A DNA stretch of 64,000 bases from Sphaerolaimus hirsutus (lineage: Eukaryota; Nematoda; Chromadorea; Monhysterida; Sphaerolaimidae): contig OZ038459.1 in assembly GCA_964036195.1 (NCBI GenBank), forward strand, positions 1,113,206 to 1,177,205, given 5' to 3'. Made by a program: the position numbers and the translations under genes. This document shows, in pieces, positions 1 to 64,000 of this stretch; position 1 is the stretch's first letter; each line of letters begins with the position of its first letter. The notes under the pieces were generated by a model. It saw nothing but the letters and a program-made list of their open reading frames with translations. It was not told the origin of the DNA and searched no databases.

Positions 1-3000
1 CAATCAACTCCAATGGAGAACAAAGTGTCCCTGACATAGTCCTTGGTTTAGATGTCTACTGGGACTTCCTGACCAAAAAGGACACAATCAAACTGCCATC
101 TGGAATGCATGTGGTCAAAAGCAAATTTGGGCTGATGATCAATGGCCAGGATGGTGCAACAAACAGAAAGGCACATAACAATGATGCCTTTACAGTGAGC
201 CAAGTAACTGAACAGAGTTATGAACTGGCAATCAACAATAGAAGTGACAGCAGTTTCACTCAAATTTCAAACCCAAGAGTTGAAGAATTCTGGGAACTAG
301 AGACAATTGGAATCAAAGATTGTCCAATAATCAATGATGATGAAAAAGCAGCACAGCAATTTCATGCAACAACAGAATACAAGGACCTCAGATACCATGT
401 CAAATGGCCTTACAAGGACTGCATTGAGAAATTACAAGACAACAAAGCAATGTCATTACAAAGGCACAAAGCACTGACAAACAGGTTTGCCAAAGATGAC
501 AAAGGAATGGATTTGCTCCAAAGATACAACAAGGTGATTGAAGAACAACTCCAAAAGGGCATAATTGAAAAGGTTTATGGTCAGCCAACAGATAACAGAA
601 AAATCCACTACCTAGCACATCAACCGGTAGAAACCCCAGGCAAAGCTACAACAAAGCTGAGAATAGTATATGATGCATCAGCCAGCATCAAAAATCACCT
701 CAGTTTGAATGACTGCTTGCACAGAGGGCCAGTGATTTTGCCAGAACTTGCTGGGCTTCTACTCAGATTCAGAGCTGGCAACATTGGCATCATTGCAGAC
801 ATAGAAAAGGCATTCTTGCAAGTGGTATTACAAGAGCCAGACAGAGATCTGACCAGATGGTGGTGGTACAAAGATCCAACCAAGCCAGTTATGGAGAACA
901 ATCTGCAATTGTACAGGTTTGTCAGAATGCCATTTGGAGTGATTTCAAGCCCATGGTTGTTGGGTGCAGTCATCACCCACCACCTACAAGTCCTTGTGGA
1001 GAATGAGAGCCTAGCAAATGCACATTTGCTGGAGGGTATCAATGATGGAATTTATGTGGATAATTTGATCTTCAGTGTGGATTCAGTGGATCTGGCCAAA
1101 GAGAAATATGATGTCATCAAAGCAGCATTCAATTTGGCATCAATGAACATGAGAGATTGGACAACAAATAGTGCAGAATTGAGAAAGTGCTTCAATGCAG
1201 ATGACAAGAGTGAAACAAAAGAAGTCACTGTACTTGGACTGCATTGGGATACAGAAACAGACACACTCAATATCAGCAAACCAAAAGGTGCACACAATCC
1301 ACTTCCACAGAAGTTGACAAAAAGAGTTCTGGTTCAGTTGATTTCAGCCATTTTTGACCCATTGGGCATGCTGTGCCCAGTGACAGTGACACTGAAAGCC
1401 CTGATGCAACAAATATGGGCAGAAATCAAGTCAAAAGGTCAATTAGAATGGGAAACCAAAGTACCAGAACAATACAATGACAAATTTACAGAAATAAAAG
1501 AGTTACAGAAACAAGTCAACCAGATCAAATGGTCAAGAACATTGGAGCCCATCAAACCCTCAGAAGAAATGGAATTGCATGTGTTCACAGATGCATCAAA
1601 ACAGGCATATGCAGCATCAGCATACCTCAGACAACAATCAAAAGATGGAGAATTTGCAATGAGGCTGATTTTTGCAAAGTCTAGAGTGGCACCCAAGCAA
1701 CAGAAAGGCAAGCCAATAACAATTCCAAGGTTGGAGTTATTGGGTTTGACAATTGGAGCCAGAATGGTCAAATTCCTGCTGGGACAGGTGGCAGAATGGA
1801 ACATTGTCAGAAGTTACTTGTGGACAGACAGCATTTGTTGTTTGTGGTGGCTCCACTCCAACAAAACAATGGCATGCTTTGTCAAAAACAGGATTTTGGA
1901 GATCCAAGCCATCCAGACAGAAACAAGTGTGCAGGTCAACAAAATTGACACAGCTGACAACCCAGCTGACATTGCCTCCAGAGGATGTGACTTGCAGGAG
2001 CTCCAGCAAAAGGAGATTTGGTGGACAGGGCCAATGGGTTTCAAAACAGAGTTGCCACCAGATTTTCAACCAGAAAGTGAACCAGTGCCACCAGATTTGA
2101 AGCCAGAAATTGAACAAGAGTTCATCATGCCAAAATCATCAATCTGGGTTGGAGTAACAACACAACAAGAGCCAGAAATGAATGATTTCATGGCAGCAAC
2201 AGAGAATCACTACCAGATTGACCCAAACAGATTCTCAAAATGGGATAAGTTGCTCAGGGTTACAATCAGAGTGATGAGATTTGTGGCATATCTGAAGAAT
2301 CAGAAGAGATCAGCATGTCAAGATATCACTCTGAACACCAAAAAGGCACCATTTATGGAAAGTGAATGGCATGCAGCCACTGAGTACTGGGTCAAAGTGG
2401 CACAGCAAATACAATTGGCAGATCAGATAAAACAAATCAAGGAGGCACAAAAGCAGAATGTGCCCTTCCAGAAACATTTGGGCATCACTGGCAAGGAGCT
2501 GAAATTTGACAGTGTCAAAAAGATTGTCAAAGTGATGACCAGGATTCCTGACATGGACTGCAATCAGGAATTATATCTGCTGCCACAGAAAGGATGCATC
2601 ACAAAGTTGATCATTGAACATTACCACAGGAGTGTGATGCATGCTGGAGTAGCACACACGTTGGCAGAGCTCAGGGAAAATTTTTGGATCCACAGGGGCG
2701 GAGTCATAACACACAACATCATCAAACATTGTATGGTGTGCAGAAAAGTCACAGGAAGACCATACAAGCAACCTGTGTATGGAACACTGCCACAGGAAAG
2801 GGCAGAGTTGCACAGACCATTCCACAATGTAGGCATGGATTACTTTGGTCCACTGTGGTATCAAGTGGTGGATGAGTCAGGGCAGAAAATGCACAAAAAG
2901 GCATATGTTCTTCTCATCACATGCCTCAGCACAAGAGCTGTACACTTGGAGCTTGTACCAAATATGACAGCAGCAGAAACTCAGATGGCATTCACCAGAT

Positions 3001-6000
3001 TTGAAAGCAGGAGAAATACACCCCACAAAATCTGGTTGGACAATGCACCACAATTCAAACAGTTAGCCAGGAATTTGCCAAACATACAATGGAACTTCAT
3101 CACTCCATTTGCACCATGGCAAGGTGGAGTGTATGAGAGAATTGTGGGCATCATCAAACAACTCATGAAGAAAGCTCAGGCAGCAAATCACAACCCACTG
3201 TTGAGCTGGATGGAACTCAGCACAATGGTACTAGAGGTGGAAAGGGTGTCAAACAGCAGACCACTGACATATGTGGGTGACACAATTGACTCACTCCAAG
3301 TCCTGAGGCCAATGGATTTTCTGCTGGGGGACCACACAGGATCAAATCCTGTGGAAAAAGTTTTGACAGAAAATGAAAGTCATCAAAGCAAGGATCCTGA
3401 TCCAGAATACACACCAGCCAAAAATGAAAAACAGAAAATGACAGAAATTTGGGATGCAATTCAACAGAAAAAGGAGAAATTATGGCAGTTATGGCAGAAG
3501 CTGTATCTGGACATGCTCAGACAGAGATACAACTTTGGGAAGCAAAGCAATAGAGATGTCACAGCAGAACCCAAAGTTGGTGCAGTGGTGCTGATCAAAG
3601 AGCAGAATTTACCAAGAGGTGCATGGAAACTTGGCAAAATTCATAAATTGAACAGAAGCAAAGATGGGTGGATCAGAAGTGCAGAAGTACAACTGAAAAG
3701 TGGAAAACACATTGAGAGACCAATTGTGCATCTATGTCCACTGGAAGTACAAGACCATGATGGACAACTGCCAGAAAAAGTAGACAACACAGTTGAACTT
3801 GGAGATCCACAGAATCCATCAGACCAACCAGCAAAAGCACCAACAACCAAAAATAATGCACCTGACCAGTCACTACAAGCACCAGAAACCAGAAAGAATC
3901 CACACAGGGCAGCCAGGAAACAGCAGACATATGCAGATTTCTTCATGGTGGGATTGCAAGTGCTGACAATCATATCAGTGATCATGTCTGGAGCAGAAGC
4001 AACTACCAATTGGCAGCAAAAATACAACAAGCAGTTCAACCTGTGCACAAAGGCCAAGAATGGGCATGCAATTGCAATACCAGACAAGATATACTGCAAA
4101 TTTCCTGTCACAGACAAAGTCAGGAAACAGGAAGTCAATTTGTGGGCACAAAGATTGGAGCCACAGAAAGCAATAGCATACAGATGCTACATTGATCACC
4201 ACATCATCACAACCAATATGGGATTTTTTGGCAGCAAGGGCATAATTGGAGATATTCATCAGTTTGAAAGAGTGGATACCAATGAATGCTGGAATGCAGT
4301 CAAGACACAAAAATGGAAAAGCCAAGAAATCATGCAGCTGAATGATGATTTATGGTCAACCAATCAAACACTACAGGTGGAATACAAGTGGTGCTGCACT
4401 GACAAAAAGAATGAAGCAATCAATTTTGTCATTGAAAAAGGACAAGTGGCATCACTGGATGGGCACAGATTGGTATCAGACTTACAAGACTTGTCAGCAT
4501 GCTCTCCACTGGCTGGATATTGTCATGATGTCATGCATGCTGTGACAGTGTGGAATGGAACAAAGTTTAAACACCAATGTGCTTATGAATTCCAAGGAAA
4601 ATATGCTGGCAGCATCAGTAGACAGAGTGTCATCATAGAAGAAATTCAGAGTGCATATTCAGTGACACACAGAAATAAATGGCCTGCAGACACAGAATGT
4701 GTACCACAGGATGCATTTTATGTTGATCAGGGTGCAGTGTTCCTGCAATTCAAAACTGAGCTGAAAGAATTCAAAGTATACAAGCCAGAATTTGACAACA
4801 ACACAATCAGTCAGATTTTTGATGCACCAATTGAAGCTGTGGAGTTGGGAAAAATTCAATATACAGCTCAAAAGATTCTTGAAATGGAGAAAAGAGAATT
4901 TGGATTTGTGTGGCAACAGATGTGCACAATGAAGCAAAGTCAATTGGATATGATCAGACAATTTTTCAGATTGAATCCAACAATGGGCATCAGAGCATTG
5001 ATGGGCAGAGAAGATGTTCATGCAGAGTGGGCAGGAGAAGCTGTAATTTTCTGGGAGTGCAAGAAAGTGAAACCAATAGAAGTGCACTTTGCTGGAAAAT
5101 ATGAAGGGACCTGTTACAAGTACACCCCAGTGCAAATTGAACCAGGTGGACAACTGTACTTCATCAGCCCAGGCAGCTCAGACCTCCTGCAACATTCACC
5201 AACAGAGGACTGCAGACATGCCACTCCACACTATTTCCAACTGGATAATGGTGAATGGACAACAGCAAATGGACCAGGACATGTACATGTATCAACATTG
5301 CCAATTGAACTGACATGGAAAGGCAAATGGACAGCCTTCACACTCAATGCATCAAGTATATTCCACATCAGCTTGGCCCACATAAACTTCAACTTATGGG
5401 AAGCAAACTACCACTTCCAAAAGCTTCAGCAGTTGGAACACATGACAAGAAAATTGACAGACTACACAGCCAGTTGGGCACTGGATCCAGCAGTCATCAA
5501 GAATTCAATAGCTGGAGTTGGTAAAGGCATTGGAGGATTTTATGAAGGAGTTGGCAAGGAGATTGGTCACATTGTCAAGGGCACACTGAGTGGCAGCAAT
5601 TCAATATGCAATGGTATTTTGAAGGGACCAGTGCAGTTCATCTTGAATTTGCTACTCATTGGAGGGGCAATATTTCTCACTGGATATGGACTGTATATGT
5701 ATGGGACATACAGAGTCAGCAAAGGACTACCACTACTTCCAATCAAAGCACTTGTATCATGCTTCAGGGCAGTTATCAAGCTACTGGGAAAATGCATCAA
5801 CATGACAACAAAAGTAGCAAAGGCTAAGCCAAAGCAGACAGAAGAACTACAACAAACAACAACTGATCTTGGTTCCCAGAAGGAAATCAACACACTGGGA
5901 CCTACAGCTCAGTACAATGCAACAGAGGGTGAAGTCACACTGGTGCAGGGTGATCAAAGGGCACCTGGACAACCATTGGTGAAGTACCAGCAACACTGTA

Positions 6001-6026
6001 TCATTCAAGGAGATGACATACTGTGA
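1..6026 (+). CDS. BEL/Pao retroelement polyprotein: protease end, RT, RNase H, integrase and env-like domain (5' truncated by window)
   Basis: The frame is open from base 3 to the stop at 6024-6026; the first ATG is at 105, but the true start lies upstream. Residues are numbered from that ATG. Codons before it (PDIVLGLDVYWDF) match the C-terminal part of the BEL/Pao retropepsin region. The reverse transcriptase lies around residues 180-420 (VYDASAS near 185) and has YVDN at 317-320 where YVDD is usual. RNase H has FTDASK near 494. The integrase has an HHCC zinc finger (about 839-880) and a D,D,E core (GMDYFGP near 912, WLDNAPQF near 978, YERIVG near 1010), followed by the BEL-type C-terminal domain (about 1155-1215). 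From about 1275 a hydrophobic segment (signal-like) starts a Cys-rich env-like region of roughly 690 residues, with a Gly-rich stretch and a transmembrane helix near 1845-1867. There is no stop or frameshift, so the copy looks young. Gag is outside the window. BEL/Pao identity is secure; the env family is not assigned. Confidence 0.93.
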   Translation, partial: INSNGEQSVPDIVLGLDVYWDFLTKKDTIKLPSGMHVVKSKFGLMINGQDGATNRKAHNNDAFTVSQVTEQSYELAINNRSDSSFTQISNPRVEEFWELETIGIKDCPIINDDEKAAQQFHATTEYKDLRYHVKWPYKDCIEKLQDNKAMSLQRHKALTNRFAKDDKGMDLLQRYNKVIEEQLQKGIIEKVYGQPTDNRKIHYLAHQPVETPGKATTKLRIVYDASASIKNHLSLNDCLHRGPVILPELAGLLLRFRAGNIGIIADIEKAFLQVVLQEPDRDLTRWWWYKDPTKPVMENNLQLYRFVRMPFGVISSPWLLGAVITHHLQVLVENESLANAHLLEGINDGIYVDNLIFSVDSVDLAKEKYDVIKAAFNLASMNMRDWTTNSAELRKCFNADDKSETKEVTVLGLHWDTETDTLNISKPKGAHNPLPQKLTKRVLVQLISAIFDPLGMLCPVTVTLKALMQQIWAEIKSKGQLEWETKVPEQYNDKFTEIKELQKQVNQIKWSRTLEPIKPSEEMELHVFTDASKQAYAASAYLRQQSKDGEFAMRLIFAKSRVAPKQQKGKPITIPRLELLGLTIGARMVKFLLGQVAEWNIVRSYLWTDSICCLWWLHSNKTMACFVKNRILEIQAIQTETSVQVNKIDTADNPADIASRGCDLQELQQKEIWWTGPMGFKTELPPDFQPESEPVPPDLKPEIEQEFIMPKSSIWVGVTTQQEPEMNDFMAATENHYQIDPNRFSKWDKLLRVTIRVMRFVAYLKNQKRSACQDITLNTKKAPFMESEWHAATEYWVKVAQQIQLADQIKQIKEAQKQNVPFQKHLGITGKELKFDSVKKIVKVMTRIPDMDCNQELYLLPQKGCITKLIIEHYHRSVMHAGVAHTLAELRENFWIHRGGVITHNIIKHCMVCRKVTGRPYKQPVYGTLPQERAELHRPFHNVGMDYFGPLWYQVVDESGQKMHKKAYVLLITCLSTRAVHLELVPNMTAAETQMAFTRFESRRNTPHKIWLDNAPQFKQLARNLPNIQWNFITPFAPWQGGVYERIVGIIKQLMKKAQAANHNPLLSWMELSTMVLEVERVSNSRPLTYVGDTIDSLQVLRPMDFLLGDHTGSNPVEKVLTENESHQSKDPDPEYTPAKNEKQKMTEIWDAIQQKKEKLWQLWQKLYLDMLRQRYNFGKQSNRDVTAEPKVGAVVLIKEQNLPRGAWKLGKIHKLNRSKDGWIRSAEVQLKSGKHIERPIVHLCPLEVQDHDGQLPEKVDNTVELGDPQNPSDQPAKAPTTKNNAPDQSLQAPETRKNPHRAARKQQTYADFFMVGLQVLTIISVIMSGAEATTNWQQKYNKQFNLCTKAKNGHAIAIPDKIYCKFPVTDKVRKQEVNLWAQRLEPQKAIAYRCYIDHHIITTNMGFFGSKGIIGDIHQFERVDTNECWNAVKTQKWKSQEIMQLNDDLWSTNQTLQVEYKWCCTDKKNEAINFVIEKGQVASLDGHRLVSDLQDLSACSPLAGYCHDVMHAVTVWNGTKFKHQCAYEFQGKYAGSISRQSVIIEEIQSAYSVTHRNKWPADTECVPQDAFYVDQGAVFLQFKTELKEFKVYKPEFDNNTISQIFDAPIEAVELGKIQYTAQKILEMEKREFGFVWQQMCTMKQSQLDMIRQFFRLNPTMGIRALMGREDVHAEWAGEAVIFWECKKVKPIEVHFAGKYEGTCYKYTPVQIEPGGQLYFISPGSSDLLQHSPTEDCRHATPHYFQLDNGEWTTANGPGHVHVSTLPIELTWKGKWTAFTLNASSIFHISLAHINFNLWEANYHFQKLQQLEHMTRKLTDYTASWALDPAVIKNSIAGVGKGIGGFYEGVGKEIGHIVKGTLSGSNSICNGILKGPVQFILNLLLIGGAIFLTGYGLYMYGTYRVSKGLPLLPIKALVSCFRAVIKLLGKCINMTTKVAKAKPKQTEELQQTTTDLGSQKEINTLGPTAQYNATEGEVTLVQGDQRAPGQPLVKYQQHCIIQGDDIL
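3930..6026 (+). other. Env-like domain within the BEL/Pao polyprotein
   Basis: This is the in-frame C-terminal third of the polyprotein. It begins with a hydrophobic stretch (residues about 1278-1298, a candidate internal signal peptide) followed by a Cys- and Trp-rich ectodomain. N-glycosylation sequons are visible (for example NQT, NGT, NNT, NAS). Near the C terminus come a Gly-rich amphipathic segment, one clear membrane span (FILNLLLIGGAIFLTGYGLY) and a cytoplasmic tail of roughly 105 residues. Env-like genes are known in some BEL/Pao lineages and were acquired from different viruses. I cannot tell which viral glycoprotein this one derives from. It is described only as a genomic copy. Confidence 0.72.
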
Positions 6027-6075
6027 TCAATGGTCAATCAAACACTGAGTGAATCAATGGTGGCTTCACACATTT

Positions 6076-6088
6076 GTCCTCTGGGGAG
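6076..6088 (+). other. Putative polypurine tract of the BEL/Pao element
   Basis: A short purine-rich run (CTGGGGAG, 6081-6088) sits about 60 bases after the stop codon and directly before a TG dinucleotide. That is where a plus-strand primer is expected next to a 3' LTR. Confidence 0.5.
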
Positions 6089-6932
6089 TGTTGCCATCTT
6101 GGCAATAAAAATGATTTGTGATAAATGTATTTACATATTTAAATAACTTCTACTTACTTACCAATAATCCTAAGTACATAGATTTAAGTTATTTTAACTG
6201 CATGTGGGTAGTATTCAAGCAGTATCAAATCTGTTTGAGGAAACTAATCCTAAATACACAGTAGCTAAAAAGTTTATCTAAAAGTTAGCCGACACATGTA
6301 GGCAGGTGATGACACACATGTTTTGATAAGAATCTGTTTTGCAGAAAGTGTCGCTGTCTGGAGGTGTGATTCAATATCTACGTGGGCAAATTGTTTTGTT
6401 AATGTATTATTCATTTGGGCCAATGTCGGCATTTTGATTAAAATTGAATAAGATTTGGATTTTCTAATCTGTGCTCACATTGTAGCTTTGATAGATCATG
6501 TTGTCTGCAGACATGTTTTTTGTCTGCAGTTCGATGCTTAAAAGTAGATTTTTTGTACCATTTCAATCATTCTGAAATACTCTGAAATACTCTGAAATAC
6601 TCTGAAACATTTGGATATTACTTGAAAACTTTCCTTGAACCATTGCTGAAACAAGTAAAATAAAGGCAAAAATATAAATCTCTGGACTTAGACTTCTGAA
6701 CTGCAAAATAGACCCAATCACACCTGCATCCATCAAACAAGAGAGAACAACTTCCATCACAACACAACCCACTACAACAGAGAACAGTCCTGCACCTGAC
6801 TACTACAGATAGGGGAGAAAACAACCCACCACTGACCACACAAGAGTACAACTCTCACCACAAGAGAGCCACTCTCACAACAAGTGTGCTAGATTTAATC
6901 TAGCATTATCTGGATTACTGCTGACCTTTTCA
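6089..6932 (+). repeat. Putative 3' LTR of the BEL/Pao element
   Basis: It starts with TGTTGCCATC right after the purine tract and has no coding capacity. It carries AATAAA-like motifs (6105, 6660) and four 10-bp tandem copies of TCTGAAATAC (about 6571-6610). The 3' boundary near 6932 (ending in TCA) is a guess, because the 5' LTR lies outside the window and no target duplication can be compared. Confidence 0.45.
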
Positions 6933-7271
6933 GCTCAAAATAACTCGTTCTTAACTCGCAAAACGACTGGGAATATATTTATTTTGAAGCGGACATCGGA
7001 AAACTGAGTTACCTAATTAGAATGAAAAATTAGTTAACAAAATGAACAAGCCAACTTTTTCGATTCGTGCCAGGATAAGCCTTCCAAAAAGTGGTCAATT
7101 TTGAAAAAAATATAATGAAATACAATCTCAGAAAATCTCTCTAGAGGAAATTTGGATTTTATCTCTCATGTCATTTGCAAAATATAATCAAATCTCCAAT
7201 TCTCAAAAAGTTTTCCTACTGGAATTTTCATTTTCTTTGGCATTTCAAGGTGCGTAATTAATACTCAATAT
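6933..7271. other. No gene seen
   Basis: AT-rich sequence between the LTR and the next transposon. I see no ORF, RNA gene or repeat worth naming. Confidence 0.5.
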
Positions 7272-8286
7272 CAGAGTTGTTAAAATACTGGTATTTTTGG
7301 AAAGCGAAAGCGTAAGCGTAAATACACTTTCAAACTTTGAGTATGGATACTGTAAGCATAAGGTGTTTTTAAAATACCTACGAAAGCGTAAAAGAAAGCG
7401 TAAGCGTAAAATTTTTATTTAGAAACGGCTCTTGCTGTTGAGCATCAGAAAACACCTTTGCTTTCACTTTTAGATGATATTATATGGCTTACCAGATGTA
7501 TGAACATTGAGTGATTCGTGATGAGGAAGATGTGGAAGGTGGCAGTCCCAAGCCCTTTAAAGTGTAAAGTCAAATGCAAAGGAAAGTGTCAAATGTAAAG
7601 TCAAATGCAAAGTAAACTGCCAATTGTCATGCAAAGTTCAGTAATAAAATCTTTATTTTTTGTTTTGATTGACACTTTACTTTGCATTTGACTTTATATT
7701 TGACACTTTACTTTACACTTTACAGGGCTTGGGACTGCCCCCTGGAAAAGTTTCCTGGCAGTGCACCTGGCGCCAGCGCCAATCCAAAAGGTGTCATGGT
7801 GCTTTTGGCACTTGGCGCCAATTGTTCTGGCACTAATGGCGATGGCATTCGAAAAAGCGCCATGGTGGAATCGCAAAATGGCTACATAGGATGGAGACTA
7901 AGCAAAGCCACATTTTTATGTCAATTTGAAATTTAGCTAAGGGTATTTTGGGTTGTCCTGCAGTAGCCACTAGTTTTATGAGATTGTTAAAAACTTCATG
8001 CAGACAGTTGCAATGCTCGGAATGAATGGCTGAATGGAATCATTTCACAGCTATTTTTTGTTATGCTATCTCGTTCACTTTCATTTGTAGATTTACACTT
8101 TTTCAAAAGCGTAAAACTGTGCTGTGTGAAAGAAATTTTTTTACGCTTTGAGTACCTGGGTATTTCGGCCAGGAAAGCATAATAAAGTGTACAGGTATTT
8201 TCTGAAAGCGAAAGTGTAAGCATAAGTAAAAATACCCATTTAGCCAGGGTATTTCGGGTAAGCGTAAATACGCTTTCGCAACTCTG
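7272..8286. mobile_element. hAT-like non-autonomous element, AAGCGTAAGCG family
   Basis: The ends are inverted (CAGAGTTG at the left, CAACTCTG at the right). The flanking octamers are CTCAATAT (7264-7271) and CTGAATAC (8287-8294), 6 of 8 identical, which fits an old 8-bp target duplication. Inside, the word AAGCGTAA and its complement recur many times near both ends. A second MITE (7540-7751) is inserted in it. There is no transposase. Confidence 0.6.
7540..7751. mobile_element. MITE of the CAGTCCC family (same family as the introner at 39815)
   Basis: The terminal inverted repeats are GGCAGTCCCA... and ...TGGGACTGCC, followed inwards by (C)CCTGTAAAGTG-like repeats in both orientations around a short AT-rich centre. 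It has no coding capacity. It lies inside the 7272-8286 element. Confidence 0.7.
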
Positions 8287-8289
8287 CTG

Positions 8290-8640
8290 AATACTCGATT
8301 TTTTGAAACTCGAGTTCGAGTCACCGCTGCCCAATATTTCCGGTCCGGTCGAGTCGGCGAGTCGAGTCGGTCAAGTCAGTGAAAATCGAGTCGGGTTTCA
8401 GCAAAAATCTCGAGTCTCGAGACGAGTCGGCTGTGTTACTTTTTGGTATAATCCTTGCAGAAATTTTAGATACTGGTTTCTTGACCAATGTTTTCACACA
8501 GCCTTCATGAAGACCAAAAGCCAACAGTTCAATTTAATATCAAAATAAAGCAAAAATATAAATTTTTGTCATACATGTCCACTTTCTTAATGTTGTTCCA
8601 CAAATAAAGTTGCCAAAAAAACCAGGGTACAGATCGAAAA
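8290..8640. mobile_element. Truncated relic of the CTCGAGTC hAT-like family
   Basis: A run of CTCGAG/GAGTC words (8296-8430) is followed by a unique core (TTTTTGGTATAATCCTTGCAG). The core recurs in reverse complement inside the complete copy at 17992-18417. Only one end is recognisable. Confidence 0.6.
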
Positions 8641-9016
8641 ACAACAACTCTTAATTAGTTTGTCTTTATAAATTTATATGAAAAACCATGGAAAAAATGC
8701 CATCCCTAAACTGGACAGTAAAATTCATTTAAAGCCAATTCCAGGCAAGGAATGGAAAGCAGCTTCCCTTGTAAGAAAAGTATTTTGTGTATTTTCACAA
8801 AGAAAACAGAGGCACTTTATCATATGAAGATCATCAGCTAAATACAAGCCTACCACCAGGGTTTATTATGTTCCCTTCATTATCAAGTATGTATGTATGT
8901 GTGATGAAAAATGCTTGCTTGTGTGAACACAAAATTTACACACAACTCACAAAATTTATACTAGAACTTGCAATACCCAAAAATTTTCATGCCACACCTG
9001 GGAGGTGGGGCACAGC
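8641..9016. other. No gene seen
   Basis: Single-copy-looking AT-rich sequence with only short chance ORFs. Confidence 0.45.
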
Positions 9017-10090
9017 CAACGATGGGTAAGTTCTCCAAAAAAAAAACTTTCTGTGTTTTAAGTTTTTCAAAAATGAATACCTGTGTTTTGAGTTTTTTTC
9101 TCGAAAAAAACTTGAGTAACTCTGTTTTTATTTCTGTGTTTTTTTTGTAAAAACTCGATTTTTTTGAGTTTTTTCTAAAAAACTTGAGTTTTTTCGAAAA
9201 AACTTGAGTTTTTTCCAAAAAATTCGAGTTTTCCCCCCAAAAATTTCGTTTTACAGCATTTCGATCTGGAAACAGTGGTTTTCGTATAAAATTATGGTTT
9301 TACACATGCTTTAACCCCACATAACATTTGTGTATTCATTCAAGTGTCAAAAAAGTCCATAAAAATGTCCACAATGAGGACATCAACATCACAACACCAG
9401 CAACAACTACCATTTACCTCGAAATACCCCCATGGGAGTTTATTATTTCATCAGAAAGTTTTGTAAGGATCATAGAAAATAGTAGGCATTTATGTACCCA
9501 AAACAGGTTAAAAATGCGTACAACCAGGATATAGGTATTTGAAATAAACATGTAGATAGCAACACAACCTAGTACAGTCTGTGTAGCTGCGGTGCAAATT
9601 AGCAGTAATAAATACATCATGTACATCATCCCAGAGGGGGCTATTTCGAGGGGGGGCTTATTACTTCACCAGTCCATTTTGAGGGGGGTTAATTCAAGGG
9701 GGGGTTAATTCGAGGTAATAAGGTATACTTAAATGTTGAAACTTAAATTGTCAACTCCACCATGAGATGTGCATGCCATCTTGAATTTCTTTTTTGTACC
9801 ATTATAAAATATGAATACATTATGTACATATTTACATTCTATACATGCTTATCTTATCTTGTTTAGTTTAACTGAATTAATGTGCATTCAACCGCTTCGC
9901 TGAAAAAAACACAAAAACTCAAAAAAACTTTTCTGTGTTTCCGTGTTTCTGTGTTTCTGTGTTCTCCAAAAAAAACTCATTTGAGTTTTGAGTTTTTCAA
10001 AATTTATGAGTTTCCATGTTTCTGTGTAAAACAAAAACACAGAAACTCAATGAGTTTCTGTGTTCAATTTCTGTGTTTTTTCCATCGTTG
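9017..10090. mobile_element. hAT-like non-autonomous element, AAACTCGAGTTT / TTTCTGTGTTT family (complete)
   Basis: The inverted ends are CAACGATGG and CCATCGTTG. Both sides are flanked by the identical octamer GGCACAGC (9009-9016 and 10091-10098), an 8-bp target-site duplication typical of hAT transposons. The subterminal regions repeat AAACTTGAGTTTTTT and TTTCTGTGTTT in both orientations. The middle carries a nested CCGTATTT-type element (9410-9723). No transposase is present. Other copies are at 32232-33025 and 30300-30500, with a relic near 15000-15165. Confidence 0.85.
9410..9723. mobile_element. TA-duplicating MITE (CCGTATTT family) nested in the 9017 element
   Basis: The ends CCATTTACCTCGAAATA and TCGAGGTAATAAGG are inverted and flanked by TA. 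The interior has the family signature of C-rich and G-rich tracts separated by TCGAA words. Confidence 0.65.
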
Positions 10091-10144
10091 GGCACAGCCC
10101 CCATTTCGATACATTCCCGCTGCCTAAAAAATGGCTGCTGTGAT

Positions 10145-11009
10145 TAGGGTGTCAAAAAAATTTTTCTACGGAAAACGGAAAGGTAAAAATTTTTCACTTT
10201 GCGGAAAACGGAAAGGTAAAAAAAATTCTGCTGGAAAACAGAAAACGGAAAGGTAAAAAATTTCACTCAGCGGAAAATGGAAAACGGAAAGGTAAAAATA
10301 AAATGCCGGAAAACGGAAAGCAAAATTTTCACAGAAACGGAAAAAATAAAGTGAAATTTGCACGGAAATGAACAAATTTGCAGAAGGAAAACCTGCATGC
10401 AGGTTTGCCTGTTTGGCTTTGATTGTGGTAGCTGTACATTCTGCAACTATGGCTCATGCCTGTAACTTCACTTGTACTTCAAGCTTAACTGAACCAACAA
10501 AAAATCAGCAAAAGGTGGCAAAAATACACTACAACAACAATACGAATTTAGCAAAAGTTAACTTTGATGTAACTGAACAGTAAAAAGTATACTCAGCGGA
10601 CTGCAAAGTATTTATCTAAAATTACTTTGTGTTTTTTACTGATTTGGATACAGAAAAAATTGGTACAAGAACGACACAAGAACCTGGTAGTTAAAAACAC
10701 CATAGTGGAAAAAGATAAATACAGATTGGAAAAATGCCAGAAAACTGAAAATCGAGCCAGAAAATGGAAAAATGGCCTGGAAAAATGGAAACAGAAAGGT
10801 AAAAATTTTTCAGCCGGAAAATGGAAAAATGGGTCAGAAAAATGGAAATGGAAAGGTAAAAAATTTTCAGCTGTCGGAAAATGGAAAACGGAAAGGTAAA
10901 AAATTTTCAGCTGCCGGAAAACGGTAAACGGAAAGGTAAAAAAATTTCAGCTGCCGGAAAGATAAAAAATTTTCCTGCGGAAAGGCGGAAATGGAAATTT
11001 GACACCCTG
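10145..11009. mobile_element. hAT-like non-autonomous element, CGGAAAACGGAAAGG family (complete)
   Basis: The inverted ends are TAGGGTGTC and GACACCCTG. Identical octamers GCTGTGAT flank it (10137-10144 and 11010-11017). The interior on both sides is a degenerate array of CGGAAAACGGAAAGGTAAAA around a unique core (about 10380-10700). No transposase. Confidence 0.85.
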
Positions 11010-11017
11010 GCTGTGAT

Positions 11018-12034
11018 GCAACACTACCTAGAGAAGGTGAAACGAACACATACCGTCTAGACAGTATTATTTATTGTAGTTGAATTCATCATTCAAGTTG
11101 AGTTTAAACATCATTCAATACATATGCAAATCCAATAAATGATACATATATCATGTGTGTGGTGTGGGCAGGGCCGTATCCAGGGGGGGTAGGGGGTTAT
11201 AGTCACTCTGGCAAAGTTGTTAAAACGTATTTACGTTCACTCGAGTCAATACGTAAACTAAGCATACATGAAACGAGTCAGATTTCCTTCTTTTATGTAC
11301 GAGTGAGATATGTCTCAAATTCGAATTCCAACGGACGGATTCCGTTCAATTCACAGTTTCCACACGCTTCACCTAACTTCACCGCGTGCTTCACGCGCAT
11401 CCAAACATGTGGAAGACACTTCACGGCAGGCTGTCCGCGAGATCCCGCACTTTTCGGTATACCACGTACCACGCTTATAATAGCAGATATACCCCGCGCA
11501 ACACACGCCAATTGTTTTATTAGGTAAAAAGAGGTCACCTGAAATCGATACCTTACTCGTGTAACGCGCAAATGAGCGCGCACACAAAAAGTCTATGTTT
11601 CAATACCACGCAACAGGCGGGAGATGCGTATTTGTTTACCTCATTGTAAGGTAAGGCATTTATTGGATGCGCGGGAAACAAAAACGTATACCACGGACTG
11701 ATTAGAAGAAAAATGACCAGAACGTGGGATACCGACCATATATACCACGTAAATTTTGTTATAGAAAAATACAGATCTAATAATTTTCCAGATGTGTGCT
11801 GGGTGTGGGTGACATGGTGGAAAGATCTGAGAGAACATTTAATACAGTATTTCCTAGAATTACCCCCCCGGAAAAAAATGAAGAAATGCAACAATAACCA
11901 CATTTTATGAGTTTTTACAGCCTTTTGTAAGGATGTAGATGGTAGTCACTTTGATTTGGCCACAAACATTTACACAAACAATATGATTAGTTTTAGTTTT
12001 TTTACATTGGACAGGTATCGCAAGAATTATTTTA
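11018..12034. other. No gene recognised
   Basis: Mixed sequence with short ORFs on both strands, the longest 124 codons (11153-11527, +) and 116 codons (11553-11903, -). None has a recognisable domain or splice structure. An end-like ACCCCCCCGG stretch near 11865 resembles the CCGTATTT family. Confidence 0.4.
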
Positions 12035-12905
12035 CTGTATTTCTTCTAATAGAAGTGCGCCATTCTATTTTTTCGTCAACCGTTTTACCTGCCGTTCTAT
12101 TGGATGTGATGTTCTATTGATTCATATAAGAGCGCCGTTGATTTTTTCGTCAGCTTTTTTACCTGCCGCCCCTCTATTGGAGGTGTCGTTCTACTGGAGG
12201 TGCCCTTCCTTTGGAAGTACGCTGTTCTATTAGAAGGAATACAGTATTTTTCCTCAAAACTTTTATCAGCAAAACTGTTTTGGGAAATGAAATGGACTTG
12301 TCGACTTCTTGCACGAACAACATTCGAACGCAAGCTTTGAATTCGGAACGGAACCAGTTGACATTTGGTGTCCATGTCAACTAGCGTGTGTGTGACCATT
12401 GGATTGGAGGAATGTAAAAACAATCTTTTTTTTCACACATTTTTCGTCTGAACAACATGCTGCGCGACTGCGCCAGCGACGTCACTTCACTTCACGAAGA
12501 GATTTCACAGGTGGTCGAACTGCGCATGGTTCCATCCACTCCGTGGGATGACGGCGCCACGTCGCTGGCGCAGTCGCGCGGCAAGTCGTTGCACATGGGT
12601 GGGCTGTTGGATGCCGGCGCCACGTCGCTGGCGCAGTCGCGTGGCATGTCGTTGCACAGGGGCGGGCCGTTGGATGCCGGCGCCACGTCGCTGGCGCAGT
12701 CGCGCGGCATGTCGTTCAGACGAAAAATGTGTGAAAAAAATGATTGTTTTTACATTCCTCCAATCCAATGGTCACAGTTTTGATTTGGTATCGGCACCAG
12801 TTGACATTTGGTGTCCATGCCATAGCTTGTGTGTACCCAAAAGAACCGCATACAAAGAAAGTTGACGAAAATATTGAATGGCGCTCTTTTATTTGAAGAA
12901 TTTTC
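12034..12905. mobile_element. CCGTATTT-type element (TCTTCTAATAGAA subfamily) carrying a GC-rich palindrome and 63-bp repeats
   Basis: The left end TACTGTATTTCTTCTAATAG and a right end with GGCGCTCTTTTATTTGAAGAA resemble the complete copy at 40578-40914. The centre is unusually GC-rich compared with the ends. It contains arms 12392-12484 and 12680-12775 in inverted orientation, around tandem 63-bp units. Confidence 0.5.
12546..12722. repeat. Tandem 63-bp GC-rich repeat, about 2.8 copies
   Basis: The units begin GGATG(A/C)CGGCGCCACG at 12546, 12609 and 12672. The period is 21 codons, so several frames on both strands stay open. I read this as repeat structure, not as a gene. Confidence 0.85.
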
Positions 12906-13003
12906 ACTTTCTATATTCGTTTAAAATTTTATTTTGTCATAATCATGGATCTGTCCAATTTTGCAGTCACCCACAGATTTACTCTGGTTCAGTCCAGTTA
13001 AAG

Positions 13004-14283
13004 TGCCGGCTAATATAATTGAGCTTTTGATGACATCTGGATTCCATCAATTGTATCTCACTTTGCAAGCACAGTTGGGCCAAGTGGTCTGGTGTGGAGT
13101 TGCCCCCAGGTGTTTACTACATCCACCCCTGGGGGGACCCCTGTGGCTGCTCTGATGTAGCCACAGGGGCATGTCCCGTAAAAATTATCAAATTTTCATC
13201 TGGCCATTATAAATGAGCTTTTTTAAAATTTGGTTGAAATAGGCATTTTTATATTGTAAAACCAGTGGAAAAGCTCACAGGTGGTGGAAAACAATCACTC
13301 AAAAAGAGACCAACCCTTTTTTTGTACCACAGGGTCCAGGTTCTCTGACAAGCCATAAAAGACTACCTGAACAAATCCCTTTGACATGCAGAAATCATTC
13401 CTTTTCATGACTGGTGCTAAGTGAAACCTTTATGATGGGGGGTTGCCTTTGGGTGACATATACACCTTGATGTGGTGCATCTTTTATCACCCCTCCCCCC
13501 TCCCTGAACCCCCCTCAAAAAAAGTTGTGGTTGAACAAAGGAACAAACTTTTTTCATCTGGAATCTCATTTTGGTTTTGTGTTCACCTGGCCCCAGACAC
13601 ATCTGGTACACTGTCTGTCATGGCCTCCCCATGCTCACTACTTGCCAGCCAAAAATTTCCAATGGTCTGCAGCCAGCACAATCATATTTTTGGGGCTAGG
13701 TGAACACAAATCCAAAATGAAATTTCAGATGAAAAAAGTTTGCTCATTTGTGCAACCACAACTTTTTCTGAGGGGGGTTCAGGGAGGGGGAAGGGGTGAT
13801 AAAAGATGCACCACATCAAGGTGTATATGTCACCCAAAGGCAACCCCCCATCATAAAGGTTTCACTTAGCACCAGTCATGAAAAGGAATGATTTCTGCAT
13901 GTCAAAGGGATTTGTTCAGGTAGTCTTTTATGGCTTGTCAGAGAACCTGGACCCTGTGGTACAAAAAAAGGGTTGGTTCTCTTTTTGAGTGATTGTTTTC
14001 CACCACCTGTGAGCTTTTCCACTGGTTTTACAATATAAAAATGCCTATTTCAACCAAATTTTTAAAAAGCTCATTTATAATGGCCAGATGATAATTTGAT
14101 AATTTTTACGGGACATGCCCCTGTGGCTACATCAGAGCAGCCACAGGGGTCCCCCCAGGGGTGGATGTAGTAAACACCTGGGGGCAACTCCACACCAGAC
14201 CACTTGGCCCAACTGTGCTCGGGGAGTGAGATACAATTGATGGAATCCTGATGTCATCAAAAGCTCAATTATATTAGCCGGCT
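13004..14283. mobile_element. Large palindromic (foldback) element
   Basis: The two arms of roughly 590 bases are near-perfect reverse complements: GCCGGCTAATATAATTGAGC at 13006 mirrors the sequence ending at 14282. A spacer of about 100 bases is centred near 13645. It has no coding capacity. The right end stops 26 bases before an assembly gap. Confidence 0.8.
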
Positions 14284-14309
14284 CTTTATGTCGCATATTG
14301 CATGATATC

Positions 14310-14509
14310 NNNNNNNNNNNNNNNNNNNNNNNNNNNNNNNNNNNNNNNNNNNNNNNNNNNNNNNNNNNNNNNNNNNNNNNNNNNNNNNNNNNNNNNNNNN
14401 NNNNNNNNNNNNNNNNNNNNNNNNNNNNNNNNNNNNNNNNNNNNNNNNNNNNNNNNNNNNNNNNNNNNNNNNNNNNNNNNNNNNNNNNNNNNNNNNNNNN
14501 NNNNNNNNN
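14310..14509. other. Assembly gap (200 N)
   Basis: Exactly 200 ambiguous bases, a conventional scaffold gap of unknown true size. Confidence 0.99.
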
Positions 14510-15600
14510 GGGGGTAACAAGGCATGCATGACAGTTCACATTCAGTTTCAACAAGAAAAACACATCACAGGGACCAATGCATTCACTGCCTGCATACAAT
14601 GTGTAGTCTCAAAAATTCATTGGTACTGGCTTAAAGCACATTCAACACAACTGATTGTATACTTACACACTGAGCACACTCAATGTGGATTTCTTCCAAA
14701 ATTATCACTTCAACCTTCTTTGCACCTATCAATAAGGCACTTTGACTCATCTTTTGAGCCAAAATAGCCTGTGCATAGTGCCTTATACGTAACCAGATGA
14801 TGCTTTTGGCAGCTTTGGGGCTAGCTGTCATGTGTGCAGTTTGAGCTGGTGGTTGGGTGCAAATGGCCCTTCAAGTTTCTGATCACATTTAACATCTATG
14901 TCAGAATGACCAGTTGCCATGATTGCCAATTTTATTTTGTTTCTTTTTGATAACTTGGCATTAAATTTGGAAGTCTTGTGTTCATTCTTGATTTAAATGA
15001 GAAAAAAACTCAAAAACCTTTTTTGTGTTTTCTGTTATTCTGTGTTCTCCAATAAAAAACTGATTTGTGCTATGGGTTCTTCAATTTTTTTTGCCAGTTT
15101 CCATGTTTTTCAAAAACATTGAAACTCAATAAGTTTATGAATTTAATATGTTTGTTTTTGCCATCATTACATGTGACATCAGACTGAAAATTTAATAATT
15201 GAATTCAGTGCAACTAAGAACAGATAGATTAAGACAGATTTCAATATTTTGCATGGTTCTTACCTGGTACAGCTAGCATGACTGTAAATTTACAATCCTG
15301 ATTGAACTTGTACAAACCATGACAGGCTAAAATTCTAAAACTCAACTTTGACTTTACATAAAACAACTCACAAATCAACTGTGCACCATGACTGAGCTAA
15401 CAGCATCAAGGTGTCAATACATGTGAGGCTAAATGTGTATCACATGCTAGCAGGTTTGCTTTAAAAAGATCCCCTACTACCAATTCAATTTGAAAATTGA
15501 CAAACAAGCTAATGCAAAATACACTGATTTGGCAGTGAATCATGAAAATTGAAACAGTTCAAACCTCAGCCAACAAATGCGAATAGCTAGTGCAAGCTAT
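14510..15600. other. No gene seen; one transposon relic
   Basis: AT-rich sequence. A degenerate copy of the TTTCTGTGTTT hAT-like family is visible at about 15000-15165 (ending GCCATCATTAC). Nothing else is supported. Confidence 0.45.
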
Positions 15601-17695
15601 CACTCCGGATTCAAAAAGTGCTGCTAGTTCAAAATTCACTAGTGCTTCAGCAGCATTCAAAGAATGAGACATCAAAAATGGAAGAAGTGCCATTTAGCAA
15701 AACTGTCAGGTTCAATATCATTGATAAGCTATTCAAGCACAGCTACTACATTCAAGCTAAAATTGTGAGTTTTAATTGGAGTTTGTTTGGCAGTCATCAG
15801 GGTATGGAATTGTTGCATTGTCACCAACCAAGAAGGGTCTTTGAAATTACTGAAAATTGACTAGAAACAATATCATGTCAGGCTTGCAGCTCCTATTTTC
15901 TGTTGTAGGCTGCTGTTCAGTTTTTTTCACGAACCTTTTCCCACATCTGTCATATAAACATAGTGTTTTTATTGAAACATGAACAAAATTTTGATATCAG
16001 AGCATAGATTCAAACAAAACCAAATGTGAAAACAGCTGTAAATCATAGGTTTACAGACAAACCATATTTTTCATTTGACCCACACTGTAAATTTGATGAG
16101 CACTCTAGTTGTTATGTGTGCAGAGGTCACCTAAATATTGACCTTCCGCTGTGTGTTAACTGTTAATTGATGCAAATTAACACATTGCAACACACAGTTA
16201 CATTGTGTGATCAAAAATAGTTTGATAACGTTACACTGAAATCTTTTTGTGTCTGAATATTTTTGTGTGTGATTTTATTTTATTGACTTGTGTGTGAAGT
16301 GTGCATGCAACAATGTGTGAATCGAGCTGCAAGCCAGTATGACAGTGACCCTGTAAAATGGGAATGTTTGTGGGAAATGGTCAAAGATCAAATGGTCAAA
16401 GATCAAATGCACAATAGAACAGATTTGACTGATGGCATAAAATTCACATATCTAAGCAATGCATTTTTGGGTGTAGCTGAAAAATTACTTGCCTGCAATT
16501 AAACTGATGATACCAATAATGAAGATGTAGTGTCATTGTGGCCGCACAAGCTAGTTTTCAATATTCCAATTTAAAAACTCATTCAAAAACTGAATGACAA
16601 TGTGAACTCTGATTGACGCTTCCAACATCCCGGAACTGACCACAGACTCAGCACACTAGTGTTAGGGTGCAATTATTAGTTTACAGATATGATCAGTCCA
16701 CAAACTACAATTTAAGAAGATGGTGAAGATTTTGGTCAAGTTTTCAAATTGGAATCATGAAAACTAGCTTGTGTGGTCCCATTTTTGAAATCAAATTTTG
16801 GATATATAAATTTTCTTACCAATGTGTGAAAGAATGAATTAGCAAAAACTTTCAGCACCAATATGGAGGACAGACAGCTTGATGAAATTTCACAGAACTG
16901 CTTCTTTTGCTCTTTCCCAATTGGAAATGAATCAAGCAGGTTGAATCAGACCAAGTCCTCAATAAATTGAAACACTTTTTACTATCAATTTACCATCTCA
17001 GTATACAATGAATTTTGAATGTTTATCACAGACAACCTGAAATAAGGTCAACCATTAAAAGTTTGTTGACTACCTTTTTACAGTTGCAAAACACTTGTTG
17101 AAACATTGCCAGAAAAGCAAGAGAGATCAGAGTATTCATGAGAACTCAATAAATTCAAGAAGCAAAGGTCACAAACATATCAAAACATGGTTGCACTTTC
17201 CAGTAGAAACAGTTCACTGGTCACTTGCACTACAGTGGCCCCAGCCAATATGCAATCACAGAACCCAGCAAAATTTGAGAAAAAAAGTGATAAGCCAATC
17301 TACAAATTGCTTGCTGTGATGGTGGCCATTTCAGCAACAATTGCAAGTAATTCCTCACTTGTATTAGCAAGAAGCAATAAAATTAAACAGTATCAAGAGC
17401 TTGCGCGACAACTGCTGGGCCAAGAAATCTGATTGTTATTCCAAACTGCTTGGCTATTACTGCAGAGCTGTCAATGAAAATCACTGCTCATTGTGCCTGG
17501 ATCAATTAGGGGTTAGAAAGTAACAACCACAAAAACAACAGCAAAAATCAAGTTCAATGATTGCAAATGCTTCAACTTCAAATCAAGACGTGACCACAGT
17601 GAATTGTGCTATCTCACTGCAGACCAGACATCACATTAAGCTGGAAGATCAGACAATGACAGCCACAGCAGCTGTAGAACACCCACCCAAGATAG
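15600..17695 (+). pseudogene. Decayed BEL/Pao gag (gag-protease) fragment
   Basis: A segment at 16330-16500 reads SDPVKWECLWEMVKDQM then HNRTDLTDGIKFTYL, followed by LGVAEKLLACN. This matches the conserved BEL/Pao Gag block (D-P-x-x-W-x-x-F/L-W ... L-S-D-x-x-K-F-x-Y-L). A 15-bp internal duplication (GTCAAAGATCAAATG twice at 16380) and several stops break it. Further in-frame pieces (17187-17432 and Cys/His-rich scraps to about 17690) look like the rest of gag and the start of protease. It lies downstream of the element at 1-6932 and so belongs to a different, dead copy. Confidence 0.6.
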
Positions 17696-17730
17696 TAAGT
17701 CAAAATTTTTTCCTTTAGATCAGTTGCAAG

Positions 17731-18814
17731 TAGGTTGGCACTTGATTTTTTTAACTGACTTTTTTTATCTGATTTTTTTCTCCAAAAATCACAAGGTGGA
17801 AACTGATTTTAATTTTTTAAATCAAAAAGAAAAATTTCTGGTCAACTTGCACTAGGTATTTAGCAATTTTTTGCATGCAATAGATCAATTTCTCATACCC
17901 ATTACGATTGGTAGTGTTTTCATTGGTTTAGTGTCATTATTTATGTAAAAGCTTCCATTTCATGCTACCGTGTAATAATAAGCCATGATATTAGGGCTCG
18001 AACTTGACTCGACTCGTGACTCTCAAATACATTGCACAATGTTGGCACTGATCAAAAAATGCTGTAAAAGATGTTAATTATTCATCCGTAGGCTGATTTT
18101 ATTTTTGCAACTTTATTTGTAGCAACATGAGTGATAAAAAGTTATATTTTTGCTCTATCTTGATATTTAGATGAACTGTTGGCATTAAGACTTCATTAAG
18201 TGTGTGTGAAAACATTGGAAGAGAAACCAGTATCAAAAATTTCTGCAAGGGTCATACCAAAAAGTAATGCATCCGACTCGACTCGAGACTCGAGATTTTT
18301 GCCAGACTCGACTTGACTTTTCAGTGTCTTGCCTGACTCAACTTGCCGACTTGACCGGAAAAAATTTGGGGTTGAGACTCAAACTCAAGTTTGAAAAAAG
18401 TCTAGTTTTGAGCCTTACATGATATGCTTGTGTAGTATATAATATCCTGCCAATGTGATCCAACATACTTCTACAGTGTGTAAGATGATTGTCAATGTAT
18501 TAGCCTTCTCTTACAATCTTATTTAGGCACTATTCCATGCTGAAATTCACTTGAATTCACAAATGATTTACAAAAGTTTATATACATGATAAGTGGACAT
18601 AAAAATGGATATTTTTGTAAGAAATCACTGGTTATAATGCTACTCCATAACTCCAGAGTCATGATATAACTGCTATAGACATAACAATACATTGTCTGCC
18701 ACTTAACATATGCATATATTTTTTCTCTAGACCCCCATTTTGGATGTTTTAAAAATATCTGATTTTAATTTTAAAAAATCAAGGTGTTTAAAAAATTGTT
18801 TTTTTCCAACCCTA
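17731..18814. mobile_element. hAT-like element, GATTTTTTT family, interrupted by a second element
   Basis: The inverted ends are TAGGTTGGCACTTGATTTTT and its counterpart ...TTTTTTTCCAACCCTA. The flanking octamers GTTGCAAG and GTTGAAGT agree only partly. The interior near both ends is made of ACTGATTTTTTT words. The 17992-18417 element sits inside it. Confidence 0.55.
17992..18417. mobile_element. hAT-like non-autonomous element, CTCGAGTC family (complete)
   Basis: The inverted ends are TAGGGCTCG and GAGCCTTA, and it is flanked by the identical octamer CATGATAT (17984-17991 and 18418-18425). Both subterminal regions are arrays of GACTCGACTCGAG around a unique core. It is nested within 17731-18814. 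No transposase. Confidence 0.83.
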
Positions 18815-19857
18815 GTTGAAGTGTATAGAGTTTCTGAATAGACATACTGGAGCCATATCAGATTTTATTGATATCATTTTGACTCTTTTTGTGATTATTC
18901 ATTTGTGAAATCACACTTAGCATCACATTTAGCATTGTCAAGTGGTAGAATGTCACACTCACAATGAATGTATGTGCAGTAACAACCTGATAAAAGTAAA
19001 ATCTCAGTTATTGGAAGCAAATATTCCAAAAGGAAATTGTATTGACATTGTGTGTGGCATGTGAATTTACAACACATTGTCAACCCCTGTCAATCAGTGT
19101 AAACCTTTCAATCATACCTGGGTGTTGTCCCAAACCCTGTAAAATGTCATTTTAAATAGAAATGTTATTTCCATTCAGGATGGTGAAGGCCTATGGAATA
19201 AAAAGTATGTCAGAGTTGACTCATAAGTTACACCATATTTTTAAATTCCATTAGTGTAAACAGTGACATTTTTGCCACGTACACTAGTACACCATTTAAA
19301 TTTTGGAAACCCAACTCAAATGTGTTCAAAACAGATTTAGGAGTTCCCCAAGTTTCAGTGGTCTACTAGCGTGCACAGCGCCTTCGTTCAGTGTCTATTC
19401 CAAGTGAGCGACTTCAAATAGTTTCATTTTTGACCATTTTTGCCATTCAGACTTGGGGTTTATGCAGAAATTTTCCATCTCATCGCACCTTATTTTTACC
19501 CATAATGTCTTAAAAAACATTTGTGTATGTCAAATTTACATACTGATATTATTCACACACAAAAAACCTTTCACAAGCAAACATCAGGCAGTTTTAGATT
19601 GCGTTATTTCACATCATGACCCTTTCCTGTTATATTTACCACTGTTTTTACAACATTTATATAGTCCCCATTTATCAACTGTTTGAATCAATATGCTATT
19701 CTGTGCATAATCCATATGAAGATCAAAAAGTTAAGTTAAAAGGTATGCCACCTTTCATAACAAAGTGATGCCACCATATAGTGATTGGTATCATTATTTA
19801 TTTTTTATAACATAATTGCTACATGATTGGTGGCATACAAATTTTGATCATGTCATT
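18815..19857. other. No gene seen
   Basis: AT-rich, with no ORF above about 80 codons and no recognisable repeat beyond simple sequence. Confidence 0.45.
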
Positions 19858-20105
19858 GTGCCTACACACACTAGTTTTCACCATGACTTCATGCAAAGAC
19901 TGAAAAAAATTTCAAATGCAATTAAATGAACATGATTGAATGATTTGATTTTATTTCAATTATAAATTAAATTAATGAAAGTTAAAATTTGAAAATTTAA
20001 AAACTAAAACACATATAGCATACAAAAAGAGTAGGCTGAATGTTGCCATATCGCCATTTCAGTTTTCACATCAGTCACAGTGAAAACTAGTGTGGGTAGG
20101 GCCAT
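19858..20105. mobile_element. Palindromic MITE, CCTACACACACTAG family (copy 1)
   Basis: The inverted termini are TGTGCCTACACACACTAG and CTAGTGTGGGTAGGGCCA, with an AT-rich centre. Two further copies are at 34251-34497 and 37184-37405. No coding capacity. Confidence 0.75.
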
Positions 20106-20573
20106 TTGAGCAATAAATTTTTTTTAATTATTATCACACATAACTGGTATTCCCTTTGATTCAAAGGTGCTGTGCAGACAGTACACCACTGAAATTTGCG
20201 GAGACTTATAAATCTGTTTTGAACTCATTTGAGTTCACCACAATACTTGGTCTGTAAACTAACTACTTGGGGGTGATACATTTTTTTGGCACTTTCCCAC
20301 ACCAAAAAAGCCCTCATAAATCCAACCACACTTTGCAAACTTTCACTGGGGCAGATGTACATTGTGGCATGATGTATCGACCACCACGATTGCATGAGAA
20401 AGTCACCATTTTGACTTACATAATATTTTTTACCTGACCCCCCTCAACAGTCCGACATAACAGTTACATTGCCATTGCACCACTTCCATTGATCCAAAAC
20501 CAGGCAAAACACATTTCAGATTTACTTTGTACACCGCGCTGGGTATGTGCATACATGGTGTACCACAATGTAG

Positions 20574-21137
20574 CTATGATAAAAAATGGTTTGGTGGAAA
20601 TTGTTTTAAAAAAACTTGATATTTGAGTAAATAGTGATGTGTGAAGATAGTTTTTTGAATCTCCAGAGAAGTTTCAACTCTATCACAACTTTTTGACATA
20701 ACTTTTATCCCAATAAAAATTCTTTGCATCTGTTCGTTATCTTTATCTGAAAAATAATCCTTATACACTTTTTCTATACATTTTGCCAATACATATTCTA
20801 AAAAAGATATAGGATCATACACGCGATCCTCCAATTTTGGTGCAAATTGTACATCGTACACATAATAGTTAGTATAGAACTTTCCATTTTTCTCTAACCA
20901 CGGTTCTTTAATCTTGAACAAATCTTTCCACTTTGGCTCATTCTGTTCTATTTCTGTGATATTATCCTTGACATATTTGTAATGCTTATTGAGAGTTACG
21001 GGATCTGCCTCTTCATATTTGATTTTATTTTCATCAAATTTGTCCTCCTCCAATGAAAATTCTGTTGTGGCTTGATCTTCCTCGTTGCTGGGGGGGGGGG
21101 GGTTATCGACCAGTTGATAGTTTCGTTGCTCTGCCAT
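20574..21137 (-). CDS. Hypothetical acidic 187-residue protein
   Basis: This is an intact intronless ORF with a good initiation context (ACGCCATGG). A TATATAAGG box (21173-21181, on this strand) lies about 40 bases upstream of the ATG. The N-terminal 60 residues are acidic, with a PPPPS run encoded by an 11-base G/C homopolymer (about 21090-21101) that could shift frame by sequencing error. The middle is aromatic (NGKFYTNYYVYDVQF), followed by helical Lys/Glu-rich sequence with a few Cys. I do not recognise the family. The compact TATA promoter, lack of introns and divergent neighbour suggest a viral insertion or a mobile-element gene more than a host gene; that is inference. No polyadenylation signal is obvious after the stop. 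Confidence 0.55.
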   Translation of the reverse strand: MAEQRNYQLVDNPPPPSNEEDQATTEFSLEEDKFDENKIKYEEADPVTLNKHYKYVKDNITEIEQNEPKWKDLFKIKEPWLEKNGKFYTNYYVYDVQFAPKLEDRVYDPISFLEYVLAKCIEKVYKDYFSDKDNEQMQRIFIGIKVMSKSCDRVETSLEIQKTIFTHHYLLKYQVFLKQFPPNHFLS

Positions 21138-21172
21138 GGCGTTTGTGTGAAACCTTACCGTAAAAAAGCTGT

Positions 21173-21181
21173 CCTTATATA
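21173..21181 (-). promoter_or_regulatory. TATA box of the 187-residue ORF
   Basis: TATATAAGG on the minus strand, about 36-45 bases before the ATG, followed by TTTCACACAAA near the expected start site. Confidence 0.5.
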
Positions 21182-21227
21182 TCGCACCCTGTATTAGTGT
21201 AACGATTTTACAACGCGTTACGTTAAA

Positions 21228-21320
21228 GATTACACTGTAACATCATAACGAAATTAAAGATTACGCTGTAACATCATAACGAAATTAAAGATTACGCTGT
21301 AACAGCATAACGAAATTAAA
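21228..21320. repeat. Three tandem 31-bp repeats in the divergent promoter spacer
   Basis: The units are GATTAC(A/G)CTGTAACATC.. ending in CGAAATTAAA. A looser copy (CATTGTAAAAATTACTACG) occurs twice more between 21325 and 21420. They lie midway between two opposing TATA boxes. Confidence 0.8.
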
Positions 21321-21427
21321 AATATCCCAGTGTAAAAATTACTACGTGCAGCACACATTTCGATATTGCGTTGTAATAATATAATGAAATTAAGACATCA
21401 CATTGTAAAAATTACTACGCGCAGCAC

Positions 21428-21715
21428 ATGTATCGTATAAAAAGGGAGGTATATTTCACTTTCTCCTTCACACACAAGTTTCTCCACCTACATCTAGTAC
21501 ATCGACCCGCCATATATCATCAAGCTGATACAAACACATTGAATTCGCCTATTGCTGAATTCAGCTATCGCTGTAGTCAATCATCGATAACCGATACCAC
21601 CGATATCAAATGCATTCGAGACCCATCTTCATCTGCTCTATCAATACATAAATGTAACTTTGTTGTTTATGTGAAAATGTTGTCAAATATTAAAGGGGAT
21701 GAAAATTTCAGATGA
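21428..21715 (+). CDS. Weak hypothetical ORF downstream of the rightward TATA box
   Basis: A 95-codon frame. The nominal ATG overlaps the TATA box, so the real start, if any, is an internal ATG (for example codon 56 at 21611 or codon 83) or the transcript is spliced. The His/Ser/Thr-rich product has no recognised domain. It is listed because it is the only open frame after the promoter. Confidence 0.2.
   Translation: MYRIKREVYFTFSFTHKFLHLHLVHRPAIYHQADTNTLNSPIAEFSYRCSQSSITDTTDIKCIRDPSSSALSIHKCNFVVYVKMLSNIKGDENFR
21436..21444 (+). promoter_or_regulatory. TATA box facing rightwards
   Basis: TATAAAAAG, followed about 25 bases later by CCTTCACACACAAG. That resembles the TTTCACACAAA after the opposing TATA box, so the spacer looks like a mirror-symmetric bidirectional promoter. 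Confidence 0.5.
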
Positions 21716-24140
21716 ACTGCTATAGGGATATAGAGATAGAGGTGCTTACGTTAAGTGAGGACATATTTGTGCACAGTCAAATAAATAGCACGGATTATCA
21801 AAACCTTTTTATTCGAAATTATAACAGGGTGCAAAAAAGACTGCGATAAGTTCCACTGAAGATAAATAGGATATTTCTGGCGCCGGAGACGCGACGCATT
21901 TACTTGAAAATAGAAACGTCTGCCGGCATACAGGCAAATCTATTATTTTCTTAATTCTTTTGGGAAAAATTGGTACTTAAAGTTTTCAGTTTGACATAGA
22001 TATTCGACCATGATAGAAAAGGTACGTAACTCCTATCTATTTGTAGAGTATCGTGTCTGCCGAGTATATCATATAAATTATTCCTCAAATAGCAAAAACA
22101 TACAATTGTGTTTTTGGGATATTTTGCATCATGTTATGGGTGAATCGTTGCTGTGGAGGCACAATTATCTGGGATTTTTTCAAATTTATATTTACTTCAA
22201 CATTAAAATATACTGAATATAACAACACCTGGATTGTCTGTTCAAAAAATCTTCCAAATTATCATTGAAATTTTTTTTCATGTTCACCAGACTTGTCTTA
22301 AGGTTGCTAAACAGTTTGGGAAAATGAAATGTGAGCAAAAAAACTGATGTAAAATTTCAAATACATTCTTATATTTTTTATCATCTTGACCAAATATCCA
22401 TGCTGAATTTGCATTTTGTCTAGGGTGATTGCAAAAAACATTAAGCTATGTAAATTTGATTATTGTCATTGAATTAGGGACTTGAACACTTAAAGTGTTC
22501 CATAAACTATGATCCAATTTATACTTGACAGACATGATATTATACAGGTTTGGTTCACTTATGTTTTGCTTCGCTGAGCATCAATGAAATTCAACATCTT
22601 ACTGAACAGCGAAGTGTGATACATCTTAAATATGGTAGAAAAACAGTGCACAGTGGGTCCTAAATATGTCAATATGTATAGTCGACAGACATATCATTCT
22701 ACAAAATTGGAAAGTTATATTTTGTTCTTGTACGGAGCCAATGAGAAATGAAAATATTAAAACAGAAAATGGAAAGATAATAAAAAGGAAAATAAAAATG
22801 TGCAGTTCTTTATGCACTCGTTTATTCCAATTTTTGTGCCGATAGGTGTTGCAAATTTTTGATTATACGTTTACCTACATTGAATCTAATTCATATTTAG
22901 AAAAGTTACAAGCTATTGATTCATTTTGATGAAAACTTGTTACGTTCAAAATTTTGAATTCAGAAAACGTTCTCACTTTGTATTTATTCAGATGTTGTCC
23001 ATCCAGACGACGCTTGGATGGCATCATGCCAAAAAACTCAACTACACTTTGATGGGGGTTTGAATTGTGCGGGCACAATTGAATAGTTTCACTCCGTATA
23101 TGCGTAAGCACGAGTCACCAAAACAGAGTTTGACGGGTTGGATACAGCGTGCATAATATGACATCATGCAACTCATTGTATAGTATCATGTACGCCAAGT
23201 ATACTTAGCATTCCTTTTTCACCAAAATTTGGACCATTTATTGTTATTTAATGCAATAATTCCGTAATCCTATTTACCTTGTCACATATTTATGCATACT
23301 GCCCTATGGTAAATATGAACGTGTAATGCATGAAAGAACTGTGTAAAAACTAGATTTTCTTTGGGTACTTGTTGCTGCCTCCCCACCCAAATCTAAAAAG
23401 TGTTTTACGTGACTCAGTGACTCAGATGTTTTTACAGCAAAACTTCTTTTGACAGAGGGTGTGTACACACATACACTTAATCAAATTAGAACACTGGCTG
23501 CCTCCCCACCCAAATCTAAAAAGTATTTTATGTGACTCAGTGACTCAGATATTTTTACAGCAAAACTCCTTCCGACAGAGGGTGTGTACACACATACACT
23601 TAATCAAATTAGAACACGTGAAATTGAATTAAACAACTTGACAAATTGGATCAAGAAGTGATTAGAAAATTATTTAAATTATTAAGAGGATGAGTAACTG
23701 TGTAAAACTGTGATTTGATAAATATACAAAGACTGATATTTTTACTTAATGTACGGTACCTTAGACATGAGTGATTTTGTTACGTATATAATATGACGTA
23801 CAGCAGAATGTGATTTACTTCTGAATTTGAGAACGTAAATAAATACGTTCCCATTTGACAAAGTTTGTAAATATACACATCAATTCTGTATGCATGGAAT
23901 TACACACAGAAAAACACTATGCATGAAAGTGGTACAGCACCCACACGCATGTGAAATATAGATTACAACGTAAACACCACGCGCAGTGACAAAATAAATA
24001 GAAACATGCGTACATAAATAACAACAGCGCATACGCCCCTGGAGTCCGTTCCTCCATCTACCGTTTTTAAAATTTAAAAAAAAAATGAATTTTAAAGTGT
24101 GTCTCTTTTCTGTCCACGGATTGCGAAATGTGCTGTCTTT
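21716..24140. other. No gene seen; one tandem duplication
   Basis: AT-rich sequence with only chance ORFs. A 123-bp direct duplication occupies 23375-23620 (units begin CTGCCTCCCCACCC). Relics of the CGAGTATAC family appear near 22050 and 23180. Confidence 0.45.
23375..23620. repeat. Tandem duplication of a 123-bp unit
   Basis: Two adjacent copies start at 23375 and 23498. They differ at a few positions (for example AAGTGTTTTACG versus AAGTATTTTATG). Confidence 0.85.
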
Positions 24141-24154
24141 ATCTTAGGTACTCA

Positions 24155-24337
24155 CTACTACCCGCCGGTGCCCTTCGGTGCCAATGCCATTTTTTCCAAA
24201 AGGCACCGGTGCCGGTGCCGGTGCGGTGCGGTGCCATATTCTGGCCGGTGCCCCAGGGTGCCAGGTGCCCTTTTCATGCGTTGGCAAAGGTGCCGGTGCG
24301 GTGCGGTGCCATTTTTCCCGGTGCCTTTAACATCACT
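24155..24337. mobile_element. hAT-like element, GGTGCC family
   Basis: It is built from GGTGCCGGTGCG words in both orientations and ends in CCTTTAACATCACTA, the inverted form of the TAGTGATG terminus used by the GGCGCC family. The left end is degenerate (TACTCACTACTACC). Related copies are at 58547-58638, about 61993-62205 and about 62700-62932. Confidence 0.6.
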
Positions 24338-24617
24338 ACCCCCGGGGGTTTTTTTTTTCAGAGTGATGATTTTGAGACAGGGTATTTCGATGGGGGAGTG
24401 GTGTTTCGAGGGGGAGTGGTATTTCGAGGGGGAGTGGTATTTCGAGGGGGAGTGGTGTTTCGAGGGGGAGTGGTGTTTCGAGGGGGAGTGGTGTTTCGAG
24501 GGGGAGTGGTATTTCGAGGGGGAGTGGTGTTTCGAGGGGGAGTGGTGTTTCGAGGGGGAGTGGTATTTCGAGGGGGAGTGGTATTTCGAGGGGGAGTGGC
24601 ATTTCGAAGAAATACTG
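24338..24617. mobile_element. Truncated CCGTATTT-type element with an 18-bp minisatellite inside
   Basis: The right end CGAAGAAATACTG before TA is recognisable; the left terminal repeat is missing. About 12 copies of GGGGGAGTGGTRTTTCGA fill 24385-24606. The period is six codons, so three frames are open, encoding only peptide repeats. Confidence 0.7.
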
Positions 24618-24671
24618 TATGTAATTTTCAGATACTCTACAGACCCGGCAAAGTTAACCGAGCATATATGT

Positions 24672-25290
24672 TTACCATATATATAACCTCGAAATAATAG
24701 ACCCCCCCCCCTAAAATTGAGTGTAACGTGAACGTATATGACAAATACCGCAGTTTGTGATCTGTACTATGCAGAACACACGTTAAAACTGATGATTAAG
24801 TGACGTTAGGGAAGGGTTTTTGTGTATATACAGTAATATATGCCTATAAACACATATAAATCTATGTGATTGTTCGATTTTTCTACGTCTGCGTATGGGG
24901 AATTACCGAAAATTTCTGGCGAAATAATAGACCCCCCCTCGAATAAACCCCCCTCGAATTATCCCCCCTCAAATTTTGCTGGCGCAATAATAAACCCCCT
25001 GGGGGTATTTCGAGGTAATACGGTACATCCTTATATAAGGCTGTAAAAACTTATAAATGGTGGTTATTGTTGCATTTTTCACGTTTCTCTCTCAAAATTT
25101 TCACTCTGTAAAAATAAACCCCCAGGGGGTAATTCGAGGAAATACGGTACAATGAAAAATGCGTAAAAAAATTGTGAGAAAGATAGAACAGCAGCCTCCT
25201 ATAGAACGTCACCTCAAATAAATAGAATGGCAGGTAAAAAGGTTGACGAAAAGCATAGAACGACGCTCGTCTATTAGAAATAGGATTAAT
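24672..25290. mobile_element. Cluster of CCGTATTT-type elements
   Basis: One copy runs from about 24672 (ACCTCGAAATAATAGACC) to TCGAGGTAATACGG ending at 25023. A second shares an end at 25149 (CGAGGAAATACGG), and a TATAGAACG subfamily piece follows to about 25290. C-rich tracts and TCGAA words are the signature. Confidence 0.6.
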
Positions 25291-25849
25291 GGCGGCGGAA
25301 TTCATTCATATTCATTGCGGAAAACAAAAAATGCAACATTGCGAATGGAAGTAAGCAAGCAGCAATACATCAAAATATATCCATAATTGATCATAAGGAT
25401 TTGAAAATGTAATAATCTAGTGGAAAGAATTCAAACATTATAAAAGTATTCTAAAAAGTTGAAAATTCAAGAATTCGAAGACTGTTTCGCGTCAAATTTG
25501 GAAAACAGTTTTTGGAAAAAAATCGAAATACAAAAAGTTTTTCCGGTGGGTTTGCCATCGTTACCCATAGCCGTTACCCAAGTTCTATGAGGGTTTTGCA
25601 AATTGTTACGTCACAGTGTTCATTGATTGTTAAACAACGATTCATAGAATTAATTCGACATTTGGTCTAAAAGTAAGCACAAAATCTAACAATATCTGCT
25701 GCCATTCTGATTCTTTTCGCGCATTTGGCACGTGTCCAACGGTTGTGCTATGAGTAAATATGATCCGTATCTTGCTAAAAACTGCAAAAAAGTTCTATTG
25801 GAGACACGCCCCTCTATTTATTAGAAGAAATACGGCACCGAGAGCTAAA
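25291..25849. other. No gene seen
   Basis: AT-rich filler ending in an AATAGAA-subfamily transposon end (TTAGAAGAAATACGGCACC, 25818-25838). Confidence 0.4.
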
Positions 25850-26275
25850 TACCGTAGTTCCTCGAGATATCCTCAGGGGGTTTATTGTTTCGCCAGCAAA
25901 TTTTAAGGGGGTCAATACGAGGGGGCATATTCAAGGAGGGAGTGTTTACTATTTCGGAAACTTTTTTTGGAAGTATCGTAGAAATGACTAGGCTTTTACT
26001 AACCCAAAACTGTTTATAAATGTGATAACACAGGATATATTTGGACACATGTCCATATACCGTATTACCTTGAATTATCCACCCTCGAATTAACCCCCCC
26101 TCGAATAAACCCACCCTCGAATTACCCCCCATCGTGTACATTGCATAAATGACGTACATTATTCCAGACGGGGGGATATTTATAGAGGGGGGTTATTTTT
26201 CTTCGGCTCGCTCAGACCTCAGGTTATTTCGAGAGGGGTCAATTTAAATGGGAGATAATACGAGGAAATACGGTA
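25850..26275. mobile_element. Two overlapping or nested CCGTATTT-type elements
   Basis: The left end is ACCGTAGTTCCTCGAGATA (about 25850), the internal end is ACCGTATTACCTTGAATTA (about 26060), and the right end is CGAGGAAATACGG (to about 26273). Confidence 0.55.
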
Positions 26276-26616
26276 AATACATTCTCGCAGCTCTGTAAGC
26301 AGCTGTCTAAGTATCGTGTTCGATTACGCAATTTAATATCCGAAAAACTTTTCATCAAGACTTTCATGGATATTGACACGGATATCCGTTCCTCTTGCTG
26401 TGTTTTGGATAGTTGCACATTTTGAGGAAAAATATGAGGGACCATGACTAGTGATGGAAAAAGCGCCATGACGCTTTTTGCTTTGGCGTTAGCCGCTAGC
26501 GGCCGCGCCAGGCGGTTTGTTACTAGCGCCACGCAAAAATAGCGCCAAGCGCCAAAAGCGCCATGGCGCTTTTCCGAACCCCAGCGCCAAGCGCCAATGG
26601 CACCAGAGCAATATAG

Positions 26617-27426
26617 CAGAATTGTTAAAAGTACCAACTTTTTCAAAGTACCGTATTTGCTTGAATAATCCCCCTGGGGGATTATTATTTCGTCAGACTT
26701 TTTTGAGGGGGAAATAATCGAGGGGGGATTATTCGAGGGGGAATTATTATATCGTCAACAATTTCGACCATGTTTCTATCAACTCATTTGATGAAATATG
26801 CTTTATTCACACAAAAACGTGCCATTTTTGTTCAAATTGAGCACAATAAATTGAGCAAATCTCTTAGGGGGGGGGGGGGGTATTCGAGGGGGATTATTAT
26901 TTCCTCACTCGTCGTACAGAGGGGAATTATTCGAGGGAAGAACTATTCAAGGGGGGAACTATTCAAGCAAATACGGTATGCGTATGCGTAAAGTATTTTG
27001 TTTTTACTCACCTATCGAGTACAGAAAGCGTTAAGTAGAAATTTTTTACTTTTACTCTTTAGTAGAAATGAGTAAAATACTTTTTTTTCAGAAAGTGTAA
27101 ATTCGAGTATTTTCTCTCTCAGGAAAGCGTAAAAGCGAGTAAAATTACCCTTTGTTTCTGGAAAAAGTAGAAGGGATCCTTTTGAATGTTTACGCTAGAC
27201 AACAAAAAGGTGTTTTCTTTCTATTAATAAGCATTCTTTATGAAAAGCAAGGGTCTTGAATATAAAAAATACTCTTTTTTTACTCACAAAAATTACTCAA
27301 AAAGTAAGCGTACAGGCGATTACAGATACTTTTTTCAAAGTATGCATATGCGTATTTACTCGGTACTCGAGTATGCGTACTTTTTAAGTATTTTTGAGTA
27401 AAAGTAAATACTCATTAACAACTGTG
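26617..27426. mobile_element. hAT-like element, TATGCGTA / AAAGTA family, nested second level
   Basis: The ends are CAGAATTGTTAA and TTAACAACTGTG. The flanking octamers CAATATAG (26609-26616) and CAATATAT (27427-27434) match at 7 of 8. The interior repeats TACTCGAGTA and AAGCGTAAA words and is related to the element at 7272. Confidence 0.78.
26651..26976. mobile_element. TA-duplicating MITE (CCGTATTT family), nested third level
   Basis: The inverted ends are CCGTATTTGCTTGAATAA and TTCAAGCAAATACGG, with TA at both sides (26649-26650, 26977-26978). Joining the flanks gives TTTCAAAGTATGCGTATGCG, which resembles the host element's own TTTCAAAGTATGCATATGCG at about 27335. Confidence 0.85.
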
Positions 27427-27536
27427 CAATATATCGCCAAGCGCCAAAAGCGCCATGGCGCTTTTTGCTTTGGCGCTAGCGCCAGGCGCCAGCGCCATGG
27501 CGCTTTTCCATCACTTACCATGACCACTTTACAATT

Positions 27537-27795
27537 TTGACAGTTTGACAATTTTGAAGTATACTCGGCGTACATGATGCTCTGCCTTCGCACTGATTTG
27601 TGTCTCGTGTTGGAAGCGTGCCAATAATTATTAAATCATGCGATTTACGTAATAAGATGAAAAAAATCATCCATGTGAATATGTCAATGAATAACATTAT
27701 AACAACAATCAATTTTGTCATCTTTTTATGTAACTCGCACGTTAACTTCCGTTGGCACACTTCCAGCGGGAACCACGCGTGCAGGGTGTAAAGTA
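27537..27795. mobile_element. MITE of the TTGGCACGCTTCCA family (copy 1)
   Basis: The copy carries an end with CTCGGCGTACATGATG, an internal CGTGTTGGAAGCGTGCCAA and an inverted counterpart, and an end with CACGCGTGCAGGGTGTAAA. Copies at 49738-49993 and 59514-59752 share the same order. Length is about 250 bp; it is non-coding. Confidence 0.7.
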
Positions 27796-27829
27796 ACAGA
27801 AGTATAGAGTAAACCTGAGCTGACAACTA

Positions 27830-29085
27830 AAAATGTAAATGTTTACAAGTTTTTTATACTACTGCCCAAGTTTTACAAGTAGGTAGATTTAGACAACATT
27901 TTCATGCTCACTCGACAAGTTCATCTGCCGACCTTGACAAGTAAAAAAGCATACCTTACAACTAAATGACAAGTGCAACAGGTACACCGGATGTTTTTAT
28001 CAGTTTTCAGTAACAAATATTCCAGTTATTATGAGACAAAACTTCTGCTCACAATCAGGGTTGGCAAAATTTCAGAAAATAATAAAATAAAATGGAAAAG
28101 TGAAGAAAAATATAAAATACCTCAAATAAAATAAAACATGAAGAAAATTAAACTCAAATACAATTTTTATACATTTTTACTGCAATTTGTGTAAAAAGAA
28201 CTTTACTCAAAGCAACCCTGGCGATGAATTGAATTCAAAAATAAAAAATAACGTAAAAAAATGAAATATTGATGAATAAGATAAAATAAAATGAAACATG
28301 GATAAATAAATATAAAATAAAATTTTTATAGAATTTTACTACAATTTGAGTAAAAATAATTTTACCAAAACCAATCCTGCTCACAATAATCCTAGATGTA
28401 GACACTTGTATATGCTTTGCAACACTATTTTATTAAATGCCTTGTGTAGTAGTTGATTGAGATGTAGTAAGTTCAATCAACTAATTACCTATACTCTGCG
28501 CACATCACACTTTACATGGAAACCTACAATAACAAATCTGAATAAAAAAACAAAAATTATGGAGTTTTTCATCATAATGTGTTGTTTTCAGTATGGAATA
28601 ATTAATTACGACTTTTATGACAAGATTTTATTGATTAAATTATGGTAGGATTCGGCGCTAAGTATGCGCTCTACTCGGTATACAAAACTTGGAATCTGGA
28701 CCTGGAGGGTTCAAGGGATGAGATTGGGTTCAACGGATGAAATTATCCAGACAGCAGAGAAATATTTTAATCTTTTTGTTTTTTTGTGGCAACGTTCTTG
28801 CACATCCATTCAAGCATATATAATAGTATGCGTCTTATTTACATCCTATACTGTTTCATTATTGGCGCTGTATGTACAGCATTATACCTGTATTAATATT
28901 GATACAGTGCCCTACTTGTAAAAATTCACACATAATGAACTTGTAAACGTTGACAGAGGAACTTGACAAGTGTGCACAAGAGTGTTGTTGAAATCTACTT
29001 GTAAAATTAGGCAGTAGTAGTCAGGAATGTAAACTTCTATAGTTTTTCTTGTAAACAATAAGGTACGCCCTACTTGTAAATTTTG
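27830..29085. repeat. TTTACAAGT word-repeat region, no gene
   Basis: ACAAGT and ACTTGT words recur in both orientations near 27840-27980 and 28910-29085, around an AT-rich middle with the 28056 insertion. The ends and target duplication are not resolved. It is possibly the same kind of hAT-like element; a relic of the word also occurs at 50780-50870. Confidence 0.4.
28056..28379. mobile_element. hAT-like non-autonomous element, AAATAAAATAAAATG family (complete)
   Basis: The inverted ends are CAGGGTTGG and CCAATCCTG, with identical flanking octamers CTCACAAT (28048-28055 and 28380-28387). The interior is AAATAAAATAAAATGAA words plus TTTTTATA blocks. It sits inside TTTACAAGT-rich sequence (27830-29085) that looks like another word-repeat element. 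Confidence 0.83.
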
Positions 29086-29088
29086 ATA

Positions 29089-29337
29089 CCGTATTTCCTC
29101 AAAATTAACTCCCCTCGAAATATCCCAAGGTCTTTTTTATACCTATAGTTATAAGACACGTTTACATAAATACCTGTCATTGTTTGATTTTACTACGTGT
29201 GAGTAGGTGGAATAAAAAATTTTTTTCTGACGTAATAACAAACCCCCCACTTGAATAAGCCCCCCCCCCGAGTTAACCCCCCTCAAAATTTGCTGGCGAA
29301 CTAATAAACCCTCTGGGGGTAATTCGAGGGAATACGG
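29089..29337. mobile_element. TA-duplicating MITE (CCGTATTT family)
   Basis: The ends are CCGTATTTCCTCAAAATTA and TTCGAGGGAATACGG, flanked by TA (29087-29088 and 29338-29339). Confidence 0.8.
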
Positions 29338-29392
29338 TATTTGGAAAGTGATATTTACGGTGTCAAACTGAGCACTTTGCTATTAAGCCGGA

Positions 29393-29871
29393 ATTAGAGC
29401 TCAGCGTCGATTCGACGTGAAATGACGACGTAAAATGACGTCGTAAAATTAATTACACGAGTGTGGATCATGCTACGGGTCTACAATTTTCTAAGGATAA
29501 TATATGAATCAATACCTTAATCGTGTCCTATGCTGAGTGTTATCAGCCACAACTAGAGCGAATTGAAAAATTCAATTTTTATCATTTCACGTCATCATTT
29601 TACGTCAGGGAACTAACTTTACATTTCACGTCAACGGTTGCTTGCAATTGCAAATTTGTTCCCTGACATAAAATGATGACGTGAAATGATAAAAATTGAA
29701 TTTTTCAATTCGCTCTAGTTGTGGCTGATAACACTCAGTATTGGACACGATTAAGGTATTGATTCATATATTATCCTTAGAAAATTGTAGACCCGTAGCA
29801 TGATCCACACTCGTGTAATTTTACGTCGTCATTTCACGTCGAATCGACGCTGAGCTCTAATTCCGGCTTAA
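29393..29871. mobile_element. TTAA-flanked palindromic MITE (copy 1)
   Basis: TTAA at both ends (29393-29396 and 29868-29871) encloses long, almost perfect inverted arms starting GCCGGAATTAGAGCTCAGCG. The word ACGTGAAATGACG recurs throughout. TTAA duplication is the hallmark of piggyBac-type transposition; that assignment is inference. Confidence 0.8.
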
Positions 29872-30500
29872 CTGCAGATGAATCTGGTGCACATTTTTTC
29901 ACATGACTCTATTCATCAAAATACGGTAACATTCTTTGTAACTGCTGCAGAATTGTATGGGGAAAAATCACTCGAACTTTTTAAATATACCCGTTAATTA
30001 TAACGTCTTTTAAGAAAAATACCGTAAAAATCAGGATAAACATATGATTCTACTCTGAAATATTTCAAGGATAGTTTTAGTCGCGAAAAAATCCACCCCG
30101 AAGAATTGACGCATAAAAAAGTTGCCTTATGAAAAAAACCACCCGCGGGCAAGCAAAACGAGCGTCAGTTAAATCCCGCCTGTATAGTCGAATCGGCTGC
30201 GGCATGCACATGCAGACATTTTATAGGCTTTGACATTGACTCAGCATTGCCTTGATTTTAGCAAGTACCGATGGTGTGATATACCCACATTCTTTAGGTA
30301 AAATCATGTGCCTCCAATTGCTTGGATAAAAAAACTCGAAAAAATTTCCGTATTTTCTGTGTTTCCGTGTTCTCCAAAAAAGGACTCATTTGAGTTTCCG
30401 TGTTGTTCAAAATTGTTGAGTTTCCGTGTTTCTGTGTTAAACAAAAACACGGAAACTCAATGAGTTTCCGTATTTAATATGTGTGTTTTTGCCATCGTTG
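29872..30500. other. No gene; partial hAT-like copy at the right end
   Basis: 30300-30500 matches the right part of the 32232 element (CTCAATGAGTTTCCGT ... GCCATCGTTG) without a left terminus. The rest shows nothing. Confidence 0.45.
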
Positions 30501-30576
30501 CACGTGGCGAATGTATAATAATATAATACTTCACTGAGCTGACCGCAAGTTTTACAGATTTACGCAATTTTATTTA

Positions 30577-30989
30577 CCATATTTGCTCGAAATACCCCCC
30601 GGGGGTGATTGTTTCTGAGTGAGAATTTTGAGGGGGGGGTCTATTATTTCGCCAGAAAGTTTTTGAATTTCCAGTACTAAATTGTTGTCTGTAACGTACG
30701 CAGACGTAGAAAAATGCAACAGCAACCGCTATATATAAGAGTCTATTGACTTGTATAAGTGTGTAACACTGTTCTAACATAACAATTCATTGTTTTTAAC
30801 GTGTGTTTTGCATCGCCCCGAATCACAAACCACAGTTTTGTCATGTACGTATTCTGTACACTCAATTCGGGGGGGGGGGGTATTTCGACGGAGTGGGTAG
30901 ATAAATATTTCATAGTGTCCATTTTGAGGGGGGTATTTCGAAACGGGGAGTATTTTGAGGGGGGGGGGGTATTTCGAGGAAATACGGCA
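30577..30989. mobile_element. CCGTATTT-type MITE in the left arm
   Basis: The left end ACCATATTTGCTCGAAATA and right end TTTCGAGGAAATACGGCACC are inverted, with long G- and C-tracts inside. The right flank has lost the TA. Confidence 0.6.
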
Positions 30990-31542
30990 CCAACCATATT
31001 CACATGAATAAAATCATGCGAAAATTATGCACAAAATTGACGCATAGTGAAAGCAATGTGTTCCGCGATTATCATCATACTATTTAGAAAATGGTTCTTC
31101 ATCCAGTGACGTGATACGGTATATTTCATAGAAAAAGCGTGCGGTCAGTGTTATTCTATACAGTTTATGCTTGACTAATTCCTCCTCCTTGAATAATCCC
31201 CCCTCGAATAATTTCCCCTCTTGAATAATCCCCCCTGTAAGACGAGTGAGGAAAAAATCATTCCTCCCCTTGAATAATTCCCCCATTAAAGCATATGCTC
31301 AATCTGCTATGTCCCATTTGAACAAAAATGGCATGTTATTATGTTTATAATGCATATTTTGTGAAATGAGTTGATAGAAACATGCTCAAAATTTTTGATA
31401 AATTAATAATCCCACCCCTTTAAAAAATTCCCCCTCTAATAGTTCCTCCTCTCAAACGCCTGACAAAAAATACTTCCCCAGGGGACTTATTCGAGCAAAT
31501 ATGTTAGGCCAAATCAAATAGGTAATTTTTTCAGATGGTAAA

Positions 31543-31626
31543 TATTAGGTTGTCAACTAAGTAACCTTAATTTTTTGCGTATGTGTGATCGCAAAAAATT
31601 AATGTTACTTAGTTGACAACCTAATA
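31543..31626. mobile_element. Short mariner-like MITE
   Basis: An 80-bp near-palindrome with termini TTAGGTTGTCAACTAAGT and its complement is bordered by TA. The mirrored site in the right arm (about 34545) lacks it. The TTAGGTTG start resembles mariner termini. Confidence 0.7.
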
Positions 31627-32231
31627 TATGCAAGATTTCAACGTAATTCGAGTGGTCAGGTGACCATGGAATGGAACATAATCCCCAATAAACTGAAACA
31701 AGTCGACAAGTTCTATAATTAGTTCCCATTGAATCATTTCTCCCGCCGTCCAGCCCGCCCGTGATCAAATTACTCGAATGAAGAAATTTAATGACTCGCA
31801 AAGAACGTGTTAAAACTACTACCGTGAATCTTCGATTAGTTATCCTTCCTTGACTTGAATAGCCCCCCCCCCCTAATAGACGAGTGAGTGAAAAATACCC
31901 TCACCCCCGAATAAAGTCCCCCTGTTTGATGGGTGGGTTGGTAAGAGAATGTAAATTTTATATTGACTGGTATTTAGCAAATTGCCAGAATTCATTGCCT
32001 ATCAAGCAAGGAATTGAAATGTTTGTTTATATTCTATTGATTTTTTGTTATCTGTTCGTACAAGGAATAGAATTTGGTTGAAATAAATCCCCTTGAGTAA
32101 CCCCCCCCCCCATGAATAGGTCTCTATAAAAAAATCTGACGAAAATCCAACTATCCAGAGGTAGTAGGTAATCTGGGATTTACGGTAAAATAATAGGAGC
32201 ATATAAGGCCCTGCTTAAAATATCGCGCAAC

Positions 32232-33025
32232 CAACAATGGGTGAGTTCTCAAAATAAAAACACTTTCTGTATTTTGAGTTTTAAAAAAATGAATATCTGT
32301 GTTTTGAGTTTTTTTCACGAAAAAAACTTGAGTTTCTGTGTTTTATTTCTGTGTTTTTTGAAAAAACTTGAGTTTTTGGTAAAAACGCAAGTTTTTTAAT
32401 AAAAACTCAAGTTTTTGTTGGTAAAAACTCGAATTGTTTTACAAAAAGTTGCATTTTACAGCATTTTACTGTTGAAACAGTGGTTTTTCTTATCAAATAT
32501 TGGTTTTGCATATGTTTTATCATGTATTGGAAAATTTTCATTAGTTCAGTGGAGGTAGTTCCAAATGGGTGACCAATACCTTTGACAGCTTGGGAGGTGA
32601 GGAGCCCTCAGCTCAATTGTGTGAGCTAGCAGACCCTGGTGGACACTCCTCAACACTTTGATCACAGTCCATAATATTGTCGAAACCACCAGTAGCTGTG
32701 TACACTGTTATTTTTTTGAATACTTTTTTCATCGTTAAACTTGGATACTATGCACATATTTACACACTATACATACATGCATACCTTATGTAAGCACATA
32801 CACACATTGTTCAGTTCAAATCTTGTGCCTTCAATTGCTTGAATAAAAAACTCAAAAAACATTTCCGTATTTTCTGTGTTTCCGTGTTTCCGTGTTCTCC
32901 AAAAAAGAACTCATTTGAGTTTCTGTGTTTTTCAAAATTGTTGAGTTTCCGTGTTTCTGTGTTAAACAAAAACACGGAAACTCAATGAGTTTCCGTATTT
33001 AATATGTGTGTTTTTGCCATCGTTG
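32232..33025. mobile_element. hAT-like non-autonomous element, TTTCTGTGTTT family (complete, second copy)
   Basis: The ends are CAACAATGG and CCATCGTTG, with identical octamers CGCGCAAC at 32224-32231 and 33026-33033. It is the same family as 9017-10090, without the nested insertion. It lies at the centre of the inverted duplication. Confidence 0.87.
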
Positions 33026-33300
33026 CGCGCAACGGACATTTCATTCGACGTTTATCAGCTTGGACAGCGGCAAAGTTTGCGCGCGGGTGGTGAAATGCGA
33101 GTAATCAACCCCGAGCGCACTCACTTTTCGAGATGGATATCTGGATAGTTATGCGACGTGATAGTGTTGTTAAAATACAGGTGTTTTTGGAAAATGTTAG
33201 CGTAAACATTTTACAAATACATTGCGCGATATTTTAAACAGGGCCTTATATGCTCCTATTATTTTACCGTAAATCCCAGATTACCTACTACCTCTGGATA

Positions 33301-33766
33301 CCGTATTTCCTCGAAATATCCCCCCTCGAAATACCCCCCCCCTCGTTTGACCCCCCCCCCTCTCGGGACCACTATGAAACAATCACCCCCCTCGAAATAC
33401 CCCCCCAAAGGGAACGTACATGACAATAACTGTAGTTTGTGTTCTGTGTACTGTGTACTGCTGCAGAACACACGTTAAAACAATGTCGGTGTCACGTTAG
33501 AACAGTGTACATACCATACCATCTACATACTAATATTAGTCTACAGAACCTTTTTAATCGCAGTTTTTGTTGCATTTTTCGACGTCTGCGTACGTTTCAG
33601 ACGACAATTTCGTACTTGGTTCTCAAAAATTTTCTTGTGAAATGATAACCCCCCCCCCCTCGAAATACCCCCCCTCGAAATACCCCCCCTCGTTTAACCC
33701 CCCCCCCCGCCTCTCGGGACCACTATGAAACAATCACAGCCCGGGGGGTATTTCGAGGAAATACGA
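33301..33766. mobile_element. CCGTATTT-type MITE in the right arm only
   Basis: The ends are CCGTATTTCCTCGAAATA and TTTCGAGGAAATACGA, flanked by TA (33299-33300, 33767-33768). The intact target survives in the left arm at about 32150-32160. Internal ends near 33470 and 33650 suggest a dimer or a nested copy. Confidence 0.83.
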
Positions 33767-34250
33767 TAGTTGGATTTTCGTCAGATTTTTTTTAATAGAC
33801 CTATTCATGGGGGGGGGGGTTACTCAAGGGGATCAATTTCAACTAATTTATATTCCTTGTATGAACAGATAACAAAAACTCAATAGAATATAAACAAACA
33901 TTTCAATTCCTTGCTTGATAGGTAATGAATTCTGGCAATTTGCTAAATACCAGTCAATATAAAATTTACATTCTCTTACCATCCCACCCATCAAACAGGG
34001 GGACTTTATTCGGGGGTGGGGGTGTCTTTCACTCACTCGTCTATTAGGGGGGGGGGGCTATTCAAGTCAAGGAAGGATAACTAATCGCAGATTCAGGGTA
34101 GTAGTTTTAACACGTCTTTTGCGAGTCATGAAAATTTCTTCATTCGAGTAATTTGATCTCGGGCGGGCTGGACGGCGGGAGAAATGATTCAATGGGAACT
34201 AATTATAGAACTTGTCGACTTGTTTCAGTTTATTGGGGATTATGTTCCAT

Positions 34251-34497
34251 TGTGCCTACACACACTAGTTTTCACCGTGACTTCGTGTGAAAACTGAAAT
34301 TTTTTCAAATGCAAATTAATGAACACAGTTGAATGATTTTATTTTATTTCAATTGGAATTTTAATTAATGAAAGTTAAAATTACAAATTTTTTTAACTAA
34401 AACACATATAGCATACCAAAAGTGTAGGCTGGATGTCGCCATGTTGCTATTTCAGTTTTCACATCAGTTACGGTGAAAACTAGTGTGTGTAGGGCCA
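34251..34497. mobile_element. Palindromic MITE, CCTACACACACTAG family (copy 2), right arm only
   Basis: The inverted ends are TGTGCCTACACACACTAG and CTAGTGTGTGTAGGGCCA. The empty site is preserved in the left arm at about 31665-31680 (ATGGAATGGAACAT). Confidence 0.82.
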
Positions 34498-34578
34498 TTC
34501 CATGGTCACCTGACCGCTCGAATTACGCTGAAATCTTGCATATACCATCTGAAAAAATCACCTATTTGATTTGGCCTA

Positions 34579-34885
34579 CCGTATTTGCTCGAACAAGTCC
34601 CCTGGGGAAGTATTTTTGTCAGGCTTTTTAGAGGGGGGAACTATTAGAGGGGGGAATTTTTTAGAAAAAATGGGATTAATTACTGGTCAAAAATTTCAAG
34701 CATGTATCTATAAACTCATTCCACAAAATATGCATTATTAACACAACAACATGACATTTTTGTTCAATTCAGACGTAGCAGATTGATCATATTCTTTAAT
34801 GGGGGAATTATTCAAGGGGGGGGGGGGTGATTTTTTCCCCACTCGTCCTACAGGGGGGAAGGGGGAATTAGTCAAGCATAAACGG
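34579..34885. mobile_element. CCGTATTT-type MITE present in both arms
   Basis: The left end is CCGTATTTGCTCGAACAAG and the right end CATAAACGG, with TA on each side. The mirrored copy in the left arm occupies about 31190-31502, so this insertion predates the duplication. Confidence 0.7.
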
Positions 34886-35137
34886 TATAGAATAACACTG
34901 ACCGCACGCTTTTCTATGAAATGTACCGCATATGGATGAAGAATAATTTTTTATATAGTATGACTATCATCGCAGTGGCAGAAGAACACATGACTTTCAC
35001 TGTGGGTCAATTTCGTGCAGAATTTTCGCATAATTTGATTTATGTGAATACGGTAGGTAAATAACATTGCGTAACTCTGTAAAACTTGCGGTCCGCTCAG
35101 TTAAGTATTATATTTTTATAATTACATTCGCCACGTG

Positions 35138-37183
35138 CCTCTCATTATCGCTGATTTTGGTAATTATCATCAAAGTGATTCATCAAAATATGGTAGCACT
35201 ATTTGTATACAGTGCAATTAGATCAGCTACCTATGATAAATTCAATAAACAACCCAACCAGATAAATTTATTTGAAATAAATACAATATATACCTGTTAT
35301 GCCCGTTACTAGTTATTACTAGTTATTTTAATTAATAATAATTGATCTAGCTGTCGCTACGTTTCTCAACTTTTCACGTTTTAGTTACGTTTGAATTTTA
35401 CGTCTAGGTAAGGTAGTTTCAATTTTCTGAATTTCACACGATGAATTTTATCACACCGTTTTGTATTGATTGTTGCGGCGCTTTTTCTAGTGAAAACATT
35501 GTCATCTACGCAATTTTTCGCGGTTTTCCGCCCATGTCAAGTGGAGAGTCGGAGACATCTGCGTATTTTACACAACTACAACCCGTTTTCCACATTTGAG
35601 GGCGCTGCTCCCAGCTGTTCAGTGCGACACATAAACGAACGATGGAAATTGAAAATAAAAAATGAAAAAAGTGTTTTCAATGTTGAACTTGATTTTTTTA
35701 TGAGTTCTGTGGTTTTCTCATTATTGCCGAATTCAGCACTGCGGATATTTATGGAATTTGAATCAAAAAATGAGGTATCGAAAATACTGCGATTAGTAGG
35801 TAGTATGGCTAATAGACCGAAACAGTTTCGGCACTAAATTAGCTTAGACATTATCGCACACATAATTATGCACATAAATGTAACATTGTGAAGTAATTAC
35901 CATATTTCTTAAATAGAAGGCATACCTCCAACAGAAAGGGCACCTCCAATACAACGGCAGATTTCGACATTTTTTGCACCCACGAAAACACTAGAACAGC
36001 AAACTCCAATAGAATGGCAGTCTCAAATATAGTGACAGATCGGCCAAAATCGGGAAATATAATTTTACATAAATTTTATTTTCCCATCGCTGTGCACAGA
36101 AGCGGTTCCAGAGTCTCCAACCCCCGCTGAATTCGAACGTTTCACTAGTCTATGTTGACTTTTGAGTACATTTGGAAAGCTGAAAGCCACACCCGCTAAT
36201 TCACCCGCCTACCGTAAATTCCCGAATAAACCCCCAGGGAAGTAATTAGACGACGGCTATTTTACGTCAGAATTTTTCCACTGACCAGCTTAATTTATTA
36301 AAGATTCTACTGAGACTTAATATGATAATAAGCGGATGGACTTTAAAAGTTAATGAAAACGAATTAAACTAACGAAAAAGACACCAATTAAAATAACTAC
36401 ACAAAATAATCAATAGTAAAGTAACTCAAATTCAAATTCTTTTTTTTCGCTTTGCATTGCCACATAAAACCTTCAAATAAGAAAAGCTTCTATTGCTGAG
36501 AATTTGACATTTTACATGTCACTTTACAAATTACCGTGACATGTCATTTTATACAATTGATGACATTTTACATGCCATTTCACAATACAATATTATACAC
36601 AGTATTTTATACTTATCACAGTATTTTATACAATTGATGACGTGAATGGCTGACTCGAGGATTAATCAACAATATACGGTAGAATATTCGGTCAAGGTGC
36701 AGTGCTATGCAGCTTTCAAAGCCCATTTCAGTTTCTGCATACGGTAATAAAGAGTCTGGATTTTGTCGCTGGAAATTTCCGTGTGAAAGGTTCTGCAAAT
36801 TTTTTTGACAGGTGTTTAATTGCTTAAGAAAAAACAAGTCGATAAAAATGAGCGTGTGGGGTGGGCATTTTTGAAAATTTCTGTTGAAGCCAGAACGAAT
36901 GGAAATTGATTTGGGGGGAGGGGCAATTACGAGGACGATCCAATTAATAATTTTGACATTCGCAACGTTAATAGAAATTCAGAAGTCAACAAACGTGGTA
37001 AATCCCATCCCATCCAAATTAATGATATTTACCCGTCGTGAATCACGACAGAACGATGCGAAACGACACTCGAATAACACCCCAGTGTCCGACTGCAAAA
37101 TGGCGCGCTTCAAAGCGCCGAAACTTTTCTAAATGGCTGTCGCCAATGTGCCGGCGCGTGTACAGTGTACATAGGTATACTTA
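35138..37183. other. No gene recognised
   Basis: The longest ORF is 123 codons (35466-35837, +), basic and Ser/Phe-rich with no domain I know. An 82-codon ORF (36884-37132, +) is also unrecognised. Fragments of the AATAGAACGGC subfamily lie near 35905-36050, and a CCGTAAATTCCCGAATAAACC end lies near 36212. Confidence 0.4.
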
Positions 37184-37405
37184 TGTGCCTACACACACTA
37201 GTTTTCACCGTGACTGATGTGAAAACTTAAATGGCCATTTGTATGCTTTATGTGTTTTAGTTTTCCAATTTTCCAAGTTTAACTATCATTTATTTAAACT
37301 CAAATTTAAATAAAATCAAATCATTCAACCGTGATTTTTAATTTGCATTTGAAAAAATTTCAGTTTTCACACAAGTCACGGTGAAAACTAGTGTGTGTAG
37401 GGCCA
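37184..37405. mobile_element. Palindromic MITE, CCTACACACACTAG family (copy 3)
   Basis: The ends are TGTGCCTACACACACTAG and CTAGTGTGTGTAGGGCCA, and the arms are nearly complementary over most of the length. Confidence 0.8.
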
Positions 37406-37924
37406 ATTCGTATGTACTAGTATGCGTATATATGTACATTCGTGCATTAACGGACTAGACTAGGTGGGAACCTTCTCAAAATGTTCGAAATGTGCGGACA
37501 ACTGCATCTGGTGCCGCCCCCCCCCCTCCCCCGCAGCTGAGCCACTGGGGAAAAATCCTGCGTCTATATGACAAATTTCGACCGAAAGCGATTCCCGAGC
37601 TCCCAGATATTTTGGCCTATAAGCCTTTGGGAGGCCGTGAAGCAAATCTAAAATATTACATGTGTGTTATTGTGTTTTAGTTTGCATCTGGCATAACTAA
37701 ATCTTGAAGCCAATTGTTTCAATTGTCCGGAGGCTAGAATAATCGTCCGAATTTTTGACTGCCGCGCTGAGACGGCTTTATTCAAGGATCAATCTTGAAT
37801 TTCCCCAAGCGTTTTGGCCGCGGTTTAGCTGAATTTGTGGCGCGTAGGCACGCGCGCCGCCCAGAATAAAATCGAAGTGAGTTTGATGGCACTTTTAAGT
37901 TAAAATAGACCGTGTCGATCCAGA

Positions 37925-38128
37925 TTTTAGTTGACGGCCATTTTAGTTGAGTTGAGAGTTGGAACATTTTAGTTGACGGCCATTTTAGTTGAGTTGAGAG
38001 TTGGAACATTTTAGTTGACGGCCATTTTAGTTGAGTTGAGAGTTGGAACATTTTAGTTGAGTTGAGAGTTGGAACATTTTAGTTGACGGCCATTTTAGTT
38101 GAGTTGAGAGTTGGAACATTTTAGTTGA
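37925..38128. repeat. Minisatellite, 42-bp unit, about 5 copies
   Basis: The unit reads TTTTAGTTGACGGCCATTTT followed by AGTTGAGTTGAGAGTTGGAACA. One copy lacks the first 18 bases. It lies 380 bases upstream of the first exon of the next gene. Confidence 0.9.
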
Positions 38129-38151
38129 GGTAGACCCAGTTCACTCACACG

Positions 38152-38268
38152 ATTAGTGATGTAAAAAATGCCAAAAGCGCCATGGCGCTTTTCTAATCCA
38201 TAGCGCCAAGCGCCAAAACGCCATGTCGCATTTTGCTCTAGCGCCAGCACCATGGCGGTTTTAGACCC
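38152..38268. mobile_element. hAT-like element, GGCGCC family
   Basis: It starts TTAGTGATGTAAAAAATGCC and is composed of GCGCCATGGCGCTTTT words. The right end is degenerate, and no target duplication is visible. Confidence 0.55.
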
Positions 38269-38506
38269 GATGTAGGTAATTGTTAACTAGTGTGTGTAGG
38301 GGCGAAACGACTAAAATGTACTTATTTATGTGCCTATGTATGTTTTTCTCAGCACATTTCATTGCCCTCATTATCAATAAATCTGATAAATAATTATTAT
38401 TGTCTCTTTATTCATCAAAATACGGTAACACCCTGTAAAGTAATCCGTTCAGTCCGACCAGTCAAGTTACCCATCATGCGCTAAGTGTGGCCGACAAACC
38501 TCACAG

Positions 38507-41500
38507 ATGTCACTCTACCGTTCATCATCGTACACGCCTGGGGCCGCGACCATAAGACCTGGCGCTTCTCTGCGACGCTCTTCTAGCAGGTGCGGCAAAA
38601 TAATTGAGATTAGGTATTCAAAATTGTCACTAAAAATTGGAAAATTCGATAATTTAGTGTAAAAAATCGAGAGAGAAAATTTAATTCAAAATTTCGAAAA
38701 CTATTTTTTTGTAAAAATTCAAATTTCGAAAAGTCATTTTCAAAGAAAACACGTGAAAATTTGAACACGTTTTTCCCATGGGCCAATCCAGGACCCTGCA
38801 AAATGTAAAGTATAAAATGTCCTGTAAAATGTCATGACAAATGTAAAATAAGGTGTCAATTCTCATGCAATGTTTAGTAATAAAATTTGTTTGTTTTGCA
38901 TGACATTTTACATGACATTTTATAGGACATTTTACATGACATTTTACCTGACATTTTACATGACATTTTACATGACATTTCACATGACATTTTACATGAC
39001 ATTTTACACTATTTTACACCTTACATGGTCCGATACTGCCCCCAGATGCGTTTACCACCGTCCCCTCAAATTCCATCAAACCACAAAACTGCACACCCCC
39101 CCCCCCTCCAGGCACCGGTCACCGGTACCGGGCGGCACGAGCACGTCGAGCGGCAGCTACGGCGCCACCAGTTACAGTTACGGCGGCAGCGGCGTGCGGC
39201 GGTCAGCGTCCGCGGCGGTGGGCTTCGGCCGCTACGGCGGCACCATACTCACGCCGCCCAGCTGGCAGGTGTACTCGTCCGTGGGTGGGGGGGGGGGGGG
39301 GGGACATTTGTGTTGGGGGTGGCTGTCTGCACGTGTGCTTTTGGCGTAGTGATGGAAAAGCGCCATGGTGCTTCTGGCGGTTTTGGCGCTTGGCGCCAAA
39401 GTCATGGCGCTTTATCCATCACTATCCGGGAGCCCAGCCGCCAGCTATACAGTTTTCTTAATGTAATATTGACCATCATGATGATATTGTTTAAAAATAG
39501 AATATGGTTATTAAAAAAGAGAAAAGTTTCATGCACAAAAACTTTTAAAAAAAATTCCTTTTGTGAAAGTGGTAAAGGTAAGTGTTGCGTTGGCGCATCG
39601 TTCTGATGGTGCTGACAAAAAGTGTCTGCGACGCCATCGGCGGCCCACACACTAGTTGACACACGTGTGTAAACCAGTGTGTGGGCCGCCGTTAAGTAAA
39701 ACAACATCCCCCGCCCCAACCCTAGGCGAGCAGCCGCACATCGCCCACCTACACGGACCGGTTTCCCTACGTTCGTTACAGCGGCACCGGCGCTTCAGTA
39801 ACCTACTCGCCCAGGTGCCAGTCCCAGACACTGTAAAACGCCCTGTAAAATGTAAAATGTCATGCAAAGTCATGGAAAATGCCCTGCAAAACGGCGATTG
39901 ATTTGCAATTTTGCTGGGAAATTTTCCCTGACTTTAGAGATATTGCATGACACTTGACATTTTACATGGCATTTTACAGGGTCTGGGACTGCCCCCAGGC
40001 TCACACCCATCCAGGAGACTGTCAGGGAGTATGGCAGTGGCAGCAGGTTCTATAGCAGCACTTTGGGCAGTGGTCAGTTTGGGTTTGTGTTTGGGGGGGG
40101 GGGGCTGAATGGGATCTTGATAAGTTGCATGGAAAGTGGGAAGTTGAAAGTTAAGTTGTGTTGTAAGTGTAGGTGGTCGGTCAAGTAGTATTTATGAGTA
40201 AAATTGTGAGCGACAAGCAAACGTTTGCCATATAAAAGTTTACTTATGTGACTTACAATTTATATTTTTAGAACTATACTTACCACTTACCCCTTTCCTG
40301 TCGCTTGTGGAGTCAACCCCTGCTGGAATATTCAGCTGCAACTTACAAAGTTGCATTCCGTCCCTGAATGACTCCTCGTTCATGAGAATTTAAAAAGTTG
40401 CGAGTGATTCGAATGTTGACTAGTGATGGAAAAGCGTCAGAAAAAGGGCGCCAAGCGCCAATGGCGTCATGGCGCCCTTTGGCGACCTAAAATGGCGCCA
40501 GCGCCATGGCGCCATTCCATCACTAATGCTGACTAGCAGAATGATAGCCGTAATAAATGATTAGGTAAATGTTTGTACCGTATTTCTTCCAATAGAACGG
40601 CATACTTCCAATAGAACGGCACCTCCAATAGAACGGCAGGTAGAATTACGTTGAGAGTGTGCCAAAACTAAAAAATTTATCGTAAAGTGATGATGAGAAC
40701 ATTCAAAGCATTCAAATGGGTGTTTAAATCTCAAATGAATGCTTTAATGTTAAAATATTGCTCAAGTTCTTGAATAGATAATGCTATTTTGAAATGAGAA
40801 ATCTGTGGAAAAAAAGAACGGCAGCCTCCAATAGAACGGCACCTCTTATATAACGGCAGGTAAAAAAGCTGACGAAAAAAATAGAACGGCGCTCTTCTAT
40901 TAGAAGAAATACGGTACCATAATCTTGAGATATTTTCTGAGATTTTATTCAATTACATTTTCCAAAATTGATTTTTTTCTATGCTAATCCCCACTCAAAG
41001 TGCATCAAATTTCGTACACGCAGGCCGTGCGTACACTTCGTCCGGGCACACGGGCGTGGGCAACTTCTACACGCAGAGGTACCTGGAGGCGGTCAGCTCC
41101 CCGCAGCACAGGGCGCCCAGCCTAGCCATGCCCAGGTGGGTCGCTCAGATTGGACAAATTGGCTATTTTTGGTTGGGATGTTTGGGCCCTGTGATATTAG
41201 GTCACAAGTAATTTGGGTCCCACGTTTTTGGGTCCAGGTAATTTGGTCCCACAGTGATTTGGTTGCACAGTTAATGATGAAACATATTTGCATCAATACC
41301 ACATTTCCATACCTTGCCAGTATTCACATTGAAATGGGCACACCAATGCAGTGATTTCTTCTAAGAACACTTTCTGTGTTTTGATATTACTTTAAAAAGT
41401 GTTTCACTATTTTTGCACAGTTTTTACCCTAAAAACTAATGCTTTCTGTCATATGGCACAAAAATTAGGCTAAAATGTTGATTTTGAGAATTTTTCTAGG

Positions 41501-42435
41501 GTTCCTTCTCTAGGAAATTTTTCTAGGGTTTTGAAAAAGTTCCTAATTGTTCCTCAAATGTCAAAATGTGACATTTGAACAACAGGATAGATAACATTAA
41601 AAAATTGAAGATGGTGTAAAATGTACTTACTGTACTTAACTAAATTTTCAGCACTGTGCACTTTTCAATTTTTACAAGTGGATATCTGAAATGAATGTGT
41701 GATTGTGCTAAATTCTCCACCTAAACACAGTCCAGACCAGTTATGCCTGCTGGGAAACTTTTTTTCCCATTCCAGACATAGGTTTGAGCGAACTGACAAA
41801 GTTCCAAAAATGAAAATATTAGGTTATTCATGGTCCCAAATCCTATAAAATATGAATATGATTCAGAATCAGTGGCTTACAAATTTTCATCCATCAGTTT
41901 TCCATTTCCCATTAAAGAAACCCATACACTAAAAATCCATTTTTCTCAAAGTTTGTTTGGTTGATTGGAATGGAATCAATATTTTAGAATGGGGTGGAAT
42001 CATATGGAACCGGATCGATTGGATAAAAAAGTTGGAAAGATATGTAATTTGGATCATCATGAAATCTGAAGAAAACTTTTTTCAATTTTTTTCATTCCCA
42101 TTTACCATCGTTATCACCCACACAATTGACCCAAAAACACCCATCCAACCCCCAACACTCAATCAACCCCCCAACCCCCCCCCCACCCCCCCAACACTCA
42201 ATCAACCCCCCAACCCCCCCCCCCCCAGACGCGACTGGTCGGTCGATTCATCAGTCAGTCTATTCCGCCACCACAGCATGACTGCAGCAACCCTAAGCAA
42301 ATACGCCCTGACTCCCTCCCACGCGGAAACAAGGCGCAAACACGATCTGTCTGCAAATTATGGAAGCACCCAGGCTTATGGATGCAGGTACACTGCTAGG
42401 TATGGGGCGCCCAGTAGTAGGTATTATCATGGCAG
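38507..42435 (+). CDS. Ser/Tyr/Gly/Arg-rich protein, N-terminal exons (possible intermediate-filament-like head)
   Basis: Six exons join in frame with GT-AG borders: 38507-38589, 39112-39268, 39726-39814, 39999-40072, 41024-41135, 42229-42435. The phases agree at every junction (2, 0, 2, 1, 2), which supports the model. The first exon starts MSLYRSSSYTPG; ATG 38507 could instead follow an acceptor (CACAG). The product is basic and low-complexity: exon 2 has SGSYGATSYSYGGSG, exon 3 TYTDRFPYVRYSG, exon 4 YGSGSRFYSS, exon 6 ends SSRYYHG. Such Ser/Tyr/Arg-rich heads are typical of cytoplasmic intermediate filaments, but also of other structural proteins. Exon GC content is well above the introns. 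The last donor leaves phase 2, which the next visible exon does not accept, so at least one exon is missing, perhaps in the gap at 43801. Intron 3 is an introner-like MITE. Confidence 0.6.
38795..39052. mobile_element. MITE of the CAGTCCC / TGACATTTTACA family in intron 1
   Basis: Repeated AAAATGTCATG words and their complements end at TGGTCCGATACTGCCCCCAG, the family terminus. The opposite end is CCAGGACCCTGCAAAATG. Confidence 0.65.
39347..39424. mobile_element. hAT-like element, GGCGCC family, short copy in intron 2
   Basis: 78 bp with termini TAGTGATGGAAAAGCGCC and TTTATCCATCACTA. The flanking octamers do not match. Confidence 0.7.
39815..39998 (+). mobile_element. Introner-like element: a MITE that is exactly one intron
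   Basis: The 184-bp intron between exons 3 and 4 starts GTGCCAGTCCCAGACACTG and ends GGGTCTGGGACTGCCCCCAG. These are the two terminal inverted repeats of the CAGTCCC family. The donor GT is in the left terminus and the acceptor AG at the right border. Splicing restores an AG|G arginine codon in the Ser/Tyr-rich frame. Confidence 0.8.
40421..40525. mobile_element. hAT-like element, GGCGCC family, 105 bp, in intron 4
   Basis: The ends are TAGTGATGG and CCATCACTA. The flanking octamers ATGTTGAC (40413-40420) and ATGCTGAC (40526-40533) match at 7 of 8. The interior is almost wholly GGCGCCA words in both orientations. Confidence 0.82.
40578..40914. mobile_element. TA-duplicating MITE, CCGTATTTC / AATAGAACGGC subfamily, in intron 4
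   Basis: The ends are CCGTATTTCTTCCAATAG and CTATTAGAAGAAATACGG, flanked by TA (40576-40577, 40915-40916). AATAGAACGGCA is repeated three times at the left and in degenerate form at the right. Confidence 0.82.
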
Positions 42436-42504
42436 GTGATTTTGTGATTGGTGCATGAATTGCAAGGTGGGAGGGGTGGTAGTTTGGTTACTTGGTGTCA
42501 CTGA

Positions 42505-42668
42505 TAGACTTTGGAAAATGTCCTGGAAAATGTCAAGTGTCAGGCAAAATGCCCTAGGTTATGTGAAACAAAGTTTGCCAGTTTACAGGAAAATTTTGCT
42601 TTACTTTTGACACTGCGTGACATTTGACATTTTGCAGGGCATTTTACAGGTTCAGGGCCCAGGCCCCA
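42505..42668. mobile_element. Degenerate CAGTCCC-family MITE
   Basis: GAAAATGTCCTGGAAAATGT words face TGACATTTTGCAGGGCATTT around a short centre. The terminal repeats are eroded (TTCAGGGCCCAGGCCCC). Confidence 0.5.
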
Positions 42669-43800
42669 AATTCAATTAGAATGTAAGGCACACTTTTTAG
42701 GTGTCTGACGCAAGGGCAGACGCTGAAATTTGCACACAATTTCATGCATTTACTCGCGCATCAGGTGCCTTATGTGCTCCTTACGCTCTAATTGTATCTG
42801 GCTTGGTAGCCACCAACTTTGAGTGTAACTTATGTTGTTGGTGTTTTTACTATGCAATCATGGTTTATACTATAACACAGTCATAATTTGGAAAATGAGA
42901 ACGAGTGTTACCATGAGTTGCTATCGGTTTCGGTTCGCCATTTTCACTCAATCTTCCAATAATGTTTTTTCACAATGATACCAGTGGTGGCCATAACTCC
43001 ACTTACAAACTGTGGTATTTTTGCGATATTGACGCTTGTTACAATATCCCTGACTGTGACTGGGTTACGGTAGAAACAGTGATGTCATTTTTGAAGAGAG
43101 ACATAACTTACACTTTGTAAGCTAAGAGACTCTCGAATATTGTTGTGTGTGGACGCTATTTCAAATTTATTAAGATGTTGTAACACTGCCAAAAAGAAGC
43201 ATTTACAGTGTGTTTTTGTCAGCGCATCAAACGTGAATGTTTACGCATTTGTGTGTGAATTTGGGGGTGGGGATTTCCAAATGCACGAGTGTTCTTGGAT
43301 TTGCGTGCATTTTTTGTTGGAAATTCCTGTTGGAGGCTTCTGTTTGTTATTTATATTGATTTACGTAAACGCAGTTCTGAGCAGAGGAGCTTTATCGAAG
43401 TGTTTTCAGTATGGTATTTATGTGTAGTGATGTAAAAAGTGCCAGAAATTTGGCGCCAAACGCCATATACCTTTTTCCGTTTTTGGTGTCACTGGCGCTT
43501 TTACAGCACTAGCTATTTTTGTGTGCATCATAATTGCCGATTTTGCATTTTTATCGCTATTTTATACACCGGTGCTGCTTGAATAGAACGAATGTATTTT
43601 GTTTAGGGTAGAAAATAATGACGTAAGATGAATATCTAGGTATTTTATGTTTTCTGTATGTATTTTATGTATTCTAAGTGTTTTATTTCTTTTCGTTCTT
43701 CTCTGAATGTATCCTGAACATCAAGGTGGTAATTTCACGGTATAACCAGTACGCGTTTGAATTTACGTTATGAAGATATGGATACGTCTTTTTGAACTCG
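42669..43800. other. No secure exon; possible missing exon region
   Basis: A stretch bounded by TTTTTAG and TCAG|GTGCC (42700-42764) could be an exon but cannot be placed in frame with confidence. A GGCGCC-family hAT-like copy lies at about 43427-43511 (TAGTGATGTAAAAAGTGCC ... TTACAGCACTA). Confidence 0.35.
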
Positions 43801-44000
43801 NNNNNNNNNNNNNNNNNNNNNNNNNNNNNNNNNNNNNNNNNNNNNNNNNNNNNNNNNNNNNNNNNNNNNNNNNNNNNNNNNNNNNNNNNNNNNNNNNNNN
43901 NNNNNNNNNNNNNNNNNNNNNNNNNNNNNNNNNNNNNNNNNNNNNNNNNNNNNNNNNNNNNNNNNNNNNNNNNNNNNNNNNNNNNNNNNNNNNNNNNNNN
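43801..44000. other. Assembly gap (200 N)
   Basis: 200 ambiguous bases, inside the presumed gene spanning 38.5-47.5 kb. Confidence 0.99.
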
Positions 44001-44215
44001 TTAAAAATTGCATACGACAGATGAAAGTTATAGCAAACGAGTAAATCTGTGAATGAAGATTCTAGCATCATTTACCATACATTGACCCTTTTTATAAACA
44101 GATACGCCCCGTATGAGATAAACATTTACCAGAGAAATATGTATTATATAACCAAATAAATTAAAAAAAGCTTGGCACCCGTCCAAAATATTTTCGAAAA
44201 CATGGCCGGGAGCAG

Positions 44216-44659
44216 TACAATGGTCTATGCTAGAAGAGCAGGCAATGCTGCAGGATAAAAATCTTACCGCTTGGCTAGACAGCGACAATGGAAATCGGTC
44301 CAGTGTACAAGGAAGGGTGCGTATACTCTCAGTTAAATTTGCGCCAAATTGGCACGGTGCCAAAACGTTACTTCAAACCCGCAGCCACCTCGTTACAACT
44401 CGCGGCCGCCGTTCCTGGCGCCAACACAAAATAGCCCACAACAGACGCTTCGAACGGCGCGAATAAATCGCGCTTTGACGATTTGAAACATGAAATTTGC
44501 GATTTGCAGAAGAAATTGGCGGGTTATGAAGGTTATAAATTGGCGCTGAAAACGGAGATTGAAGCTTGGCGACACTTTGAACAATGTGGCGACGTAGAGA
44601 AACTTTTGAAAGAGCTGACTGGGCTTCTGATGCGGTTTCTGGTGACCCATGGATTTTGG
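44216..44659 (+). CDS. Coiled-coil exons, probably the rod of the Ser/Tyr-rich gene
   Basis: Two exons. The first starts after GGGAGCAG at 44216 and reads MLEEQAMLQDKNLTAWLDS, whose spacing of Leu and charged residues recalls the start of an intermediate-filament rod. Its donor is uncertain (44356 gives the right phase). The second, 44445-44659, follows CACAACAG and reads RFDDLKHEICDLQKKLAGY, then YKLALKTEIEAWRHFE, then VEKLLKELTG, ending at a good donor (TGG|GTAGGT). The heptad-like pattern supports an alpha-helical coiled coil; YKLALKTEIEAW loosely resembles the conserved rod end of intermediate filaments. Family assignment is tentative, as is linkage to the upstream exons, because the phase does not connect directly. 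Confidence 0.55.
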
Positions 44660-44967
44660 GTAGGTGGTTTTGGATTTGAAAAAATTTCTAGTGGCTACAC
44701 TGCCACAGTTGAGCATGGTACACTGGATATTTGTATTTCACATCTAAACATTTGCTGAAATTTACCAAATGCAGTGGGATTGCGGGGTAAAAAATTGAGG
44801 TTTTGCAAATTGCACAAGCACGATTGAAAATCTTTCCTGCTGTTTAGTCCTTTCTCTTCGCATGAAAGTTCATGTAATCTATATTTAAAAATAACATGTC
44901 AAATGTCAAGTATTTCCCTCAAACCCTCGGCCACCACTTTTATTGTCGCTTGGCAAAGTGTCCTACC

Positions 44968-45808
44968 TAGGGATGGCCCCAAAAGGTTTTTTTTCAAATA
45001 GGGTTTAAAATAAAATCGTTTTTTCAAAAGCTCCCAGATATTGTCATGAGTCAACATATACAGGTAAATCAGACAGGTGCAGGGGTCTCCAGGATTTTGG
45101 CCCTCGCGGGGCTGGATATATAGCGAATCGCTCCTCCGAGGGATAAATAGCTGGAAAAATTTTCTGGGGGGGGCTGGCGGGGGGACAATATATAGGCTTT
45201 TTCAAGGTTAAGAAGGCAGAAAGGGGAAAAAAATCGATAATAAACAGTTAAAAGTAGCCAAAAGTAGGTATAAAATGGCTAAAAATATGTATATAACCGT
45301 GTATAAAACCGGAAAGCACGATTTTGATGGTGAAAAAACTATAAAAAGGTGCGAAAATTGGTGATTTTGAGCGAAAATTGGGGCAAAATTTCTCAAAAAC
45401 CACTCCAGATAGATAGATAGCTGAGCAATTTGGGGGGGGGGGGGGGTTTGGGGGTAGTAGCCAAAATTTTGCCTCGGATAGATAGATAGCTGAGCGGCCT
45501 CCGGGATAGATAGATAGCTGGCCGATTTGGGGGGGGCAGCCCCCCCCCCCCAGCCCCCCCCCCCTAGGAGACCCCTGGACAGGTGACAGTACTTTGTGAT
45601 GTTTATATAGTCATAGAATGGCTGTAGTGTCATGGGATACCATTTTCTGTCAAATTTCTGTCAAAAATATCTGTTATGTCGACATATTACGGATATCGAA
45701 AAATTGCAAAATACATAGTGCTTAGTACTAAAAAATTTGGCCAAGGTTTTTAAAAAAACAACGTTTTTTATTTAGAAAAACCTCTGAAAAAATCCTTGGT
45801 GATCCCTA
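44968..45808. mobile_element. hAT-like element (TTTTTAAAA / AAACCGTTTT words) with a nested element
   Basis: The ends are TAGGGATGG and GATCCCTA. The flanking octamers GTCCTACC (44960-44967) and GTCCCACC (45809-45816) match at 7 of 8. It contains the 45080-45577 insertion. Confidence 0.75.
45080..45577. mobile_element. hAT-like element, GATAGATAGCTGAGC family (complete, nested)
   Basis: The ends are CAGGGGTCTCC and GGAGACCCCTG, with identical octamers GACAGGTG at 45072-45079 and 45578-45585. The subterminal parts repeat GGGATAGATAGATAGCTGG and long G or C tracts. A related copy without clear ends lies at about 46665-46950. Confidence 0.85.
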
Positions 45809-45841
45809 GTCCCACCCACCTTAATAACTCAAAAATTCTAG

Positions 45842-45895
45842 GCGTCTTGGAGGCAACCGTGCGCAGATCGCCGCATGCAGCAATGTGCAATTCAG
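45842..45895 (+). CDS. Candidate 54-bp exon
   Basis: It is bounded by TTCTAG and CAG|GTGCG and its length is divisible by three, so it would fit between the phase-0 exons at 44659 and 47143. The in-frame peptide (ASWRQPCADRRMQQCAIQ) is not helical in the way its neighbours are, so this is weak. Confidence 0.2.
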
Positions 45896-46105
45896 GTGCG
45901 AAAAGGCTGCCCAATTCCTGCGGGATAGCGTCAGTTTGGGAATTTGTATTTTTCCTTTGCACATTTTTTCTTTTTACCGAAGCTCGTAACTTTTTGTTTT
46001 AAAATGTTGAGTTTTCAACGCATGAGTTTGTCATTGTTGCTTTGCTTACGGCGAGATTTTTCCTTCACATATACTCGGAAGACACGATACTCTACAAACA
46101 GATAG

Positions 46106-46378
46106 GAGTTATGTCTTTGGCTGGCAGACGGCCAGCCGAGAACTTATGGAAGACGTGATGAAGACGAAGTGATGGCGATAGATGATGATCGGGACGAAAC
46201 TGATCACGTCATGATGGAGTGTTTCTTCCGGATAAATGTACGGCGTAATGTCATCCGAGTATACTACTTGACAGCTGAAATTACGACAACTGATAGATCT
46301 GTTTTGGACACATTTAAGTTTATCGGCGAATATCAAGACTTGACAGACTCTCCATCCCGGGAAACTCAAATGCGTTAA
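46106..46378 (+). CDS. Unrecognised open frame, possible exon
   Basis: An open stretch of about 90 codons after a stop at 46103. It is acidic at first (DEDEVMAIDDDRDETDH) and then hydrophobic and basic, with a stop at 46376. It lies between exons of the coiled-coil gene and is free of transposon words. I do not recognise it, and no convincing splice sites bound it. Confidence 0.25.
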   Translation, partial: ELCLWLADGQPRTYGRRDEDEVMAIDDDRDETDHVMMECFFRINVRRNVIRVYYLTAEITTTDRSVLDTFKFIGEYQDLTDSPSRETQMR

Positions 46379-47142
46379 AATGGATCAATCATCTCTTTAA
46401 ATTTCGATCGTCAACTAGTGTGCGTAGTAGGGAAGGGGTGGCAAAAACGTTGTTCATAAAACGTTTAAAAAACACGGCCATCCTAGTGTGTAGGGCCAGT
46501 CACTTAACGATATAGATATCAGATGTTCTCTCACAATTACTTTCGTCATCCAACATTAAAGTATGCTTGATACTCAATGAACAGGGTCAAGCCTATTACG
46601 CATGTAAACCCATCCCGCATGTAGACCCATTATAGACACATTATACCCGCTGTGGTAAGAGAGGGGGCGGGTGACCCCTCACCAAACCGCCCAGCTATTT
46701 ATCTATCCCTGGGACATGTTTTTGGCAACTTTCCCCTGAACACGCCCCCCCCCCGCGAATTGCCTAGCTATCTAGCTATCCGGAGCGCTTTTGAGCAATT
46801 TTACCCTATTTTTCACCCGAAATCGCTAATTTTCATACTTTGAATCTAAAAATAGATTTTGACCCTCGGGGGGGTAGGACACATAGCTGAGCGGCCTCCG
46901 GGATCGATAGATAGCTGGAAAAAATGGGGGGGGTGTTGCGGCGGCTTGATATATAGTCTTTTTCACGGTGTATAAGGAAGAAAAGGGAGGAAAATCGCTA
47001 AAAGTAGGTGAAAAAGGGCTAAAAATGGTTATATAAGCATATTAAAAATAGGTAGCTGAAAATAGGCAGTTAGACACATGAACTAGTGATTTTGGAGGTG
47101 CAAATCTATAAAAGGTTATGAAAAATGACAATTTTGATGCAG

Positions 47143-47471
47143 ATGAACAATACCGCGGCTGAGTACGAGGCAAAATTGGCTTCATTGACAGCAAGATATA
47201 ATTCACTCCTGGAGGAAACCGCCGCTCTAGTTCGAGGTAAATATGTGAAACGAGATCGACAACTATACTTTTTATTTTCTACCCGGGGTGAAAAAATCAT
47301 GGTTGTTTACCAGCTGTTTGATTACAAAAAAATCTGAGTGCACCCTTTAGTTTTTTAAGAACGTTAAAAAATATTTTTCAATTTTTTTTCTAAATATCAG
47401 GTGCTGAAGCTGGTCGACTTACCGAGCAACAGATCATGTCCCGCATCGCGCAGCTAGGCTCCGCCCACTGA
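47143..47471 (+). CDS. Last two exons of the coiled-coil gene
   Basis: Exon 47143-47236 follows TTTTGATGCAG and reads EYEAKLASLTARYNSLLEE; it ends CGAG|GTAAAT in phase 1. Exon 47401-47471 follows TATCAG, completes a Gly codon and reads AEAGRLTEQQIMSRIAQL before GSAH and TGA. Both are Ala/Glu/Leu-rich heptad-type sequence, consistent with the C-terminal end of a coiled coil with almost no tail. The phase-0 start matches the phase-0 end at 44659. I infer it is the same gene as 44216-44659. Confidence 0.55.
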
Positions 47472-47751
47472 TTTGGATACGGTGATCGTGAGATGGCCAC
47501 ACAGTCAATGTGTGCTGTTTTTGATCATTGCTCGTAAACTAAAACTTATTTTCATGGACACATTCTATGCGTGGGCTGGGAAGAGGCTGGTCCAACAAAA
47601 TTCAGTTGACTTTTTTAGTTGACCCTCCGTTTGGCAACTAAACTGTTGACAAGGAAACCCCCCCCCCCCGTCATGCCTTTACATTGAGTTGTGAAAGTTG
47701 TTTTGGTGCATTTTGTATTTATGTGGTGTGATGTTAATTTGAGCTTTCAGC

Positions 47752-49370
47752 TAGGGCTGAGACGATATAAACACCTTCCCGATCAAGTCCGGCCCCCCAT
47801 TTTTTATTTTACTTCTGACGTCCTATCTCCAGTTCTAGGACGCGCCAGAAGCTGAAACTTGGGGTAGATATTGGCGCAGCCCCCCTCTACTTCGCATGAA
47901 TTGGAGGGGTCGCGGCGACCCCCTACAGGGTGGGTGACCCTAAGTGCAAAAAAATTTCGTGGCTTTTTAGTGTCCCACACAGGTCCGGCCCCCACTGATT
48001 TCTTGCACTGCGGGTGCTGTACCTCCAGCTGTGGGAGGGGTAAAAATCTACAATTTTGGGGATGTGTCGCCAACACCCATCCCCTACTATACACTGGCCA
48101 GGCCGTTTTTGGCAACTCACCACAGTGTGGGGTGCAGCATTCAAAATTTATCAAAACATTACTGTCCCACACAGGTCCAGCAGCCAATCGAATTTTAAAA
48201 AATAAACACCTGTGTTGTTTTAACACTAAAGTGATTGATAATGTCAAATAAGCATTAAATATCCTCTATAAATATCTTATCCCACCGAAAACTGCCCACC
48301 ACACGAACCAATCCCCTAAAGTGGCTGACAAAAAATCAATTTTTACAACTTTTTTATTAGACACTTGAACTGTTGGTTTACAATATTTTATAGAGGAGGG
48401 TTAAGGCTTTTAAGTTGTGTAAAAAACCTTAGCTCCAAAAAGCCTTCATAAGAAAATTTGCTTGGGGTAAATTTAAAATTGTAAATTTTACTTATTTTTG
48501 TTCCTGCAATGATGTCATTTTTTTCAAATTTTCTTATGAAGGCATTTTGGAGGCAAGGGTTTTTACACAACTTGAAACCTTGAACTCTCCCCTAAAAATT
48601 ATTGTAAACCAGCAGTTCATGTGTCTAATAAGAAAGTTGTAAAAAGTGATTTTTTTGTCCGCCACTGGACAGGATGGGTTCATGTGGTAGGCAGTTTTTG
48701 GTGGGATACGATATTTATAGAGGATATTAAATGCTTATTTGACATTATCAATCACTGTAGTGTTGAAACAACACAAAAGTGCTTATTTTTTTAAATTCAA
48801 TTGGGTGCTGGACCTGTGTGGGACAGTAATGTTTTGATAAATTTTGAATGCTGCACCCCACACTGTGGTGAGTTGCCAAAAACCATCTGGCCAGTGTAAA
48901 GTAGGGGAGGGGTGTTGGCAACACATCCCCAAAATTTTAGATTTATATCCGTCCCACAGCTGGAGGTACGGCACCCGCAGTGCAAGAAATCAGTGGGGGC
49001 CGGACCTGTGTGGGACACTAAAAAAGCCACGAAAATTTTTTGCACTTAGGGTGACCCACCCTGTAGGGGGTCTCCGGGATCCCTCCAATTCAAGCGCAGT
49101 AGAGGGGGGTTACGCCAATATCTACCCCAAGTTTCAGCTTCTGGCACGTCCTAGAACTGGAGATAGGACGTCAGAAGTAAAATAAAAAATGAGGGGCCGG
49201 ACTTGATCGGGAAGGTGTCTATGATATCGCATATTTTTTCTCAAACTCAATATTTTTTCTCAAACTCAATATTTTGTATCGATTTGGACCCTCTCGATAT
49301 CGATATTCGATATGCAATATGAAAAAGGTCGATATTCTATACAATATATCGTTTCATCCCTACTTCCGCG
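47752..49370. mobile_element. GATATCGATAT word element holding a large palindrome
   Basis: The outer ends TAGGGCTGAGACGATAT and ATATCGTTTCATCCCTA look like another hAT-like word-repeat family, but the flanking octamers do not match well. The palindrome at 47772-49223 is inserted in it. Confidence 0.5.
47772..49223. mobile_element. Large palindromic (foldback) element, arms about 600 bp
   Basis: The ends are CACCTTCCCGATCAAGTCCG and its complement at 49200-49223. The whole of each arm is mirrored, with an inner hairpin near 48430-48570. ORFs of 113-147 codons on both strands are mirror images of one another and not genes. A diverged single-arm relative is visible at about 62930-63260. Confidence 0.82.
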
Positions 49371-50116
49371 TGCTATTCTTGCGATTTGGAATGGACTGAT
49401 TTTTTATTTCTGTGCGTGCGCGAAATTTGATTGGTTTGATCGGAATTTTTTAATCATATTTAACTGATTACTGGAAGACATGTGTATTTAAATATTGATG
49501 AAGTAAACAGCACCCCACATTTTCCCAAATTTCATTCATGCTTGGACAACACATTGCGAAGATAATTTAATACTTAAAAGATACGAATACTCCTGTATAA
49601 TATCATGTAAATACACAAACTTTTGTGCCGCAGTGTATGTTTCTGAAAATGTCTGCAGCGCACAATTGATAAAGTAAACTTTTTGCCAGTAGAATTTTTG
49701 CTTATCATTGTTTGGGGGCACTTGAACTCCGTTATCACATGTCGGGTACGATCTGGTATACTGGGCGGACATGATACTCTGCCCTCGCACTCATTTATGT
49801 CTCACGTTGGAAGCGTGCCAATGATGAGCAAGCATGCGATTTTTGAGTAAAAGATGAAAAAATCATTGTTGTGAAAAAGTAAACGAATATCCTTATAACA
49901 GAGATGACTTTGTTCAACTTTCTGTGAAAATCGCATGCGTAAACGATCGTTGGCACGCTTCCAGAGGGAACCACGCGTGCAGGGTGTAAAGATACTGGGG
50001 TATAGCTAGGCGGTTTTTTGTCCATTCTAGGCAATTTATTAGGGGCCGCTGAAATTTTCGGCGGTTTTTCTTAAAAGACATTTACCCACCCGGAAGAAAA
50101 ACTTTTCTAAAAAAGT
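49371..50116. other. No gene; MITE copy at 49738-49993
   Basis: Contains copy 2 of the TTGGCACGCTTCCA family (CCTCGCACTCATTTATGTCT ... CACGCGTGCAGGGTGTAAAG). The last 100 bases are the presumed 5' leader of the aminopeptidase gene; no TATA box stands out. Confidence 0.55.
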
Positions 50117-53100
50117 ATGAAACATCTTTGTGCTGTCCTACTGTTGGTAGTTTACTCAATATCCGTCAATGGACATTATCCATCAGAATTGACTGAAACC
50201 AATCCACTAAAACCCCCAGAGGAGTTACTCAAGACTAGGATACCCCAGACATTGTATCCAAATTATTATGTTATTTGGTTTGTCTTTCTGTTTTATAACA
50301 ACTGCAGAAAATATACATTTACAGTGTTATAATAACACAATGCCAGGTTGAAGCCCTATTTTCCATCGAATGTTACGTATCCAAAAGACCGAGAATTCAC
50401 GTTCGACGGCAAGGTGAGACATTTTGGTTTATGGTGGAGTATCAAGTGAAATTGTGTTTTGGGGTGGGGCAGTCTAAGTTGACAATTTGTGTATACCTAA
50501 TTTGCAAACTTAATTTTGTTTTTAGGATTACGTATTTTCATAATTCACGTAACTTCCATCTCCCTATTGGTTGTCGGCCATTGGGTTCAGTTTTTTACTA
50601 AAACATAGATTTTGGTGCTAGCGCCAAAGCAAAATGGCACCAAGAGCGCCATGACACTGCTTTGGCGCCAGCACCATATTCTAAATTTTGAGTATGTACG
50701 CAACTAAACTTATCAACTAGTGTGCGTGCTGCCATAAATTCAGGTGGTACCTAGACAGCCTTACGTGGCGAGAATTCAGACTTTTCAAGTTTTTTATCAC
50801 TGGAGTTTACTTGCCCCTTGACTTGTCACTTATTATTCAACTTAAGTACCACTTGCAATTTGTCACCTGTTCACTTAAGGAATGCGTGCCAGTTACGTGA
50901 TGATCCACTGAATAGTTATTGAATCGACCATTTCAATTTCTTCGTGTCGCCAGGGTTGTCCATCAGACAGTTTCAATTTTTCTCTTAAAAAATTATGGGA
51001 GCAATTTTTCACGGCTAAATTTTGTTGTTGAAAAGTTCCTTATTTCGCGCCAAAAAGTATCACATTTGCTCACTTGAAAGTCACTTTGCCCTACTTTTCA
51101 TCTTCCCATCCAAACAGATCACCATCAATGTGACCGTTGCATCGCCCACGCGCAACATCACGCTGAATGCAAAAAATTTGACATTTGACAATGCCGCCGC
51201 CGCTGTGTGTGCTCAGGATGGAAGGCAGCTAACAGTTACTAAGGTAGTTTTTCATGGACCATTTTGAGCGGATACAGTTAAGGTGCTGGTGCAAATCGTA
51301 ATTCTGGGAAATGCCTTCGTTCGTGGTGACTTCGTGGCGATGTAAAAAGCGCCAGAACTTTGGCGCCAAACGCCAAAAGCGACATGGCGCTTTTCCGCCC
51401 CTAGCGCCAAGCTCTAATGGCGCCAGAGCGCCATGGCGCTTTTTGCTTTAGCGCGACCGCCAGCGCCAGCCATTTTGTTCCTGGCGCCACAGCAAAATAG
51501 CGACAAAAGCGCCATGGCGCTTTTTGCTTTGGCGCTAGCGCCAGCGCCATGGCGCCTTTACATCACTACTCCACGCTTTGCAACGAAAATAACATGTGAT
51601 GTCCCGTCTGAATAAAAAACCCAAACTTAATTCTCACACTTCATATCACATTATCATCACCAGGGAGCAGTCCCGCACCCTGTAAATTGTAAAGTCAATT
51701 GTCATGTAAAATGTCAATCAAAATAAAATACAAAATATTTTTTTTACTTTTGGCACTGCATGACAATTGAGAGATTTGTATGACATTTTACATTATACAA
51801 TTTTTCACACTTGACTTTATTACAGGGTGTGGGACTGTTACCAGGATGAACTTGATCAATTCTTTATCACGTGACTTTTTCATCAAGATATGGTAGTACT
51901 AAATATATATCCTCGATTAAGTCCCCCCTCTCGAATAACACCCCCCTGTTAGCTGACTGAGGAAAAAATAACTCCCCCTCGAATAACTCCCCCACTTTAC
52001 GGGTGACAAAAACGTCCATGTATGAAAGACGTTTCTATGTATGTTTTATTTAAAAGCAAAGTATTTTTTGCAGCTAATGTTCACTAGCATTGATTTCATT
52101 GCATGAATTGTGGAATTTCAACCCTTTTCAAACAATGTATTGATCATGTATGTTACTCAAGATTCTGATGAAAATAGAACACCCTACCCCTCTAATAACT
52201 CCCCCCTCTGGAATAAGCCCTCCCTTAAAAAGTTCTGATGAAAAATAACTCCCCGGGGGACTTATTTGAGGATATACGGTATTCTTTTTAAAGATAGCTA
52301 TAGCTATGACATGGCCAATCAGCGCGCAGCAAATCATTACGAGGTCATTGGGTGGCCTGTCGCATTTGCACATGTAAATCAATTTGCATGGGCCCTCAGT
52401 AGGGTTGGGAATTTCAAAATTTTCGGTTCCGGTTCTCGGTTCTCGGTTCTAAAAAATTTCGGTTCGGTTCTCGGTTCCTCAAAATTTTCGGTTCCGGTTC
52501 TCGGTTCGGTTCTTAAGTTCGGTTCCGGTTCGGTTCTTTCGGTTCCAAATTGTCAAAAATTTCGGTTCCGGGTAATGAAAAAGTCGGGTATCGGGTAATG
52601 AAAAAATCGGGAATAAGAAAATAATATGCGGAACAAAGGAAAAACAACATAAAACAACCTCCCCCTACAATTTTGCCCCTGTAGTGGCGGAATGGTGTCA
52701 TGGCGCTCGGGCCATTCATAGGCACCACGCCATGGCGCAATTGGCGCCAGACAGCCAAAACTTGGTGTGCATGTAAACCCAGTGTGCATGTAGACCCCTT
52801 GCTTCGGGGGCCAGGTACATATCCAGGATTTATGAGAATGGTGTATGTTTGTTTACTGAGCCTGCTGTATGGGAGGGGGATTCAGCCACCCGCCCTAGAG
52901 GTTTACCTACATGGTGACGAAATGGCATCATGGCGCTGGCGCCATTGGCATTGGTGCCAAAAATCTCTGATATGTATGTTTATACATGTACATATAGAGA
53001 GACTGGCACCCCACTTGCTGTATTTTTTGAGAGAATTACCAGTACGCTTACCAATGTACTTCTAAAATATCAGTGTGATGGAAAAATGTGGGAAAATGGG

Positions 53101-56100
53101 CCTACATGCGCACCAGGTTTACATGCGCACTGGCACAGACCCCCACAGACTGCTGTATATGGATTCGACATACATATACACATTTTAGGTGGGATCGTGA
53201 ACACATGAGGCTGCGCGACCGGTGAGATGAAATCACCGGTCACGTGAAGCAAGAACTGCGCGCTTGCGCGCAAAATTTTTGGACAAATGACCCTAAAAAT
53301 TGATGCCGGAAGTTACATTTCCATGCATATCCCTACTCTCACCCAGGAAGGGGGGAGGCGGCCGATTATTTTATAAAATTTCGGTTCTTTCGGTTCTTTA
53401 GTTCGGTTCCGGGTCTAAGTGCCGGTTCTCGGTTCCGGTTCGGGTATTTTTTTCGGTTCCGGTTCTCGGTTCTCGGTTCCAAAATTGTGCTCGGTTCTCG
53501 GTTCGGTTCGGTTCGGTTCGGTTCCCCAACCCTAGCCCTCAGTGTACCGATTTGCATAACACTCATGTCACAAACAAATGTGCAGCTAGCTGTGGATGCT
53601 GATAAAAGTCAAGTGATTGTGCATTTGGATGAAAACCTCCAGTTAGGTTCAACATACAATGTGTCCCTGGCGTGGGCGGGTAATATAAATGACTTCAAGA
53701 CAGCTAGCTTTTTCAAGACCGCTTATGTGCTACCAAATGAAGAGAAGAAGCAGTGAGTTGAGTGTCAGGTTCTCAATCTAATGGTTTGGTGTATTTTTAA
53801 CGACACTTTGCTGGTGCTCATTACTGTAAACCAATTAAAACCCACTACTCATCTATAAGATGTTGATTTGCATGTGTAAATTGACATACACAAAAATTTA
53901 CACATGCAAATAAAAATCTTCAATTCACACAAACACAAATATGAATGCTAGTCAAAAATTCTGCACTAATGTTTGTAAATATTCTTGTATTCATGTGCAA
54001 ATCGAAATCTTCATGTTTTTACATGAGTAACAGGTCTACTGAGTAACGAGTTTACATGAGTAACAGGTCTACATGAGTAACGAGTTTTCATGGGTAATAG
54101 GCGTCAGGCTTTTCAACTTATGTTTATATAGGTAAGCTGACTGGCAATCTGGTGGTTGAGATGACTGAAAAGTGGTTAACTGGGGGCACTCCCAGACCCA
54201 GTGAAGTGTGAAAGACCCTGTAAAATGTCAGGTGTCATGTAAAAGCCCCTGAAAAGTCTCATGTGTCATGCAAAGTGTAGAGGACTCTGTAAAGTGTCAA
54301 ATGTCATGTAAAGGACCCTGTCAAGTGTCATGCGTATTCAAATCTTATAGGATTGCATCCAAATATTATCTTTTTGTATCCAAATCTGAAAAAATAATAT
54401 AATAAGATTAGGATACAAAAGATACAATATAATAAGATTTAGATCCACATGACACTTTACAGGGTCTTTTACACGACATTTGACACTTTACGCGGTATTT
54501 TACGTGACACATGGCACTCACCAGGTCTTTTACATGACACATGATACTTTACAGGGTCTTCTACATAACACATGACATTTTACAAGGTCTGGAAGTGGCA
54601 CCTGGTCTAATTAACGTGTTTTTTTAGCTGAATGCCAAGGGGGATAATTTTTTGGCGGCGTAAAATGGGAGAGGGGTTTAATTGAAGGTTGAAGTATATT
54701 TTCATTATGATCTTTCCATAAAGCTGGATGGTTGCATCGCACTTTGAGGAGGGTGGCATGCTGCGATCTACAATGCCATCGTTTGATGAGCCAATGTACA
54801 AGTCGTTTTATCACCTGACTCTGCAACACCCCACTGGCATGAAGGCACTTGGAAATGGCATGGAATTGGCAACCAAAGATTTAGGGTTGGTCTTTGTTGA
54901 TTTATTGTGTGTGAAATTCAGTTTCAGTTTTCAGATGTTTTATATCTTTTATATTATGTTTTCAGTTGTGGCTTCACAAATATTGTGCGACATTTTTTCC
55001 GGTGGAAAAAGCACAATTTTAAAATAGTGCTTACATGAAAGTATAACAATAATTTCCGTAAGCAACTTGTCATAGATTGTCACAAATGGCCGGAAAGAAT
55101 TGAGCGCGCACAAAATTTCATAAACATCCATTTTTTTTTATTTGTCTTTGTGCTAATAATTTGATGTAAAACACGATACAACCACTCAGCACTGGCTGGA
55201 GCGAGACTTCATTCGCTCCATTGAAATCTCCGATGAGCTCCTATCTATTGGCGTTTGCCATTGGTGACTTTGTTGGTGTCCAGCGGGAGAACAAACATGG
55301 TGTTCTGGTCGGTTTCTCACCCAATCTTACTGTAACTCGTGTTTTGCGGTTACCGTTCCAAAATCATGGGAGATTTCTATAAAGATAAGAAAATACTTAT
55401 TTAAAAAACTTGTATTTATTTCTATTTTCTGATTTTTCCCGAGAGATTTTTTATATTTTTGTTTGATGAAAATAAAAACTTTCATTTATATTATTTATAT
55501 GTATTTATATGTTCTCTGCGTTTTTTTGTAAATTTTTTTAAATATTTTATTTTTTTACATATTTTCTGAGATTATATAAATTATATTTTCCGAAAAACAC
55601 CGATTTTACAATGGCAGTTGCGGTTAACATTCTTGCGATACCTAAGTATTGCTGGAATTTCTTCTAAATAAATGACGACCTCCCCATGGCGGTAAACTCA
55701 AATTTGTTGAAAATGGTTTATCAGGTTTCGAAATTCTAGTAACTAGTGTGCGTGGATCCAAAGTGACGCGAGGTTCAATATTTCAAAGGTAGGTACCCTT
55801 GTTGTTGCATACAGGTGCGCGTGTGGGCCTGGCCCGGTATGGAGCCTTACTTGGACTTGCCACTTGATGTGGGCTGCAAGGCACTTGACTGGTTTTCAGA
55901 CTATTTTGGCATTGATTTTCCGCTGGAGAAAGAAGGTTATATGGAGGGTTACAGCCTATAGTTATGGTATATTCTCGAATAATTCCCCCAGCGGATTTTT
56001 TTAATTAGGCAATGGGGTTATTTGAAGTGAGCAACGAATAATATACAGTATAATAATAAATATTGATTGGAGCTGTTCAGATGGAGTGAAGCATCAACCC

Positions 56101-59100
56101 GTCACAGGGTACATCCTTACTAGATTTCTACGTGTGTACATAGTGTTCAAAGGGGTATTTCGAAGAAGTGGGAGGGAGGGGGGGGGGTAAATACGAAAGG
56201 GGTCAATTTGAGAGTATACTGTAACATTTACCCCCCCCCCCCCACACAGACCTGCTGGGCCTGCCCGAGTTCCGTCCTGGTGCGATGGAGAACTGGGGGC
56301 TGGTGATATTCAGACACGCGCAGATGGCCTACAACGTGCACATGGACACGAGCGAGCACATGGCGCAGAGCGTCGTCGAGACCATCGTGCACGAGCTCGC
56401 GCATCAGGTGCTTTTTGGTGATGGTTTTTGGTTCTGGGGTGGGAACGGCCTGGTGTGGTGCCAATTCCGCGAGATTTGACGTGAAGAGTGAAGTGAAGTG
56501 AAAAGTGATGTGAAGTGATAAGTGAAGTGATATAGTTTTTGAATAGGGTAACATTTTCAATTCCAAGTTCCGACGCAAGCGAAAAATGAACACGTTTCTC
56601 ACTAAATCATCATAACCGTGATCGGAAACAATGCTTTTTAAGTCTGAATTCATCCTTTACGTTTCTTATTATTTTTTTTCATATCACTTCGCGTTTCAGT
56701 TCATGTTTTGCGGAATTGGCCCCTGGTCGGGAGGGGTTTGAGGGTGCAGTGGCGCCTTAGATTGATATTCACAGAGATGTGCTTATATTCTACCTATGCC
56801 ACAATTTTATGACACAGAAAAATTTTCCTGGAAATACCCCCCGGGGGTGATTGTTTCATAGTGCTCCCGAGGGGGGGGGGTATTTCGAGGGGGGGGTATT
56901 TCGAGGGGGGGGTATTATTTCCCAAGAAATTTTTTGAAATCCTAGTACAAAATCGTTGTTTGTGATGTGCGCTGGGGTAGAAAAATGCATCAATAACTGA
57001 CATGTATAGACTCCTGTAGACTAATATTAGTACGTAGATGATATAAACATTGTTCTAACGTGATTCCGACATTGTTTTAACGTGTGTTCTGCACTACGCA
57101 GAACACATACTGCAGTATTTGTCATGTACGTTCTCTTTACACTCAATCTGGGGAGGGGGTATTTCGAGGGGGGTGATTGTTTCATAGTGGTCTCGAAAGG
57201 GGGGGGGGGTCAAACGAGGGGGGGTATTTTGAGGAAATACGGTATGTGTCTAGCGATCTCTCTCCCTTTTTCCTTCTAAAGCTTGAAAAACACCATATAT
57301 TGAACCCCTACGACCCCCCCTCCAAAAACGAGAACTATACACATGATTAGTCATGGAATTGCGCCATTTGAGGTCACCAAAGTATTTTCGCCCCATCATG
57401 GCGCCCTTCTACTACTTTTGCTACTTGTGCACCGGGTTTACTTGTGCACCGACGCACCCCCGTTTCAAGCCCTGTAAAGTGTAAAGTAAAGTGTCAAATG
57501 TCATGTAAAATGTCAATAAAAACAAAAAAAGACGATATTTATTACTGGACTTTGCATGAATGATAACAATTGCATGACAATTGACAAGTTTGTATGACAT
57601 TTGTCATGACACCTGGCACTTCACCCTGTACACTTTACAGGCCTTTAAACTGGCATCTGGTGATTGTTTTCAGTTTTATCCATCGAAAATGATTGAAAAT
57701 CGCAGTGGTTCGGCGATTTGGTCACCGCGCGCTGGTGGAACGATCTGTTTCTGCACGAATCTTTTGCAACTTACTGGGAGACCGTCGCATCATTTGGCAT
57801 CTTTCCAGATCAGGGAAACATGCTGGTTGGAATAGGGTTTTGAATTTTTTATTGATAGGTATACCTTCCTGAATGCACACTTTAAAGCAAAATCTACCGT
57901 ATACCACTAGAATAACGAATATTTCCTTTATTATACTGCTTTTACTATCGGCGAGTTTGGTGCACTAATTATAACTTGCCTTTGGTAACGAAATCTTTAC
58001 TGTGATTCTCTAAAATTCTTTAACTGTAAAGCATGCAGTCTGATCAATATAGGTAAATTTTGTCACAGTTCAAGTGTGAAAATACTTGTCAAATTAAAGT
58101 TTTTATCGGATGTTTTACGCTGATCTGATCGGACGCTGTACAAAGACTTCATAATTACCGTATTTCCTCGAAATACCCCCCCCTCGAAATACCCCCCCTC
58201 AAAATGAACACTATGAACTTATAAACCCCCCCCCTCGAAATACCCGCCCCCCCAAATTTAGTGTATAGTGTTGCATTTTCAACGTCTGCGTACGTTTCAG
58301 ACGACAATTTAGTACTTGGTTTTCAAAAAAATTCTGGCGAAATAATAACCCCCCCCCTCGAAATACCCCCTTCGTTTAACCCCCCTCAAAATTCTCACAC
58401 TGAAAAAATTAACCCCCCGGGGGTATTTCGAGGAAATACGGTAAATGATGTGACTATTGAGTAATAGCAGTGCGAGGTGATCGGAAAATCTATTTTTCTA
58501 AATTCGAATAGGATATGGTAGATTTTAGTTCAAAGTGTACACTCAGTAGTGATGGTAAAGGCACCGGTAAAATTGCACCGGCACCGAACTAGCACCGGTG
58601 CTGGTGCCCTTCGGTGCCTGGCAGCCTTTCCATCATTAGCAGCCAGTGAACTTTACCACTATTTTCACTAAACAAGGTGTAGAATCATCTGTGGTTTTCT
58701 CTAAAATTCAAACTTAAAAGGTCACTTAACTTTCGCAGGATGTTTCATCCCCACTGACTTACTTGGAGAAAGGTTTAAAATTCGATGGAGAAAGGCGTTT
58801 ATCCCATCCAGTTATTGATCCCCTGGGCCCGTACTTTGATGCAATTACATATAAAAAGGTTTTTGAAGTGTTTTATGCACTTTTATTAAGTCACTTCACT
58901 CCGATCGTTTTCTATCCGTGCTTCTAAATTGTTACAGGGTGGTTCATTACTGCGCATGATAAATCATACATTGTCTGAGCCATTGTTCCGGGAGTCCCTC
59001 CGCGTGAGTATTTTTATTGAGTAATTGATTTATTATCTGTTATGCGCCTGTACAAGCTTTGTGCAAATAGCAAATTGTGTGCTTAAGCAAATCGAAACAG

Positions 59101-61505
59101 TTGAGTTGCCGATATTTTTGTATTATACTATTTTAAGCGCACCTACAATTGATTATATGCAGTTGCATCCGTGTAAATGTACAAAAAGTGTGCAAAAACC
59201 ATTGTTCTTTCAAATGTCAATGTTAAGGCTTTGTAGCATCAACAATTTTATTCAATATTTTACAAAAGTGACATGGGTTGTTGTTGGCCTGCTGCCAGTG
59301 TGAACTGCACATTCATCGATAGATAACTTAGATAGATAGCAAAATTTCAATATTCTGCAAATGTACAGCGCTACCTGAAAAGGCAAAAGTTCCGCAATGC
59401 TGGCCATGAAGATCTGTTCGATGCATTCACTGAGGTGTGTGGGTTTCAATGGGAGTCGCTTTTGGGATTGACATTTAATTTTTATATAAGATACTTGTGT
59501 TGTATATTCCGGTTACTTTACACCCTGCACGCGTGGTTCCCGCTGGAAGTGTGCCAACGATGGTTAACGCGTCCGAGTTTCATAAAAAGATGACAAAATT
59601 GATTGTTGTTATAATGTTATTCATTAACACATTCACATCGATGAATTTTTTTACGGAAATCGTATGATTTAAAAATCATTGGCACGCTTCCAACACGAGA
59701 CATAAATCAGTGCGAGGGCCACGCGCGAGTATCACGTACGCCGAGTATACTGGTCCTGTACTGTGTGAAACTTCATGCAAAATATCAGACCAAAATGTCA
59801 AATATACCATCTAACTTTTACACCACACTTGACAAAAAATCTGACATTTTACATGACCTTCTTGCAGGATGGGCCCAAGTCCCTAAGTGGTTAAAACATC
59901 TCACGTTTTATGTGCAAACACTCCATGGAAAACCGGTAGCCTCAGAGTGCCATGTTTTTCTGGCCCCAGAAATGTGCAATTTGATTTTATCGGATTCGGG
60001 TCCATGTCTCAAAAAGCAACTGCAATTTTTACAATTCAAAAATTCAACATTCACAATTAAGCCGGAATTACAGCTCAGCGGCGTTTGACGTGAAATGATG
60101 ACGTCGTAAAATTGATTACATCAAAATAGACATAGGTACAGCATTGAAACTTCAGAATTTGATAGTTCTAGTAATTGTGTGTAATGTCCTAAAAAAATTA
60201 AGAAAATAATTATTATTTAATAAGTTATTAATTTTACGTCAAAATTTACACATTCTACGTCAACATTTCACGTCAAACATTTTACGTCACCAAAAAATTT
60301 TGACGTTAAATTAATAACTACTTAAATAATGATTATTTGATAAAAATTTTTTGGGACATTATACACAATTACTAGAACTATCTAATTCTGAAATTTCAAT
60401 GCTGTACCTTTGTCTATTTTGATGTAATCAATTTTACGACATCATCATTTCACGTCAAACGCCGCTGAGCTGTAATTCCGGCTTAAAGCGGGAATTAGAG
60501 CTCAGCGTCGATTCGACGTGAAATGATGACGTGAAATGATAAAAATTGAATTTTTCAATTCGCTCTAGTTGTGGCTGATAACACTCAGTATTGGACACGA
60601 TTAAGGTATTGATTCATATATTATCCTTAGAAAATTGTAGACCCGTAGCATGATCCACACTCGTGCAATTAATTTCACGACAACATTTCACGTCATCATT
60701 TCACGTCGAGTCGACGCTGAGCTCTAATTCCGGCCTAACAGGTGGCTGCGGAAAACAACATAATCGACTGGTGCGGCAGACCGCTGAACTTCACTACATT
60801 TTTGATGCCCTGGTTCAGACAGCAGGGATTTCCGACGATCGTTGTGCGCAAAAATGAGCATGGAATTCGGGAGGTTGGTGAGGGATGAATGGAAAATACC
60901 GTATTACCTCGAAATACCCCCAGGGGGTTTATTATTTTGCCAGCAAAATTTGAGGGGGGGGATAATTCGAGGGGGGTTTATTCGAGGGGGGGTCTATTAT
61001 TTCACCAGAAATTTTTGGAAATTCCCCATACGCAGACGTAGAAAAATCGAACAATTATGTAGATGTATATGTGTTAATAGGCATATATAACTGTATATAC
61101 ACATAAACCCTTCCCTAACGTCACTTAGCCATCACTTTTAACATGTGTTCTGCATTGTACAGATCACAAACTACGGTATTTGTCATGTACGTTCTCTTTA
61201 TACTCAATTTTAGGGCATAAAAATGCATGATTTGAGCTGTAAACTACCATAACTTCTTTGCAATTTGTAAAATTTATCAAGATGCATTACTGACATCTAG
61301 TGCAAAAGTTATCACACCAAAAATGTCAAATCACCTAATCATAATTCTGAGTGCAAACCATTTTAGGTATACCAACGTGCCTACCAGAATTTCACTGAAC
61401 TGAATTTGCCAGAAACGCCATATGGCTACCAATGGCCTATCCCAGATTGGTCACAGCACATAAAGGACAAATTCCCTGCCAGACTTACATGGTTGGTTCC
61501 TGAGG
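50117..61505 (+). CDS. Secreted M1 zinc aminopeptidase (aminopeptidase N-like), 14 exons, 3' incomplete
   Basis: Exons: 50117-50277, 50347-50413, 51118-51243, 53586-53752, 54724-54885, 55190-55307, 55815-55935, 56250-56407, 57706-57825, 58739-58858, 58938-59003, 59369-59434, 60742-60873, 61367-61505. All borders are GT-AG and all phases agree, giving about 574 codons. The N terminus ([19 protein letters not shown]) is a signal peptide. Exons 2-6 form the beta-sandwich domain ([14 protein letters not shown]). The catalytic domain carries the exopeptidase motif GAMEN (318-322) and the zinc site HELAH (355-359) with E378 as third ligand. Y438 fits the catalytic tyrosine. The usual NEGFA around E378 is HESFA here. 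M1 enzymes remove N-terminal residues from peptides. Typical members exceed 850 residues, so the C-terminal helical domain and any membrane anchor lie beyond the window. Introns carry many MITEs. Confidence 0.93.
51330..51570. mobile_element. hAT-like element, GGCGCC family, in aminopeptidase intron 3
   Basis: It runs from GGCGATGTAAAAAGCGCC to GCGCCTTTACATCACTA and consists of GCGCCATGGCGCTTTT words throughout. No clear octamer match. Confidence 0.65.
51668..51848. mobile_element. CAGTCCC-family MITE in intron 3
   Basis: The ends CCAGGGAGCAGTCCCGCACC and GGTGTGGGACTGTTACCAGG are inverted; AAAATGTCA-type words lie inside. Confidence 0.75.
51905..52279. mobile_element. CCGTATTT-type MITE in intron 3
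   Basis: The left end ATATATCCTCGATTAAGTCC and right end TTATTTGAGGATATACGG enclose C-rich tracts and a unique core. Confidence 0.6.
52400..53534. mobile_element. hAT-like non-autonomous element, CTCGGTTCCGGTTC family (complete), in intron 3
   Basis: The ends are TAGGGTTGGGAA and TTCCCCAACCCTA. Identical octamers GCCCTCAG lie at 52392-52399 and 53535-53542. Both subterminal regions are long runs of TTCGGTTCCGGTTCTCGG, and the core (about 52680-53340) contains fragments of a GGCGCC element. It ends 51 bases before exon 4. Confidence 0.88.
54180..54604. mobile_element. CAGTCCC-family MITE, long copy in intron 4
   Basis: The ends are CTGGGGGCACTCCCAGACCC and GGTCTGGAAGTGGCACCTGG. Several AAAGTGTCATGT units face ACATGACACTTTACAGGGTC units around an AT-rich hairpin (54340-54450). 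Confidence 0.7.
56250..56407 (+). CDS. Exon 8 of the M1 aminopeptidase: GAMEN and HEXXH motifs
   Basis: The exon follows a C-rich tract and CACACAG. It encodes [14 protein letters not shown] and ends exactly at [10 protein letters not shown] before a GTGCTT donor, so the zinc site is split from its third ligand by the next intron. It is much richer in GC than neighbouring exons. Confidence 0.95.
56822..57241. mobile_element. CCGTATTT-type MITE in intron 8
   Basis: The left part TTTTCCTGGAAATACCCC and right end TTTTGAGGAAATACGG before TA; long G tracts. It shares a unique core (ACGTGTGTTCTGCA) with the copies at 24672, 33301 and 60899. Confidence 0.65.
57464..57660. mobile_element. CAGTCCC-family MITE in intron 8
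   Basis: AAGCCCTGTAAAGTG faces CACTTTACAGGCCTTTAAACTGGCATCTGG. It ends about 45 bases before exon 9. Confidence 0.6.
57706..57825 (+). CDS. Exon 9 of the M1 aminopeptidase: third zinc ligand
   Basis: It begins [19 protein letters not shown]. The Glu is 19 residues after the second His of HELAH, the canonical HEXXH-X18-E spacing. Confidence 0.95.
58158..58441. mobile_element. TA-duplicating CCGTATTT MITE in intron 9
   Basis: The ends are CCGTATTTCCTCGAAATA and TATTTCGAGGAAATACGG, with TA at 58156-58157 and 58442-58443. Confidence 0.83.
58547..58638. mobile_element. hAT-like element, GGTGCC family, 92 bp, in intron 9
   Basis: The ends are TAGTGATGG and CCATCATTA. The flanking octamers ACACTCAG and GCAGCCAG agree at 5 of 8. 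The interior is GGCACCGG and CCGGTGCC words. Confidence 0.68.
59514..59752. mobile_element. MITE of the TTGGCACGCTTCCA family (copy 3), in intron 12
   Basis: It starts CTTTACACCCTGCACGCGTG and ends ACGTACGCCGAGTATAC, with the paired internal AAGTGTGCCAACG and TTGGCACGCTTCCA. Confidence 0.7.
60057..60486. mobile_element. TTAA-flanked palindromic MITE (copy 2), in intron 12
   Basis: TTAA at 60057-60060 and 60483-60486. The arms start GCCGGAATTACAGCTCAGCG and are complementary along almost the whole element. It is a subfamily distinct from copy 1 (ACAGCTCAGCGGCG versus AGAGCTCAGCGTCG). Confidence 0.82.
60483..60738. mobile_element. TTAA-type palindromic MITE (copy 3), abutting exon 13
   Basis: It starts at the TTAA that ends copy 2 and runs to GAGCTCTAATTCCGGCCTAA (60738), with the right TTAA changed to CTAA. 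Its core matches copy 1. The next three bases are the splice acceptor CAG of exon 13 (60742). Confidence 0.78.
60899..61215. mobile_element. CCGTATTT-type MITE in intron 13, right end eroded
   Basis: TA then CCGTATTACCTCGAAATACC at the left; the shared core ACATGTGTTCTGCATTG; the right terminal repeat is missing. Confidence 0.6.
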
Positions 61506-62700
61506 GTAAGTGGTGCATTTTTGCATTTTTACATGCTTTGAGAAAATTGTCCACATGTAAATTGCTTTATGTATTTCACCCGAGTTAGCATTTTTCTGAT
61601 CATGTGCAGTTAGCGTTGAAAAAATCTCTGCGAGATTTATGTTTGAAAATGTCAGAAAATGTCCGAAAATATAATATTTTCTGAGATTTATATTGTTCCA
61701 CGATTTTCCAGAGAGATTTAATTAAGTTTGATTCCTGAGAGATTTTCTGAGATTATTTTTACTGTATTTCCTCGAAATACCCCCTGGGGGTTTATTTTTT
61801 CAGAGTGAGTTTTTTGAGGGGGGTTAAACGAGGGGGGGGGGTATTTCGAGGGGGGTTTATTATTTCGCCAGAATTTTTTTAAATACCAGTACTTGTTGTC
61901 TGTAACATACACAGACGTCGAAAAATGCAACAAAAACCGCCATCTGTAAGACTCTATAGACTTATAAACACCTTCCCGGACAAGTTCACCACTAGTGATG
62001 TTAAAGGCACCGGGAAAAATGGCACCGCACCGCACCGGCACCTATGCCAACGCATGAAAAGGGCACCTGGCACCCTGGGGCACCGGCCAGAAAATGGCAC
62101 CACACCGCACCGGCACCGGTGCCTTTTGGAAAAAATGGCACCGGCACCGAAGGGCACCGGCGGGTTGCCGGTGCTAGCACCGAAAGACACCGCACCGGGC
62201 TAGTATTTCTGAAGTAAATATCGGGCCGTTTCTCAGTGGTCTCATTTTTGGAAGTGCATATTTCCATGAATTTTCAACCGATTTTGATGGTTGAGCACTT
62301 AAAATTATCACAATGATGTGGCAATCACTTTTATGAAGCAATTACAATTATTACAAATGAAAGATAAAATATTTAATTCACTGCAATGTCCATAGCCACT
62401 ATTGTCTACTGATCGGAGTCGTTGCTGTACAGAGAATGGAACTATCTCTGTCATAAACTGACAACAAATTTTGAACAAACAAGTAAGATGAATATAAAAT
62501 ATAAAAATGATTTAAAATTCAACAAAATTTTAGATTCGCTCATCAGATCACATATCAGGTATAATGGATTTCACAGTAGGTATATTTATATGATGGGAGG
62601 TTTACAAAATAGGCAAAAACGGTTGGGTTAATATATCGCTGTTTTTTGAAATATGAATAAGCACATACTATGGACAAAATTGTACAGCACATGAAGCATT
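61506..62700. other. Presumed aminopeptidase intron 14: transposon relics
   Basis: Contains a CCGTATTT-type left half (from about 61762) and a GGTGCC-family hAT-like element (about 61993-62205, starting TAGTGATGTTAAAGGCACC). No further aminopeptidase exon is visible, so coding presumably resumes beyond the window. Confidence 0.5.
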
Positions 62701-62932
62701 GGCCGGTGCCTTTCCCGGTGCCTTTTACTTTGGCCCTGGTGCTGGCACCTTTGGCACCGGCAAAAAAATGGCACCGCACCGCACCGGCACTGGTGCTATT
62801 CTGAAAAAAATGGCAATGGCACCGGCATGGCACCCCTGAAGATTGCAATGGCACCGCACCAGCACCGGTGCTGGTGCCCTTCGGTGCCCAGCACCGGGGC
62901 ACCGGTGCCCCGGTGCCTTTACATCACTATTC
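62700..62932. mobile_element. hAT-like element, GGTGCC family
   Basis: It consists of GGTGCCTTT and GGCACCGG words and ends GTGCCTTTACATCACTA. The left end is eroded. Confidence 0.6.
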
Positions 62933-64000
62933 ACCACCCATTTTTTTTTTCACTTCAAATGCAATAGCTCTGTCCATGGGGGTGTTCTAAAGCTGAAACT
63001 TTGTATATATAAAGTTGTAAGACCCCTCTACTCTCCAACAATGGGGCAGGTGCGGAGACTCACTACAGGGTGGGTCACCCTATATACAACATTTTTTTTG
63101 GCATTTTTGGTGTCCTAATCAAGTTCACCACCCACTTGATTGGCTACACTACGAGGGCCATATCTCCAGCTGTGAGGGTGGTATAAAGCTGAAATTTGGA
63201 GGATGTCTTGCCACCAACCCCCCTCACAATACACCAATGGGGTGGCTGCCGACGACCCACTAAAGCATGGGTCACTGCATATAAAGTTGACCATTTTCTA
63301 AAAACAGCCCAAGTGTGCTGACCGTGGCAAAATGGATGGATAAAGAAATACAGAGAATTGATAATTTGGCTCATATTCGCACATTTACTTATTTGCACTA
63401 TTTTACTTTTCATGCACTATATTTATTTACCACGCAAAATAAATTTTCTGCACTATATTATTTATCCACGGAGAATATTTAATTAGGAAAGTGTTTTATG
63501 AGTAATCGATATGTTTATGTGGAATATTTAGGTTTAAAAGTCAAATAAGTTATTATTAGGTGTATTAATATGAAATTAGGCTCATTCAACTCGCCGTAAT
63601 TTTCTGATCATTATTATATATACATTTATATAGTTTACTTGCAAGTTGACAAACTCAAATCTTGTAATTATATTATGTGCTACGTATTTACTTTGGCCAG
63701 CGTCCTAATAGAGAATTAGCGCCCTGCGCGCAACTAGCATTTACTGTGCGTATGTATCAAAGCCCTTCGCGTAGGTATAATTATATTAACTCTGCTCACT
63801 ATTTTTATTTATATTTACTTAACATTCACGGAAATACCCTGCTCAAATTATACCTAAGAATGTATTATAAACCCTGCTCAATTAACATACCCATTTACCT
63901 CGAATAAGTCCCAATTTGTCAATTATGAAATATACGTTTCCAGGAAGTAATTATTATTATAGTTGTATTAAATACCCTGCTCTATTTACATCATTAGGAA
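62933..64000. other. No gene seen
   Basis: 62933-63260 is a diverged single arm of the 47772 foldback family (CTACAGGGTGGGTCACCC is shared). The rest is AT-rich, with repeated TACCCTGCTC words at 63836-63985 and a CCGTATTT-like start (TTACCTCGAATAAGTCC) at about 63896. Confidence 0.45.

Follow-up and report, generated by a model that had tools for sequence, protein, structure and literature searches.

A dispersed palindromic DNA transposon as a probable source of GT-AG introns and, possibly, of GT-TG introns

Introners are a leading current explanation for the origin of introns in batches, and introners, or introner-like elements, are reportedly the subject of a 2016 study by Huff et al. A 2022 survey of 3,325 genomes found introners in only two animal groups and mentions copepods. 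It describes introners with the features of DNA transposons, some of which bring one splice site with them and obtain the second from the target-site duplication; the introner of Chrysochromulina, for example, carries the 5′ site and co-opts the 3′ site (PMC9860276). Transposons of the NuwaI group, which belongs to the PHIS (PIF/Harbinger-like) transposons, occur in animals (PMC4482050). Departures from the GT/AG rule have been described in two settings that bear on our case. Introns of the larvacean Fritillaria borealis are mainly AG/AC and AG/AT, with RNA evidence (PMC13326754), and TG serves as an alternative 3′ splice site in U2-type introns, as verified in 36 human genes (PMC2374985).

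The element at positions 39815 to 39998 of the window (the whole stretch of 64,000 nucleotides that was analysed) is in all likelihood an introner, that is, a non-autonomous palindromic DNA transposon that inserted into a CCAGG-like coding site and would be spliced out of the transcript. Like the introners of the survey, it is short, non-autonomous and flanked by a target-site duplication, has the inverted ends of a DNA transposon and would leave the mRNA unchanged on removal; it differs from them in its 3-bp CWG duplication, its near-complete palindrome, a donor on one end only and a CAG/CTG target ambiguity that leads to two acceptor classes (PMC9860276). The family might be among those tabulated in that survey. 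An introner of this kind would belong to a class already known; what appears to be new here is the possible wide use of a TG acceptor, and no CWG-duplicating introner family with GT-TG introns was found in the largely open-access literature on introners and TG acceptors. The element and the exons modelled around it are as follows.

39815 to 39998, plus strand: predicted complete intron, made up of the MITE and the 3′ target-site duplication, 184 bp, GT...AG, on the evidence of frame, phase and family
39815 to 39995, plus strand: MITE copy, 181 bp, K2P 0.12 against the 189-bp consensus, GT end toward the 5′ side of the gene
39812 to 39814, plus strand: 5′ target-site duplication CAG, on the exon side of the donor
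39996 to 39998, plus strand: 3′ target-site duplication CAG, source of the acceptor AG
38507 to 38589, plus strand: host gene exon 1, modelled, ending in phase 2, start codon assumed
39112 to 39268, plus strand: host gene exon 2, modelled
39726 to 39814, plus strand: host gene exon 3, modelled, ending ...CCC AG/ ahead of the element
39999 to 40072, plus strand: host gene exon 4, modelled, starting /G CTC ACA...
41024 to 41135, plus strand: host gene exon 5, modelled
42229 to 42435, plus strand: host gene exon 6, the last one modelled

The sequence-only reading had described a 184-bp intron bounded exactly by inverted termini, with both splice sites inside the terminal repeats. The length, the GT and AG borders and the inverted repeats (GTGCCAGTCCCAGAC and GTCTGGGACTGCCCC) stand, as does the position of the donor, which is the GT end of the element. 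The element itself, however, ends at 39995, and the acceptor AG is contributed by the target-site duplication; the borders read CAG/GTGCCAGTCCCAGAC at the start and GTCTGGGACTGCCCC-CAG/G at the end. Removal had also been said to join AG to G with the neighbouring phases in agreement, and this was borne out: phases are consistent across all six definable exons, through which a single open frame runs once the element is taken out. Ser, Tyr, Gly and Arg are abundant in the encoded protein. A protein search with the head of the host gene returned no homologue, and candidate downstream coiled-coil exons gave nothing above cut-off in Pfam. Because the host gene has no detected homologue, splicing at 39815 to 39998 rests on the open frame, the phases and the behaviour of the family, by which the element is very probably a complete intron. 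Its retention in the mRNA, either translated or as an exonised sequence with a premature stop, seems very improbable, as the host frame would then run AGG TGC CAG TCC CAG ACA CTG TAA, with the stop 21 nt past the junction codon, and retention would cut a conserved domain in 11 other copies. Two assembly gaps, each a run of exactly 200 N, lie at 14310 to 14509 and 43801 to 44000; the latter falls in the host-gene region and may conceal an exon.

The element had been called a dispersed MITE, and the rest of the genome confirms it. In the 348-Mb assembly of 762 contigs, the family scan gave 2568 first-look candidates, and the 40 that were scored (the window copy and 39 other places, 81 to 86% identical) all match nearly end to end, these counts being lower bounds. 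All 39 other scored places were fetched, and there and in the window we located 61 copies with both ends, 52 of which could be oriented and nine of which could not; one fetched place (L033) yielded no two-ended copy by the pattern used, and near-identical duplicate loci (L009/L010, L011/L014 and L022/L039) were counted separately. An alignment of 47 oriented copies, 170 to 200 bp long, gave a consensus of 189 bp that is a palindrome save for its tips (GTGCC versus GGGGC) and its centre, so that a single strand folds into one long hairpin. One end reads GGGGCAG in the consensus (the GG end) and the opposite end starts with GTG (the GT end). The family is thus short, with terminal inverted repeats, many copies and a target-site duplication, as expected of a MITE. 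The GT end keeps its GT in all 52 oriented copies, a partly circular figure in that the end was recognised by its likeness to GTGCCA.

The target is CCWGG-like, with the CWG duplicated (3 bp). Identical triplets flank 31 of the 52 oriented copies, as CAG/CAG in 17 and CTG/CTG in 14, and a C stands directly before the duplication in 30 of the 52 and a G directly after it in 31. Fourteen copies on contig C1 have both ends as exact 27-mers, each with one GT and one GG end; their triplets match in 13 (6 CAG/CAG and 7 CTG/CTG, beside 1 CTG/CAG), and none of these 14 has two GT or two GG ends. Genome-wide, exact 27-mers of the GT end occur 481 times after CAG and 368 times after CTG, and those of the GG end 587 times with CAG and 368 times with CTG as the 3′ triplet, against 0 occurrences of the reversed controls for all four; the window copy itself differs from the 27-mer of CAG and GT end. 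The genome-wide excess of CAG over CTG is not relied upon, because the two are balanced at the GT end on C1 (45 versus 44) and the GG-end matches are clustered. One such cluster on C1, at about 22.17 to 22.82 Mb, is made up of GG-end 27-mers that lack an exact partner at the GT end and is perhaps a segmental amplification. Among the fetched loci no empty site was found. At L021, the flanks of the copies at 2813 and 4809 match at 98% identity when one is taken in reverse order, as would be expected had a local inverted duplication copied the element with its surroundings.

The CWG duplication is a feature shared with NuwaI, whose terminal repeats usually begin with GGG, as only the GG end does here; NuwaI elements are not described there as introns, and here no transposase with the family's ends was found (PMC4482050). 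Because NuwaI ends usually start with GGG, the GG end appears to be the older state and the GT end a change from it (PMC4482050), and an introner family of NuwaI-like origin is the probable interpretation. In a NuwaI-like MITE, the second base of one end would have become a T (GG to GT), and amplification from a master with one GT end would thereby have given half of the genic insertions a donor in the direction of the gene. Insertion into a CCAGG target with the GT end leading would produce ...CAG/GTGCC...GCCCCAG/..., a GT-AG intron that could be taken out with no change to the coding sequence. In a CCTGG target the same element would produce CTG/GT...CTG/, a GT...TG intron that is apparently tolerated, and with the GG end leading there would be no donor, an arrangement observed in a single conserved gene. 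Once transcribed, the element would fold back and bring its two splice sites together, which may aid recognition of weak ones. The target, its duplication, the asymmetry of the ends, the restoration of coding sequence and the excess of one orientation can be read from the copies themselves; transposition by a PHIS transposase, and the splicing itself, are steps that we infer.

A search for an autonomous partner with GGGGCAGTCCC ends found none; one locus with a PF13359 transposase gene (L051) was read and has no CAGTCCC terminus. The genome holds 163 PF13359 matches on many contigs, and many of the copies are equal in length with four TGA codons, probably representing a young Harbinger-type family. 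The idea that these Harbinger-type transposase genes themselves carry the introner, raised by a 192-bp in-frame excess and the TGA codons, was rejected after L051, in which the TGA codons fall in two apparent ordinary short introns and fragments of the family occur only about 1.7 kb downstream.

Several further copies lie in the window.

7539 to 7741, no strand assigned: copy in which both ends are present; the pattern used gives AAG and CTG as flanking triplets
38786 to 39046, no strand assigned: degenerate copy in host-gene intron 1 as modelled, ends set by eye
42506 to 42657, no strand assigned: family fragments past exon 6, matched stretches 42506 to 42550 and 42574 to 42657
51664 to 51841, minus strand: old copy, K2P 0.32, CAG/CAG on the plus strand, probably within an aminopeptidase-gene intron
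54183 to 54601, minus strand: longer copy, CTG/CTG, in an aminopeptidase-gene intron, by eye
57464 to 57660, no strand assigned: degenerate copy in an aminopeptidase-gene intron, limits approximate and set by eye

A terminus held to be common to copies in the window, CAGTCCC, is indeed present in those at 7539 and 51664, but the copy at 54183 to 54601 has CACTCCC instead, and the 38.8-kb and 57.5-kb copies are degenerate. The copies at 51664, 54183 and 57464 appear to fall within longer introns of a gene for an M1 aminopeptidase (window 50 to 62 kb; exons by our own reading), for which two joined central exons give a Peptidase_M1 match of 80.5 bits, and none of these three, nor those at 7539 and 38.8 kb, could be recognised as a whole intron. 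The 51664 copy was considered as a second whole intron and rejected, as it sits between aminopeptidase exons at about 51.1 to 51.2 kb, which has no Pfam match, and 53.6 to 53.75 kb, which matches Peptidase_M1_N at 17.3 bits (cut-off 25.8). It too yields an open join by eye, though it probably lies within a native intron, and an open join is for that reason weak evidence on its own.

That other window copies seem to lie in larger introns indicates that intronic insertion is common for the family, and the MITE at 39815 could likewise have landed in a pre-existing intron, with borders that coincide by chance or with the element filling a short intron. Insertion into an existing intron should leave remnants of the old one, yet in the homology-supported joins described below the exons adjoin the CWG duplication directly on either side, with no sequence left over, a pattern repeated across unrelated genes. 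We accordingly regard a pre-existing intron as improbable and return to the element as an intron in its own right, for which genes with known relatives are the informative cases.

For each copy, the element and one CWG were removed and the joined open frames were searched against Pfam. The direction that places GT at the 5′ side gave a list of 69 peptides; 29 peptides chosen by eye were scanned, 26 of them from this list of 69, and for the L010 ASC copy the join was moved by one base. After removal, 14 copies exceeded the curated Pfam cut-off, all with the GT end on the 5′ side of the gene: ASC (L009_7111 and L010_1848), cadherin (L013_6875), 7tm_1 (L015), CAP (L019), Mito_carr (L022), Kir (L026), calpain (L028_2492 and L028_4818), SDF (L037), DUF2452 (L040), Frizzled (L044), zf-CHCC (L045) and FMO (L047). 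These may represent some twelve genes, given that both calpain copies belong to one gene and that the two ASC copies may do so as well. The domain match spans the join in 11 of the 14; in cadherin and calpain L028_2492 the domains lie on either side of it, and in 7tm_1 the join falls just past the match. Only about three matched residues precede the join in zf-CHCC, which is NDUFS6-like, and the joined piece of L022 (SLC25) has no Pfam match alone, the match needing an upstream exon whose joint was chosen by eye. Peptidase_M23 (L049), MFS_1 (L041) and PDE (L011) remained below the Pfam cut-off. At L010, copies at 1848 to 2035 and about 7075 to 7261 border separate portions of an ASC-type sodium channel, and the two may be introns of the same gene.

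Alignment to solved structures is gap-free at the join in six cases: Kir2.2 (E 3.7e-26), FMO (E 1.1e-23), calpain-2 (E 8e-16, for the CTG-type copy), the mitochondrial GTP/GDP carrier (E 6.8e-11), EAAT3 (E 4.7e-9) and PDE1B (E 2.6e-9), the last of which confirms the PDE match of L011. PDB searches with short calpain and SLC25 pieces gave nothing useful, and longer pieces aligned. Calpain L028_2492, a GT-AG case, has a 2-residue alignment gap next to the join, where the sequence is variable. By homology, dispersed similar sequences thus appear to be complete introns in unrelated genes, and their removal restores the coding sequence that preceded insertion, as the six gap-free alignments indicate. 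Copies of an introner family should fall on intron boundaries in other genes too, and the 11 domain-spanning joins and these six alignments agree with this, so that the introner reading is supported and, on homology, extends from the window copy to its family.

The copies also differ by orientation. When the antisense joins were scanned, all 47 listed peptides gave no match above the Pfam cut-off, the one low-complexity match (E 0.006) being below it. A single antisense copy, L016_539, joins an SLC22-like transporter (SLC22A12, E 0.0047) and would be a GG...AG intron. One SLC22-like gene at L016 may hold two copies, at 539 to 726 and 4868 to 5048, the second with CGG as its 3′ triplet; for this second copy the SLC22 N-terminal piece reaches only E 2, and both would be non-canonical. 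Of the 16 homology-supported copies, 15 (the 14 with Pfam matches and PDE1) lie with the GT end on the 5′ side of the gene and one lies the other way; a one-sided binomial test that treats copies as independent gives about 3e-4. This excess bears on the idea that the elements are excised from somatic DNA by programmed elimination and not from RNA, which would yield an identical coding sequence from elements whose ends are transposon ends. An excess of GT at the 5′ side of genes fits splicing and not the DNA excision of a near-palindrome, and the window case has the form of an ordinary GT-AG intron; somatic excision accordingly strikes us as the faintest of prospects, and splicing remains our reading of the orientation data.

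The 3′ ends of the homology-supported copies fall into two classes. AG is found in nine (both ASC copies, cadherin, 7tm_1, CAP, calpain L028_2492, DUF2452, Frizzled and zf-CHCC), of which the CAP and L010 ASC copies have CTG as the 5′ triplet, so that their triplets differ. CTG is found in six (PDE1, SLC25, Kir, calpain L028_4818, SDF (EAAT) and FMO), and a length-neutral join in these six requires a GT...TG intron or an equally unusual shifted pair of sites. The calpain gene holds one copy of each type, at L028 2492 to 2686 (CAG-type) and 4818 to 5006 (CTG-type). Since the CCWGG insertion site is palindromic and the donor lies on one end only, a single transposon family could have seeded both GT-AG and GT-TG introns across genes, a proposition toward which the balance tips slightly. 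Genes for U1 RNA are present, 25 of 26 matches lying above the cut-off.

CTG-target copies might instead be spliced at a nearby AG with a change of a few residues, or the genes might be dead. In-frame, stop-free GT-AG alternatives do exist near all seven of the CTG-type or related joins examined, within limits of at most 45 nt from the donor and 60 nt upstream or 45 nt downstream of the acceptor; PDE1 and calpain, for example, have an AG 9 nt upstream that would add three residues. The nearest alternatives, however, alter the length of the protein in every case (by +3 residues in PDE1, -7 in Kir, +3 in calpain, +10 in EAAT, -3 in FMO, +21 in SLC25 and +3 in SLC22), whereas the TG join is gap-free against solved relatives in six supported genes. 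The base variant that creates an upstream AG is not enriched in CTG copies, being present in 6 of 17 of them against 9 of 24 CAG copies, and the joined frames are open despite a divergence of 4 to 8% between the copies and the consensus. We consider nearby AG sites or dead genes a possible but rather unlikely account, and genuine GT-TG splicing of the CTG-target copies, judged from these comparisons, is somewhat favoured. If true, the spliceosome of this host would need GT yet routinely take TG at the 3′ end, perhaps by way of hairpin-paired ends, and much of the genome's set of young introns would be lost or wrongly placed by conventional annotation, which insists on AG.

Such introns would resemble those of Fritillaria borealis in breaking the GT/AG rule on a large scale and in repeating a triplet at the intron edges, which is YAY there and CWG here, but in the present family the donor GT is kept and the acceptor alone varies, and the rule is broken more widely in F. 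borealis (PMC13326754). Compared with the human TG sites, which are alternative ones, TG would here be the only length-preserving acceptor found (PMC2374985). The family amounts to a natural experiment in which the orientation of the insertion and the A or T of the target vary independently, and the genome itself can reveal which splice signal is indispensable, apparently the 5′ GT, with the 3′ AG maybe dispensable. Closely similar GT-AG and GT-TG introns could be compared within one transcript in the calpain gene, and the family may illustrate the way in which this genome gains introns in batches.

The mitochondrial contig (C762) is 14,754 bp long with 17% GC and has nad1 and nad2 on the strand opposite COX1. 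A tunicate host had been suggested by the genome size, the large contigs and the Fritillaria literature. Tunicate mitochondria read AGA as glycine; AGA occurs at serine positions in the COX1 of this contig (by eye), and the host is not a tunicate. Among the best 120 COX1 matches, the closest two are 90% and 80% identical, and those that carry an organism name, mostly beetles and other arthropods, are 66 to 70% identical, with a priapulid at 67%. The host lineage is probably poorly sampled, the named COX1 relatives among the listed matches being just 66 to 70% identical. Two other repeats are present in the window: one, dispersed and with TACCGTATTTCCTCGAAATACCCCCC-like termini, is common at 24.9 to 34.8 kb and 56.8 to 61.9 kb, and the other, short and made of GGCGCCAGCGCCATGGCGC-like units, occurs at 38170, 39392, 40441, 51372 and 62898.
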